From the NCBI GenBank assembly GCA_947471365.1, contig CANIWQ010000007.1:1-52896 (forward strand): a DNA stretch of 52,896 bases, written 5' to 3'. Position numbers and translations under genes: made by a program. This DNA comes from Gemmatimonadota bacterium. GTDB lineage: Bacteria; Gemmatimonadota; Gemmatimonadetes; Gemmatimonadales; Gemmatimonadaceae. Below, one piece after another: positions 1 to 52,896 of this stretch (its first letter is position 1; each line of letters begins with the position of its first letter). The notes beneath the pieces are model-generated. The model made no database searches and was not told the DNA's origin. It saw only the letters and a program-made list of their open reading frames with translations.

Positions 1-111
1 GACGTGGCGAGGCGTTTCGGACTCCTGCAGCTCGACGCCGCATACCGCGGTGAAGGCCAAAGGGTGGATCGGGCCGCGAAGCCCAATCGCTTATCTTCGA
101 TTATCCGCTAA
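1..111 (+). CDS. Possible 3' end of a protein cut by the left edge
   Basis: Frame 1 is open from the first base to a TAA at 109-111, giving 36 codons with mostly G or C in third position, as expected of coding DNA here. The peptide ends in SSIIR and matches no family I recognise. Other frames on this strand look less gene-like. It is too short to exclude a chance open frame. Confidence 0.3.
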   Translation, partial: DVARRFGLLQLDAAYRGEGQRVDRAAKPNRLSSIIR

Positions 112-140
112 GCGTAAGCGAGCGAGGGTCTTGGGGCAAG

Positions 141-166
141 GGGGCGGGGCTTTGCTGCCCCTCCCC
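141..166. terminator. GC-rich hairpin, possible terminator
   Basis: GGGGCGGGGC (141-150) and GCCCCTCCCC (157-166) pair over ten positions with one mismatch and a six-base loop. There is no T tract. It lies between the possible gene end at 111 and the convergent hydrolase stop at 197. A second small inverted repeat, AACCGT/ACGGTT at 183-198, touches that stop codon. Confidence 0.3.
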
Positions 167-196
167 AGCCCAGCAGCCACACAACCGTTTTGACGG

Positions 197-1090
197 TTAC
201 TCGTCGGCCAGCTGATAGCCCTTCCCCTCATTCACGACTCGGCCCCACGGGTGCGTCGCGTCGTGCTCGAACACCGCCAACCAGCGCTCCGCGTCCATCT
301 GGGCGAACAGCTCGCGCTTGGACTCCAGCGTCACGAGCGGCTCCACGTCGTAGCCCATGATCCAAGGCAGCGGCAGGTGGTAGGAGGTTGGGCAGACGTC
401 CGCGAGGAAACAGGCCACCTCCCCGCCTCCGTCAATCACCACGCTCTGATGGTGCGGCACATGCCCCGGCGTGCGACGGACCGAGATGCCCGACACGATC
501 TCGCGATTGCCGTCGATCATGTCAAAGCGCCCTGCGGCAATAATGGAATCCCAGTTCACGCCGAAGTAGCTCGCGGCGGTGCGTTCGTTGGTATGCGTGG
601 CGTAATGATGTTCGCCGGCCTGCACCACATACCGGGCATTCGGGAATGTCGGACGCACAACCCCCGCGGCATCAATCCACGTGTTGCCGCCGGCGTGGTC
701 GAAGTGCAGATGCGTGTTGATCACGAGCGCCACGTCTTCAACGCGGTGACCGAGCGCGTGGAGTCCGTCCTCGAGCCAGGTGCGCGCCACGCCATCCGGC
801 GCCGAGCCGACATTCGCAATGCCGTACATCTCTTTGAACTTCTCGGTGTCCTTATTTCCCGAGCCCGTGTCCACGAGCACCAGCCCTACCTCGTGCTCGA
901 TCAACAAGCACCGCATGCCCATGGGAATACGGTTGCGGGCGTCCGCCGAGATGCGACGCTCCCACAATGGCTTGGGCACCACGCCGAACATGGCGCCGCC
1001 GTCCAGCATCAGGTCGCCGGCCTGAATGGCGTGTACGCGAAAACGACCAACGGAACGGGAGACGGGAGCGGGCGGCTGTGAAGGCGTCAT
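197..1090 (-). CDS. MBL-fold metallo-hydrolase
   Basis: A 297-residue metallo-beta-lactamase-fold hydrolase. The zinc-binding signature THLHFDHAGG is clear, followed by downstream ligand motifs including TPGHVPHHQS and FEHD near the C-terminus. Length and arrangement fit the lactonase/hydrolase branch (AHL-lactonase-like and related enzymes) better than true beta-lactamases or glyoxalase II. The substrate cannot be told from sequence. I start it at the ATG at 1088-1090 (MTPSQPP); the frame stays open to 1174, but that extra part is arginine- and histidine-rich and looks non-coding. No signal peptide is evident, so it is probably cytoplasmic. It stands alone between convergent flanking sequence and the exonuclease gene. 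Confidence 0.8.
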   Translation of the reverse strand: MTPSQPPAPVSRSVGRFRVHAIQAGDLMLDGGAMFGVVPKPLWERRISADARNRIPMGMRCLLIEHEVGLVLVDTGSGNKDTEKFKEMYGIANVGSAPDGVARTWLEDGLHALGHRVEDVALVINTHLHFDHAGGNTWIDAAGVVRPTFPNARYVVQAGEHHYATHTNERTAASYFGVNWDSIIAAGRFDMIDGNREIVSGISVRRTPGHVPHHQSVVIDGGGEVACFLADVCPTSYHLPLPWIMGYDVEPLVTLESKRELFAQMDAERWLAVFEHDATHPWGRVVNEGKGYQLADE

Positions 1091-1197
1091 GGGGCGCGTT
1101 GGAACGTGGTGGTGTGAAGCCGCTGCTCTGCAACAACGCAGGACGCGGCGACCCGTATCGAGTACTGCACGCAATCTATTTGAATCGCGTCACCCAG

Positions 1198-1929
1198 CTA
1201 TGCGCCGTCGGCGCCATCCCCCGGCGCCGGCAGCGCCCGACGACGACGGCGCGCGACTCCGGTTCCACCCGCGAGCATACGCTGTAGCGCCTCGAACGTG
1301 TACACGCCCTGTCGCTCCGCGTCTTGCAAGAGCGCCAACAACACCTGCGCCGTGGCGCGTGCATCGCCCGCCGCACGGTGCCGGTGCTCAATGGTCACGC
1401 CGTAGTGCACACACATGGCGCCGAGATTGCGCCGGGGCAAATGCTGCAACAACCGCCGAGCGAGGCGCACGGTGCACAGCTGCGCCGTGGCCAACTGCGA
1501 CAATGGGTCGGACGCCCCGAGGACCGTGGGCGCGAGCCGTCCATACTCGGACGAGAGAAATCCCCAGTCGAACTTGGCATTGTGCGCGACGAACACGCGC
1601 CCCACCAGTTGTTCGGCGAGTCCACCGGCGATCTCATCGAAGCCTGGGGCGTTGCGCACCATGGCGTCGTCGATTCCCGTGAGGCCGGTGATGAAGGGCG
1701 GAATCGCACGGCGCGGATTGACCAAGGAATGGAATGCCTCGCGCACCACACCTCGCTCCACGATGACGGCGGCGACCTCCGTCACGCGGTGCCCGGCGAG
1801 CGCGCTCCCCCCCGTGGTCTCGACGTCCACGACGACAAAGGGCACCCGGTCAAAGGCGGTGCCGTCGTTGGCGAGAGGATGCAGGGGTTGGTCAGTCACG
1901 TCAGGAGGTTCTGGGAGGGATTGCCGCAA
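1198..1929 (-). CDS. DEDDh 3'-5' exonuclease (DNA polymerase III epsilon-like)
   Basis: A DnaQ-like exonuclease of about 243 residues. Exo I is DVETTG (residues 35-40, catalytic D35 and E37), Exo II is HNAKFD (about 116-121), and Exo III is the HRAAGDARAT stretch near residue 190, with the catalytic histidine and aspartate. This is the set expected for the proofreading-subunit family, including stand-alone exonucleases. The start is uncertain: the longest frame begins at a TTG at 1927-1929, and a GTG at 1897-1899 would give 233 residues; neither has a good ribosome site. The gene diverges from rex, and a TACAAT box (minus strand, 1946-1941) next to the Rex operator could make it Rex-responsive too. 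Whether it serves the replicase or a separate repair role is not decidable here. Confidence 0.85.
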   Translation of the reverse strand: MRQSLPEPPDVTDQPLHPLANDGTAFDRVPFVVVDVETTGGSALAGHRVTEVAAVIVERGVVREAFHSLVNPRRAIPPFITGLTGIDDAMVRNAPGFDEIAGGLAEQLVGRVFVAHNAKFDWGFLSSEYGRLAPTVLGASDPLSQLATAQLCTVRLARRLLQHLPRRNLGAMCVHYGVTIEHRHRAAGDARATAQVLLALLQDAERQGVYTFEALQRMLAGGTGVARRRRRALPAPGDGADGA

Positions 1930-1950
1930 AGCGCCAGTGTATTGTAACTT
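1921..1950 (+). promoter_or_regulatory. Predicted rex promoter
   Basis: TTGCCG (1921-1926) and TAACTT (1945-1950) are spaced by 18 bases, a reasonable sigma-70-type pair. The predicted start site near 1957 falls inside the Rex operator, so Rex binding would block the promoter. The untranslated leader to the ATG at 1972 would be only about 15 bases. Confidence 0.45.
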
Positions 1951-1966
1951 GTGAAATCATTCACAA
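1949..1966. promoter_or_regulatory. Rex operator (ROP box)
   Basis: TTGTGAAATCATTCACAA is a perfect inverted repeat of TTGTGAA around four bases and matches the known Rex consensus TTGTGAAnnnnTTCACAA. It overlaps the predicted -10 and start site of rex and lies 20 bases from the divergent exonuclease start. The expected role is NADH/NAD+-sensitive autoregulation. Confidence 0.9.
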
Positions 1967-1971
1967 GCGGA

Positions 1972-2604
1972 ATGGCATTGAAACACATCGCCGAATCTAC
2001 CGTCCGACGTCTGTCCGACTATCTCCGCTTCCTCGAGGAACTCGAGGCGCAGGGGCAGCAGACGGTCTCCAGCGGCGAACTAGCCTCCCTCGGCGGAACC
2101 ACGTCGGCGCAGGTCCGCAAAGACCTTTCGTTCTTTGGGTCGTTCGGTAAACGTGGCCTCGGATACACGGTCACCGCGCTCTCCCGCTCGCTGCGTCAAA
2201 TCTTGGGGCTCGAGCGGACGTGGAAGGTGGCGATCATCGGCGGTGGAAAAATCGGTCGCGCACTCGCGCAGTACCATGGCTTCCGCGAGCGTGGCTTTGA
2301 CGTCGTCGCGGTGTACGACATCGACCCGGCCCGCATTGGGGTTTCGCTCGACGGCGTCGTCGTGCGCGACCAGCGCGACTTGGACGCCGATCTCACAACG
2401 CTCGCCGTGGATATCGTCTTGCTCGCCGTCCCCGCCGAAGCCGCGCAACCGCTGGTGGACCGTGTGACGTCGGCTGGGATTCGCGCCATTTTGAACTTTG
2501 CCCCAGTGCCGGTGCAGGCTTCGAGCCGTGTGGCGATACGCAGCGTGAACATGGCGCTGGAACTCGAGTTCTTGGCGTACGAACTCGTGAACCGGGACGC
2601 GTAG
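1972..2604 (+). CDS. rex: Redox-sensing transcriptional repressor Rex
   Basis: A 210-residue Rex repressor, the usual family length. The N-terminal winged helix carries the hallmark SSGELASLGGTTSAQVRKDL and SFFGSFGKRGLGY. A Rossmann domain follows with the GGGKIG dinucleotide-binding loop near residue 90 and a conserved C-terminal ALELEFLAYEL helix for domain swapping. Rex releases its operator when NADH rises and typically controls fermentative and respiratory genes. The start is set at ATG 1972 (MALKHIAEST): a GTG at 1951 is in frame but lies inside the operator, which makes it unlikely. The only other Rex target suggested here is the divergent exonuclease. Confidence 0.95.
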   Translation: MALKHIAESTVRRLSDYLRFLEELEAQGQQTVSSGELASLGGTTSAQVRKDLSFFGSFGKRGLGYTVTALSRSLRQILGLERTWKVAIIGGGKIGRALAQYHGFRERGFDVVAVYDIDPARIGVSLDGVVVRDQRDLDADLTTLAVDIVLLAVPAEAAQPLVDRVTSAGIRAILNFAPVPVQASSRVAIRSVNMALELEFLAYELVNRDA

Positions 2605-2631
2605 CGCACCGTGTGGGCCGACGCGGTGCGC
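2604..2631. terminator. Hairpin between convergent rex and rsmA
   Basis: GCGCACCG (2604-2611) and CGGTGCGC (2624-2631) form a perfect 8-bp stem with a 12-base loop, starting at the last base of the rex stop codon. It lacks a T tract, so termination efficiency is unclear. Confidence 0.4.
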
Positions 2632-2671
2632 CTCCTGGCGCGCGCGTTCCTGCTCGACATCGTGCGTATTG

Positions 2672-3469
2672 CTAGCGTCGCGCGCGCAGCAGCCGAGCGA
2701 AGTCGTGCGGCGACAACACTTCGGGACGGAGCATCGGATTGATCTCCGCTTGTCCGAGGAGTGCCGCGGCGTCCTCCGCTCCCCCGCCCCACAGTTCGCG
2801 CACCACGCGCGCCATCTGTTTACGGCGCATGCTAAACGCCCCCTGCACCATCACGCGGAACGGTTCTTCTTCGTCGGCGTTGATGACGGGCGTGTCGAGT
2901 GGCTCGATTTTGAGAATGGCGCTTTCCACCTTGGGCGGCGGCGTGAAGGATCCCGCCGCAACTTTGAAAAGAATTTCCGCACGCGCAATGGCCTGCACGT
3001 TGGCCGAGAGCGCACCATAGGCCTCGCTCCCAGCGGCCGCGACCACTCGCTCGGCGACTTCGCGTTGCACAAGGTAAATCGCGCGTCGCGGCCGCACGCG
3101 GCGCAGCGCGTGAAACAGAATGGGCGTGGTGATGTTGTACGGGACGTTGCCGGCGAGGAGAAACTCGTCGGTGCCTGCGGCCTCGGCGAGCGACACCTCG
3201 AGCACGTCCTTGTCAATAATTGAGAGACGCGGTTCGTCGGCGTAGGCGTCGCGCAGGCGGCCGGCGAGGACGCGGTCAATTTCAATGGCCACGACGCGGC
3301 CCGCGCGCTGCAGGAGCTGCTCGGTGAGCGCACCGCGGCCGGGGCCGATTTCCACCACCGTGTCCTGGGGGGTCGCGTGCAGCGCGTCGGCGATACGCGC
3401 AAGGATGCGCGGATCGGTGAGAAAATGTTGGCCGAGGTGTTTGCGCGGCTTTGGAAAGTTATCGCTCAT
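2672..3469 (-). CDS. rsmA: 16S rRNA dimethyladenosine transferase RsmA (KsgA)
   Basis: A 265-residue enzyme that dimethylates A1518 and A1519 of 16S rRNA with S-adenosylmethionine. The N-terminal KHLGQHFLTD is a family signature, VVEIGPGRGALTEQLL forms the AdoMet loop near residue 40, and NVPYNITTPIL near residue 107 is catalytic motif IV. The C-terminal helical domain includes FSMRRKQMARV. The ATG at 3469 places the signature at the usual position; an upstream open extension in the same frame lies over rsbU and is not real. It is the last gene of the long rpsU-led minus-strand run, ten bases after rsbU. Confidence 0.95.
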   Translation of the reverse strand: MSDNFPKPRKHLGQHFLTDPRILARIADALHATPQDTVVEIGPGRGALTEQLLQRAGRVVAIEIDRVLAGRLRDAYADEPRLSIIDKDVLEVSLAEAAGTDEFLLAGNVPYNITTPILFHALRRVRPRRAIYLVQREVAERVVAAAGSEAYGALSANVQAIARAEILFKVAAGSFTPPPKVESAILKIEPLDTPVINADEEEPFRVMVQGAFSMRRKQMARVVRELWGGGAEDAAALLGQAEINPMLRPEVLSPHDFARLLRARR

Positions 3470-3479
3470 GGAGTGCGGC

Positions 3480-4787
3480 TCAGTTCCGGAGTACGACGAT
3501 CGCTTGATCGTCGGCCGGCACGCCGCCGCCCATGTGGCCTTCGAGTAACGCGAACACGCCGTCCACGATGCGCGACGGTCCGTCGCGCCGCCGAACGCTC
3601 GCGACCTCAAGCACTCGCTGCTCGCCCAGCACGGCGCCGGCCTCGTCTCGTGCATCGCTGATGCCGTCGGTAAACAGCAGGAGCACGTCACTCCCGCCGG
3701 TCCATGCGGTCTCAGACGTGCTCGGTGCTTTGGAGCCAAGTCCGAGCGGCGCGGCGGATGCGGCGAGCCGCTCGGTGGTGCCATCGGCACGCAACACGAA
3801 CGCGTGTGGATGCCCCGCATTGGCGAATCGCAGGACGCCGGCCGTGGGATCGACCACGACGTAGCAGATCGTGAGAAACATTTCCGTCTGGGTGAGCTCG
3901 TCCGAGAGACTGTCGCGCAGCGCATCGAGTGCGGCCGCCGGATCGTGATGCGACTGCGCGTGAATCGCCATGGCGCTCATCGTCAGCGCCATAATGAGCG
4001 CGGCCGGATAGCCGTGGCTCGACACGTCGCCAATCAATACGCCGGTGCGCCCCTGCCCCAGCTTGAACAGCTGATAGAAATCGCCGCCGACATGTTCCGC
4101 CGGTTCGACCCGCGCCGCACACTCGGCATCGGGCGCGAGCGACGAGGGCGCGGGGAGCAGGCGCATTTGCAGCTCGTGCGCCATCTGCATTTCGTGGGCG
4201 AGGCGCTCCTGAGCGACCGAGGCTTTGACGAGGCGGTCAATCTGGACGGCGGTCCCAATCTGTGTGGCGATGGCGGCCAGCAGTTTCTGGTCGCCGGCGC
4301 TGAACGGCTCGCTACCGCGCGGCGCCGAGAGCGACACCACGCCCAACGGGATACTCCCTTGGGGCGTGGTCCAGAGTACGGGGACGGCGAGCATCGCCCC
4401 ACGGCGCACGAGTGCCTCGCGGGCCCCGCCCCGCTCGTCGGGCGGGGCGAGATGCGGGCGCCGCTCGCGAAACACACGCACGATGATACTGGTGTCGTCG
4501 TCGACGGCCACAGGAGGCAGCGCGGCGGCATCGGCGCCCAGCACGGCCACCGGGTTGAGTAGGCCGCGCGGCGCATCGTGCACATAAATAGCGCCGAGTC
4601 CGGCGCCCACGGTGTCGCAGATCTCGTGCAGGATGGTCGCCGCGGCATCCGCGAGCGTGACGGTCCGGCCGAGGATCTCGCCGATGGAGTAGAGGAGATT
4701 GATCTCCTCCCAACTCTCGGTGAGCTGACTCGCGGCCAGTTCGGCTTCGCGCCGGAGCCGCGCGACGTCCACGCCCTGCTCGGTCAT
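3480..4787 (-). CDS. rsbU: GAF domain PP2C-type phosphatase (RsbU/SpoIIE family)
   Basis: A 435-residue protein with a short N-terminal helix, a GAF domain (about residues 30-180, with DTVGAGLGAIYVHD and VVSLSAPRG), a linker helix rich in MQMAHELQMRL, and a C-terminal SpoIIE/PP2C phosphatase domain. The metal-binding signatures are GGDFYQLF, LIGDVSSHGYPAAL and LLLFTDGISDARD. Enzymes of this class dephosphorylate an RsbV/SpoIIAA-like antagonist and so release a sigma factor or other partner from its anti-sigma kinase. The two preceding genes are exactly that kinase (overlap of four bases) and antagonist, giving a complete partner switch. The GAF domain is the likely signal input; its ligand is unknown. 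Confidence 0.9.
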   Translation of the reverse strand: MTEQGVDVARLRREAELAASQLTESWEEINLLYSIGEILGRTVTLADAAATILHEICDTVGAGLGAIYVHDAPRGLLNPVAVLGADAAALPPVAVDDDTSIIVRVFRERRPHLAPPDERGGAREALVRRGAMLAVPVLWTTPQGSIPLGVVSLSAPRGSEPFSAGDQKLLAAIATQIGTAVQIDRLVKASVAQERLAHEMQMAHELQMRLLPAPSSLAPDAECAARVEPAEHVGGDFYQLFKLGQGRTGVLIGDVSSHGYPAALIMALTMSAMAIHAQSHHDPAAALDALRDSLSDELTQTEMFLTICYVVVDPTAGVLRFANAGHPHAFVLRADGTTERLAASAAPLGLGSKAPSTSETAWTGGSDVLLLFTDGISDARDEAGAVLGEQRVLEVASVRRRDGPSRIVDGVFALLEGHMGGGVPADDQAIVVLRN

Positions 4788-5212
4788 GGACGTCGCAAGG
4801 TGAGGCGCACGACGTTGCCGCCGTCGCTGTAGCGTTCCACGTCATCCATGAGGCGGCGCATCAGAAACAGGCCACGCCCGTCTTCGCGCCAGATGTTTTC
4901 GTCGGTGGTGGGGTCATCGGTGCAGGCGTCGAGATCGAATCCGTCGCCCTCGTCGCGCACCTCGAGCACCAAGACGCTCGCATCCACGTGCGCGCGCACA
5001 TGCACCGACCGATCGCGCGCGTCACGATTGCCGCGCAGAATCGCGTTCGACAGCGCCTCCGTGAGCGCGACCGGCACGTTCAGCGCGAGATGCCGACGCG
5101 GAAAGTCCGCCGCCGCGCACCGGCGGACGACTTCGTCCACGATGTGCGTGATGTACTGAATATCGCTGGGAATGCGAACATCGAGATCGGCGAGCGCTGG
5201 CGACGCCTCCAC
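4784..5212 (-). CDS. rsbW: Anti-sigma-factor serine kinase (RsbW/SpoIIAB-like)
   Basis: A 142-residue GHKL-type ATPase. The N box is LTEALSNAILRGNR, the G1 box is VRDEGDGFD, and DGRGLFLMRRLMDDV forms the ATP lid and G2 region. Size and layout fit RsbW/SpoIIAB kinases, which bind a sigma factor or another partner and phosphorylate the STAS antagonist. The GTG start directly follows the rsbV stop with no gap, and the 3' end overlaps rsbU by four bases, so the three proteins are probably made in a fixed ratio. No sigma factor gene lies nearby, so the client is unknown. Confidence 0.88.
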   Translation of the reverse strand: MEASPALADLDVRIPSDIQYITHIVDEVVRRCAAADFPRRHLALNVPVALTEALSNAILRGNRDARDRSVHVRAHVDASVLVLEVRDEGDGFDLDACTDDPTTDENIWREDGRGLFLMRRLMDDVERYSDGGNVVRLTLRRP

Positions 5213-5545
5213 TCAGAAACTCTCGAGGGCGCGCTCGCGCGACTCGGAGATCTGGAACAACGTGTCGAGTTTGGTGAGTTCGAACAGCGTCTGCAGATCT
5301 TCATTGAGATTGGCAAGGCGAAGATCGCCGCCCATCTCACGCACTTTCTTGGACATCGACACCAGCACGCCGAGGCCGGAGCTGTCGATGTAGCTCGTCC
5401 GGCCGAAGTCGACCAAGACTTTGCGCGCGCCCTTATCGAGTTGATCCAGCACGGTCGACTTGAGTTCCTGTCGATTGCTGACAATCAACTGCCCCTCAAC
5501 TTCGACAATATTGACGTCGCCGTGCTGCGTAACCGTGAAGGTCAT
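5213..5545 (-). CDS. rsbV: STAS-domain anti-sigma factor antagonist (RsbV/SpoIIAA-like)
   Basis: A single STAS domain of 110 residues. The conserved YIDSSGLGVL contains the serine that RsbW-type kinases phosphorylate. I start it at ATG 5545 (MTFTVTQHGD), which has GAGGAT about eight bases upstream; an in-frame GTG at 5575 overlaps the pta stop as GTGA but would add an unusual ten-residue extension and lacks a ribosome site. It is the upstream member of the rsbV-rsbW-rsbU switch. When unphosphorylated it should bind RsbW and free the partner protein. Confidence 0.9.
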   Translation of the reverse strand: MTFTVTQHGDVNIVEVEGQLIVSNRQELKSTVLDQLDKGARKVLVDFGRTSYIDSSGLGVLVSMSKKVREMGGDLRLANLNEDLQTLFELTKLDTLFQISESRERALESF

Positions 5546-5571
5546 AAGGATCGATCCTCGGAGGAGGTGCG

Positions 5572-6585
5572 TCACGCAGCGCTGGGGGGTTCCGCGGCGC
5601 GTGATGCCTGCACGGCCGTTACGACCGCTACGTGAAAGATGGCATCGGCGTCCGCTCCGCGCGAGAGATCAGACACGGGTTTGGCGAGCCCTTGCAACAC
5701 CGGACCGATCGCCATGGCGCCGGTGAGCCGTTCGGTGAGCTTGTACGCGATGTTCCCCGCGTCGAGCGACGGAAAGACCAAGACATTCGCCCGGCCGGCC
5801 ACGGCACTCCCCGGCGCCTTCCGTGCGGCGACATCGAGGATGAGCGCGGCGTCGCCCTGCAGTTCACCGTCGCAGGCTAGCCCCGGCTCGCGTGCGCGCA
5901 CCAACCGGAGCGCCTCGCGGATCACGGCAATTGAGCCGGCGTCCCCGCCCGAGCCCATCGTGCTGTACGACAACAAGGCGACGCGCGGCTCGTCGCCCAC
6001 GATGCGGCGGCGCGCCTCCGCGGCGGCCAGGGCGATGTCGGCTAGCTGTTCGGCCGTCGGCTGCGGGACGACGGCGCAGTCGGTGTACGTCAGCACTTCA
6101 GCCGTCTGTCCGCGAAAGGGCGGCACGCACAGGTAAAACGCGCTCGACACCGTCCGCACGCCGGGCGCCGGTCCGATGAGCCACAGGGCGTTGCGAATCA
6201 CGTCGGCCGTCACGCGCACCGCGCCGGCGACGGCAGCGTCCACGTCGCCCGCACGGAGCAGATAGGTGGCAAAGGTGAGTGGGTCGCGGGCCATGCGGTG
6301 CGCGTCCTCGCGCGACAGCGACTGCTTGGCGCGCAGCTGCACCAGAAGATCCGTCAGGGTTTCTAGACGCGGATCGGCGGATGGGTCCACGCATTCGAGA
6401 CCCGTGGCGCGCGCCGCGGCGTGCCCGTGCTTGGCCGCCGGATCGAGCACCAGCACCGGCGTGGCGACGCCCTCGCGCTGGAGGCGCACCGCGGCCTCGA
6501 GGACGCGGGGATCCGCCGCTTCAGAAAAGGCGACGCGCGTTCCGAGCTGCGATGCGCGCGCGCGGAGCTGCGCGAGAAAGCTCAC
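5572..6585 (-). CDS. pta: Phosphate acetyltransferase
   Basis: A 337-residue phosphotransacetylase of the short, single-domain type, interconverting acetyl-CoA and acetyl phosphate. Family signatures include [16 protein letters not shown] at the N-terminus, [25 protein letters not shown], and a C-terminal [17 protein letters not shown] followed by [17 protein letters not shown]. It overlaps coaD by four bases (ATGA), pairing two coenzyme A-related genes. No acetate kinase gene is seen in this window. A phosphate butyryltransferase is possible from fold alone, but the C-terminal motifs fit Pta. Confidence 0.9.
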
Positions 6586-7073
6586 GTGCGCGGGAACTTG
6601 GCCCGAAGCGCTGCGGCAACCGTCGGGTGCACGAGGTTCGTGACATCCCCGTGAAAGCGCGCGATCTCGCGCACTAAACTTGAACTGATGTACGTCGTAT
6701 CGAGCGACGGCACCATGAACACGGTCTCCATTTCCGGCGCCAAGTGACGGTTCATCAGCGCCATCTGATATTCGTATTCAAAATCACTCACGGCGCGCAG
6801 GCCGCGGATGATGAGGCGCACACCGCTCGTGCTGGCGAAATCCACCAACAATCCGCTGAACGATCGCACTTCCACGCGCGGATCATTTTCCACGGCGGCG
6901 CGGATCAGCGCGGTGCGCTCGTCGACGGTGAAGACCGGTTGCTTCGACAGGTTTACCGCGACCGCCACGATCACGCGATCCACAAAGCCGAGGCTGCGCT
7001 TGATCAGGTCGGCATGGCCGTTCGTGATCGGGTCGAAGCTTCCGGCATACATCGCAACATTCGTGGTGGGCAC
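6582..7073 (-). CDS. coaD: Pantetheine-phosphate adenylyltransferase
   Basis: A protein of 163 residues that joins 4'-phosphopantetheine to AMP in the fourth step of coenzyme A synthesis. It carries [17 protein letters not shown], with the nucleotidyltransferase TNGH motif, and the [10 protein letters not shown] motif near the C-terminus. I start at GTG 7073, which overlaps the rsmD stop as TAGTG; ATG 7052 (156 residues) is the alternative. Sequence upstream of that in the same frame is an rsmD shadow. The rsmD-coaD pairing is widespread in bacteria. Confidence 0.95.
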
Positions 7074-7603
7074 TAGGTCGCTCGGTAAATGGTGATGGCG
7101 CTGTCGCCATATCGACGCGTATCGCCGCCGTCTGGCAATGTCGCACGGGCTTCGTGCTCCACCCCGAAAATGGTGGCAAACGGCGCCGCAAGCCAGCACT
7201 CGGCCACCTGCGCGGCGAGTCCGAGGCGATACGGCGGATCGGCAAAGCATACGTCATAGGCGCGAGCCGCGCCCTGGGGTTGTACCCGCTCCGCAAAGCG
7301 CAGGGCGTCTCCCCGGTGCGTGGCACAACGAGATCCGGCCTCAAGCGTCTCGACGTTGCTGAGCAACACGCGCAACGTCCGGGCGTCCGCCTCCACAAAA
7401 TCGACCCATCGCGCCCCTCGGGAGAGCGCTTCAAGGCCGAGGGCGCCAGTGCCCGCGAACAAGTCGAGGACCCGTGCGTCCGGCAGGTCGTGCTGCACGA
7501 TGCTCATCCAGGCCTCGCGCACGCGATCAGCGGTCGGGCGCACGGGCCCGCTCGTGGGCGCGGCAATCCGGCGCCCGCGCCATTCGCCGGCAATGATTCT
7601 CAT
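7073..7603 (-). CDS. rsmD: 16S rRNA (guanine(966)-N(2))-methyltransferase RsmD
   Basis: A 176-residue methyltransferase. [13 protein letters not shown] and [14 protein letters not shown] are typical N-terminal motifs, [19 protein letters not shown] is the AdoMet-binding motif I, and the catalytic motif is ADPPY. It overlaps recJ upstream by four bases (ATGA) and abuts coaD downstream. Confidence 0.95.
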
Positions 7604-9303
7604 CGAAAATCGGCGACGGCGAGTTGCAGTGAGGATCGCCCACGGAACTCATTCCGCTCGAGCTTGCAGGCGAGGTCCAGGGTGACGCCGGGGCGCACCT
7701 CGGCAACTCTCGGCGCGAGCCCCCACCCGACCGCTTCGAGCGGCCCATCGGCGCCATCGACGGTAAACTTCAGTCCATCCGCGCCAATCTTGGTGGGTGA
7801 CGACGCCACGCGCACGCCACGAATGGCAAAAACGGGACCCGGATTGCCCACACCGAATGGCTCGAGGTGCCGCAGCAACTTCTCGAGATCGTCGGTGGCA
7901 TCCCCGAGTGGCAGTTCGAGATCCACGCGCAGGTCGCGGACGAGATCATCCGGCGTCAGACGCGCACGCGCGACCGCGTTGAAGCGCTCGGCGAACGCGG
8001 CAATCTGCTCGGGTGCCACGGTGAGCCCAGCGGCCGCTCGGTGCCCGCCATGCTTCACGAGCAGGTCCGTGCATTCCCCCAGTGCGGCGTGCAGATCGAA
8101 GGCGGCTATGGAGCGGCCGCTTCCCTTGCCAACGCCATCCTTCACCGCGATCAGAAATACGGGGCGCGCCGTCTGTTCCACTACGCGCGACGCGACAATC
8201 CCAATCACCCCCGCATGCCACGATGCATCGGATAGCACGATACCCCACGTGGCGTCGAGATCGAGCGCATCGACGCGCCGCATCACGTCCTCAAGCATGC
8301 GGCGATCCATCTCCTGCCGTTCGCGGTTCATTTCTTCGCAATGGCGAGCGATGGCGTTGGCGGCGTCGTCGGTGTCCGCGAGCAGAAGCTCGACGCCGCG
8401 AATGGCACGGTCGAGGCGCCCAAGGGCATTGAGCCGCGGCGCGAGAATGAAGCCCACCCGCCCCGCCGTAATTTCTTTGCCTTCGAGTCCAGCACTGCGC
8501 ACCAACGCGCGGATACCCGCACTCTTGGACTCGCGGAGCAGGGCCAGCCCGCGACGCACGAAAATGCGATTCTCACCCCGAAGCGGGGCGACGTCCGCCA
8601 CCGTCGCCATCGCCACCAGGTCGAGCTGATTATAGACCACATTCTCGTTGCCGCCCATCTCGCGCGTCAGGGCGAGGGCGAGCTTGAACGCCACGCCGAC
8701 GGCGGCCAGATCTTTGTCCGGATAGGCACAATCCGCACGACGCGGATTCAGCACCGCGTACGCGGGGGGCAACGGACCGCCGGGGAGGTGATGGTCCGAG
8801 ATGATCAGATCAATACCAACCGACAACAGTTCGGCCGCCGGCGCGTGGGCGGTGGTGCCGCAGTCGCAGGTGAGCAGCACGGAGGCGCCTGCTGCACGGG
8901 CGGCCGCCACGCCCGCAGCGCCGAGGTCGTAGCCGTCTTTTTGCCGATCGGGAATGAACGGCACCACGGTACCGCCGAGCGCTCGAATCGAACGGGTCAT
9001 CACGGCGGTGGAACACATCCCGTCCACGTCGTAGTCGCCGTGCACGAGAATGGTTTCGCCGGTACGCACGGCGCGCGCGAGGCGCTCCACCGCGCGTGGC
9101 AGATCCTGCATCAGCGCGGGATCGTGCAGTTGCTCAAGTTGCGGACGCAGAAACCGCTTTGCCTGCTCCACGTCCCCGCACCCGCGTGCCGCGAGCAAGC
9201 GGCAGAGCGGCAACGGAAGTTTCAGCGTGTCCGACAGCGCCCGCGCCATGCCCTCATCGGGTGACGGCGCGTTCGTCCAGCGCGTGGTCGGCCGTGCTCT
9301 CAC
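7600..9303 (-). CDS. recJ: Single-stranded-DNA-specific exonuclease RecJ
   Basis: A 567-residue 5'-3' single-strand exonuclease used in recombination and mismatch repair. The DHH phosphoesterase motifs are present: HGDYDVDGMCSTAVM near residue 90, LTCDCGTT, and SDHHLPGG near 168. DHHA1 and OB-fold regions follow, including VVSRV-type IVASRVVEQTARPVFLI and KHGGHRAAAGLTV. The GTG at 9303 overlaps the zinc-ribbon gene stop as GTGA and is in frame; the open extension upstream is antisense-like arginine-rich sequence. Confidence 0.93.
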   Translation of the reverse strand: MRARPTTRWTNAPSPDEGMARALSDTLKLPLPLCRLLAARGCGDVEQAKRFLRPQLEQLHDPALMQDLPRAVERLARAVRTGETILVHGDYDVDGMCSTAVMTRSIRALGGTVVPFIPDRQKDGYDLGAAGVAAARAAGASVLLTCDCGTTAHAPAAELLSVGIDLIISDHHLPGGPLPPAYAVLNPRRADCAYPDKDLAAVGVAFKLALALTREMGGNENVVYNQLDLVAMATVADVAPLRGENRIFVRRGLALLRESKSAGIRALVRSAGLEGKEITAGRVGFILAPRLNALGRLDRAIRGVELLLADTDDAANAIARHCEEMNRERQEMDRRMLEDVMRRVDALDLDATWGIVLSDASWHAGVIGIVASRVVEQTARPVFLIAVKDGVGKGSGRSIAAFDLHAALGECTDLLVKHGGHRAAAGLTVAPEQIAAFAERFNAVARARLTPDDLVRDLRVDLELPLGDATDDLEKLLRHLEPFGVGNPGPVFAIRGVRVASSPTKIGADGLKFTVDGADGPLEAVGWGLAPRVAEVRPGVTLDLACKLERNEFRGRSSLQLAVADFR

Positions 9304-10028
9304 GCCTGGTAGTACATCAACACGCCGCACGCCTCGCACAACTCGATCACGCCGACGGCGGTCACCACGTGGCGCCGCTGCATGGGAATCGATGTATCGC
9401 AGTTGCCACACGACATGCCGCGCATGGCAAACACCGCTTCCGAGCGTTTGCGGCTGCGAATACGGTCGTACTTGGCAACGAGTGCTGCCGGCACTTTCGC
9501 GGCCGACGCGTCGCGCGCCTGCTTGGCAACGGCCATTGCGCCGTCAATCGCGGCGCGCTCGCCAGCGACTTCGGCGCGCGCCACTTCTTGCTCGGCCTCA
9601 ATGGCCGAGAGTTCCGTCTGCTGCGTGTGCAGGATGCCGCGCGCTTCATCCAGCTTGCGGTTGATCACCAGCAGATCGCTTTCCTCGGTGGCGACGATGC
9701 GACGGGCCTGCTCCATCTGGGCCACCGCCGCGGTCGCCTGCTTCATGTTGGTCACCGCATCCATCTGCGCCTGATTGCGCTCGATGAGCTGCTTGTGCTC
9801 GGCGATTTTGTCGCGCACGTACGCCTGCTTCTTCTCCTCCGCTGACATCGCGGCGGTGCTGCGCGCCACGGCGTCGAGCGAGCGCTGGCGGCGCTGATCG
9901 AGTTCACGAATGCGCGGCTCGAGCGCGGACAACCGCGTTTCGAGCTCGCCGATCACCACGTCATCCGCCTGCAATACCAACAAGGCTTCGAGATCCGTCT
10001 GCACTACCCCTCCAGGAAAGTTGCCCAT
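9300..10028 (-). CDS. Coiled-coil protein with C4 zinc ribbon (CdsZ/DUF164 type)
   Basis: A 242-residue protein with a long charged coiled-coil hairpin (about residues 15-190) and a C-terminal zinc ribbon of the form CxxC...CxxC (CGNCDTS and LCEACG). This matches the bacterial zinc-ribbon family often found beside dnaG or recJ-like genes; a regulatory or nucleic-acid role has been suggested for the family, but the molecular function is not settled. The start may be ATG 10028 or GTG 10004; the latter has GGAGGGG just upstream, though with short spacing. It overlaps recJ by four bases and follows dnaG by 18 or 42 bases. Confidence 0.8.
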   Translation of the reverse strand: MGNFPGGVVQTDLEALLVLQADDVVIGELETRLSALEPRIRELDQRRQRSLDAVARSTAAMSAEEKKQAYVRDKIAEHKQLIERNQAQMDAVTNMKQATAAVAQMEQARRIVATEESDLLVINRKLDEARGILHTQQTELSAIEAEQEVARAEVAGERAAIDGAMAVAKQARDASAAKVPAALVAKYDRIRSRKRSEAVFAMRGMSCGNCDTSIPMQRRHVVTAVGVIELCEACGVLMYYQA

Positions 10029-10046
10029 ACCCTAGCTGTCACCACC

Positions 10047-11948
10047 TTACGACTTCCGTCGCACCACCGCCCACGCATCGCGTGGGTCCAGCGCAATTGC
10101 TTCTCTTCGCAACGTGGCCTTTTCTTGCAGCAACGCCGCCTTCTCGTCCTCACCAGCCAGCGGCAGGATGCGGTCAATGTCGTCGATGCGGTCACGGAAC
10201 TGCCGCGACTGCAAGCTACGCAGTGCCTGCTCCATCGTCTGCGGGCCGTTCACCATCGCCCCCGGTTCCGCTCGCAGCAACTCGACCGTGCGGATGGACT
10301 CGGGGTCAAGGCTCTCGGCCAAACGCTCAATGGAGATATCGGTTCCCGACTCCGCGACCGCCTCTGACATCGCCGCAAAGATGGCGGCATAGACGGGATC
10401 ATGGAACACGCCGTCGACGCCGGGCGACTCCATGTCCAGCGGCGCCGCCTCGCCACGCGCTTCGTCCAGGCGCCCCACCGCCTCCACAATCCGTTCCACC
10501 GATTCCGGATCGAGCAGCATCACACTGATCAGCGCGCGCTCGGCCGTGACGTCGCGTGCCGGCGGACGCAACAAGCGCACGGGCGCGACGTGATGTGCCT
10601 CGTCCCCTTCATCCGGCTCCGGTGGAAGCGGCGTTTCGTCGCGGCGCGCCACCGGCTTGACGGCGCGCTTCGGCACCTGCTCCACCTCACGCATCAACAC
10701 GGCGCGGTCGATACCGGAGGCGGTGCTGACGCGCTGGACATACAGGTCGCGCGTGATGGGATCGCTGGTGGCACGAATCGTCGGCAGGACGGCATCGAGC
10801 GCACGCCGTTTACGCCGCAGATCGCTGAACCAGCCGCCGCGCTCGAGGAGTTGCACCTTGCGGTCAAAGATATCCATCGCGCCCGCGAACAGCCGTTCCA
10901 TCGCCTCGCGCCCGTGCTTGGCGACGAACGTATCGGGATCGTCCCCATCGGGGAGCGTGACGACGCGCACGCTCATCCCGCGCGACAGGAGCACATCGGC
11001 TGCACGGAACGTCGCCTTCTGCCCCGGCGCATCGCTGTCGTAGAGCAGGATGGCCGTCTTGGAGTTGCGCACGAGCAGATCGGCTTGTTGTTCGGTGAGC
11101 GCGGTCCCCATGGGAGCGACCACCGACTCAATGCCCGCGTCCACCAAGCGCACGACGTCGAAATAGCCTTCTACCAGCACGACCTGCTCATCTTTACGAA
11201 TCGCGGTGCGCGCCGCGCCCAGATTGTAGAGCAGATGCCCCTTACTGAACGCGCGATTCTCCGCGGAGTTGAGATACTTCGGCTCGCCGGGTCCGAGCAA
11301 CCGCCCACCGAATCCCACGGTGTGCCCTGAGGGATCGAGAATCGGAAAGATGAGCCGGTCGCGGAATCGCGGCCGCGGCTCTTCAATTTCTTCGCGCTTG
11401 ACCAACAGGCCCGCGTCGAGCAATCGCGCGTCATCAAAGCCCAGTCCATTGAGATACGTGCGCATCAAGCCGAGCTCGCGCGGGGCAAAGCCAATGCCAA
11501 ATCGATCCGCCGTTTCACGCGAAATGGTGCGGCGCGCCAAGTAGTCCCGCGCCGGTGCGCCGAACTCGCTGTTCCAGAGCATCTCGGTAAACCACGCGGC
11601 GACCGTGGCATTCAGCTCCCACAACGGCTCGCGCGGATCCGGGCCGTCGCGGTGCTTCTGCACATCAATGACCTCGATGCCCGACTTCTCGCCGACGTAC
11701 TTCACGGCCTCCACAAAATTCAACCCGAGCCGCTTCTGCACGAACGTGAACACCGACCCCTTTTCCCCGCAGACGAAGCAGGTGTAGCCGCGTCCGGGAA
11801 CCACCGAGAAGTTCGCGTTGGTCCCCTGATGAAACGGACAGGGCCCGCGGTACACGGACCCGGTTTTCTTGAGTTTGACGTGCTCGCTGATGATCGCCAC
11901 GATATCCGCGGCCTGTGCGACTTGCTCCACCACGTCATCGGGGATCAT
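10047..11948 (-). CDS. dnaG: DNA primase
   Basis: A 633-residue replicative primase. The N-terminal CHC2 zinc-binding domain has C37, H40, C57 and C60 (CPFH and CFVC). The TOPRIM catalytic core has VVLVEGYFDVVRLVDAG and LLYDSDAPGQKAT with the conserved glutamate and DxD. The C-terminal part is helical and should bind the DnaB helicase. ATG 11948 (MIPDDVVEQV) overlaps the mutS2 stop as ATGA. It sits in a run led by rpsU, reminiscent of the rpsU-dnaG macromolecular synthesis operon, but without rpoD at its 3' side. Confidence 0.96.
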   Translation of the reverse strand: MIPDDVVEQVAQAADIVAIISEHVKLKKTGSVYRGPCPFHQGTNANFSVVPGRGYTCFVCGEKGSVFTFVQKRLGLNFVEAVKYVGEKSGIEVIDVQKHRDGPDPREPLWELNATVAAWFTEMLWNSEFGAPARDYLARRTISRETADRFGIGFAPRELGLMRTYLNGLGFDDARLLDAGLLVKREEIEEPRPRFRDRLIFPILDPSGHTVGFGGRLLGPGEPKYLNSAENRAFSKGHLLYNLGAARTAIRKDEQVVLVEGYFDVVRLVDAGIESVVAPMGTALTEQQADLLVRNSKTAILLYDSDAPGQKATFRAADVLLSRGMSVRVVTLPDGDDPDTFVAKHGREAMERLFAGAMDIFDRKVQLLERGGWFSDLRRKRRALDAVLPTIRATSDPITRDLYVQRVSTASGIDRAVLMREVEQVPKRAVKPVARRDETPLPPEPDEGDEAHHVAPVRLLRPPARDVTAERALISVMLLDPESVERIVEAVGRLDEARGEAAPLDMESPGVDGVFHDPVYAAIFAAMSEAVAESGTDISIERLAESLDPESIRTVELLRAEPGAMVNGPQTMEQALRSLQSRQFRDRIDDIDRILPLAGEDEKAALLQEKATLRREAIALDPRDAWAVVRRKS

Positions 11949-14446
11949 CCAATCTCCACGATCGTAGCGCCAGCGCCGCCTTCGTTCCACGCACCCAAAC
12001 GGAACGATTTCACCCGCCGATCACCCTTCAACAATTGCGCGACCGTTTCACGGAGCGCCCCAGTTCCCTTGCCGTGAATGATCGTGATCAACGCCAAGTC
12101 AGCGCGCACGGCCGCATCAATGGCCTGCAACACCACGTCCTGCACTTCGCTCACGCGAAAGCCGCGCACATCCACGTCGCGCTCTACCACCGCCTCGGGC
12201 TCATCCCCGGTGCGCACCGATACGCGCTCCAGGGGCTCGAGTTTCTTTCGCGACACGGGGCGGAGTGTGTCGCGCGGCACGGTCACCTTGAGCGCGCCGA
12301 CGTTCACGACGGCATCCGCACCGCGTAGTTCAAGCACGGTACCGGCCTTCCCACCCAGCGTGGCCACGGCGACGATCGCGCCAACGACAATGTCGCCCGA
12401 CAGCGGCGCCTCGTCGCGCGCGGCGTCCATCGCTTCGCGCCGTGATTCTGCATCGAGCGCGGACACGCGCGCCGCCGACTCCGACGCCAACTGCTCTGCC
12501 GCCCGCCGTGCGTCGGCCCCCGCGGCATCAATCTGCGCCGCGCCGGCCGATTTCAGCGCCGCAATGGTACGTTCGATTTCCGCGCGCGCTTCGAGGAGAT
12601 ACCGCCGCTGCTCCGCCCGCGCGTTGCGTTCCACCTCGCGTTCCTTTTCACGCACGGTTCGCTCGCGTTCTGCGACCCGCTGCGCCCGCTCCTTCACGTC
12701 GCCATCGTGATCGGTGACGGTCCGCTCGCGTTCCGCCACGGCGTCCTGGCGCCGCTCCAAATCTTCCAGTAGCGCCGCGACGTCGCGTTCCCCCTTGGGA
12801 ACCCGCTGTTCGGCATTCTGCAACACGGATTCTGGCATCGAGAGTCGGCGTGCGATGCTCAAGCCATACGAGCGACCCGGAATACCCTTGATCAGGCGGT
12901 AGGTTGGCGCCAGCGCCACGGCATCGAACTGCAACGATGCGTTCACCACCCCAGGCACTTCATGCGCAATTTCTTTGAGCGCCCCAAGGTGCGTCGTCGC
13001 GATGGTGGTGGTCCCACGCGTCGTCAGCTCCTCGAGAATCGCGCCGCCCAGCGCGGCGCCTTCTATCGGATCGGTCCCAGACCCCAGTTCGTCGGCGAGC
13101 ACCAGCGAGTCGCGCGTCGCGTCGAGCACAATCTCGGTGAGGTTCCGCAAATGCGCGCTGAACGTGGAGAGCGAGGCCTCAATCGACTGCTCATCGCCAA
13201 TGTCCGCAAAGCATCGATCAAACACCGCGAGGCGCGATTCCGGCGCCGCTGGCGCCGGAATTCCGGCCTGCGCCATCATCGATAGCAGCGCGAGCGCTTT
13301 GAGGAGTACGGTCTTGCCGCCGGTATTCGGTCCAGACACCAGCAACGTATGCTCGCCCGGATCCATCGTCAGATCAAACGGCACCACACTGGCGTTGTCG
13401 CGCGCGAGCAATAACGGATGGCGCCCCTGCAGAATCGCAAAGCCGGAGCGCGGCGCCGCCAGCACCACCGGCGCGCACGCAAATGCTTCGGCGTATCGCG
13501 CCCGTGCGTAGAGCGCATCGAGCGTCACGAGTGCATCGAGTGCGGCCAACAAGGCGTCACGGTGCGGACGCAACCGCTCCGTCACCTCGCGCAGAATCCG
13601 ATCCGTCTCGCGATACTCCTCGGCTTCCATTTCGCGAATCCGATTCCCGGCTTCCACCGCCGCCGGCGGCTCCACGAATACCGTGCCGCCGGTCCCCGAC
13701 GTGTCGTGCACAATGCCGCCGACGGCCGCGCGTCCCTCGCGCCGCACGGGAATCACGTACCGACCGTTGCGGAGCGTCACCGACCCGTCATCCACACGGT
13801 GGTGCGTCTCAAGCTTCGCCATCAAGCGTTCGAGTAATCGGACGAGATCGGCCTCGGCGCCGCGCAACTCGCGTCGGAGGCGACGCAGCAACGGTGAGGC
13901 ATCATCGCGAACGACGCCTTCATCGGTAATCACGCGGTCGATTTCTTTTTCCGTGGCCGGATCGCGCACGAGTTGCAGGGCAATCGGCTCCAGTGGCGCG
14001 AGCACGGTTGCGTCGCGCGACGGATCCTGCAACGCATCACGCGTGCGGCGAGAACTCGCGAGCAGGGTGACCGCCGCGCGCAGCTCCAGCCCCGTCCATC
14101 CGGTACCCGGTACGCGGAGCCGTGCGAAGGGCTCCGCGAGGTCCGGAATGACTTCCGACGCCCACCCATTCTTCCCCGTGACCAACGCGCGCATCGCCGC
14201 CACGCGCAGGTGCTCCGCGACGATCTCGGCGCGCTCCGTCGACGGAAACAACGCACGCACCCGCGCCGCCCCCGCCTCGCTCGACGCGAAACCCGCCACG
14301 AGGTCGAGCACGCGGTGAAACTCGAGCACGCCGAGGGCGTGCGTCAGTCCCGCCGCTGGCACCGTCGGGGGAGTACGAAAAAACCCGAGCGGGCGATCTG
14401 AATCGCTCGTCCGGGCTTGTTCAACCTGCGACATCGTCGAGTTCAC
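11945..14446 (-). CDS. mutS2: Endonuclease MutS2
   Basis: An 833-residue MutS2. The core and clamp region lead to an ABC-type ATPase with Walker A GPNTGGKTVLLK near residue 370 and Walker B LVLADELGSGTDP near 445. A long charged coiled coil follows (about 520-660), and a C-terminal Smr nuclease domain contains VDVRGFRVSEVQ and IIHGKGTGALRE. MutS2 lacks the mismatch-recognition domain and acts in suppression of recombination or, in some bacteria, in ribosome rescue on collided ribosomes. Its GTG start overlaps the yqeY stop (GTGA); ATG 14434 is an alternative. The position between translation genes (rpsU, yqeY) and dnaG fits either role. Confidence 0.93.
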   Translation of the reverse strand: MNSTMSQVEQARTSDSDRPLGFFRTPPTVPAAGLTHALGVLEFHRVLDLVAGFASSEAGAARVRALFPSTERAEIVAEHLRVAAMRALVTGKNGWASEVIPDLAEPFARLRVPGTGWTGLELRAAVTLLASSRRTRDALQDPSRDATVLAPLEPIALQLVRDPATEKEIDRVITDEGVVRDDASPLLRRLRRELRGAEADLVRLLERLMAKLETHHRVDDGSVTLRNGRYVIPVRREGRAAVGGIVHDTSGTGGTVFVEPPAAVEAGNRIREMEAEEYRETDRILREVTERLRPHRDALLAALDALVTLDALYARARYAEAFACAPVVLAAPRSGFAILQGRHPLLLARDNASVVPFDLTMDPGEHTLLVSGPNTGGKTVLLKALALLSMMAQAGIPAPAAPESRLAVFDRCFADIGDEQSIEASLSTFSAHLRNLTEIVLDATRDSLVLADELGSGTDPIEGAALGGAILEELTTRGTTTIATTHLGALKEIAHEVPGVVNASLQFDAVALAPTYRLIKGIPGRSYGLSIARRLSMPESVLQNAEQRVPKGERDVAALLEDLERRQDAVAERERTVTDHDGDVKERAQRVAERERTVREKEREVERNARAEQRRYLLEARAEIERTIAALKSAGAAQIDAAGADARRAAEQLASESAARVSALDAESRREAMDAARDEAPLSGDIVVGAIVAVATLGGKAGTVLELRGADAVVNVGALKVTVPRDTLRPVSRKKLEPLERVSVRTGDEPEAVVERDVDVRGFRVSEVQDVVLQAIDAAVRADLALITIIHGKGTGALRETVAQLLKGDRRVKSFRLGAWNEGGAGATIVEIG

Positions 14447-14886
14447 GTCTTTGCGCCGAGCTCCTCGCGGGCGAGGCGATTGATCACGCTGCCGTCAGCA
14501 CGTCCCTTGAACTGCGAGACGACTTTGCCCATCACGGCCCCAAGATTCGCTGCCCCAGCCGCAATCACGGCCCGGACGGCGTCTCGCAATTCATCCTCGC
14601 CGACTTGCGCCGGCAACCAAGCGTCCAGCGCAGCGGCTTCGGCCCGTTCCTGCGCCGCCAGCTCCGTGCGTCCGCCTTTTTCGTAGGCCTCCACCGATTC
14701 CCGACGCCGTTTGATCGCCTTGCGGAGGACATCGACGACATCGTCGTCGGTGAGCTCACGCTTGAGCGCAATGGCATGGTTTTCGATATCGGCGAGAACC
14801 GTACCCAGGACGAGGGTCAATCCCTTGTCCTGGGCTTTCCGCGCGCTGTTCATTGCCTCGCGCAGCCGGTCCCGCATGGCCGTCAC
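14443..14886 (-). CDS. yqeY: GatB/YqeY domain protein
   Basis: A 147-residue YqeY-family protein, resembling the tail domain of the GatB amidotransferase subunit. Family signatures include KRRRESVEAYEKGGRTELAAQE, LDAWLPAQ and GAVMGKVVSQFKGRADGSVINRLAREEL. The start is GTG 14886 or ATG 14877. Its place just after rpsU is conserved in many bacteria. The biochemical function is unproven; a role in tRNA-related amidation is suggested only by the domain. Confidence 0.9.
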   Translation of the reverse strand: MTAMRDRLREAMNSARKAQDKGLTLVLGTVLADIENHAIALKRELTDDDVVDVLRKAIKRRRESVEAYEKGGRTELAAQERAEAAALDAWLPAQVGEDELRDAVRAVIAAGAANLGAVMGKVVSQFKGRADGSVINRLAREELGAKT

Positions 14887-14889
14887 AGC

Positions 14890-15075
14890 TTACGCCCGCG
14901 TACGACGGTTCTTACGCGTCGCGGCGTTCATCTTACGCTTTCGCTTCTCGCTCGGCTTTTCGTAATGCCGATGCTTGCGGAGGTCCGAAAGGATACCTGC
15001 TTTCTCGCACTTCTTTTTGAAGCGCTTGAGAGCTCTCTCGAAGTTCTCGTCGTCATGGATGATGACTTCCGACAA
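14890..15075 (-). CDS. rpsU: 30S ribosomal protein bS21
   Basis: A 61-residue basic protein matching bS21, with [16 protein letters not shown] and [16 protein letters not shown]. The start is a TTG at 15075-15073, supported by AAGGGGGT nine bases upstream; the nearby ATG at 15095 is out of frame. It leads the run of overlapping minus-strand genes that continues to rsmA. A promoter candidate lies about 65 bases upstream. Confidence 0.95.
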
Positions 15076-15139
15076 ACTGAATCTACCCCCTTCATGGCGG
15101 TCGCGCGCCGGCTTTGAGGACTGTTTTTGGTAGCCTAGT

Positions 15140-15169
15140 AAGTTATTCCTGAGCAGGCGGTTATGGCAA
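15140..15169 (-). promoter_or_regulatory. Predicted rpsU operon promoter
   Basis: On the minus strand TTGCCA (15169-15164) and TAACTT (15145-15140) are 18 bases apart, closely matching the pair predicted for rex. Transcription would begin near 15133, leaving a leader of about 58 bases before the rpsU TTG. Confidence 0.4.
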
Positions 15170-15211
15170 GGGGAGCCCCCATATCGCTACTATTATGGCA
15201 GAGCCTTCCCC

Positions 15212-18200
15212 ATGCTACCGCCCTCCCACGAACCCTCCGTCTTTCACGACCCCACTGGCAAACGGTGGCGGGCGATTCGGCGCGCCACCCTGATTGCCGG
15301 GGTGCTCTCGACGCTCGTCGCCCTCGGCGTGGCGGTGTTGTTCGTGATTCCGCAGACGCTGCCTCAGCTCACCGACGCCTCAAAGAAGATTGGCGCCGCC
15401 CCCAGTGCGGCCGCCCGGCTCGCTGACCCGAAGCTCGCGGCCCGCCAGCACGCCGCGCACCAGCGGCTCATGGCGGCCCTCGCGCAGAACCCCGCCCCGA
15501 CCGCCACACGCCCCGAATCGCTGCGCGTGGAGAAGAACCGCATCTCAGAAAAACCCGTCGCGCGCGCCGCGAACGCGAATGTGGACCGACCCAAGATTGT
15601 CGCCGGGTTCTTTGTCAACTGGAACGACAACTCACTCGAAAGTCTCCGCGCCCACGCACGAGATCTGGATTGGGTGATCGCCGAATGGGCCTTCACCCAA
15701 TCGACCTCGGACTCCCTCAAGCTGTCGCCAAAGCCGCAGGCGCTGGAAATTGTGGAACGCCTGCCCGAAAAAGAACGACCGCGCATTTTCGCGATGGCCA
15801 GTAACTACGATAACGGCCTCGGTCGCTTTGATTCAACGGCGGTCATGAAACTGCTGGCTACGCCGGCGAGCCGCGAGCGCGCCGCCATTCAGCTTGTGAA
15901 TTTTGCCCAGAAATACGGGCTGGCCGGCGTCGTGGTGGACTTCGAAGAAGTGCCATACCGCATGAACGACGAGTTATTCACGTTCATGCGATTGCTCCGC
16001 GCCGGCCTCGCCCCAGGGGGACGCCTGCTCGCCGCGACCATGGCGGTGAGCGCCGACGAAGAACAGGCGCGCAAGTACGCCTCGAACTGCGACTACGTGT
16101 TCCTGATGCTCTACGACGAGCATTACGGACTCGGCGATCCGGGTCCCGTCGCGAGCCAGCGATGGTTTGAGGCCAAGACCCGACAGTTCGCGCAGTGGAT
16201 TCCGTCAAAGCAAACGATCCTCGCGCTCGGTGCCTATGGCTATCACTGGGATGATGCCGGCGGAAAACTCAACGGCCGAGAGCTGACCTTTCAGGACGCC
16301 ATCCAACTCTCACGAGAACATGGCGCGATCATTCAGCTGGACTCTGTCTCGCTAAATCCCAGACTCCACTGGACCGACCCTGACGGGACGGACCACCTCG
16401 TCTGGTTCCTTGACGGTGTCACCGCGTTCAACCAAGCGCGGTTCGGACAGCATCTGGGCGTCGCCGGCGCTGCGGTGTGGCGCTTGGGGAACGAGGACCC
16501 GTCCCTATGGAACGCCATCTCCAACGACGTGCCTTCGGCCTCGCCGAGTAGCCTCGAGGCCATGGGGCCGGGCTACGATGTGCCGTTTCTCGGCCGCGGC
16601 GACCTCCTCCGCATTGTGGCGCGCCCAACCCCCGGGCATCGACTGGTGACGTCTGATCCGATCACGGGACGCGTCACGAGCGAGACGATTACCGAAACAC
16701 CCACGCCCTGGCTCGTGCAGCGCTTTGGCGCGTCGGACTCGATGAAGATTGCGCTCAGCTTCGACGACGGCCCCGACCCGCGCTACACACCATTCATTCT
16801 TGACACGCTTCGCTCGCGCGGAGTGAAAGCCACCTTCTTCGTGCTCGGCAAACAGGCCAATGAGTACCCCGCACTGCTACGACGCATCGTGCGCGAGGGG
16901 CACGAAATCGGCAATCACACGTACACGCACCCCAACCTCGCCGAAACGACGCCGCTTGTGGCACGCCTTGAGATCGTCGCGACTGGGCGGTTGATCGAAA
17001 GCATCACTGGTCGGCGCACCGCTCTCTTCCGCCCACCCTTTTTCGGCGACTCTGATCCCACGACGGCAAACGAACTCGTGCCGATTGGCATCGCCACCGA
17101 CCTTGGCTACGTCACCACCGGCGTGACGCTGGATTCCAAAGACTGGCGGCTCACCAACCCCGATTCGATTCTCGCCAACACGCTCGACCTTCTCGGGTCC
17201 GGCAACGTCGTGTTGCTACATGACTCGGGCGGCGATCGGTCGGGCACCGTGGCAATGCTTGGCGCGCTGATTGACTCACTGAAAGCCAATGACCACCCGC
17301 TCGTACTCGTCAGCGAGCTTGCCGGCATCTCGCGCGACACCGCCATGCCCCAACTGGAGAGCACGACGTTCCTCGCGCGCATCGGCGGGATCATGGGATT
17401 CGGCGCGCTCTGGCTCTTCAACTGGCTCCTGACGTGGACCTTCCTCGTGGCGATGGCGCTCGCGCTCGCGCGCCTCGTGTTCATCATTTGTATTGCGGCA
17501 CTACAGCGGCGCTTCCACCGCGCGCCAGCCCGGGGCAGCTTCACGCCGCCCATCGCGATCATCGTACCGGCGTACAACGAAGAACGGGTCATCGTCCGCA
17601 CCATTGAGAGTCTGCTCGCGCAGGACTACACCGGGTCGTTTGAGATTGTCATCGTGGACGACGGATCACCAGACCGCACGTTCGACGTCGCGCGTGATGC
17701 GTTTGCCCTGGAGTCGCGCGTGCGCGTGATGCGCAAAGAGAACGGCGGAAAATCGAGCGCTTTGAATGTTGGCATCGCACACACGCACGCGGACATCGTC
17801 GTGTGCCTCGACGCCGACACGGAGTTCGAACCGCATACCGTGTCGGCACTCGTCGCGCCACTCGTGGACCCGAAGATGGGCGCCGTCGCCGGTAACGCGA
17901 AAGTCGGCAATCGCGTGAACCTCGTGACCCGGTGGCAGGCCCTCGAATACATCACGTCGCAGAATCTCGACCGGCGCGCGTTCGCGCTCCTCGATTGCAT
18001 CACCGTGATCCCCGGCGCCGTTGGCGCGTGGCGCCGAAGCGCGGTGGTTGAGGCGGGCGGTTTCACCAATGACACGCTCGCCGAGGATCAGGATCTCACG
18101 ATTCGCATCCGCCGACTCGGACACACGATTGGCTACGCGGAAGACGCCATTGCGTGGACCGAAGCGCCCGACACGCTCAGCGCGCTCGCCAAACAGCGGT

Positions 18201-18670
18201 TCCGGTGGTCCTTCGGCACGTTGCAATGTGCGTGGAAGCATCGCGATGCCCTGCTCCGCTCGCGCTATGGCGCGCTCGGCTGGGTGGCGCTCCCGAACAC
18301 GTGGCTGTTTCAATTGCTTCTCGCTGCGCTCTCACCGCTCGCCGATCTCGTGTTTGTCTGGTCGCTGCTCAACGTGTGGCTGACGTGGCGCGTGCATGGC
18401 GAACACTACGCGCTCACGGATCTCCGCCAGTTGATGCTCTACTACGGCGTGTTTGTGATCGTGGACTGGCTCGCGGCGCTTATTGCATTCGTCATGGAGC
18501 CCGACGAAGAAGCCGGACTCTCGTGGCTCATCATGCTCCAACGGTTCGTCTACCGCCAGCTCATGTACTCGGTGGTGTGGCGCAGCATTATTGCCGCGGT
18601 GCGCGGCGGCGTGGTTGGATGGGGCAAGCTCGACCGCAAGGCGACCGTGACTCGACCGGCCACCGGGTAG
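15212..18670 (+). CDS. Trifunctional GH18-like / polysaccharide deacetylase / GT2 glycosyltransferase
   Basis: A 1152-residue membrane protein with three enzyme-like regions. An N-terminal membrane segment (about 22-46) leads to a GH18-like domain (about 125-430) in which VVVDFEEV keeps the catalytic DxE (D243, E245) but has valine at the first conserved aspartate. A NodB deacetylase follows (about 510-690) with SFDDGPD and HTYTHP metal ligands. A membrane segment near 730-765 precedes a processive GT2 domain with VDDGS, LDADTEFE, PGAVGAWR, EDQDL and QRFRW, then further membrane helices at about 1030-1110. This order would let one protein polymerise an N-acetylhexosamine glycan on the inside and deacetylate or trim it outside. 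PgaB/PgaC-type poly-GlcNAc systems use separate proteins for these steps. The product polymer is unknown. Confidence 0.9.
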   Translation: MLPPSHEPSVFHDPTGKRWRAIRRATLIAGVLSTLVALGVAVLFVIPQTLPQLTDASKKIGAAPSAAARLADPKLAARQHAAHQRLMAALAQNPAPTATRPESLRVEKNRISEKPVARAANANVDRPKIVAGFFVNWNDNSLESLRAHARDLDWVIAEWAFTQSTSDSLKLSPKPQALEIVERLPEKERPRIFAMASNYDNGLGRFDSTAVMKLLATPASRERAAIQLVNFAQKYGLAGVVVDFEEVPYRMNDELFTFMRLLRAGLAPGGRLLAATMAVSADEEQARKYASNCDYVFLMLYDEHYGLGDPGPVASQRWFEAKTRQFAQWIPSKQTILALGAYGYHWDDAGGKLNGRELTFQDAIQLSREHGAIIQLDSVSLNPRLHWTDPDGTDHLVWFLDGVTAFNQARFGQHLGVAGAAVWRLGNEDPSLWNAISNDVPSASPSSLEAMGPGYDVPFLGRGDLLRIVARPTPGHRLVTSDPITGRVTSETITETPTPWLVQRFGASDSMKIALSFDDGPDPRYTPFILDTLRSRGVKATFFVLGKQANEYPALLRRIVREGHEIGNHTYTHPNLAETTPLVARLEIVATGRLIESITGRRTALFRPPFFGDSDPTTANELVPIGIATDLGYVTTGVTLDSKDWRLTNPDSILANTLDLLGSGNVVLLHDSGGDRSGTVAMLGALIDSLKANDHPLVLVSELAGISRDTAMPQLESTTFLARIGGIMGFGALWLFNWLLTWTFLVAMALALARLVFIICIAALQRRFHRAPARGSFTPPIAIIVPAYNEERVIVRTIESLLAQDYTGSFEIVIVDDGSPDRTFDVARDAFALESRVRVMRKENGGKSSALNVGIAHTHADIVVCLDADTEFEPHTVSALVAPLVDPKMGAVAGNAKVGNRVNLVTRWQALEYITSQNLDRRAFALLDCITVIPGAVGAWRRSAVVEAGGFTNDTLAEDQDLTIRIRRLGHTIGYAEDAIAWTEAPDTLSALAKQRFRWSFGTLQCAWKHRDALLRSRYGALGWVALPNTWLFQLLLAALSPLADLVFVWSLLNVWLTWRVHGEHYALTDLRQLMLYYGVFVIVDWLAALIAFVMEPDEEAGLSWLIMLQRFVYRQLMYSVVWRSIIAAVRGGVVGWGKLDRKATVTRPATG

Positions 18671-18683
18671 TAATCCCTCCCAC

Positions 18684-18724
18684 GTCGCGGCGGTGTGGCC
18701 ATCGCGGTGCACGACCACCGCGAC
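18684..18724. terminator. Hairpin between convergent genes
   Basis: GTCGCGGCGGT (18684-18694) pairs with ACCACCGCGAC (18714-18724) with a single mismatch and a 19-base loop. It lies between the convergent stops at 18670 and 18737. No T tract is present. Confidence 0.3.
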
Positions 18725-18736
18725 GCGCGCGTCAGG

Positions 18737-19078
18737 TCAGCCTGGGGGCCAGTGCATCGACCGACCGCCCATCACGTGCATGTGCAGATGCAACACCGTC
18801 TGCCCGCCGTCGCTCCCCGTATTCATCACCGCACGCCAGCCGCGATCCGCCATCCCCTCGGCCATCGCCACGTCACGCGCGAGAACGCCCATCGCGCCGA
18901 GCACGGCGCCGTCCGCGAGCGCATTGAGCGACTCGACGTGCGTGCGCGGAATGACGAGCACGTGCACTGGCGCCTGGGGATTGATGTCGCGAATCGCGAT
19001 GGCGCCGGCATTCTCGGCGACGAGCGTGGCAGGAATTTCACCGCGCACCATGCGACAAAACAGGCACTGCTCAGGCAT
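18737..19078 (-). CDS. HIT family (histidine triad) protein
   Basis: A 113-residue HIT protein, the usual size for the Hint/HinT branch. The N-terminal CLFCRMVRGEIPA, the central HVLVIPRTHV and the catalytic triad LHLHMHVMGGRSMHWPPG are all present. These enzymes hydrolyse purine nucleoside phosphoramidates and acyl-adenylates. ATG 19078 overlaps the rsmE stop by eight bases, so it is the last gene of the hrcA-dnaJ-prmA-rsmE set. Confidence 0.92.
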   Translation of the reverse strand: MPEQCLFCRMVRGEIPATLVAENAGAIAIRDINPQAPVHVLVIPRTHVESLNALADGAVLGAMGVLARDVAMAEGMADRGWRAVMNTGSDGGQTVLHLHMHVMGGRSMHWPPG

Positions 19079-19868
19079 CAGGAGTCTCCACCGCGGCCGA
19101 GGGTGATGGCGACGCCGACGCGTCGAGCGCGGCACGCACCACCGCAAGCCCGGCCACGGCTGCGGTCTCAAAACGAAGCACCGTACGACCGAGTGTCACC
19201 GCGCGGAATCCCGAGTCTTGAAGCAACTGCAATTCAGCGGGCTCGAGTCCACCCTCCGGTCCCACCACCACCGTCACGGGCACGAGACCGCCGGCAGGCA
19301 CCGAGCCGCGCGCCGCTGCGAGCAACGCCATGAGGCTTGGCACCACCGCCGCGCCGCTTCCATCGAGCACGAGCCGCACGCCGTTCGGCGTAGCGGCAAT
19401 TGCGTTCTCCAGCGTGGCTTCCGGATACAGCTGCGGGAGCCACGCCCCGCGCGACTGTTCCAATGCCGATGACATGCGCGCCGTCACCTTGTGATGGAAC
19501 ACGGTCCCCTCGCCGCGCGGCGTGACGGAGCGCGAGCGTTTGAACATCACCGGACGCCAACTCGTGGCTCCGAGTTCCGCCATTTTTTCGGCGAGCCACA
19601 ACATGCGGTCGCGGTCTGCAATCGGCACCACCACATGTACCGGCGGAAGCGGATCCGCATGCACGGCGGTCTCCACGTGCACCGAGGCATTCCGTTTCGC
19701 CAATCGCACCAACGTCCCGGCGCCAAAAGCACCGAGACCGTCGAGCAGTTGCACCGGCGCGCCCACATCGAGCCGCAACACGCGCATATGATGCGCCGCG
19801 TCCTCACCCAGGGTGATCGTCTCTCCCACCACGATCGCCTCTGGCGAGAGAAAGGTCGGCGCGCTCAC
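19071..19868 (-). CDS. rsmE: 16S rRNA (uracil(1498)-N(3))-methyltransferase RsmE
   Basis: A 265-residue SPOUT methyltransferase. HHMRVLRLDVGAPV forms part of the N-terminal PUA-like domain; VVVGPEGGLEPAEL and VTLGRTVLRFETAAVAGL build the C-terminal trefoil knot that binds AdoMet. GTG 19868 overlaps the prmA stop as GTGA. The prmA-rsmE pairing is widely conserved. Confidence 0.93.
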   Translation of the reverse strand: MSAPTFLSPEAIVVGETITLGEDAAHHMRVLRLDVGAPVQLLDGLGAFGAGTLVRLAKRNASVHVETAVHADPLPPVHVVVPIADRDRMLWLAEKMAELGATSWRPVMFKRSRSVTPRGEGTVFHHKVTARMSSALEQSRGAWLPQLYPEATLENAIAATPNGVRLVLDGSGAAVVPSLMALLAAARGSVPAGGLVPVTVVVGPEGGLEPAELQLLQDSGFRAVTLGRTVLRFETAAVAGLAVVRAALDASASPSPSAAVETPDA

Positions 19869-20707
19869 GCGCCCGCTCGCCGTGCGATGGTCACCGACCA
19901 CCACTGTTCTTCCGCGTCCTCCGCGCGCACCACCCAGCCGTTCTCCGCGAATGCCAACAGCATCATCTCGCGCTCCTCACCAAGGATACCGCTCAAGATG
20001 GCTACGCCGTCAGCGGCGAGCGACGCCGCAATGACGGGGAGCAATTCCAGCAGCACCGACGAAATAATATTCGCGAGCACGACGCGCACCGGTGCGAACA
20101 GCGGCAGAAAGACCGCCGCATCGCCCTCGAGCACCGACACCCGCCCCACCACATGGTTGCGCACCACATTTTCTTCGGCGTTGCCAATGGCGTCGGCGTC
20201 CAGTTCGATGGCCGCCACACGCGTCGCGCCCAGCTTCGCCGCCGCAATCGACAGCACCGCACTGCCTGCGCCGAGATCAGCAACGGTGTCGCCGGGCCGA
20301 ATCTCGGCTTGCATCAACCGCACCACGCCGCGCGTGGTGGGATGCTCTCCGGTACCAAAGGCCATCGCGGGTTCAATGACGATGGTCGTTGCCGGATCAA
20401 ACTGATCCGCGAGCCATGGGGGCGTCACCGTGAGTGAACCCAACTGGTGCGAGACAATGCGCTCGCGCATCATCGCCGTCCAATCCACCGGCGGCACGAG
20501 TCCCGTTTCCACGACAGCCAGCGCATCGGCCACGCGTACGGCGTCGAGAAACGGGTCGAGTGATGCCGACGGCTCAAGGTGGGTCACGAGCCAATCGCCG
20601 TCCTCGTGGAGCCCCTGGGCACCCGCCGCAAAGAGAGCGGCACTCACGGCATCACGCCGGTCGACGTGCGACGGCCGCACCGCGAGACGAATCCAAGAAC
20701 CTGTCAC
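19865..20707 (-). CDS. prmA: Ribosomal protein L11 methyltransferase
   Basis: A 280-residue protein methyltransferase that trimethylates ribosomal protein L11. Its signatures are EPAMAFGTGEHPTTRGVV, the AdoMet loop VADLGAGSAVLSIAAAKLGA and the NIISSVLLEL stretch. The GTG at 20707 has GAGAGG six bases upstream; longer extensions show no conserved sequence. It lies about 50 bases after dnaJ. Confidence 0.93.
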   Translation of the reverse strand: MTGSWIRLAVRPSHVDRRDAVSAALFAAGAQGLHEDGDWLVTHLEPSASLDPFLDAVRVADALAVVETGLVPPVDWTAMMRERIVSHQLGSLTVTPPWLADQFDPATTIVIEPAMAFGTGEHPTTRGVVRLMQAEIRPGDTVADLGAGSAVLSIAAAKLGATRVAAIELDADAIGNAEENVVRNHVVGRVSVLEGDAAVFLPLFAPVRVVLANIISSVLLELLPVIAASLAADGVAILSGILGEEREMMLLAFAENGWVVRAEDAEEQWWSVTIARRAGA

Positions 20708-20756
20708 GAGGTGCCTCTCTCGTGCGTCACACGCCACGCACTCGCTTTGATGGTGG

Positions 20757-21917
20757 TCACGCGCCGATCGCTTCTTTCATGCGCGCCCAAAATCCTTTTT
20801 CGCGCGAGGCGGGCGGTGCCGGTGTCACCTTGGCGAGCGCTGCCGTGAGTTGCGCTTCCGCTTCGGAGAGCTCCGACGGCGTCCACACCTGCACGCGCAC
20901 ATGCAAATCGCCCACGCCACTCGCGTTCAGGCGAGGGAGCCCCCGCCCACGCAACACAAACACATGGCCACTCTGCGTCCCCGCGGGCACGCGCAGCGAG
21001 TGCGGCGCACTGACCCCCGGCACTTCAATCTCCGCGCCGAGTACGACCTGCGGGTAGGTGACCAAGGCTTCCGTGTAGAGATCCTCGCCATCGCGTTCAA
21101 ACCGTTCGTCGTCTTGCACCTCAAAGACAACGATCACGTCACCGCGGGGTCCTCCGCGCGCGCCAGAGTTCCCCACGCCGCGCAGTTGCATGTACTGCCC
21201 CGTTGCGACGCCGGCCGGAATCTTCACGGGAATGGCGTGATCGCCCCGTTGGCGCCCCTCACCACGACAGTTCTTGCACGGCGAGGCGATCATCACGCCC
21301 TCGCCGCCGCACGTTGGGCAAGGCACCACACTGACAAAATTTCCAAAGAAGCTGCGCTGGGCGCGACGCACTTCGCCGACACCCGCACACGTCGTGCACT
21401 GCGCCGCCTTGCTCCCCGATTCCGCGCCGCTCCCGTGGCAACGGTCGCAGGGATCCAGCAACTTGAGCTTGAGCGACTTCGTGACGCCAAGTGCCACTTC
21501 CTCGAGTGTCAGCTTGACCTCAACCTTGGTGTCGGCTCCGCCGCGCGGCCCAGCGTGCGAACGGCCGCCACCTCCGCCACCACCGCCAGCGCCAGCGCCG
21601 CCGAAGAGGTCGCCCAGCCCAAAGTCGCGCATGAAAATATTGAGCGCTTCGGAAAGATCGACGTGGTGGTACTGCCCACCCCCCGCGCCCCCGGCGCCCT
21701 TGAGCCCTGCCTCGCCGTAGCGATCGTACGCGGCGCGCTTCTGCGGATCGCGCAGCACGTCGTACGCCTCGGTGAGTTCCTTGAAGCGTTCCTCCGCTTC
21801 CTTGGAACCACCATTTCGGTCCGGATGAAACTGCATCGCCAACCGGCGATACGACTGTTTAATGGCATCGTCTGAGGCGGAACGCTCGACGCTCAGAATG
21901 GAATAAAAATCGTTCAC
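20757..21917 (-). CDS. dnaJ: Chaperone protein DnaJ
   Basis: A 386-residue type I Hsp40 co-chaperone. The J domain (1-65) has the HPD motif in FHPDRNGG. A glycine-rich linker follows, then the zinc-binding region with four CxxCxGxG-like repeats ([32 protein letters not shown]) and two substrate-binding beta domains. The start is GTG 21917, overlapping the hrcA stop as GTGA. No dnaK or grpE lies in this window, so its Hsp70 partner is encoded elsewhere. Confidence 0.95.
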
Positions 21918-22957
21918 GCAAGCAACTCCGTGACCAACGACGACGTATGCGACACGAGCGCGATCACCTTGTCGTACGGCATACGCGTCGGCCCGATCAC
22001 TCCAATCACGCCCGACAATCCGCCGGCGCGGTACTCCGCGGTCACCACCGTCAGCCCACCGGGCAACGGCGCGCCGTTCTCATTTCCAATGGTGATCTGC
22101 ACACCCGCGCTCGTTTGCCGGTTCCGGAGCAACGAGGCCAGCTCCACGCGCGTGTCTGTCAGTTCGATAATGCGACGCATCCCCTCGCCGCTGGCAAACT
22201 CCGGCTTATCCGCCAAGAAAGTAGCCTGCCCCAGCACCAACGTCTCACGGTCACCGGCAGCGGGTACGTCGAACAATGAATCGCGTTCCTGCACGAAGAT
22301 GTTCATCAACTCCGTGGAGGGAGCGCCCATCGTGGCGTCACGCAACCGCTCGCCCAAGGATGCGCGAATCGCCGCCAAACTCAGACCGCCGAGTCGTTCG
22401 TTGAGCACCAGCTGCACCTCGGCGACGGCCTCGTCGGCAATCGCGCCGGCGACTTCAATGAAAATCGTCCGCACGGTGCCGCCGCGTAACGTCAGGACGA
22501 GAATCAGTTTCGCGCTCGTGAGGCGAACGATATCGAGTTTCTCGAGGATCGTCTCCTCGAGCCGCGGTCCGAGGGCGACCCCCAACTCCTGCGTGAGAAC
22601 CCCGAGGCTCTGCGCCGCGCGTCGCAAAATCGATTCGATCGCAGAACCGCCGGCGAGGATTTCTTGCTGTAGGCGGTCGCGGTGCACGCGGTCAAAGGCG
22701 GGCAACCGCATCAGCTCGTCCACGTACAGCCGATAGGCCTTTTCCGTGGGAACTCGACCAGCAGACGTATGCGGATGGAAGAGATAGCCCTTCTCTTCTA
22801 GGTCACTCATCGTGTTGCGGATCGTAGCTGGCGACACTCCCAGCCCGAACCGGCGCGATATGGTACGCGACCCACTGGGCTCCGCCGTCTCCACGTAGGA
22901 GCGGATAACCGCCTCAAGCACTTGGCGTTCGCGATCGTTTAGCTCTTGAGACGGCAT
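21914..22957 (-). CDS. hrcA: Heat-inducible transcription repressor HrcA
   Basis: A 347-residue HrcA. The N-terminal winged helix has [28 protein letters not shown] (read in two parts, residues 6-33) and [19 protein letters not shown], followed by [21 protein letters not shown]-like and dimerisation regions make up the rest, ending in [18 protein letters not shown]. HrcA normally binds CIRCE elements and represses groE/dnaK genes; no CIRCE is visible upstream of this gene. It overlaps dnaJ by four bases. Confidence 0.95.
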
Positions 22958-22964
22958 AAGTCTA

Positions 22965-22994
22965 ATGATACTAACGACTTCGGGCCGCCGTCAA
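22965..22994 (-). promoter_or_regulatory. Predicted hrcA-dnaJ promoter, possibly leaderless
   Basis: On the minus strand TTGACG (22994-22989) and TATCAT (22970-22965) are 18 bases apart. Only seven bases separate the -10 box from the hrcA ATG at 22957, so transcription would begin at or next to the start codon. The promoter lies inside the 3' end of hemW. Confidence 0.45.
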
Positions 22995-24095
22995 GTCTGC
23001 GGCGAGGCTATCGAGCCGTAGCCAGCCCTCGGTACTCATATAGATGTGCCCGTCGCGGCGACTCGCCCACCCCGCACGCTCCCACACGGCGAGTACCGCG
23101 GCATCGTCGGGATGCTCCCGAAGCCCCCGCGAAGTGCGGAGCCCCAGATAGACCTCCTCCGCCACGATCTGATCGGCGGCAAGCGTCTCTACACCCTCAA
23201 GGGGGTCCGAGCCGGCATTCGCATGCTGCAGCCAGTGGGAATACGCGCGGTCATTCCATCGGCGCAACGCGCCGTCAAAGGAGTGCGCGGACGGCCCGAT
23301 GCCGAGGTACGGCACCCGCCGCCAGTAGGCGGAGTTGTGCCGGCTTTCGTGCCCAGGCAGGCCAAAATTCGACACCTCATAGTGGTCAAAACCAGCGCTT
23401 TGGAGGGTTCTGGATGCCTCCAAAAACTCCTCAGCGTAGCGCTCGTCTGGGGCGAGCGTGACCTCGCCGCGGGCCTGCCATCGGCCGAGTGGCGTGTGCG
23501 GTTCGACCGTAAGACCATACAACGAGATGTGGGTTGGATTGAGTGCGAGCGCCTGCTCGAGGTCACTGGTCCAGTCCCGCTGGAGTTCGCCGGGGAGGGA
23601 AAAAATCAGGTCGAGCGATATATCGTTGATCCCAGCATCTCGGAGCTTATTGAACGCTTGGCGCACCATTTCTGACGTGTGGCCGCGGTGCATCCAGGTG
23701 AGCACAGACTGATCGAAGGATTGCACGCCAAGCGAAACTCGGTTGACGCCGGCATCGCGTAGGGCGGCGATCAGGGCGTCGTCGTGCAGTTCTTCGGGGT
23801 TCGCCTCGACGGTGATTTCAGTGTCTGGCGATATATCGAAAGACTGGGAACTGAGCGATGAAAAGAGCTGTGCAATTCCAGCTGCACCGAGCTTGGTCGG
23901 GGTGCCGCCGCCTAAATAGAGGGTGCTGAGCGGGCCGATGGGGGTCGATTTGAGACGCGCCTCGAGTTCAGCCGAAATGGCGCTGACGTACTCTGCGACC
24001 GGAACCTGGCTTCTGACAGCTATCGAAAAATCACAATACGAACAGCGTCTGCTGCAAAATGGGACGTGAACGTAGAGGTGGCGAGTTTCTGTCAT
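22971..24095 (-). CDS. hemW: Radical SAM heme chaperone HemW
   Basis: A 374-residue radical SAM protein related to HemN. The cluster-binding motif is CSRRCSYC in PFCSRRCSYCDF near residue 13; YLGGGTPTKL, ITVEANPEEL and VNRVSLGVQSF are further signatures. It lacks features needed for coproporphyrinogen oxidase activity in HemN, such as the long N-terminal extension, so a heme-trafficking role is more likely. ATG 24095 (MTETRHLYVH) is chosen because sequence upstream is not conserved. Its 5' part is visibly less GC-rich than its neighbours. Confidence 0.88.
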   Translation of the reverse strand: MTETRHLYVHVPFCSRRCSYCDFSIAVRSQVPVAEYVSAISAELEARLKSTPIGPLSTLYLGGGTPTKLGAAGIAQLFSSLSSQSFDISPDTEITVEANPEELHDDALIAALRDAGVNRVSLGVQSFDQSVLTWMHRGHTSEMVRQAFNKLRDAGINDISLDLIFSLPGELQRDWTSDLEQALALNPTHISLYGLTVEPHTPLGRWQARGEVTLAPDERYAEEFLEASRTLQSAGFDHYEVSNFGLPGHESRHNSAYWRRVPYLGIGPSAHSFDGALRRWNDRAYSHWLQHANAGSDPLEGVETLAADQIVAEEVYLGLRTSRGLREHPDDAAVLAVWERAGWASRRDGHIYMSTEGWLRLDSLAADLTAARSR

Positions 24096-24317
24096 GACTG
24101 GAGGAAAGTGTTCTAGGTTCCGTAGCGGAGCTGAATGAGCGCGAAGGCAAGACAAGGCCAGAACAAGCGGTTGATAATGATCTAAAGTAAAGTATCAACT
24201 CTTTATTTAACAACAGGTAACAAGATTTTCTTAAAGTTGTTTATCGCAATTAGTTCGAGTGTCTTTTGAGCGTTACGGCAACTTTCGCCTCCCCATCTAA
24301 ACGGCCTCAGATTCCGT
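24096..24317. other. AT-rich intergenic region with inverted repeat
   Basis: This gap between dprA and hemW is sharply AT-rich; bases 24181-24240 have 15 G or C of 60. GTTGATA (24170-24176) and TATCAAC (24193-24199) form a perfect 7-bp inverted repeat around 16 bases. Read on the minus strand, TTGATA and TATCAA could be -35 and -10 boxes for hemW, or the repeat could be an operator. No gene is recognisable here. Confidence 0.5.
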
Positions 24318-25217
24318 TTACCTTGATTCTCCTCGCGAGGAGACTGTCAAGCGGGCTGTGGATAACTGCCGTTTTGCGATCATTCCGGCGTCGGTTCCGT
24401 AGACGAGCCCCAGCAGTTCGAGACGGCCGACTATTTCCATCGCCTGCCGAACAGACAGCCCGAGCCGGTACGCCAAACCCTCCGGACTGCTCTCCCCGTC
24501 CTCCAGCGCATCCCACACCCTTCCCTCGTGATACCCGAGCCGAGGGCCGGCGGCCACCGGCGGAGAGAGCTCTCCAAATAGCGCCAAGGCATCATCAACC
24601 GAGGCGATGAACTGCGCCCCGTCGCGAAGGAGCAGGTTGCACCCGGCACTCCTTGGGATATCAATCGGCCCCGGAACAGCAGCGACCGTTCGCCCCAGCT
24701 CGAGAGCCTGGGACGCGGTGTTCACCGCCCCAGACTTGAACGGAGCCTCCACCACGATCGTGGCCGTGGCCAGCGCGGCAATGATCCGGTTCCTTCGCGG
24801 AAAACACCCGGGGCCGGCCCGAGTCCCTGGCTCAAACTCCGACACCACCAGCCCGCCGGCCGCGATGGCCTCATGGAGGGCCCGATTCCCCGCTGGGTAT
24901 GGCACGTCCGCCCCCGTACCCAGCACAGCGATCGTGGCGCCCCCTGCCTCCAGCGCGGCCCGGTGGGCCACGGCATCGATGCCTCTCGCCATCCCGCTCA
25001 CCACTCCGACCCCCGCCAAGGCAAAGGCCCGAGCCAGCTCAGCCGCCACCCGTTGCCCGTAGGGTGAGGCATCCCGAGTCCCCACGATCGCCACCAGGCG
25101 CTCGGGAGACCGGTCCAGCAATGCCACGTCACCAAGTGCGTAGATAGGATCCGGCGGGTGGTGCAGCTCTTCCAGCGAGGCGGGATACTGCGGGGCGCCG
25201 CGCCGGAGGGTGATCAT
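24318..25217 (-). CDS. dprA: DNA-processing protein DprA
   Basis: A 299-residue DprA/Smf protein that binds incoming single-stranded DNA and loads RecA during natural transformation. The Rossmann-like core includes VAIVGTRDASPYGQR, GVVSGMARGIDAVAH, AVLGTGADVPYPAGN, SEFEPGTR and FPRRNRIIAALA. A C-terminal winged-helix-like region follows (YRLGLSVRQAMEIVGRLELLG). The N-terminal helical domain of longer DprA proteins is absent. It is four bases downstream of obg. No other competence genes are present here. Confidence 0.93.
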   Translation of the reverse strand: MITLRRGAPQYPASLEELHHPPDPIYALGDVALLDRSPERLVAIVGTRDASPYGQRVAAELARAFALAGVGVVSGMARGIDAVAHRAALEAGGATIAVLGTGADVPYPAGNRALHEAIAAGGLVVSEFEPGTRAGPGCFPRRNRIIAALATATIVVEAPFKSGAVNTASQALELGRTVAAVPGPIDIPRSAGCNLLLRDGAQFIASVDDALALFGELSPPVAAGPRLGYHEGRVWDALEDGESSPEGLAYRLGLSVRQAMEIVGRLELLGLVYGTDAGMIAKRQLSTARLTVSSRGESR

Positions 25218-25221
25218 GAGG

Positions 25222-26244
25222 TCAGGGCGCGAAGGGGTCGCGGACCGTACTCGCTTGCTCGGCTTTCTTCAGCTCGAGGATCTTCCGCCACCAGGCATCC
25301 TTCAGTTCGTCGAGTCCCATACGCCCCGCGCCTGACACCGAGGTCACCGAAAAGGCCCCCTGCGTCACGATCTCGGGCACATACTGCTCGCCGAACAAAT
25401 CCAGCTTCGTGAAGACCACGCAGTGCGGCTTATCGGCCAGTTCCGCCGAATATTGGCGGATCTCGTTCCGCAGTTGGTCGTACTCCGCCTGCACATCCAT
25501 GGCATCAATGGGAATCAGGAACGCCAGCACCCGCGTGCGCTCGATGTGCCGAAGGAACTGCAACCCGAGCCCCTTCCCCTCGTGCGCCCCTTCGATAATG
25601 CCGGGGATGTCAGCAACCACAAAGGTGCGGCGATCGCTCAGCTGGACGACACCCAGATTGGGTGACAGCGTCGTAAACGGGTAATCGGCGATTTTGGGGC
25701 GCGCCGCTGAGATCACCGACAAGAGCGTCGACTTGCCCGCGTTGGGCTGCCCAACCAATCCGATGTCGGCGATCAGCTTGAGCTCGAGCTCCAGCATGCG
25801 GAGCTGCCCTTCCTCGCCGGGCTGCCATTCGCGCGGCGACTGATGCGTGGCAGTGGCAAAGAACGAGTTGCCCTTGCCCCCGCGCCCGCCCCTGGCCACC
25901 ACCACTTCATCGCCGTTCAGGAGGATTTCGCCGATGATCTCGCCGGTCTCCGTGTCTTTGATAATCGTGCCAGGCGGCACGGGGAGCACCACGGATTCGC
26001 CGGAGCGTCCCGTCTTGTTGGCGCCCATCCCATGCTCACCGCGCTCGGCTTCCCAGTGATCCCGATACTTGTAGTCCAGCAGCGTCGCGAGATTGTGATC
26101 ACCGCGCACAATGACGTCTCCGCCATGGCCACCTTCGCCACCATCGGGACCGCCCATGGGCTCGCGCCACTCTCGGCGGAACGAGGTACAGCCGGAGCCG
26201 CCGGTGCCGGCGGTCACTCGTACTACGACGCGATCAATGAACAT
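25222..26244 (-). CDS. obg: GTPase Obg/CgtA
   Basis: A 340-residue Obg. The glycine-rich N-terminal Obg fold spans about 1-158 (TAGTGGSGCTSFRRE, GGPDGGEGGHGGDV). The G domain has G1 GLVGQPNAGKSTLL, G3 VADIPGIIEGAHEGKGLG and G4 TKLD. Obg associates with the large ribosomal subunit and links ribosome assembly to stress. ATG 26244 (MFIDRVVVRV) gives the canonical N-terminus. It lies ten bases after the AhpD-like gene. The variable C-terminal OCT domain is absent, as in many bacteria. Confidence 0.95.
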   Translation of the reverse strand: MFIDRVVVRVTAGTGGSGCTSFRREWREPMGGPDGGEGGHGGDVIVRGDHNLATLLDYKYRDHWEAERGEHGMGANKTGRSGESVVLPVPPGTIIKDTETGEIIGEILLNGDEVVVARGGRGGKGNSFFATATHQSPREWQPGEEGQLRMLELELKLIADIGLVGQPNAGKSTLLSVISAARPKIADYPFTTLSPNLGVVQLSDRRTFVVADIPGIIEGAHEGKGLGLQFLRHIERTRVLAFLIPIDAMDVQAEYDQLRNEIRQYSAELADKPHCVVFTKLDLFGEQYVPEIVTQGAFSVTSVSGAGRMGLDELKDAWWRKILELKKAEQASTVRDPFAP

Positions 26245-26254
26245 TGGACTAAAC

Positions 26255-26893
26255 CTAGCGGGAAACCTTCGCCCAGAGCAGACGCGCACGCTGTAATTCG
26301 GATTCCGGCACCACCCCTGAGAGGGCTTCGAGGGCCTCGCCGACCACCGATTTGGCCACTCCGGCGTGTCGCGCCCCGTGTAAATGGGAGTGGAGCTGTC
26401 GATCCTGGCCTGCCGCGGCACACGCCGAGACGATGCACAGTTCGCGACGTCCCAAGTCGAGCGCCGGGCGCGAGAGCACCTTGCCGTAGCCCTCCACGAT
26501 CATCCACTCGTCGAGTGCGGGGTGCAGCGCGCGGATGTTTTCGCGCAACTTCTCGTAAAACGGCCCATAGACGGTACCACAGGTCTGTTCTCCGGCCATC
26601 CGCCACTGATAGGTCTCCGCGTAGCTGGCGTCGGACTCCGGCGCGGCCACCCCACTGAGGCGTCGCCACTCGCGCGCCGCATTGAGCGTCCGCGGGAACC
26701 CGGCAAACAAGTAGGACTGCAAAATCAACTCTTCAACCCACACCACGGGGACGCCCCCATCGAGGCAAGCGGACAGTGCGGACCGCGTGTCCTCCTCTGG
26801 GCGGGCGGCAATGCAGGCCGCCAGCCGGACGAGCAAACGGGTGTGCGGATCGAGCGACGAGAGTATTGCGTTCTGCTGGATGGGGAGCACCAT
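26255..26893 (-). CDS. Carboxymuconolactone decarboxylase / AhpD-like protein
   Basis: A 212-residue helical protein of the carboxymuconolactone decarboxylase superfamily. EQTCGTVYGPFYEKL and RELCIVSACAAAGQDRQL followed by HLHGARHAG are characteristic. The double-cysteine CxxC of AhpD peroxidase reductants is missing in the usual place, so peroxidase function is uncertain. It is the first gene of the obg-dprA run and diverges from the lipoprotein gene across a 186-base gap. The substrate is unknown. Confidence 0.75.
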   Translation of the reverse strand: MVLPIQQNAILSSLDPHTRLLVRLAACIAARPEEDTRSALSACLDGGVPVVWVEELILQSYLFAGFPRTLNAAREWRRLSGVAAPESDASYAETYQWRMAGEQTCGTVYGPFYEKLRENIRALHPALDEWMIVEGYGKVLSRPALDLGRRELCIVSACAAAGQDRQLHSHLHGARHAGVAKSVVGEALEALSGVVPESELQRARLLWAKVSR

Positions 26894-27079
26894 CGAAACA
26901 TTCCGGGAGTGGGCGGGTTACTGCAGGAGGAGGCTGGACGTCTGGTGAATAGAGGGCGAATCCGGCAGCGACGTGCGCAGCAAGCTAGCATTCATAGCTG
27001 GTGCAATGGCGCGATCCCCTTCAAAGCGGACTCCCCTGAGTCCGCCGAGACCGCCGATGCCAGAACGCCTGAGAGGAAT

Positions 27080-27679
27080 ATGAACGTCAAGCACGTGATC
27101 GTCGTTTCGTTGCTCGCCCTCGCCGCCTGCGGGAAGGACAAGTCGACTGGCGATGAGGCGTCCGCGCAGCTGACGCCGGAAAAGTACCGCCAGCAGCAGC
27201 AGAAGTTTGCTGACTCGGTGTTGCAGACGGTCAAGTCGCCCAAGGATATCGCCGACAAGCTCGGCAAAGGCTTTGAATCAGCGCCCGCGCGCCTGCGCGA
27301 CACGCTGTCGGCCTTGGCCCGCGGCACCAACTGCTTCCCCTCCGGCCGAAAGGTTGATCCGTACCTCGCCGGTACCGTCACGGTCACGCTCAACATGAGC
27401 GTCGTCGGTACGGACGTGATGTATGTGCAAGAGAGCAGCTGGACCTCGGCGGCCGGCAATATTGTCGATGCCTGCCTCAACGAAGCCGCGCGCGGCTGGA
27501 AGCTGAACTCGGGCTTTGGCGCCCCGGCGCGCTACGTGACGCAGTTCCAGTTCAAGCAGGTTCCGCCTGGCACGGGCGGGTTGTCGGACGGCGCCTCCTC
27601 AGGCACTCCCGCCGCCCCAACCGGCGCCACGGCTCGCGCCACGGCTCGCGCCACGGCTCGCACCGCGACGAAGCGCTAA
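27080..27679 (+). CDS. Lipoprotein with AgmX/PglI- or TonB-C-like domain
   Basis: A 199-residue protein with a lipoprotein signal (VVSLLALAACGK, lipid-bearing cysteine at about residue 16). A charged helical stretch is followed by a domain (about residues 95-170) whose pattern NCFPSGRKVDPYLAGTVTV, then CLNEAARGWKL and a final QFQFK resembles TonB-C or AgmX/PglI C-terminal domains. That similarity is by eye only. The C-terminus is a low-complexity tail of alanine, threonine and arginine made by a 12-bp tandem repeat. ATG 27080 has GAGAGG just upstream. Function unknown. Confidence 0.7.
   Translation: MNVKHVIVVSLLALAACGKDKSTGDEASAQLTPEKYRQQQQKFADSVLQTVKSPKDIADKLGKGFESAPARLRDTLSALARGTNCFPSGRKVDPYLAGTVTVTLNMSVVGTDVMYVQESSWTSAAGNIVDACLNEAARGWKLNSGFGAPARYVTQFQFKQVPPGTGGLSDGASSGTPAAPTGATARATARATARTATKR
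27626..27661 (+). repeat. 12-bp tandem repeat in lipoprotein tail
   Basis: GCCACGGCTCGC is repeated exactly three times in tandem, encoding the Ala-Thr-Ala-Arg tail. Twelve bases keep the frame, so copy-number change would alter tail length without breaking the gene. Confidence 0.9.
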
Positions 27680-27734
27680 ACCCGCGACACGCCTGTCGGC
27701 GCGCTTCGGTTCCACTGGGACGCGCCACGACCTC

Positions 27735-27765
27735 ACAAACGCCGCCTGATTCAGGCGGCGTTTGT
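27735..27765. terminator. Bidirectional terminator
   Basis: ACAAACGCCGCCTGA (27735-27749) is a perfect inverted repeat of TCAGGCGGCGTTTGT (27751-27765) around one base, giving a long stem with a small loop. It lies between the convergent lipoprotein and asparaginase genes, and the asparaginase stop codon (27753-27751) is within the hairpin. Confidence 0.8.
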
Positions 27766-28764
27766 GCTATTGGTGGGCCGCACGTGCCCCACGACCTCGC
27801 CTCGGGTGTTGCGGATCGGCTTGGTCACCCAGTCGGCGAGCTTCCCCTCAATGACGTCGGGGAGGATACCGAGCAACTGCAACACGTGGATGACCGCCAC
27901 GTGCTGCGCGCGCTGCGCACCGTCCTCCACCTTGATGGCGGCACCAATACCGAGGTCGGGAATCGCAATGGAGTGCACGCCCTCCGCCCCGACCTTGGTG
28001 ATCACGCGCCCCTCGGTCTCGCGAATCATGACGGTGTCGAAGCGATCGGTGCCACCGACGAGGTGCGGATGGGCCACCATCGCCTGCATCGTCCGAGACG
28101 GCAGTTCGTCACCGGTCACGGCGGCACGGCCCCAGCGCGCGTAACTGAGCGCCATGCGTTCGAGCGGGAGGGCCATGACGGTCACGCCACAGCCATCCAC
28201 CGCGATCGGCATATCATCAACCGCCACGCCGGACCAACTCGATACTTCGGAGAGGCAGTCGCGTTGCACCTGATGGTCGGCGCGTTCGTAGCCGCGCGTC
28301 GCCCATCCCATGGTGTGCGCGCGCGCGAGCATCGCCGAGTGCTTGCCGGAACAGTTGTTATGGAGTCGCGTGAGTGGACGGCCACTTTCGCGGGCCAGAC
28401 GGGCGCCGCGCGCGGAGAGTGGTTCGTGCGGTCCGCAGGCGAGATCGCCTTCTTCGAGTCCAATCGACTGCAGCATGCGTTCGGCCACGGCGAGATGTTC
28501 CGGCTCCCCGCCGTGCGACGCACAGGCGAGCGCCAGTTCTTCGGTGCCCCATTGCAGGCGATCAAAGCCACCGGACGCGAGCAACGGCATCACTTGGAAC
28601 ATCTTCGAGCACGAACGCCACATCGACACGAGTTCGTGATCGCGCGCGACGGCAATCAGGTGGTCGTCGGGGCCGATGACGGCGCCATGGACACGATGGA
28701 CGCTCTCAATCGTGTCGCCGCGTGTGACCTCGACGTCGAGATTGAGCAGTCGGCGGGCGGGCAT
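27751..28764 (-). CDS. L-asparaginase II (Rhizobium etli type)
   Basis: A 337-residue member of the asparaginase II family typified by the R. etli inducible enzyme, unrelated to the E. coli AnsA/AnsB fold. Signatures are SMWRSCSKMFQ, NNCSGKHSAML (the catalytic serine and lysine region with its nearby cysteine) and DGCGVTVMALPL. It should hydrolyse L-asparagine to aspartate and ammonia in the cytoplasm; no signal peptide is seen. It directly follows hldA with one base between stop and start. The stop is embedded in a terminator hairpin. Confidence 0.85.
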   Translation of the reverse strand: MPARRLLNLDVEVTRGDTIESVHRVHGAVIGPDDHLIAVARDHELVSMWRSCSKMFQVMPLLASGGFDRLQWGTEELALACASHGGEPEHLAVAERMLQSIGLEEGDLACGPHEPLSARGARLARESGRPLTRLHNNCSGKHSAMLARAHTMGWATRGYERADHQVQRDCLSEVSSWSGVAVDDMPIAVDGCGVTVMALPLERMALSYARWGRAAVTGDELPSRTMQAMVAHPHLVGGTDRFDTVMIRETEGRVITKVGAEGVHSIAIPDLGIGAAIKVEDGAQRAQHVAVIHVLQLLGILPDVIEGKLADWVTKPIRNTRGEVVGHVRPTNSTNAA

Positions 28765-28765
28765 C

Positions 28766-29776
28766 CTACGCGACGCTGTGGTGATCGTCGAACGCGGCGA
28801 GCAACTCGCTCTGCGTCACGGTCGCGGCACCGAGTTTGGCGACTTCGACGCCGGCCGCGAAGTTCGCAATGATGCTCGCTTCGAGTGGCGTCGCACCGCA
28901 GGCGAGCATGACGGCCAACCAGGCGGTCACGGTATCACCCGCGCCAACGACATCGTACACTTCGCGCGCCGTGGTTGGGATGCGATGAATGCTCGGCGCA
29001 CCGCCGGTGCCCTTGGCGATGAGCGCCATGCCTCGTTCACTCAGTGTCAGCAACAACGCGCCGACGCCGAGCCGGTCGACGAGCGCTGGGAGCGTGTCGG
29101 GGTGTTCGAGATCCACCGCCGCGCCCATCGCGTCTTCGAGTTCGCGCAGATTCGGTTTGAACACGGTCGCGCCGGTGTACGCAAAAAAGTTGCGGAACTT
29201 GGGATCCACCACCACCGGAATCCCGCGCGTGGCGGCGCAGCGGAGTGCATGGGCGATGACGACGGGCACGAGCACGCCCTTGTTGTAGTCCTCGAGCACC
29301 AGTGCCGTCGCTCGGGCCACCGCGTGTTCGACGACGACCAGCAGTTCCTGCACCGCCGCCTCGCTGTGATCTTCGTCCACTTCTTCATCGACGCGCACCA
29401 CTTGCTGCGCCCGTGCGACGACGCGTGTCTTGGTGGTGGTGGGGCGGTCCACGCGCACGAGTCCGCGGGGATCACTGCCAATAGCGCCGAGCATGTCGCG
29501 CAGTTGGGTCGCGTTGGCGTCCGTTCCGACAGTGGCCACGAGTTCCACGGTGGCCGCGATCGCGGCCACGTTCTGTGCGACGTTGGCGGCACCGCCGAGC
29601 GCGTAACGACGCTCTCGCACGCGCACCACGGGCACCGGCGCTTCAGGAGAGATGCGGGTGACGTCGCCCTTCAGGTAGACGTCGAGCATCGCATCGCCAA
29701 CCACCGCGACGCGTTGCGCGGCGGCTTTGGCAAGCAGTGCAACGAGTCGCGGACGCGGAATGGAGTGGGCGGGCAC
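28766..29776 (-). CDS. hldA: D-glycero-beta-D-manno-heptose-7-phosphate kinase
   Basis: A 336-residue PfkB/ribokinase-family kinase resembling HldE domain I (RfaE). VVGDAMLDVYLKGDVTRISPEAPVPVV is a strong signature (residues 24-50), with GGAANVAQN, DPKFRNFFAYTGATVFKPN and the catalytic VVGAGDTV. It phosphorylates heptose 7-phosphate at C1 in ADP-heptose synthesis. The adenylyltransferase domain of bifunctional HldE is absent, so a separate HldC is expected elsewhere. gmhA, the first pathway step, is 20 kb away in this window. Together they argue for heptosylated lipopolysaccharide or another glycan. Confidence 0.87.
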   Translation of the reverse strand: MPAHSIPRPRLVALLAKAAAQRVAVVGDAMLDVYLKGDVTRISPEAPVPVVRVRERRYALGGAANVAQNVAAIAATVELVATVGTDANATQLRDMLGAIGSDPRGLVRVDRPTTTKTRVVARAQQVVRVDEEVDEDHSEAAVQELLVVVEHAVARATALVLEDYNKGVLVPVVIAHALRCAATRGIPVVVDPKFRNFFAYTGATVFKPNLRELEDAMGAAVDLEHPDTLPALVDRLGVGALLLTLSERGMALIAKGTGGAPSIHRIPTTAREVYDVVGAGDTVTAWLAVMLACGATPLEASIIANFAAGVEVAKLGAATVTQSELLAAFDDHHSVA

Positions 29777-29911
29777 GTCTACAAGTTACTGCTGAGGTTC
29801 GGTTGGTTGGAAGCGCACCGAGGGTGCGAGTGACGGAGCGAGGGCTCCCGTCGCGCCGCGAGTCCGCCGTTCCGCTTGACGCCCCCCCTCCCGTTGCTTC
29901 TTTTGTACCCC

Positions 29912-30859
29912 ATGTCGCCTCATCGCACTCCGCCGGTCTCCCCTGTCATTGTCTTGGCGTTCGCCGCGGCGGGGATTTCTGTTTCAGGTCCCTTGGTGCG
30001 GTTGTCGCATGCGGCGCCCTTGGCGATTGCCGTCGGGCGCCTCGGGTTCTCGCTGGTGGTGATCGCCGCGTTTCTCGTCTATACGGGCACCTGGCGCCAG
30101 TACCGTCGACTGACGCGCGGCGATGTGGGAGCGGCGGTGGCCGCGGGCGCGGTGCTGGCGCTTCACTTTTGGAGCTGGATCTCTTCCATCGGCATGACCT
30201 CCGTGGCCGCGAGTGTGGTGCTCGTGAATATGAGCCCGGCCATGGTCGCGATCGGATCGGCGATGTGGCTCCGTGAGCGACCGACGGGGCGGCAGGTCAT
30301 TGGCATGGCGGTGGCGCTTGTTGGCGCTGTCGTACTTGCCTGGGGCGACCTGCGCACGTCGTCCGCATCCGCGAGCGCCCTGCTAGGCTCCCGCGCCCTG
30401 CTCGGCGATGTCTTGGCGCTCCTTGGCGCCCTCACGGTCTCGGGGTACCTCTTGTTTGGCCGACGGCTGCGCCAAAAACTGGATCTCTGGCCCTACGTGG
30501 GGCTCGTGTACGGCGCGTGCTTTGTGTTCGTGTGTGTACTGGCTGCCTTGACGGGCGCGCCCGTGCTGGGTCAACCACCACGCGAACTGCTGATTTTCGG
30601 TGCGATGGCGTTTGGCCCCATGTTGCTCGGCCACACCGGATTCAACTGGGCGCTTCGATATGTGCCCGCGTACGTCGTGAGCCTCGTGGCGCTGACGGAA
30701 CCCGTGGGCGCCACGTTGCTCGCCGCGCTCATTCCGGGGATCGCGGAGGTGCCGTCGGTATTTACGTTTGCAGGGGGCGGCATCATTTTGACGGGCATTT
30801 TGATGACGGCGCGTCGAGCACCGGCGCGCGACGACGACAGCGCCCAGCCGACGGACTGA
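29912..30859 (+). CDS. EamA/DMT-family transporter
   Basis: A 315-residue inner-membrane protein with about ten hydrophobic segments arranged as two EamA repeats. The first repeat ends in VVLVNMSPAMVAIGSAMWLRE, and the second has VSLVALTEPVGATLLAALIPG, both typical of drug/metabolite exporters with the proline-containing helix. Start at ATG 29912; an upstream ATG at 29876 has no support. The substrate is unknown. It stands alone, convergent with the response regulator. Confidence 0.85.
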   Translation: MSPHRTPPVSPVIVLAFAAAGISVSGPLVRLSHAAPLAIAVGRLGFSLVVIAAFLVYTGTWRQYRRLTRGDVGAAVAAGAVLALHFWSWISSIGMTSVAASVVLVNMSPAMVAIGSAMWLRERPTGRQVIGMAVALVGAVVLAWGDLRTSSASASALLGSRALLGDVLALLGALTVSGYLLFGRRLRQKLDLWPYVGLVYGACFVFVCVLAALTGAPVLGQPPRELLIFGAMAFGPMLLGHTGFNWALRYVPAYVVSLVALTEPVGATLLAALIPGIAEVPSVFTFAGGGIILTGILMTARRAPARDDDSAQPTD

Positions 30860-30873
30860 TCGCTTGCCCGTGC

Positions 30874-30891
30874 GCGCCGCATCGGCGGCGC
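30874..30891. terminator. Hairpin between convergent EamA and regulator genes
   Basis: GCGCCGC (30874-30880) and GCGGCGC (30885-30891) form a perfect 7-bp GC stem with an ATCG loop, placed between convergent stops at 30859 and 30900. No T tract. Confidence 0.45.
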
Positions 30892-30899
30892 CCCGCCCG

Positions 30900-31544
30900 T
30901 CAGGGCGTGATCAGCCCGCTGCGAATGGCATAGCGCGTGAGGTCCGCGGCTTTGTGAACATCGAGTTTGCGCATGATGTTCCGCCGATGCACTTCGACCG
31001 TCGATGGCGCGATGTGCAACTCGACGGCGACCGCGCTCGCCGTCTTCCCTTCGGCCAGGCGGATGGCCACCTGTTGTTCGCGCCGCGACAAGGCGCTCAG
31101 GCCGGCGGCACCCGGTGCATGCCCCTGATGCCGCACCCCATCGGCCAGCGCTTCGCTCGCGGCAGGGCACAGGAAACTGCGATCGGCGTATACCGCGCGG
31201 ATGCCACGGCGCAGTTCGGCGCTCGCAGCGGATTTGAGCACGTAGGCCGCCGCGCCGGCGTTGAGCATCTCCTGGATCATGTGCGCGTGGCAGGTGCTCG
31301 AGAGTGCGAGCACTCGCACGGCCGGTAGGCGGGTCCGCATGAGTCGCGTGGTCTCGACGCCGTCCAGTCCGGGCATGCTGATGTCCATGATCACCACGTC
31401 CGGCGTGTGCCGTGCCGCGAGACGCAGCGCGCTCGCGCCGTCTTTGGCCTCGGCGACGACCCGCATGTCGGGTTCCATGTCGAGGAGCGCACGCAACGCC
31501 TCGCGCAGGACGGCGTGATCATCCACCAGTAGGATACGAATCAT
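30900..31544 (-). CDS. NarL/LuxR-family response regulator
   Basis: A 214-residue two-component response regulator. The receiver domain has LLVDDH at the N-terminus, the phosphorylatable aspartate in VVIMDISMPGLDG and the conserved lysine in YVLKSAASAEL. The C-terminal LuxR-type helix-turn-helix reads LSRREQQVAIRLAEGKTASAVA then VEVHRRNIMRKL. It overlaps the upstream histidine kinase by four bases, which makes that kinase its obvious partner. Its targets are not shown by the sequence. Confidence 0.93.
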   Translation of the reverse strand: MIRILLVDDHAVLREALRALLDMEPDMRVVAEAKDGASALRLAARHTPDVVIMDISMPGLDGVETTRLMRTRLPAVRVLALSSTCHAHMIQEMLNAGAAAYVLKSAASAELRRGIRAVYADRSFLCPAASEALADGVRHQGHAPGAAGLSALSRREQQVAIRLAEGKTASAVAVELHIAPSTVEVHRRNIMRKLDVHKAADLTRYAIRSGLITP

Positions 31545-32929
31545 GGCACGCGTTCCGCCGCAGGCGCCGCAGGCGCCGCAGGCGCCGCGGGCGACGCGGC
31601 CAGTGGCAGCGACAGCACCACGGTGCTTCCCGCGCCCGGCACACTGTCGATGTCGAGCGCGCCGCCGAGCGCGATGAAGCGCTCGCGAATGCTGAGCAGG
31701 CCAAACCCACTGGTCTTGGCGGTGGGCGACCCGACGAGCGCCGGAGAGAAACCGCTGCCATCGTCACTCACGGCAACGACCAGCCGGTCTCGATCCACGG
31801 AACAACTGAGCTCGGCGTGCGCCACGCCCGCGTGCTTGGCGACGTTGATCAGCAGCTCGCGCGCGGCCCGATACATCAGGGTGCGCATGGCCTCCTCGAG
31901 CAGGTGCGGATCGCTGTCATCATAGACGCGCACGGCAACCCCGTACACCCGCTCGACCTCCTCGGCCAGCGCGTGCAGGGATGGCCCGAGACCCAGCGAG
32001 CGTAGCATGGGCGGGCTCAAATCATAAATGACGGTGCGGAGCAACTGGTCGGCAGTATCGATCAGGGCCTCGATACTGCGCACCGACTGGTCGAGAGACT
32101 CGCGCTCGACGACAGCGAGTCGAATCTTCACGGCGGCCAAGACTTGGGCCAGGTTGTCGTGCAGCACTTCGGCCAAGGCTCGGCGTTCGCGCTCTTCGGA
32201 CCGCGTCAGTTCCGCCGCCAACTTGCGCAGTTGCGAGCCCCGCTCGTCAATCTCGGCTTCCAGCGACTCCGTCAAGCGGCGCAGCGTTGTGTCCACCTGC
32301 TTGCGCGCGGTGATGTCGCCGACCACGATGCGGAGTTCCGCTGCCCCCTGCGCGTCCCGCGCCGCGGTGATCGTCAGGTGTGCCCACCACGATGGCTCGT
32401 CGACCCGCTCCATCCGCAGGTCGCACGAGCGCGGCGTACCGTCTGCGATAATCCGCCGATGCACCAGATACCAGGTATCTTGGTCTTCATCGACGATGAA
32501 CTGACTGAACGGCCGATTCACCATCGCCGCCCGCGGCACGTGCAGCAGCGTCGAGAGCGTGAGGTTGCTCTGCACGATCAGCCCCGACTCGCTGACGGTG
32601 CCATAGCCCACCGGCGCCACGTCGTAGAGGTCGAACCATCGTGCGCGCGCGGCGTCGAGATCCCGTTGCGTCTGGCGCAGTTCCTGGTTGCGATCTTCCA
32701 GATCCTCCTTTGCCCGGCGCAATTCCTCGTTCTGCATTTCCAGCTCGATCTGATGCACGCGCAGCTCATGCAGGATCTTCTGCAGCGCTTCCGGCGACGG
32801 AGCTGCGAGCGGTGCCTCCAGTGGCGGCGCAGCGTACGGGCGCAGACGCGCCTCCGCCAGTAGCCGCAGCGCCCGAGCCGCTGCGTCGTCCGGCCGCGTG
32901 CCAAGCGGAGGTGTGTCGCTGCCGGTCAT
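31541..32929 (-). CDS. PAS-domain NarX/DegS-type histidine kinase
   Basis: A 462-residue soluble kinase. An N-terminal coiled coil (about 48-95, ILHELRVHQIELEMQNEELR) leads into a PAS domain (about 95-215). The HisKA_3 dimerisation helix has the histidine in RRALAEVLHDNLAQ, and the HATPase domain has LLINVAKHAG, VSDDGSGF and GFGLLSIRERF. No membrane segments are seen, so it senses a cytoplasmic signal or relays one from CheB-CheR, with which it overlaps by four bases. The C-terminus is a PAAPAAPAA tail from a 9-bp repeat. The sensor half is closely related to that of the hybrid kinase at 37668..39842. Confidence 0.92.
   Translation of the reverse strand: MTGSDTPPLGTRPDDAAARALRLLAEARLRPYAAPPLEAPLAAPSPEALQKILHELRVHQIELEMQNEELRRAKEDLEDRNQELRQTQRDLDAARARWFDLYDVAPVGYGTVSESGLIVQSNLTLSTLLHVPRAAMVNRPFSQFIVDEDQDTWYLVHRRIIADGTPRSCDLRMERVDEPSWWAHLTITAARDAQGAAELRIVVGDITARKQVDTTLRRLTESLEAEIDERGSQLRKLAAELTRSEERERRALAEVLHDNLAQVLAAVKIRLAVVERESLDQSVRSIEALIDTADQLLRTVIYDLSPPMLRSLGLGPSLHALAEEVERVYGVAVRVYDDSDPHLLEEAMRTLMYRAARELLINVAKHAGVAHAELSCSVDRDRLVVAVSDDGSGFSPALVGSPTAKTSGFGLLSIRERFIALGGALDIDSVPGAGSTVVLSLPLAASPAAPAAPAAPAAERVP
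31555..31590. repeat. 9-bp repeat encoding Ala-Ala-Pro tail
   Basis: The unit GGCGCCGCA recurs about four times in tandem near the 3' end of the kinase gene, giving a PAAPAAPAA tail. The period is a multiple of three, so length variation stays in frame. Confidence 0.75.
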
Positions 32930-35900
32930 GACGAATCGCCGGGCTTCGCCCGCTCCGTGGTGGCAATCGCGTAGAGCTGGCCAGCCTCGTTCATCAGCGC
33001 CGTGGAGATGATCGTGACGTTCACCTTGGCCCCTGACTTGGTCAGGCGCTGGGTCAGGTAGGGTTCCAGGATTTCCGCGCGGCTCAGTTGCGTCAGTCGC
33101 GTCAAGGCGCCGGCACGTAATTCGGGCGGAATCCGTTCATTCGCATGCATCACCAGCGCTTCCGCTTCGCTCCAGCCATACAGGCGCACCGCGCCGGGGT
33201 TCCAGGCAATGATGCGGCCGTTGATGTCCTGCACGGTGATCGCATCGTGCGCGTCACGCACCACCACGGCGAGGCGCAGCAGGTCGTTGGCCTTGCGCAG
33301 CGATTCCCTGATGCGCACGGTCTCCGTGACGTCCAAGAACGAGATCACGGCCCCCTCGACCACGTTGTGCTGCGTGCGGTAGGGCAGCATGCGCATCAGG
33401 TACCAGCGGCCATCGGTGGTCTGCAGTTCCAACTCCGTGGGCACCAACGTGTCGAGCACCGCCAGCACCGCCGGCACAAGGCCGCCGTAGTCCACGAAGT
33501 TGGTGACGATGTGCGCCACGGGGCGCCCCACGTCGCTCGGAATCAGGTTGATGATCGAGCGGACGGCGGGGGTGAAGCGCAGGATGCGCAGCTGATGGTC
33601 CAGGAAGACGGTGCCAATGCCCGTGCCGCCCAGCAGGTTGTTCATGTCGTCGTTAGCCCGCGACAGGTCGGACAACTTGGCCTGCAGCTCCGCGTTGACG
33701 CTGGCCAGTTCCTCGTTGACCGACTGCATCTCCTCCTTGGTAGTTTCCAACTCCTCGTTGGTCGATTGCAGCTCCTCGTTCACCGACTGCATTTCCTCGT
33801 TCGACGACTTGAGCTCCTCGGTGGAGCTTTGCAGATCCTCTCTGGCGCTCTGGAGATATTCCTCCTGCGCCCGTAGCTCCCGCGCCTGAGAGGCCAGGCG
33901 CGCCTCGGCCTCCGGCGTCGAAAGGATGGGCGCGAGCGCGGCATCGCCGCCCACCGACGCCTGGCCGTGCAATGCTGCGTTGGGTTCGACGCCGTCCGTG
34001 GTCGCCGAGAGCACCTCTTCAAGAATCACCAGATACAGCGGCGCCTCCTGCGACGCCCCCTGCCCGCGGGTCACGAGGCGCACCGTCAGGTTCACCGTGG
34101 TGAAGCGGCCGCTGGTCTTCAGTCGCAGGCCGGAGTGGTGCGCAGTCTCCTGGGTGCGCACGGCCTGTCGCAGCGCCGCCGCCAACTCATACCCCAGTCC
34201 TTCGCGAGCCATCTTCACGATATTGTTGACGCCCGCCTCGCCCGGGGCCAGTTCGAGGAAGAGCCCGGTCCGGCCGTGCAGGTAGAGGATGTCGCCCTCG
34301 GCGTTCACCAGCGCGCCAGCCGCGACGACTTGCTGCAACAGCGCTTGTTCCGTCAGTTCGCGCAGGGGCCGCTTCACGGGAAATTCCGTCCTATCGCGGC
34401 CGCGCCGCCCTGCCGCATCCACCGCCGTCATGTTTGGGAGAAACCCCGCGCGCATGCGGGACTGCGTTCCGCGAGAATCGTCGGTGCGGCGATACACCCT
34501 GGCCTTGCGATCCACCGCCGTAAAAAGAGTGTCGTACTCACCAATACCCTCGGACATGCCGAGGAGCAGCGTGCCACCCGGTCGCAGGGCGAAGTGGAAG
34601 GTGGGAATCAGCTTCTTCTGCAGCTTCGCGCTCATGTAGATCAGCACGTTGCGGCAGCTGACGAGGTCGAGCTTGGAGAAGGGCGGATCCTTGATGACGT
34701 CCTGCTTGCTGAAGATGATCAGGTCGCGGATCCCCTTGTGCACACGGTAGCCGCTGCCGTCGGGCTCGGCCATGAAGAAGCGGGCCAAGCGTTCGGGATT
34801 TACATCGGCCGCAATGCTGGCGGGATACAGCCCCGCGCGTGCGGTGGCGATGGCCGCCGAATCGATGTCCGTGGCGAAGACCTGCACGGTGTAGCGCTTC
34901 CGCAGCGCTTCCATGCGCTCCACCAGCAGGATGGCTAGAGAATATGCCTCCTCTCCGGTGGAACAGCCCGCCACCCAGACGCGCACTAAAGCGTCCGTCG
35001 GTTTGTTGTCGAAGAGCCCGGGAACGACCGCGTGCTCCAACAGCTGAAAGACGTCCGGGTCACGGAAGAATGAGGTCACCCCGATCAGCAGGTCGCGAAA
35101 GAGGGCTTCCACCTCGGCCGGCGACTGCCGCAGGAACTTCTCGTAGTCGTCGATAGATGCGAACTGATGCACGGCCATGCGCCGCTCAATGCGACGCTGG
35201 ATGGTGCTCGGCTTGTACAGGGAAAAGTCGTGACTCGTCTGGGCGCGTAGCAGGACGAAGATCTTTTGGAGCGCGTTCTCGGTCCGGCGGGCCGAGACGG
35301 CTCCGACGCGCGGCAGGCTGCCAAAGGCGTGCGCGGCGTAGCGGATGAGCCCAGCGGCCATTTCGGCCGGGGGCAGTTCATCATCCACCAACCCCGTACC
35401 GAGGGCACTGCGGGGCATGCCGTCGAACTCGGTCGAGGCTGGGCTCTGGGCCATCACCATGCCGCCCGCGGCTTTGATGGCGCGCACCCCCAGCGTTCCG
35501 TCGCTGCCGGTGCCGGAGAGCACGATGCCGATCGCCCGCTCGTGCTGGTCTTGGGCCAGCGACTGGAAGAAGAAATCGATGGGAAAGCGTTGACCGCGCG
35601 GTGCGCTCGGTTCCGTCAGTCGCAGCGCGCCGTTGCGAAAGGCCATGTCGCGGCCCGGCGGAATGATGTAGGCGCAGTTGGGCTGCACCACCATGCCGTC
35701 CTCAACCTCGAACACCTGCATGCGGGTCTTGCGGCGGATCAACTCGGCGAGAAGGCTGCGGTGATCCGGGGCGAGGTGCTGCACCAGCACAAAGGCCATG
35801 CCCGGATCGGCGTCGGTGGGCATGCCGGACAAGAAGGCCTCGAATGCGGCGAGTCCGCCGGCCGAGGCGCCGATGCCGACGATGGGAAAGCCGGCGTCGC

Positions 35901-36015
35901 GAGGGGTCACGTCGTCCCGTGGCACACTCGGCTCCGCGGGGATCTCGGAAGCGAGGAGCGTGGCTTCGGCAGGGACCGGCTTCGCTGTCGTCTTGATCTT
36001 CTTCTTCACCATCAT
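32926..36015 (-). CDS. CheB-CheR-PAS fusion protein
   Basis: A protein of about 1029 residues. The CheB methylesterase domain comes first (about 40-230) with the catalytic triad motifs GIGASAGG, VQHLAPDH and GTGSDGTLG but without the usual receiver domain. The CheR methyltransferase follows (about 250-520) with SFFRDP, VAGCSTGEEAYSLAIL and CRNVLIYM. A heptad coiled coil (about 690-770, repeated NEELQSTNEEL-like units) and two PAS domains (about 775-900 and 905-1025) end the protein. Start at ATG 36015 or 36012 (MMVKKK or MVKKK). It overlaps the histidine kinase by four bases. There are no chemoreceptor, CheA or CheW genes nearby, so its methylation target is unclear. Confidence 0.92.
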   Translation of the reverse strand: MMVKKKIKTTAKPVPAEATLLASEIPAEPSVPRDDVTPRDAGFPIVGIGASAGGLAAFEAFLSGMPTDADPGMAFVLVQHLAPDHRSLLAELIRRKTRMQVFEVEDGMVVQPNCAYIIPPGRDMAFRNGALRLTEPSAPRGQRFPIDFFFQSLAQDQHERAIGIVLSGTGSDGTLGVRAIKAAGGMVMAQSPASTEFDGMPRSALGTGLVDDELPPAEMAAGLIRYAAHAFGSLPRVGAVSARRTENALQKIFVLLRAQTSHDFSLYKPSTIQRRIERRMAVHQFASIDDYEKFLRQSPAEVEALFRDLLIGVTSFFRDPDVFQLLEHAVVPGLFDNKPTDALVRVWVAGCSTGEEAYSLAILLVERMEALRKRYTVQVFATDIDSAAIATARAGLYPASIAADVNPERLARFFMAEPDGSGYRVHKGIRDLIIFSKQDVIKDPPFSKLDLVSCRNVLIYMSAKLQKKLIPTFHFALRPGGTLLLGMSEGIGEYDTLFTAVDRKARVYRRTDDSRGTQSRMRAGFLPNMTAVDAAGRRGRDRTEFPVKRPLRELTEQALLQQVVAAGALVNAEGDILYLHGRTGLFLELAPGEAGVNNIVKMAREGLGYELAAALRQAVRTQETAHHSGLRLKTSGRFTTVNLTVRLVTRGQGASQEAPLYLVILEEVLSATTDGVEPNAALHGQASVGGDAALAPILSTPEAEARLASQARELRAQEEYLQSAREDLQSSTEELKSSNEEMQSVNEELQSTNEELETTKEEMQSVNEELASVNAELQAKLSDLSRANDDMNNLLGGTGIGTVFLDHQLRILRFTPAVRSIINLIPSDVGRPVAHIVTNFVDYGGLVPAVLAVLDTLVPTELELQTTDGRWYLMRMLPYRTQHNVVEGAVISFLDVTETVRIRESLRKANDLLRLAVVVRDAHDAITVQDINGRIIAWNPGAVRLYGWSEAEALVMHANERIPPELRAGALTRLTQLSRAEILEPYLTQRLTKSGAKVNVTIISTALMNEAGQLYAIATTERAKPGDSS

Positions 36016-36105
36016 CCCCCACGCGCAAGGAGAGCTCACGCCGCTGCGGCGGCGTATGAAATATTACACGGGCGTGCAGCGTGCGTCAGCACCGGAAGGC
36101 GGACG

Positions 36106-37497
36106 CTACGGCGTACCGGAGGGACCCGCCTTCGCGACGGGTGGACCGCCGCCCCCCACCTCTTCCAAAGCATATTCGGACATCTTCTTGTAGAGCGTCG
36201 ACCGTGTGATGCCGAGGATCCTGGCGGCCTCGGTTCGGTGCCCGCCCGTCTGCGAGAGGACGCTCGCGATGTGGCGCCGTTCCACCTGCTCCATCGAACG
36301 GTCGTCGTTCGCGGCAAGATGCGTCGGCTCACCAAGTCCAGCCCGCTCGAGTGCGGATTGGAGATCGCTCGGTTCCAGTGCCTCGCGATCGAGCGCACCA
36401 ATGAACGACTCTGCAATCACGCGGTGCAGTTGCCGCACGTTACCCGGCCACTCGAGTGTGGCGAGCCATGCCAGCGCTTTCGGTGTGAGACGACTGGGAC
36501 CCCGCCCAAGGGCGGCGTGCTCTTCTCGTAGCGCGCGCGCCGCCAGGTTGCAAATGACTTCCGCGCCGCGACTGCGGAGCGACGGCAGGGGCAGTGGCAG
36601 CATGGCGAGCATGTCGTACAGGTCGACGCGCAACGCGCCCGACCGTACATCCTGCGCGAGGTCTCGATGCGTGGTGATGACGACATGCGCGGCGAGGCGC
36701 GCCCCCACCCGTTCTTCGGCGGCGGCATTGAGGAGTTCGACGAACAGTTCTTGGGCGGGCAGCGACAGCTCAGCCACATCCTCGAGACACAACGTGCCCC
36801 CCGCCGCCCGTGCGATCAGTTCGCGGACGTTGATTCCGTCACGGGCGATGCGCTCGTCCTCTGGCACGTTGGCAGGCACCGTCGGCCCGAAGGCGGCGCA
36901 GGGGAGTCGGACATACCGCTTGTCCGCGCCTGGGGACAGCTGGTGCAGCAACTCCGCGATGGCGCCCTTGCCCGTGCCGGGCTCGCCGACGACGAGAATC
37001 GGCAGGGCACTCCGGGCAAATCGCTCCACCAGCCGCAGCACACGCCGCATGAGCGGTGATTCGTCGAGCAGGCCGTACGGATCTACAACCCGTGCCGTCG
37101 CCATCCGGTGCGCACGCGCCATGCGTGATCGCTGGATTCCACGATCGATCGCCGCGCTCAGGAGGTCGAGGTCCACGGGCTTGGTCTGCACGTCCTCAGC
37201 GCCCGCCCGCAACGCCCGGACCGTCGTTCGAACGTCCACCTCGCCGCTCAGCAGAATGACCGTGGCGGACGGATCCTGCCGGCGGAGTTCGGCGAGCACC
37301 TGCACGCCATCGAGCCCGGGCATCAGCAGGTCGACCACCACGACGTCCGGCGACAGCTGCTCGTACGCGAGGAGGGCATCGGCACCGTTCTTCATAAACG
37401 AGACCTGGTAACCACGCGTCTCGAGCTGCGACGCGAGCATCCGGCCGAAGAGATCCTCGTCGTCGATGACCAGCAGGCGTCCGGTATCCAAGTTCAC
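36106..37497 (-). CDS. NtrC-like response regulator lacking a GAFTGA loop
   Basis: A 463-residue protein with receiver (about 1-125, phospho-acceptor in VVVVDLLMPGLDG), AAA+ ATPase (about 145-370) and Fis-type DNA-binding domain (about 410-450, EAARILGITRSTLYKKM). Walker A is GEPGTGKGAIAE. Between Walker A and Walker B the segment that normally carries GAFTGA is missing or unrecognisable (CAAFGPTVPANVPEDER). Walker B reads GGTLCLEDVAEL with Glu-Asp in place of the usual Asp-Glu, and the second arginine-finger position is changed (DLYDML). This makes sigma-54 activation doubtful; a DNA-binding regulator using sigma-70 promoters is more likely. It starts at GTG 37497 without a clear ribosome site. 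Confidence 0.88.
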   Translation of the reverse strand: MNLDTGRLLVIDDEDLFGRMLASQLETRGYQVSFMKNGADALLAYEQLSPDVVVVDLLMPGLDGVQVLAELRRQDPSATVILLSGEVDVRTTVRALRAGAEDVQTKPVDLDLLSAAIDRGIQRSRMARAHRMATARVVDPYGLLDESPLMRRVLRLVERFARSALPILVVGEPGTGKGAIAELLHQLSPGADKRYVRLPCAAFGPTVPANVPEDERIARDGINVRELIARAAGGTLCLEDVAELSLPAQELFVELLNAAAEERVGARLAAHVVITTHRDLAQDVRSGALRVDLYDMLAMLPLPLPSLRSRGAEVICNLAARALREEHAALGRGPSRLTPKALAWLATLEWPGNVRQLHRVIAESFIGALDREALEPSDLQSALERAGLGEPTHLAANDDRSMEQVERRHIASVLSQTGGHRTEAARILGITRSTLYKKMSEYALEEVGGGGPPVAKAGPSGTP

Positions 37498-37667
37498 GTC
37501 GTGGCTTTGATGGTCGAGATGCGCGGCGGGCGCCGCGAAGCGTCAGCCGTCGTCGGCATCGCTCCATTCGAAGTTACGCTGAGGCACCGGCGTCCACCAC
37601 GCGCTCGGCTCGGAGAGGCACCTCTCGTCGGGGGGCGCGCGTCCCGTGTCCGCGACGCGTCTCCCTT

Positions 37668-39842
37668 TTACGCTGGGGCGCTCTCAAGCGCGTGCCGCAA
37701 CTCGACGGCAAGCGCGGCAATGGTGAAGGGCTTGCGTATAAAGCGGGTCTCATGCTCGAGGGGGCCGCAGCGATCGACGATACCGGCGGGCTGGCCGGAC
37801 ATGAACACGCACTTGAGCTCCGGATGGACCGCCCGCAGCCTGCGCGACAGCTCGATCCCGTTCATCTGGGGCATGACCACATCGGTGAGGAGCAGGTCGA
37901 TCGCGCCCTTTTGTTCCTGCATAATGCGGATGGCCTCGCTGGGGCCCGCAGCGCACAGCACCGTGTAGCCGATCAGTGTCAGCTGGATGTCGAGCATGCG
38001 GAGCACCGCGGGTTCGTCCTCCACCACCAGGATTGTCTCCCGCCCGAGCGGCGGCGGCGCCACCGGTGGCTCCGCGTCCGGCACCATCGGCGCCGCGTGT
38101 CGCGGAAAGTAGAGAGCGAATGTCGCACCCTCTCCGGCTGCGCTCGCGAGTGTCACGAAGCCACCCGCTTGCGTCACGGCACCGTGAAGCGTCGCCAGTC
38201 CCAGGCCGGTACCCTCGCCGACGGACTTGGTGGTGAAGAACGGATCAAAGACGCGCGATTTCACCTCGCTCGTCATGCCGCAGCCGTTGTCGCGAACGAC
38301 AATCCGCACGTATTCACCTGGGACCGCGTTCGGCGTGGCCGCGCAGAAGACCGCGTCCAGCACACAGTTCTCGGTCAGCACCGACAACACGCCGGTGCCT
38401 TTCATGGCGTCTCGCGCGTTGATGCACAGGTTCACCAGCAACTGGCCGAGTTGGGATGAATCCATCAGGATCGGCCACAACCCATCCACCGGCTGCCAAT
38501 CCAGCCGCACGTTGGGTCCGAGCAGGCGCAGCAACATGCGGAGCGACCGTGTCACGCAGAGATTCACGTCCAGCACCGTGGGGCTGACGGGTTCCTCGCG
38601 CGCGAAGGTCAGCAACTGCCGCGTGAGTTCCGCAGACCGAAGCGCGGCCGATTGAATCTCCCGCAGGCTGTCGTTCGCCTCCATGGTCGGCGGTGCCTGG
38701 CCCATCGCGAGCTCGGTGTTGCCGAGGATCACGCTGAGCATGTTGTTGTAGTCGTGGGCGATGCCGCTGGTGAGCCTCCCTATGGACTCCAGCTTTTCGG
38801 CCTGTGCGAGGGTGCGCAGCGATTCCGCACGCTGCCGTTCGGCACGCCGGAGTTCGGTGATGTCCAGCAACACCCCAGCCAACTTGGAGATCCGCCCCAT
38901 CTCATCTTTCGACGACTTGCCCAGTATGACCATTACGGTCCGCACGTCCCCGTCCGGCCGAACGACACGATACTCAAGCGGCGCTTCCCCCTCCCCGCTC
39001 ACGGCGACAGCCCGAGCGGCGGCTTCCACCAGTCCCCTGTCGTCCGGATGCACGTGCACCGTGATCAGATCAGAGACGTCGTCGCGCGATTCGGCCGGAG
39101 CGAGCCCATGGATCCGCTTGATTTCGTCTGCCCATTGAATGCGGTTGTACGGGATGTCCCAGGTCCAGTGCCCGACGTGCGCCACATGCTCGGCCTCGCG
39201 CAGGGCAGCTTCGCTCGAGCGTAGCGACAACTCCGTCTCCTTGAGCGCGGTGATGTCGCTGATCGCGATGTCGTATGCATCGATTCCGCCCCGGTTCTTG
39301 ACGGCATGGGCGGTCAGGTGTGCCCAAAAGGCGGCGCGGTCGCTCTTCACCATGCGCAGCTCACCCGACGCCGAGGCACCGGATTTGACAAGCCGTTGGC
39401 GAAACCTGTGATAGTTGTCTTGGTCTTCCGCAGCGACGAAGACCGACAGGGGCTGCCCGACGACCGCGCCTCGAGGAACGCCGAGCAGGGCGCCGAGCGT
39501 GAGGTTGGCCTGAACGACCTCCCACGTGTCGCTTACCGAGCAGTATCCCGAAGGTGCCGAGTCATACAGATCGACAAAGCGTGCACGCGACTCCTCCAAC
39601 TCCGATCGCGTGCGGCGCAGCTCCTCGTTCTGCATCACCAACTCAATTTCATGCACGCGCAGGTCGTGCAGGATGCGCGCCTGCCGCATCGGCGAGGAGT
39701 CCTCCGGCGACGGGTGGGCGAGCGAGTCTTCCCCTGGCTGCGCCGCGTCTGTGCGCAACCAGTCCTCGGCCTCCCGGCGTAGCGCCCGCGCCGCCTCGTC
39801 GACCTGCCGCGTGCCGACCGGTTGTTTGTACTTCCCGGTCAT
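37668..39842 (-). CDS. Hybrid histidine kinase (PAS-PAS-HisKA-HATPase-REC)
   Basis: A protein of about 724 residues. After an N-terminal coiled coil (ILHDLRVHEIELVMQNEELR) come a first PAS domain similar to that in the kinase at 31541..32929, a second PAS with PAC (HWTWDIPYNRIQWADE), a HisKA domain with GRLTSGIAHDYNNML, an HATPase domain (NLCINARDAM, VRDNGCGM, FDPFFTTK, GTGLGLATLHGAV) and a C-terminal receiver with LLLTDVVMPQMNG. The HDYNN form is typical of soluble hybrid kinases. Start at ATG 39842 (MTGKYKQPVG) by comparison with its paralogue; ATG 39878 would add 12 residues and overlap a short upstream reading frame as ATGA. Confidence 0.92.
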   Translation of the reverse strand: MTGKYKQPVGTRQVDEAARALRREAEDWLRTDAAQPGEDSLAHPSPEDSSPMRQARILHDLRVHEIELVMQNEELRRTRSELEESRARFVDLYDSAPSGYCSVSDTWEVVQANLTLGALLGVPRGAVVGQPLSVFVAAEDQDNYHRFRQRLVKSGASASGELRMVKSDRAAFWAHLTAHAVKNRGGIDAYDIAISDITALKETELSLRSSEAALREAEHVAHVGHWTWDIPYNRIQWADEIKRIHGLAPAESRDDVSDLITVHVHPDDRGLVEAAARAVAVSGEGEAPLEYRVVRPDGDVRTVMVILGKSSKDEMGRISKLAGVLLDITELRRAERQRAESLRTLAQAEKLESIGRLTSGIAHDYNNMLSVILGNTELAMGQAPPTMEANDSLREIQSAALRSAELTRQLLTFAREEPVSPTVLDVNLCVTRSLRMLLRLLGPNVRLDWQPVDGLWPILMDSSQLGQLLVNLCINARDAMKGTGVLSVLTENCVLDAVFCAATPNAVPGEYVRIVVRDNGCGMTSEVKSRVFDPFFTTKSVGEGTGLGLATLHGAVTQAGGFVTLASAAGEGATFALYFPRHAAPMVPDAEPPVAPPPLGRETILVVEDEPAVLRMLDIQLTLIGYTVLCAAGPSEAIRIMQEQKGAIDLLLTDVVMPQMNGIELSRRLRAVHPELKCVFMSGQPAGIVDRCGPLEHETRFIRKPFTIAALAVELRHALESAPA

Positions 39843-39874
39843 GGCACTCCGCGTGTCATCTGGTGTCCGCGGGT

Positions 39875-39940
39875 TCATGCCTCGAACACCACGCGATGGG
39901 CGGCGAGCGAGCCGTTGCCGCCCGCCAGCACGAACTTCAT
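39875..39940 (-). CDS. Possible 21-codon leader peptide
   Basis: ATG 39940 opens a 21-codon frame (MKFVLAGGNGSLAAHRVV and three more) ending at a TGA that overlaps the ATG at 39878 of the hybrid kinase frame. AAAGGA lies about nine bases upstream, one of the better ribosome sites nearby. The first ten residues resemble a nucleotide-binding N-terminus, so it may be a leader or a truncated gene end. Confidence 0.35.
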   Translation of the reverse strand: MKFVLAGGNGSLAAHRVVFEA

Positions 39941-40173
39941 GGTCTGTCGTCCTTTCAGCCGGTGCTGCCGCGCGGAGCCAGCTGAGCGCAGGTAGGCCGG
40001 CGGTCGCGGCGAACCACCGGAACAGGTGGGGCCGCCGTGCCGCGCCCTGCGGCGTGCGACCGTCCCACCACCCTCGACGATACCGCCACGCGGGGAGACC
40101 GCGGTATTGCGCGTTTACAGTAGCTGACTACCGTGAAAGGGGTATACAGTCCCAGGCGCCGCACTCCGAGGAC

Positions 40174-40378
40174 ATGCACAACGACCCGGAAGCCATGCGC
40201 CGTCTTGCCGAAGTCACGCTGGCCGAGGATACGCTCCCCGACGAGTCGGCGAAGAATGGGAGCACGGCAGGGGGCCCAGCGATGCGGCAGCCCCGCAAGG
40301 GCACGCCGTGGTACTTCGGGATGCAGTGCCATGTGGGCTGAGTCCCGTGCGTCTGCCAGTGGCACCATTCGCGCGTGC
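40174..40378 (+). pseudogene. IS5-family transposase remnant
   Basis: The frame from ATG 40174 to the stop at 40341 ends in MRQPRKGTPWYFGMQCHVG, which closely resembles the conserved IS5-family stretch of the form MHQTKKGNQWYFGMKAHIG. After the stop, the next frame reads AESRASASGT, a plausible continuation after a frameshift. Everything further is lost, including the catalytic C-terminus. No terminal inverted repeats were identified. It is a dead fragment of an insertion sequence next to two tRNA genes. Confidence 0.6.
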
Positions 40379-40411
40379 CGTGTCTGTCGCGAGCCTGCAC
40401 GCACGGTACGA

Positions 40412-40472
40412 ACTGCACGAACTGCACGCACTGCACGCACTGCACGCACTGCACGCACTGCACGCAGTGCAC
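40412..40472. repeat. 9-bp tandem repeat ACTGCACGC
   Basis: About six and a half copies of ACTGCACGC run head to tail, the first ending in GA instead of GC and the last degenerate. The unit has no dyad long enough to be a CRISPR repeat and there are no spacers. A frame on the minus strand would read Cys-Val-Gln repeats, but no gene is supported. Confidence 0.9.
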
Positions 40473-40670
40473 CTTTCCCCAACCAACGACCGCCTCTGAC
40501 GAGACGACCAGCGATGCCACCTTCCTCTCAGGAAGCGTCAAGGACTTCCAGTGGCGAGGATTCGGCATAGCTTGATGTTGGTGTTCGGAGGGGTCGGCGT
40601 GCGCTCCGCTGCGGTTCGAGACGGTGCTCCCGGCGTGCGGGAATCCCCGAGTGAAGTGCGTGATAGCGTG

Positions 40671-40743
40671 GGGCCCTTAGCTCAGCGGTTAGAGCAGCGG
40701 ACTCATAATCCGAAGTGCGATGGTTCGAATCCATCAGGGCCCA
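40671..40743 (+). tRNA. tRNA-Ile (CAT anticodon, lysidine type)
   Basis: A 73-base cloverleaf. Acceptor arm GGGCCCT pairs perfectly with AGGGCCC (40736-40742), with D arm GCTC/GAGC, anticodon loop CTCATAA and T loop TTCGAAT. The CAT anticodon together with the GGGCCCTTAGCTCAG start and overall likeness to E. coli tRNA-Ile2 point to the AUA-reading tRNA-Ile with modified lysidine, not initiator or elongator Met. The 3' CCA is not encoded. Confidence 0.85.
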
Positions 40744-40788
40744 CTTGGAAAGCGCCCGTCAGCCGATTATCGTTCTCAGGCGTTGTAC

Positions 40789-40862
40789 GGGCGCGTAGCT
40801 CAGCTGGTTAGAGCGCTGCTTTCACACAGCAGAGGTCCGGGGTTCGAGTCCCTGCGCGCCCA
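40789..40862 (+). tRNA. tRNA-Val (CAC anticodon)
   Basis: A 74-base cloverleaf. Acceptor arm GGGCGCG pairs with CGCGCCC (40855-40861); D arm GCTC/GAGC; anticodon stem CTGCT/AGCAG around loop TTCACAC gives anticodon CAC; T loop TTCGAGT. It lies 45 bases after tRNA-Ile, probably in one transcript. The 3' CCA is not encoded. Confidence 0.9.
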
Positions 40863-40867
40863 TTGCA

Positions 40868-40904
40868 AAACACCCCATCGCTGACCGGCGCCGGGGTGTT
40901 TGTT
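40868..40904 (+). terminator. Rho-independent terminator after tRNA-Val
   Basis: AAACACCCC (40868-40876) and GGGGTGTTT (40893-40901) form a perfect 9-bp stem with a 16-base loop, followed by GTTG. It follows the tRNA-Val gene by five bases and also lies beyond the convergent hflX stop. Confidence 0.75.
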
Positions 40905-40939
40905 GCGTGCGGGAGTATGCCCTGTCGAACGCGGCGTCT

Positions 40940-42244
40940 CTATCCGTCCACCACGGTGATGCCCTCGCGCTCGACACGCCCCCGCAGCGCGGCGTCGAGC
41001 CGAGCGGTGAGCAGCACGTCGCCCGTCTCCTCGTCGTGCGCGGTGGCAATCACTTCCGCGTTGCGGTGCACGTCGGCAATGAGTTTTCCGTTTCCAGCCG
41101 GAATACGCACGTGAGCGACTGGCGTCCGCGCGCGCGCGGCCGCGCGCAGCGCCTCGGTCAGCTCGGCGATATCCAAGGCGCCTCGTGCGGTCACAAACAC
41201 GGAGTTCGGGAGCAACGCCGTAATGCGAGCGCGTAACGCGTCCGCCATGTCCGGGGCGAGGCGATCCATTTTATTGAACACGTGCAGCACCGGCGTCTCC
41301 GCGACGCCAATGTCGGCCAGTACGTCGTCCACGACAATCCGTTGCTCCTCCCACGACGGATGACTCGCGTCAATCACGTGCAGGAGCAGATCGGCCTCGC
41401 GCGTCTCCTCAAGCGTGGCGCGAAAACTCGCAACGAGCTGGTGTGGCAGTTTACGCACGAACCCGACGGTGTCGGTCACAAGCGTCTTCTGTCGCTCGCC
41501 GATGTCGACTTCGCGCGTGAGGGGGTCGAGGGTGGCGAACAAACGATCCTCGATAAACACTTCGGCTGCGCCCGAGAGCGCCTTGAGAATCGAGCTCTTT
41601 CCGGCATTGGTGTAGCCAACCAGCGCGGCACGAAACTCTGACTTGCGCCCTTGCCGCTGTACTTCACGCGACTTTTTGACTTCTTCGAGGCGCTCCTGGA
41701 GCACTTTGATGCGATGCCCCACCATCCGGCGGTCCGATTCGAGCTGCGTTTCACCAGGGCCACGCACACCGATGCCACCGCGGAATTTTTCGAGGTGGGT
41801 CCACATCCGCGTCAGGCGCGGCAATGAGTATTCGAGCTGCGCGAGTTCCACTTGCATTTTCGCTTCCGCACTGCGGGCGCGCACGGCGAAAATGTCGAGA
41901 ATCAGTTCTGCGCGATCGATAACCCGCTTATTGAGTTCCAGTTCAAGATTCTTTGCCTGCGCCGGACTGAGTTCGTCATCAAAGATGACCAGCGTGGCTT
42001 CCTTTTCGGACATCATCAGCTTGAGTTCGTCAAGTTTACCCTTGCCGATATACGTCGACGAATCCGGCCGGTCGAGTTGCTGCGTGAGGTATCCCACGAC
42101 CGTGGCGCCCGCCGTATCCGTCAGGCGCGCCAACTCCTCAAGGTGCTCGTCCATCAGGTGACGCGCATTGGTGCGCTTGAGCGGAGCGCCGACCAAGATC
42201 GCCCGCTCCACCGTCGCATCCAGCGAAATCATTTCGCGTGACAT
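40940..42244 (-). CDS. hflX: GTPase HflX
   Basis: A 434-residue HflX, a GTPase that binds the 50S subunit and splits stalled ribosomes under stress. The N-terminal HflX domain includes YIGKGKLDELK, VIFDDELSPAQ and RVIDRTE-like RVIDRAELILDIFAVRA, then RGPGETQLESDRR. The G domain has G1 LVGYTNAGKSSIL, G3 DTVGFVRKLPHQLVASF and G4 NKMD. It follows the LEA14-like gene by one base and is the last gene of that minus-strand run. Confidence 0.95.
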   Translation of the reverse strand: MSREMISLDATVERAILVGAPLKRTNARHLMDEHLEELARLTDTAGATVVGYLTQQLDRPDSSTYIGKGKLDELKLMMSEKEATLVIFDDELSPAQAKNLELELNKRVIDRAELILDIFAVRARSAEAKMQVELAQLEYSLPRLTRMWTHLEKFRGGIGVRGPGETQLESDRRMVGHRIKVLQERLEEVKKSREVQRQGRKSEFRAALVGYTNAGKSSILKALSGAAEVFIEDRLFATLDPLTREVDIGERQKTLVTDTVGFVRKLPHQLVASFRATLEETREADLLLHVIDASHPSWEEQRIVVDDVLADIGVAETPVLHVFNKMDRLAPDMADALRARITALLPNSVFVTARGALDIAELTEALRAAARARTPVAHVRIPAGNGKLIADVHRNAEVIATAHDEETGDVLLTARLDAALRGRVEREGITVVDG

Positions 42245-42245
42245 C

Positions 42246-42713
42246 TTATCGCCTCAGGGAATCAAACCGTCCCTTGCTCTCGTAGGGCCTCGTGACATCG
42301 CCCGCCGGAGTCGCCACCGTCACCTGGCCGACCACGCGGTAATCCACACTGCCGGCGCGCGTCAACATGGACGCGGCGCCAAGCAGCTGCTGGAAGGTGA
42401 AACTCACGGGAAGCGTCACGTCCGTCTTGGCGTGTTCGGTGAGCGTCACCATTTTGTCGATCGTGCCCACCGCGACCTGATTCGTATCGACAAACAGGTG
42501 ATACGACACGCGGCGCGCGTCGAGCCGATACGCGTTCGGATTGTAGACACTGAGAATCAGGTCCAGTGACCCGCCGGTCGCGCCGACACCTTTGAAACGC
42601 ACGTCCTTGAGCTCGACCACCGGCGTAGCAAACGCGGCGCGTCCCAACGAGGCACACCCGCCGATCGTCGCCGCCGTCACGGCCATCGCCATCATCCAGC
42701 CACGAGCCTTCAC
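42246..42713 (-). CDS. LEA14/WHy-type lipoprotein
   Basis: A 155-residue protein with a lipoprotein signal sequence ending in the lipobox TIGGC (cysteine near residue 20). The mature part reads like a single LEA14/WHy beta domain, with LDLILSVYNPNAYRLDARRV and VSYHLFVDTNQVAVG. Such proteins occur in many bacteria and are linked to desiccation tolerance or outer-membrane biology, without a fixed biochemical role. GTG 42713 overlaps the rarA stop as GTGA. Confidence 0.8.
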   Translation of the reverse strand: MKARGWMMAMAVTAATIGGCASLGRAAFATPVVELKDVRFKGVGATGGSLDLILSVYNPNAYRLDARRVSYHLFVDTNQVAVGTIDKMVTLTEHAKTDVTLPVSFTFQQLLGAASMLTRAGSVDYRVVGQVTVATPAGDVTRPYESKGRFDSLRR

Positions 42714-44119
42714 TCAGCCTCCCCCGCAGTTCCCGGTTCGTCCCCTGACTCCGCGCGGCGCTTCAACTCCGCCCACCACTCGAGCCGCTTGGCCACATCC
42801 TTTTCAAAACCAAACGACGAGGGGGTGTAGAAGTTTTCCTTCGCCACTTCGTCCGGCAGGTAGTCTTGTGGAATGTATGCCTCGGGCACGTTGTGCGCGT
42901 ACTGATACCCCGCACCGTACCCAAGGTCCTTCATCAAACTGGTGGGCGCATTGCGGATATGCTTCGGCACCGGCGCGGCCGGCGTGCGGCGCGCCGCAGC
43001 CTGCGCGGCCTGCCACGCGGTGTACACGCGATTGCTCTTGGGTGCCGACGCCAAATACACCGCCGCCTCAGCGAGCGCTAACTCCCCCTCTGGCGCGCCA
43101 AGAAAGTGGTAGGCGTCGCGCGCGGCAATGGCCATCTGCAGCGCGCGCGGATCGGCGAGGCCTATGTCCTCGCTGGCAAATCGCACGGTGCGGCGCGCGA
43201 TGTACATCCCATCCTCGCCACCGTCGATCATGCGCGCGAGCCAATACAACGCGCCGTTGGGATCGCTTCCGCGCAGCGCCTTGTGATACGCGCTGATCAG
43301 ATTGAAGTGCTCTTCCCCGCTTTTGTCGTAGTGCGCCGCGCGCCATTGCAGCGCCTCACGCACCTCGCGCGCGCCGAGGCGGCGTGGGGCCATCGGCGCC
43401 GCATCCGCAGCCCCCTGCGCGGCGGGAGCGTCCAGAAGTTTTGACGCGGCCTCGAGCACCGTCAGCGACCTGCGCGCATCCCCGTCGCTCTCGTCTGCGA
43501 GCATCTGGAGCGCGTCCGCGTCGATTTCGATCGGCGCATCCCCAAGGCCGCGGTCGACATCGGCCAGTGCGCGGCGGATCACCTGCTTTATATCATCGGA
43601 CGTGAGCGACTCCAGCACGTACACGCGCAGTCGACTGAGTAGTGCGCCATTAAGTTCAAAGCTCGGATTTTCCGTCGTCGCGCCAATCAGCGTCACGGTG
43701 CCCGCCTCGACATGCGGCAACAGCGCGTCTTGCTGCCCGCGATTGAACCGATGAATCTCATCAATGAACAGGATGGTGCGCGTGCCCATCGCCAGCCGCT
43801 TCTCCGCATCCGCCATAATCTCGCGGAGGCGCGGAATACCCTCTGTGACCGCGGAAAACGGCACAAACTCGCCTTTGGCGTACCGCGCAATCAAACGCGC
43901 GAGCGTTGTTTTTCCGGTACCCGGCGGCCCCCAGAAAAGAATGGAACCCGTGTCGCCGCGCTCAATGCTCTCGCGTAGGGCACGCCCTGCTTCGAGCAGA
44001 TGCGGCTGTCCGGCAACTTCGTCCAGCGTGCGCGGTCGCATTCTCGCCGCAAGCGGCGCACGCCCGGCGTTTTGCTCGAACACGCTGGGTTGTGTAGGCT
44101 CGGAACGCTTGGGCGGCAC
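42710..44119 (-). CDS. rarA: Replication-associated recombination protein A (RarA/MgsA)
   Basis: A 469-residue AAA+ clamp-loader-like ATPase that acts at stalled forks. Signatures are PLAARMRPRTLDEVAGQ, Walker A GPPGTGKTTLARL, Walker B ILFIDEIHRFNRGQQDALLP, sensor 1 GATTENPSF and the arginine finger in LLSRLRVY. The C-terminal region has FASEDIGLADPRAL and KNIRNAPT-like KHIRNAPTSLMKDLGYG. GTG 44119 follows the glycosyltransferase stop by one base; in-frame sequence upstream of it is not conserved. Confidence 0.94.
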   Translation of the reverse strand: MPPKRSEPTQPSVFEQNAGRAPLAARMRPRTLDEVAGQPHLLEAGRALRESIERGDTGSILFWGPPGTGKTTLARLIARYAKGEFVPFSAVTEGIPRLREIMADAEKRLAMGTRTILFIDEIHRFNRGQQDALLPHVEAGTVTLIGATTENPSFELNGALLSRLRVYVLESLTSDDIKQVIRRALADVDRGLGDAPIEIDADALQMLADESDGDARRSLTVLEAASKLLDAPAAQGAADAAPMAPRRLGAREVREALQWRAAHYDKSGEEHFNLISAYHKALRGSDPNGALYWLARMIDGGEDGMYIARRTVRFASEDIGLADPRALQMAIAARDAYHFLGAPEGELALAEAAVYLASAPKSNRVYTAWQAAQAAARRTPAAPVPKHIRNAPTSLMKDLGYGAGYQYAHNVPEAYIPQDYLPDEVAKENFYTPSSFGFEKDVAKRLEWWAELKRRAESGDEPGTAGEAE

Positions 44120-44120
44120 G

Positions 44121-45260
44121 TCAGCCGCCTCGCGGTGACGTGGCGCGCGCAACCCACGCGCGCAACTGGTCATGAAATTTCACGACCGAAAACCGTTCGG
44201 CGCTCCGACGGCAATCGGCGCCGGTGATTGCGGGTTGCAGCGCGTCAAAGACATCCAATGCTCCACGTAACCCCGCCTCACTCTGATCGGTAAAGAACAC
44301 CCCGCTCGCCCCTGCACCGCCGGGCGGAACCACGGTTTCCAGCACGCCACCACGCCCATACGCGATCACGGGCGTGCCGCACGCCTGTGCTTCCACCGGC
44401 GCGATCCCAAAGTCTTCTTCGGCGGCAAAGACAAACGCTCGCGCGCGCCGCAAATGATCGCGCACCACCTCACGCGACTGCCTGCCGAGGAGCGTGACAT
44501 TTGGACCCGCCACGGCTCGCACCTTTTCCCAGTCGGGTCCGTCGCCAATGATCACAAGTTTTCGATGCCCCTGCGAAAACGCCCGAGCAATAAGATCCAC
44601 GCGCTTGTATGGCACAAACCGCGACGCCGTCACGTAGAACGCCTCGCGCGCGATGTCCAGCGGCGTGAAATACTCCGTATCAACCGGAGGATAGATAATT
44701 TCGCTCGGCCTTGCATACGCGCGCTGCACCCGATCCGCAATAAACCGGCTAATCGACGCGAACGCGGTCACTCGCGCGGACGTGGCACGATCCCAGCGCC
44801 GCATACGTTCCAGCACCACACGCGCCGCCCATCCGGTGAGCCCGCGATCGAGACCCGCTTCCTGTAGATACTGCTCACGCAAATCCCACGCGTAGCGCAT
44901 TGGCGAGAGACACAGAGAGAGATGCGGCGTTCCACGCTGCACGTGCACGCCATGCGCAACAGCGTGCGAGATCGACAGCACCGCGTCGAATCCGGTCGTA
45001 TCGAGCGACCGCGCCGCCATCGGCATCAGTGGCAGCCACCGCCGGTACGACTGTGCGACGCCTGGCACGCGCTGCAGCCAACTGGTGCGCGCCGCCGGTA
45101 ACGCGAGGGCCGCACGCTCCCCCGCGGGCATATGATCAATCAGTGCGAACAGCGTCGCGTCTGGGAACACCCGAAAGGCTTCGCGGAGCACGAGCTCCGC
45201 CCCGCCGGGCTGCACGAGCCAGTCGTGAACAATCGCGAGCTTCAACGGCCGACTAGCCAC
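44121..45260 (-). CDS. GT4-family glycosyltransferase
   Basis: A 379-residue GT-B glycosyltransferase. The N-terminus LKLAIVHDWLVQPGGAELVL is characteristic, LSPMRYAWDLREQYL resembles WbaZ-like mannosyltransferases, and the C-terminal nucleotide-sugar domain has IGDGPDWEKV and the EX7E-like EDFGIAPVEAQACGTPVIAY. It probably transfers a sugar to a lipid-linked or capsular glycan in the cytoplasm. GTG 45260 overlaps the ZIP gene by eight bases. The acceptor and sugar are unknown. Confidence 0.85.
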   Translation of the reverse strand: MASRPLKLAIVHDWLVQPGGAELVLREAFRVFPDATLFALIDHMPAGERAALALPAARTSWLQRVPGVAQSYRRWLPLMPMAARSLDTTGFDAVLSISHAVAHGVHVQRGTPHLSLCLSPMRYAWDLREQYLQEAGLDRGLTGWAARVVLERMRRWDRATSARVTAFASISRFIADRVQRAYARPSEIIYPPVDTEYFTPLDIAREAFYVTASRFVPYKRVDLIARAFSQGHRKLVIIGDGPDWEKVRAVAGPNVTLLGRQSREVVRDHLRRARAFVFAAEEDFGIAPVEAQACGTPVIAYGRGGVLETVVPPGGAGASGVFFTDQSEAGLRGALDVFDALQPAITGADCRRSAERFSVVKFHDQLRAWVARATSPRGG

Positions 45261-45969
45261 GAACCACGGCTCGCGCCAGCAGGTACACCGCGCAGCCAAC
45301 GAAGAACGCAATATTGTGACGCCACCCCGGCTTCCCCTGAAATTCCGGGATCAGATTCGAAGCGCCCACATACAGGGTGACTCCGGCGGACAACGCGAGC
45401 CCGTACTCCGCCAAGGGCGCCACCACACTCGTGGCGATCACACCGGCAACGGTCGCCGCACCAAGCAGCGCACCAGCGCCGAGCGCCGCACGCCGCGTTC
45501 CGCCAGCGGCAACAAACAACGAGGAGATAGCGAGCCCCTCCGGCAGTTTGTGCAGGAAGATTGCCCCGAACACAAAGGCGCCAAGTTGCGCGCTTACCGC
45601 AAACGAGCTCGCGATGGCCACGCCGTCCACAAACGTATGGAGAAGGAGACCCACCAGCGCCGCACGGCTCACCCGTTCGGAAACAACGTGCGTTTCCTCG
45701 CCAAAATGGAAATGCCGCACCAACGCATGCTGCGTCAGGTGCACCAACACAAAGCCAGCGAGCATCACGATCGCGGAACGCTCGCCACCGCGGGCAATCG
45801 CTTCTGGCACAATGTCAGCCATCGCCACCGCGATGAGAAAGCCCGCCGACAATGCGATCATCAACTCGAGCGCCGCGCGACTCCAGTTGGGGCGCGACAC
45901 CACCACCGCCGCTCCGGCGACGTTCGCCAGCGCCGCAACAACAGCGAGCAGCATGGGAATCGTGCTCAC
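45253..45969 (-). CDS. ZIP-family metal transporter
   Basis: A 238-residue inner-membrane protein with about eight hydrophobic helices. The metal-binding helices are LLLHTFVDGVAIASSF and FLHKLPEGLAISSLF, the HxxxD/E signature of ZIP zinc or iron importers. A histidine-containing loop (HFHFGEETH) separates helices 3 and 4. The start is GTG 45969. The metal is not identified; zinc is the usual substrate. No metal-response operator was recognised. Confidence 0.88.
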   Translation of the reverse strand: MSTIPMLLAVVAALANVAGAAVVVSRPNWSRAALELMIALSAGFLIAVAMADIVPEAIARGGERSAIVMLAGFVLVHLTQHALVRHFHFGEETHVVSERVSRAALVGLLLHTFVDGVAIASSFAVSAQLGAFVFGAIFLHKLPEGLAISSLFVAAGGTRRAALGAGALLGAATVAGVIATSVVAPLAEYGLALSAGVTLYVGASNLIPEFQGKPGWRHNIAFFVGCAVYLLARAVVRG

Positions 45970-46033
45970 GCACCCCTCCGCAGGCGCCCAGCGTTATGCG
46001 CCGACATCACCGTGACTGGAACCCAGAAGATCA

Positions 46034-46567
46034 TCACGCATCCACCTCATGCAAAGTCAAACGCTGCGCTGCCGCTGAAACCGCACCAACCATCTCCGGC
46101 GCGCCACGGAACTCCTCGCGCCGGATCGTCCAGCCTCGAGCTGGCAAGTCGGCTCGCTCCGTCACTCCATTTCCTTGCAACAGATACAGCCATCGATCCG
46201 TCCGCGCGTACACCCAGACATCGAGCATCGCGGAGAGTGACAGCTGTTCATCATCGCGGTACACCGAGAGCTCGACTCCGGCGCTCGCCACGAGCGGAAC
46301 CGTCATCCGAGCCACCGCATCCCGCACCTCCGCACGCTCCAGCCCCTCCCCGACAAACCGTCGACCACTGCGCAGGCACTCCACGGAGAAGTCCACCACG
46401 GGCGGCATCTGCTCAATGAGCACGCCGTACAAATCGGCAGCACGCTCGCGCGATGCCCGTACCTCGGCGACGTACAACGCACCCTCGCGTCGAAACGCAA
46501 AGGCGTCGTCATCGCCGCCAAATCGAACGGCAGCAGACGGCTCGGCGCCTCGCCCACGAAACAACAT
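46034..46567 (-). CDS. Protein of unknown function
   Basis: A soluble protein of 177 residues that I do not recognise. Its ATG overlaps the cca stop as TGATG, so it is very likely translated with cca. The sequence is acidic, without membrane segments or cysteine motifs; it includes RASRERAADLYGVLIEQMPP, GRRFVGEGLERAEVRDAV and DVWVYARTDRWLYLLQGNG. The tail ends in LTLHEVDA. No homologue can be named by eye. In-frame sequence upstream of 46567 lies within cca. Confidence 0.75.
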   Translation of the reverse strand: MLFRGRGAEPSAAVRFGGDDDAFAFRREGALYVAEVRASRERAADLYGVLIEQMPPVVDFSVECLRSGRRFVGEGLERAEVRDAVARMTVPLVASAGVELSVYRDDEQLSLSAMLDVWVYARTDRWLYLLQGNGVTERADLPARGWTIRREEFRGAPEMVGAVSAAAQRLTLHEVDA

Positions 46568-47892
46568 CAGCCGTGCAACTCTTTCGCTTTCGCCAGCAAC
46601 GCCGTGCGCACGTTGCGCGCCGGATCCTCGAGCACCCACACCATCAACGCTTGGAGTGTTTGCCCAAGCGCCGGACCGGGCAACACACCCACCGTGCGCA
46701 AATCGTCACCATCCACGGCAAGGTCCGCCAACTCTACCGGATCGCGGAAGGCGATTTGCACCGCGCGCCGCACCAGCGGATCGACGGCCGTCGCCCCCGC
46801 AGTGGCCAACAGCGCGGCGTCCGCATACTCCGCCTGACGCAGCGCCGCCTGCTCCGCCTGACGCAGCGCCGCCACCAGCGAAAAGAAACTCTCCACGCGC
46901 GTGCGTCCCACGCGGGCAACCCAGCGCCGAACCACCGCATCGGCCGGCGGCTCAGCCGCACGCCCGGTTTCCCGAATCTCGGCACCTAACGCGGCCCATG
47001 CACCCGCCAAGTGTGACATCCACGCGCCGTCAGCATTGGAGAAGCGCAACGCTTTCAACACCGCCTGCACGTCACGCTCTGTCTCGCCGAAGAACAGCAT
47101 GGCGAGGCGACTGATCGTGGCCCCGCGCCCCTCGGGCGTCGCGCCGCCTCGCGGAATCAGGTCCAACGCCAGGAACCGAGCGGGCGGCACGGCGGCCAGC
47201 AATGGGACGAGCGTGGTCAGCGCCCCCGTCTCGCGCCACCACTCCAGCGCAATCGACGGCCGCTCCACCTGCTCCATCGTCTTTTCGAGTTCTTGCTTGA
47301 CGCGTTCCGGCGACAAACGCCCAAGGTGCGGCGCCGAGTGCTTGATGGCTTCCCACGTAGAGGGCTCGACGTGAAACCCAAAGCGAGACGCAAACCGAAG
47401 GGCCCGCAACGCGCGCAGCCGATCTTCGCGCATCCGCGCCTCGGCGTCGCCCACGGCACGCACTAACCCGCGTTTGAGGTCGAGTCGTCCCTCAAACGGA
47501 TCGCGGATCTCCTCGCTCTTGGGATGATAGGCGATGGCGTTGATCGTAAAATCGCGGCGCGCCAGATCGTCCTCGAGCGACGCGCCGAACTCGACCACGG
47601 CGTGCCGGCCATCTGTCTTCACATCGCGACGGAACGTCGTGACTTCGTGCAGCGTCCCCTGATCATCCAGCACGCCCACCGTGCCGAATTCCACCCCCAC
47701 GGGGACGGTGCGCTTAAAGATTTTCATGACCGCCGTCGGCGTTGCGGAGGTGGCCAGATCCCAGTCCAAATGCGCATGACCGAGCAGGGCATCGCGCACG
47801 GCGCCGCCCACACACCATGCCTCGTGGCCGGCACGCTCAAGCCGCGCGATGATCTCGCGCACCTGATCCGGCACATCGAAGCGCGCGCTCAT
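46567..47892 (-). CDS. cca: CCA tRNA nucleotidyltransferase / poly(A) polymerase family
   Basis: A 441-residue class II nucleotidyltransferase. The head has CVGGAVRDALLG, LDWDLATSATP with the DxD metal ligands, and the neck has RRDFTINAIAY, DPFEGRLDL and EDRLRALRALRFASRFGF. These motifs serve both CCA-adding enzymes and poly(A) polymerases. Because both tRNA genes here lack an encoded CCA, a CCA-adding role is likely. A 24-bp in-frame duplication gives repeated AALRQAEQ/AALRQAEY near residue 345. It overlaps lhgO by four bases. Confidence 0.87.
   Translation of the reverse strand: MSARFDVPDQVREIIARLERAGHEAWCVGGAVRDALLGHAHLDWDLATSATPTAVMKIFKRTVPVGVEFGTVGVLDDQGTLHEVTTFRRDVKTDGRHAVVEFGASLEDDLARRDFTINAIAYHPKSEEIRDPFEGRLDLKRGLVRAVGDAEARMREDRLRALRALRFASRFGFHVEPSTWEAIKHSAPHLGRLSPERVKQELEKTMEQVERPSIALEWWRETGALTTLVPLLAAVPPARFLALDLIPRGGATPEGRGATISRLAMLFFGETERDVQAVLKALRFSNADGAWMSHLAGAWAALGAEIRETGRAAEPPADAVVRRWVARVGRTRVESFFSLVAALRQAEQAALRQAEYADAALLATAGATAVDPLVRRAVQIAFRDPVELADLAVDGDDLRTVGVLPGPALGQTLQALMVWVLEDPARNVRTALLAKAKELHG
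46828..46873 (-). repeat. 24-bp tandem duplication inside cca
   Basis: Two copies of a 22-base identical core (46828-46849 and 46852-46873), two bases apart, give a 24-bp period. They encode AALRQAEQ-AALRQAEY within a helical part of the enzyme. Confidence 0.85.
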
Positions 47893-49112
47893 GCCGCGTC
47901 GCCGGTCAGCACGCCCCTACCCGAAATGCCGAACAGCGCGTCCGCCTTCGCGGCGATGTGCTCGCCAATGGCCAGCGACGCCGTCGCTGCCGGACTCGGC
48001 GCATTAATCACGTGCAACACTCCGGTCTCCTCGACAAATGAAAAATCCTCTACGAGCGACCCATCGGCGCGCATGGCCTGTGCGCGCACCCCGACGGGGC
48101 CGTCCGCAAGATCGGACGCCTGCAACTCAGGGACGAGCGTGCGCAGCGACTCCAAGAACACCGCCTTGGAGTGCGACCGCCGAATCTCGTGCACGGTGGT
48201 CTTGAAATTCCGCCACACAAAACGCCAAATCGCAGGGCTCGCGAACGTCTCTGCCGCATCGGCCACGCGGAACGCGCCGCGCCGATAGCCCTCGCGATCG
48301 AGCGCGAGAATCGCGTTCGGGCCGCATTCCACTCCGCCGCGCGCCAGCCGCGTGAAGTGCACGCCGAGAAACGGAAAACGCGGATTGGGCACCGGGTAAA
48401 TCAAATGCCGCACGAGTTCCGGACGCCGCAATAGAAAATACTCGCCGCGAAACGGCACGATCTGCACGCCAGGTTCGTGCCCAAAGGCCCGCGCGACTCG
48501 ATCCGCCTGGAGCCCCGCGCAACAGATGACCGCGTCGGCTTCTTCGTCGTGCGAGCTAAACGCGAGTCGCCACTTTCCCGCCGTCCGACGAGCCCGCAGC
48601 AACTGCGCGGAGGTCTTGACCGTGACGCCGGACTGTTCGAGCAGCCGCTTGAGAACGGCAACCACACCACCGTAGTCGATAATTCCTTCTTCGGGAACCA
48701 ACACCGCAGCTGCCGCACGCACTGCCGGTTCACGCTCCCTCGCTTCAGCGCCACTCATCCACTGTAACCCCGACAATCCATTCGCCTGCCCGCGCGCATA
48801 CAATCCGCGCAACCGCTCCACTTCTGCGGCCGTGGTAGCCACCACGAGCTTCCCACAGTTGTCCGAGGCAATCGCATGCTCAGCCGCGAACGCCTTCATC
48901 CGCCGAATCCCGCGCACGGCAAACTTGGCCTTCCATGAGCCTGGCGTGTAGTACAGCCCGCAGTGCATCACGCCGCTGTTGTGCGTGCTCTGGTGCGTGC
49001 CCACGTCGCGTTCTTTGTCGCAGAGCACGATCTCCGCGTGCGGCGCACGCGCCTGGAGCGCGTACGCCGCGCCCAGTCCCACAAGACCGCCACCAACGAT
49101 GACGACTTTCAC
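47889..49112 (-). CDS. lhgO: L-2-hydroxyglutarate oxidase (LhgO/YgaF)
   Basis: A 407-residue FAD-dependent oxidoreductase of the DAO family. The FAD-binding N-terminus is VKVVIVGGGLVGLGAAYAL, with THQSTHNSGVMHCGLYY and PFRGEYFLLR typical of L-2-hydroxyglutarate dehydrogenases, and HVINAPSPAATASLAIGEHI at the C-terminus. It oxidises L-2-hydroxyglutarate, a by-product of several dehydrogenases, to 2-oxoglutarate and passes electrons to quinone or oxygen. GTG 49112 overlaps the SDR stop (GTGA). It overlaps cca downstream by four bases. Confidence 0.88.
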   Translation of the reverse strand: MKVVIVGGGLVGLGAAYALQARAPHAEIVLCDKERDVGTHQSTHNSGVMHCGLYYTPGSWKAKFAVRGIRRMKAFAAEHAIASDNCGKLVVATTAAEVERLRGLYARGQANGLSGLQWMSGAEAREREPAVRAAAAVLVPEEGIIDYGGVVAVLKRLLEQSGVTVKTSAQLLRARRTAGKWRLAFSSHDEEADAVICCAGLQADRVARAFGHEPGVQIVPFRGEYFLLRRPELVRHLIYPVPNPRFPFLGVHFTRLARGGVECGPNAILALDREGYRRGAFRVADAAETFASPAIWRFVWRNFKTTVHEIRRSHSKAVFLESLRTLVPELQASDLADGPVGVRAQAMRADGSLVEDFSFVEETGVLHVINAPSPAATASLAIGEHIAAKADALFGISGRGVLTGDAA

Positions 49113-49882
49113 CCGCAGAGCACGCTTCCGCCATTCACGTTCACGATTTCTCCCGTGACGTGACGGGCGCCATCGAAGCACAAGCTCACAATCGGGAATG
49201 CAATGTCGTCGGCGCTGGCCACCCGTCCCACCGGAATCCCCTTGGCAACCCGTTCCTTGCCACCGTTCGCAAACGGCTCGGCGCACATCTCGGTGTCCAC
49301 CCAGCCCGGCGCAATGCTGTTCACGGTGATGCCGAGTCCCGCGACCTCAACGGCGAGCGACTTGACAAAGGAGATCATCGCACCCTTCGACGTGCCGTAG
49401 TCGGCATGCATCGCCTCACCGCGCTGACCGGCCGTCGAGCTCACCAACACGAGACGCCCGCCACGCTTCCCCGCCGTCATCGCCCGCACTGCGGCGCGCG
49501 ACACATAGAACGTGGCATCCACGTTCTCGCGCATGGTGCGCGCCCACCGCTCGTCGCTCAACGCGCTCACCGGCACGTCTTCCACCGGCCAGATCCCCGC
49601 GGAGTGCACGCAAATATCAACGCGCCCAAACGCCGCCATGCCAGCCGCGATCAGCGAATCCGCACCCGCGGCCGTTCCGAGATCGCTCGCATGCGAGACG
49701 GCTTTCACACCAGCAGCGGTACAGTGCGCGGCCATCGCATCTGCGTCGGCCGACCGGGAGTGATAGCCAATGCACACATCGGCGCCGGCGGCTGCCAGCA
49801 AGCGCGTCACCGCGCCACCGATGCCACGCGAGCCGCCCGTGATGACCGCGCTTTTGCCAGCCAGCGAAAATGGATTCGTCAT
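49109..49882 (-). CDS. Short-chain dehydrogenase/reductase
   Basis: A 257-residue classical SDR resembling FabG. The cofactor motif is ITGGSRGIGGAV; NVDATFYVSRAAVRAM, the catalytic serine in LVLVSSTAG and YGTSK follow; PGWVDTEM and a C-terminal TGEIVNVNGG are typical. Arginine in GSRGIG and tyrosine-serine (GYHSRS) suggest NADP preference. The substrate is unknown; the adjacency to lhgO hints at 2-oxo/2-hydroxy acid metabolism, but this is a guess. It overlaps gmhA by four bases. Confidence 0.85.
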   Translation of the reverse strand: MTNPFSLAGKSAVITGGSRGIGGAVTRLLAAAGADVCIGYHSRSADADAMAAHCTAAGVKAVSHASDLGTAAGADSLIAAGMAAFGRVDICVHSAGIWPVEDVPVSALSDERWARTMRENVDATFYVSRAAVRAMTAGKRGGRLVLVSSTAGQRGEAMHADYGTSKGAMISFVKSLAVEVAGLGITVNSIAPGWVDTEMCAEPFANGGKERVAKGIPVGRVASADDIAFPIVSLCFDGARHVTGEIVNVNGGSVLCG

Positions 49883-50463
49883 ACCGTCCCCTCAGCCAAG
49901 GCCGTTTCGTGGTCGATCAGGTCGCAGATTGCGTGCGAGATGCACAGCTGAATTTCCTGCGCCCGATCCGTACGGTCCACCGGAACCACCACGCAATGGT
50001 CAACGACCGCTGCGAGCGGGCCACCCCCTTTCGCCGACAGCGCGAGCGTCAGCGCGCCCTTCGCCCGCGCCGCGTCTGCCGCCCGCAGCAAGTTCGGAGA
50101 CTTCCCCGACGTCGTGTGCAGAATCAACAGGTCACCAGGACGGCAGAGCGCCTCCACCTGACGAGAGAACACTTCGTCAAAGGAAAAGTCGTTCCCAATT
50201 GCCGTCAGTGCCGACGTATCGGTCGTCAACGCGATGGCCGCCAACGCTCGGCGCCTCCGCAAATAGCGAACGGTGTACTCCGTGGCCATGTGCTGCGCGT
50301 CGGCCGCACTGCCGCCGTTGCCACAAAAGAAGAGCGTCCCGCCGCCCTGTACCGTCGCGCGCACGAGACTGGCGGCCTTGTCCATCGAAGGACCCAGCGC
50401 GTCCGCCGCGAGTGCAGCCGCTTGAGAAAGCTCCCGCAGGTGCGCCGTCAGGTCAGCCGCCAT
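49879..50463 (-). CDS. gmhA: Sedoheptulose-7-phosphate isomerase
   Basis: A 194-residue SIS-domain isomerase. FFCGNGGSAADAQHMATEY is the GmhA active-site signature; LTAIGNDFSFDEVFSRQV and LHTTSGKSPNLLRA complete the sugar phosphate pocket. It converts sedoheptulose 7-phosphate to D-glycero-D-manno-heptose 7-phosphate, the first step of ADP-heptose synthesis, with hldA (28766..29776) acting next. ATG 50463 is inside the upstream gene, overlapping it by 11 bases. The related DiaA initiator factor is possible but the NGGSAADAQH form favours GmhA. Confidence 0.88.
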   Translation of the reverse strand: MAADLTAHLRELSQAAALAADALGPSMDKAASLVRATVQGGGTLFFCGNGGSAADAQHMATEYTVRYLRRRRALAAIALTTDTSALTAIGNDFSFDEVFSRQVEALCRPGDLLILHTTSGKSPNLLRAADAARAKGALTLALSAKGGGPLAAVVDHCVVVPVDRTDRAQEIQLCISHAICDLIDHETALAEGTV

Positions 50464-50788
50464 TCGCACTCCTCGCCAGATTGCCAATTCGCAACGCCGC
50501 CGCCTGCGCACGGGCCGCGATCGTGTGTGGTTCGTCCGCCGCCGCCTCAAAGGCATACGTCACGCATGCGTCCGCCGCGAGCAGTGACAGCGCGCTCGCA
50601 CGCGACGACGCATCACCGTCGAGCACCTGCCGCAAGAGCGCCTCGCCGGCCGCCACCAGTGCCTCCGCGCGCGGCAACGCATCCCATTCGGGGTGCTGAC
50701 GGAGCGTGTCGCACATGCACCGCACGAGCGCCTCCGGCGCCGCCGGAGACCGCTCAGCGATCCACTCGGCGTGCGCCACTCCGCTCAC
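50453..50788 (-). CDS. Small protein of unknown function
   Basis: A 111-residue protein between alaS and gmhA, sharing four bases with alaS (GTGA) and 11 with gmhA. It is alanine-rich and looks all-helical, with ERSPAAPEALVRCMCDTL and LSLLAADACVTYAFEAAADE. There is no signal peptide or known motif. The double overlap strongly suggests a real, co-translated gene. Confidence 0.65.
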   Translation of the reverse strand: MSGVAHAEWIAERSPAAPEALVRCMCDTLRQHPEWDALPRAEALVAAGEALLRQVLDGDASSRASALSLLAADACVTYAFEAAADEPHTIAARAQAAALRIGNLARSANGG

Positions 50789-52896
50789 GCCAATCCCGCC
50801 AACACACTCCGGATCACATCGGCCGCCGCGGCGAGTGCCGCCGGAATCGCATCCGCCGCCACGCCGGCCTGCGCCATGTGCGGCTTGCCGCCGCCGCGCG
50901 CATTGATCTTGGCACCGATCTCCTTCACGAGATCACCGGCGGAAACTCCCTTCTCGCGCAGCGCATCGCCAACCACCACGAGGAGTGTTCCCTTCCCATC
51001 CTCAAACGCCGCACCGAGTGCGCCGACGCCGGCCGGCATCGCTTCGCGGAGCGCGTCGCCCATCGCCTGCAGTTCCTTCACGTCAGCGGCTACCACCGAG
51101 CGCGCCTGCAACTTGTAGTTCCCCACACTCTCGGCATCGTCCGCGCCACTCGCCGCCGCGCCACCACCGCGCCGCAGGTCGGCGATCTGCTTCTCCATCA
51201 CCTTTCGTTCGGCGAGCAGCTGGTCGATTTTCTTCTCGAGCACGTCGGGGCCAGACGCGTGCAGATTCACCTTCAGGCGCTCACCGAGTGATTCCAGCAC
51301 GCGCTCCTTGGCGCGCACCATCGCGAACGCCTTGGGGCCGGTCACCGCGACAATTCGCCGCACACCCGCCGACACCCCGTTCTCCGACATGATGCGGAAC
51401 ATCAGAATCTGCGCGGTATTGCGCACGTGGCACCCGCCGCACAGTTCGGTGGAACGCAGGTGAATATCCACCACGCGCACGACGTCGCCGTACTTCTCGC
51501 CAAAGAGCGCCATCGCGCCACCCGCCACGGCCTCGGCATACGCCTTCTCCGTGATCCGAACATCCGTATTCTGCCAGATCCCCTCGTTCACCGTCTTCTC
51601 CACACGCTCCAACTGATCCGCCGTCAGCGGCCCATGATGCGTGAAGTCAAAGCGCAAACGATCGGGCTCCACCACCGAACCGGCCTGATGCACGTGATCG
51701 CCGAGCACCCGGCGCAAGGCCGCGTGCAAGAGATGGGTCGCGGTGTGATTGCGTTCGGTATCGCGGCGCGCAGCAGGCGCCACCTTGGCGACGGCGTAAT
51801 CGAAGTCCACCGTACCGGTGAGTTCGCCCATCGCCGCAATGCGGCCGTCGACCTTGCGCACGTCATCCACCGCCACGCGCCATCCAGTACCCACGATCTC
51901 GCCCCGGTCACTCACCTGCCCGCCCGACTCGGCGTAAAACGGGCTCTCCGTCAAGATCATCGCCACGCGGCCGCCATCCAAATGCCGCATCGCGGCTACC
52001 TGCGTTTCGCACTCGGTCGCCTCGTACCCCACGAAACGCTGCGACATATCCGCGACGCTCGAAAGCTTCCACTTCGCAATGTCGGCGAGATCATCCGCCA
52101 CGACCGCGATCTTCTTGCTCTTGCGTTCGTCCTGACTCTGCTTGCGCTGCGCATTGAGCGCAGACTCAAAGCCGGCAATGTCAATCACGTAACCGCGCTC
52201 GCGCGCAATCAACTCCGTGAGGTCGATCGGAAATCCAAACGTGTCGTACAGACGGAAGACATCCTCACCCTCGATCGTCCGACGCAACGTCTTGCTGCCG
52301 CCCGCTGTGAGCGGCGGCGCGATTTCGTCAAAGCGCTGCATCCCACCGCCGATCGTGGCCAAGAAACGTTCTTCTTCCGCGCGCGTGGTCTGAATGATGT
52401 GCTTGTGCCGCACGTGAAGCTCTGGGAACACGTCGCGCATCATGCCGATCACTTTTTCAACCACCAGCTCAAGCGTCGGCTCGCGACGGCCCAACAGCCA
52501 CGCGTGTCGCACCGCGCGCCGCAAAATGCGCCGCAGCACATAGCCGGAACCGTCGTTGGACGGGAACACCCCATCGGCCAGCAGGAACGCCACCGCGCGC
52601 GCATGGTCCGCAATCACGCGATAGCTCGCGGACTCTTCGTTGGCGTACACGTACGGACGCCCCACCACCTGCTCCACCGTCTCAATGAGCGGCGTAAACA
52701 AATCACCGTGGAAGTTGTTCGATACGCCCTGCATCACCGCCGCAATGCGCTCAAGCCCCGCTCCCGTATCGACCGATGGACGCGGCAGCGGCACCATCGT
52801 CCCGTCCGGCTGCCGGTCGAACTGCATGAACACGAGATTCCATATTTCGAGAAAACGGCCAGCTTCGGCCCCTTCCACGAATGCGTCCTGCGAATA
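50785..52896 (-). CDS. alaS: Alanyl-tRNA synthetase, N-terminus beyond the window
   Basis: About 703 codons of AlaRS, open through the right edge; the missing part should be roughly the first 170-180 residues of a class II synthetase, including motif 1. Visible are FLEIWNLVFMQF, SVDTGAGLERI (motif 3 region), the editing domain with RNHTATHLLHAALR and the zinc-binding STELCGGCHVRNT, and the C-Ala domain ending in the glycine-rich GARGGGKPHMAQAGV (read as NARGGGKPHMAQAG). The GTG at 52878 is internal and not a start. It appears to lead the run to cca. Confidence 0.96.
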   Translation of the reverse strand, partial: YSQDAFVEGAEAGRFLEIWNLVFMQFDRQPDGTMVPLPRPSVDTGAGLERIAAVMQGVSNNFHGDLFTPLIETVEQVVGRPYVYANEESASYRVIADHARAVAFLLADGVFPSNDGSGYVLRRILRRAVRHAWLLGRREPTLELVVEKVIGMMRDVFPELHVRHKHIIQTTRAEEERFLATIGGGMQRFDEIAPPLTAGGSKTLRRTIEGEDVFRLYDTFGFPIDLTELIARERGYVIDIAGFESALNAQRKQSQDERKSKKIAVVADDLADIAKWKLSSVADMSQRFVGYEATECETQVAAMRHLDGGRVAMILTESPFYAESGGQVSDRGEIVGTGWRVAVDDVRKVDGRIAAMGELTGTVDFDYAVAKVAPAARRDTERNHTATHLLHAALRRVLGDHVHQAGSVVEPDRLRFDFTHHGPLTADQLERVEKTVNEGIWQNTDVRITEKAYAEAVAGGAMALFGEKYGDVVRVVDIHLRSTELCGGCHVRNTAQILMFRIMSENGVSAGVRRIVAVTGPKAFAMVRAKERVLESLGERLKVNLHASGPDVLEKKIDQLLAERKVMEKQIADLRRGGGAAASGADDAESVGNYKLQARSVVAADVKELQAMGDALREAMPAGVGALGAAFEDGKGTLLVVVGDALREKGVSAGDLVKEIGAKINARGGGKPHMAQAGVAADAIPAALAAAADVIRSVLAGLA

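Follow-up and report, generated by a model that had tools for sequence, protein, structure and literature searches.

The nearest described arrangement to the protein analysed here, likened by description, is MatB of Streptomyces, in which a CE4 deacetylase outside the membrane and a GT2 synthase inside it share one chain; MatB is needed for a PNAG-like polymer and acts with MatA, and its PNAG product was reported from antibody and dispersin B results (PMC5972031). PgaB is a single periplasmic protein with both a deacetylase and a hydrolase activity (PMC5933820), a coupling that provides a precedent for the logic of the fusion, and PgaC depends on PgaD (PMC8461298). The three-module combination itself was tabulated in 2012 as GH18-CE4-GT2 for Acetivibrio cellulolyticus (ZP_09465738; PMC3413522), and in 2020 Sphingobacterium multivorum w15 was listed with a protein given as CE4-GH18-GT2 (PMC7065263). 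As far as these tabulated listings go, both proteins carry the same three modules in one chain, and the listings assign neither of them a function. No characterised three-domain member with a tested product was found in the open-access literature, outside which most subscription journals lie; the architecture is already known and its function apparently uncharacterised.

Gene, domain order and predicted topology

Within a 52,896-nucleotide stretch of Gemmatimonadota DNA (the window), we identified a single uninterrupted ORF with an ATG start at positions 15212-18670 on the plus strand that encodes a protein of 1152 aa. Along this ORF, Pfam placed Glyco_hydro_18 (2e-11, above the cut-off), Polysacc_deac_1 (3e-32) and Glyco_tranf_2_3 (1e-36), E-values that exclude a chance arrangement for three ordered domains, and NCBIfam agreed with Pfam that a GH18 domain is followed by a polysaccharide deacetylase of NodB type and then by a GT2 domain of the processive kind. 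The intact ORF and its GH18-CE4-GT2 order bear out the earlier note, which had described one polypeptide with a GH18-like, a NodB deacetylase and a processive GT2 domain. The GH18 domain, predicted to be extracytoplasmic, occupies positions 15587-16531 (residues 126-440, with D243, E245, MLYD 299-302 and W423). The CE4 domain at 16724-17323 (residues 505-704) carries all five motifs of a NodB-type deacetylase, namely SFDDGPD 516-522, HTYTH 569-573, RPP 607-609, DSKDW 641-645 and LLHD 668-671, which supply the catalytic Asp, the Asp-His-His metal triad, RxP, DxxDW and LxH. In the GT2 domain at 17540-18253 (residues 777-1014), the DDG, DxD, xED and QRxRW motifs of a processive synthase were located as DDGS 816-819, DAD 867-869, AED 957-959 and QRFRW 995-999; every deacetylase and GT2 catalytic motif said earlier to be intact could thus be assigned to its residues. 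All three domains lie on the plus strand and are under purifying selection, as evidenced by dN/dS values of 0.09 for GH18, about 0 for CE4 and 0.03 for GT2 against a 96% identical orthologue from another genome, and the catalytic residues are invariant in homologues of 34-96% identity from many phyla.

The AlphaFold model of the fusion, built with 46 relatives as input, had a mean pLDDT of 88 and a pTM of 0.76, and Foldseek matched its parts to GH18 enzymes (chitinase/SleL), to deacetylases of the PgdA type and to synthases of hyaluronan and cellulose. Family-averaged hydropathy gave four peaks, corresponding to TM helix 1 at 15293-15349 (residues 28-46; peak 2.38; model helix 17-45), TM helix 2 at 17438-17494 (residues 743-761; within a long model helix, 717-768), TM helix 3 at 18314-18370 (residues 1035-1053) and TM helix 4 at 18431-18487 (residues 1074-1092), all on the plus strand. 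Both tails are on average positively charged in the family (K+R 5.7 vs D+E 1.6 at the N-terminus; K+R 4.3 vs D+E 2.2 at the C-terminus), a bias that fits an in-TM-out(GH18, CE4)-TM-in(GT2)-TM-TM-in arrangement, with helix 2 running from outside to inside and both termini inside. The model by itself carries no membrane orientation, and sidedness is a prediction from hydropathy and charge bias. The fusion is accordingly predicted to have four membrane helices, an internal GT2 domain, and GH18 and CE4 domains on the outer side of the membrane. The single membrane protein envisaged earlier, with the synthase on one side and the deacetylase and hydrolase on the other, is thus supported by model, hydropathy and charge, and the deacetylase and GT2 are predicted to lie on opposite sides, not on the same side, which the earlier note would have taken as a refutation.

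Beyond what was computed directly (the domains with their motifs, the predicted topology, evidence of purifying selection and a single GT2 clade of the fusion), our preferred reading is that the protein is probably a one-polypeptide exopolysaccharide machine of the inner membrane that synthesises, secretes, deacetylates and trims a GlcNAc polymer. The cytoplasmic GT2 domain would polymerise GlcNAc, presumably from UDP-GlcNAc, and the chain would be threaded out through the fusion's own membrane helices to emerge near the CE4 domain, which may strip some of its N-acetyl groups; the GH18 domain would then cut the chain and thereby set its length or clear stalled chains.

Distribution and genomic surroundings

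A GH18-CE4-GT2 fusion is common, not rare, and is encoded by hundreds of bacteria. Relatives are encoded by at least 582 stretches of GTDB contigs; the best 80 of these mostly cover the whole protein and come from Gemmatimonadota, Acidobacteriota, Bacteroidota, Pseudomonadota, Bacillota, Armatimonadota and Verrucomicrobiota, and plasmid records add the fusion in Deinococcus, sphingomonads and Prevotella. In a Gemmatimonadota sample, 44 of 200 genomes carried it, nearly always at full length. The view of the fusion as something unusual is therefore not upheld, given its occurrence in at least eight phyla, its tabulation in 2012 and the existence of a described relative of its CE4-GT2 half, Streptomyces MatB.

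The fusion gene is the lone plus-strand gene amid minus-strand housekeeping genes, with recJ, dnaG, mutS2, yqeY and rpsU (rpsU read by eye) on one flank and genes for a HIT protein, rsmE, prmA, dnaJ and hrcA on the other. In several members of the genus, mutS2, yqeY and the fusion gene likewise follow one another in this order, and rsmE lies beyond them. Five members that have no fusion were examined with MutS2 and RsmE searches, used in place of a YqeY search that gave 0 matches and had no positive control. In four of them the mutS2-rsmE interval holds genes that by eye resemble sdhABC (loci L153, L154, L155 and L156), and in the fifth it is merely short. The fusion is therefore an accessory gene that occupies a fixed site. 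Within the window, neither an export nor a regulatory gene lies beside it, and its neighbours (rpsU, yqeY, the HIT gene and rsmE) include no small PgaD/IcaD partner; the statement that the gene stands alone, without export or regulatory partners, was confirmed by housekeeping neighbours on both sides. Upstream of the gene there was no Rfam match to an RNA element, and a promoter scan gave nothing above chance. The Gemmatimonadota lineage is diderm. Elsewhere in the genome, no PgaA-like porin was detected at or above the cut-off; candidate TPR porins of this kind were rejected as weak TPR matches of a kind also seen in the controls, and one Wza-like export protein is encoded on an unlinked contig.

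The search for other fusions and their neighbours proposed earlier thus yielded many fusions, and no polymer-export partner recurs beside the gene in distant relatives. The only widely shared neighbour among 67 relatives was a homologous multi-TM protein at 17 loci, in 15 of them encoded upstream of the fusion gene and divergently from it, for which the single copy scanned gave no Pfam match. These loci are nearly all from Acidobacteria, and by eye the protein resembles lipid-linked-sugar GT-C transferases; its gene lies just upstream on the minus strand at L043, L048, L058, L062, L068, L073, L074, L077, L079, L082, L085, L094, L101, L104 and L105. Two plasmid-borne relatives have a gene directly 3' of the fusion gene: in Sulfitobacter (L113:7559-10096) it overlaps by a few bases and encodes a DUF3131 protein, possibly a partner, and in Deinococcus (L110:8447-9982) it encodes a diguanylate cyclase, hinting at c-di-GMP control of the fusion in that lineage.

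Candidate products and the role of the GH18 domain

The two domains that would build and modify the polymer point to different families. The GT2 domain scored 176.7 bits against the PgaC/IcaA PNAG synthase equivalog TIGR03937 (cut-off 422.3) and 113.5 bits against the NodC chitooligosaccharide synthase equivalog TIGR04242 (cut-off 550); it falls below both cut-offs, so the product is not readable from the GT2 family. By profile, it is nearer to PgaC/IcaA (177-196 bits) than to NodC (127 bits). In the GT2 tree, 28 fusion proteins formed one group (support 96/91), separate from the PgaC/IcaA clade and more distant from NodC; its nearest rows were plasmid-borne CE4-GT2 proteins of Kocuria and Streptomyces, and the deep placements are tentative, given the long NodC and BcsA branches and a bootstrap short of full convergence. 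A Kocuria 'chitinase' beside the CE4-GT2 gene was considered as a split fusion and dropped, as it gave no match to the family's GH18 profile. The CE4 domain scored 140-154 bits with NodB profiles vs 12-16 bits with IcaB and PgaB; NodB is thus the nearest of the three, although the score against the NodB equivalog TIGR04243 was 115 bits vs a cut-off of 240. With a NodB-like CE4 domain and a PgaC/IcaA-like GT2 domain, the linkage cannot be told from sequence.

We give an even chance to a chitosan-like product with beta-1,4 linkages, either a chain or an oligosaccharide, made in the manner of NodC and NodB and trimmed by a chitinase-type GH18 domain. The NodB/PgdA type of the CE4 domain, with its full motif set, and the closeness of the GH18 domain to chitinases and SleL/YdhD favour such a product, whereas the GT2 domain lies far under the NodC cut-off and branches nearer to PgaC. 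Its most far-reaching form, a single-gene beta-1,4 chitosan factory in which one protein makes, secretes, partly deacetylates and sizes the polymer in soil and aquatic bacteria of many phyla, is offered tentatively and seems rather doubtful. A beta-1,6, dPNAG-like product of a synthase of the Pga/Ica/Mat kind, in which the GH18 domain would take over from the PgaB hydrolase in trimming dPNAG, is a serious possibility that we rate somewhat below even. It draws on the GT2 profile scores and on the actinomycete CE4-GT2 neighbours in the tree, since MatB is reported to make PNAG (PMC5972031), but it is opposed by the NodB/PgdA-type CE4 domain and by the position of the GT2 domain outside the Pga/Ica clade and under the PgaC cut-off. 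It is further opposed by the GH18 family, whose enzymes are known for acting on beta-1,4 GlcNAc bonds.

The GH18 domain scored 44.6 bits with Pfam (cut-off 29.6), and its TIM-barrel gave a TM-score of 0.85 (by target length) to 5jh8. Its motif reads A-G-V-V-V-D243-F-E245, in which the DxE of DxxDxDxE is kept, as the earlier note had it; that note's loss of the first Asp alone needs correction, since the first and second Asp are both absent. Every one of the homologues compared (93/93) has D243 and E245, M299 and D302 are conserved at 98% and W423 nearly invariant, so that the catalytic Glu and the MxYD motif are both present, and dN/dS values between orthologues (0.09 and 0.17) indicate purifying selection like that on CE4 and GT2. 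Because alignments show the first Asp to be absent as well from the closest GH18 proteins of known structure (a chitinase of Chromobacterium, YdhD and SleL) and the DxE is invariant, the loss looks like a trait of the subgroup and not decay. One exception among the relatives was noted on a Sulfitobacter indolifex plasmid (L113:4296-7562), where the three-domain layout is kept and LDAS replaces VDFE, so that this GH18 domain has neither the catalytic Glu nor the YD Asp; the substitutions suggest a binding-only role there, and hydrolysis would then not be essential in every member of the fusion family. For the family at large, a non-catalytic GH18 module that binds the polymer and guides it to the deacetylase is unlikely, because the two missing motif Asp and the Sulfitobacter member speak for it but the invariant DxE, the near-invariant M299, D302 and W423, the solved relatives that likewise have no first Asp, and the known lytic activity of SleL speak against it.

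Significance and comparison with known systems

If one polypeptide suffices, the fusion, in our preferred reading as a synthesis-to-trimming machine, would offer a simple one-gene system for studying the coupling of synthesis, deacetylation and chain-length control, and a widespread exopolysaccharide would be missed by pga/ica searches. The surprise is lessened by an architecture that is common and already listed in genome papers (2012, 2020).

Among the known systems, SleL/YdhD-type GH18 proteins belong to the same subgroup and have the same missing first motif Asp, but are spore-associated enzymes with no synthase fused. NodB and NodC, which form the Nod-factor backbone, likewise pair a NodB-type deacetylase with a processive GT2, but they are encoded by separate genes with no hydrolase, and the fusion misses their NCBIfam cut-offs. 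In E. coli, PgaB and PgaC likewise place deacetylase and hydrolase outside and GT2 inside, but they are separate proteins with a hydrolase of another family and a CE4 of another type (12 bits), and they need PgaD and PgaA. Since MatB works with MatA and PgaC depends on PgaD, the fusion may need a partner too. MatB has no GH18 described and works with MatA, whereas the fusion includes a GH18 domain and sits among housekeeping neighbours; in predicted topology, however, the fusion shares with MatB an outside CE4 domain joined by a TM helix to an inside GT2 domain.
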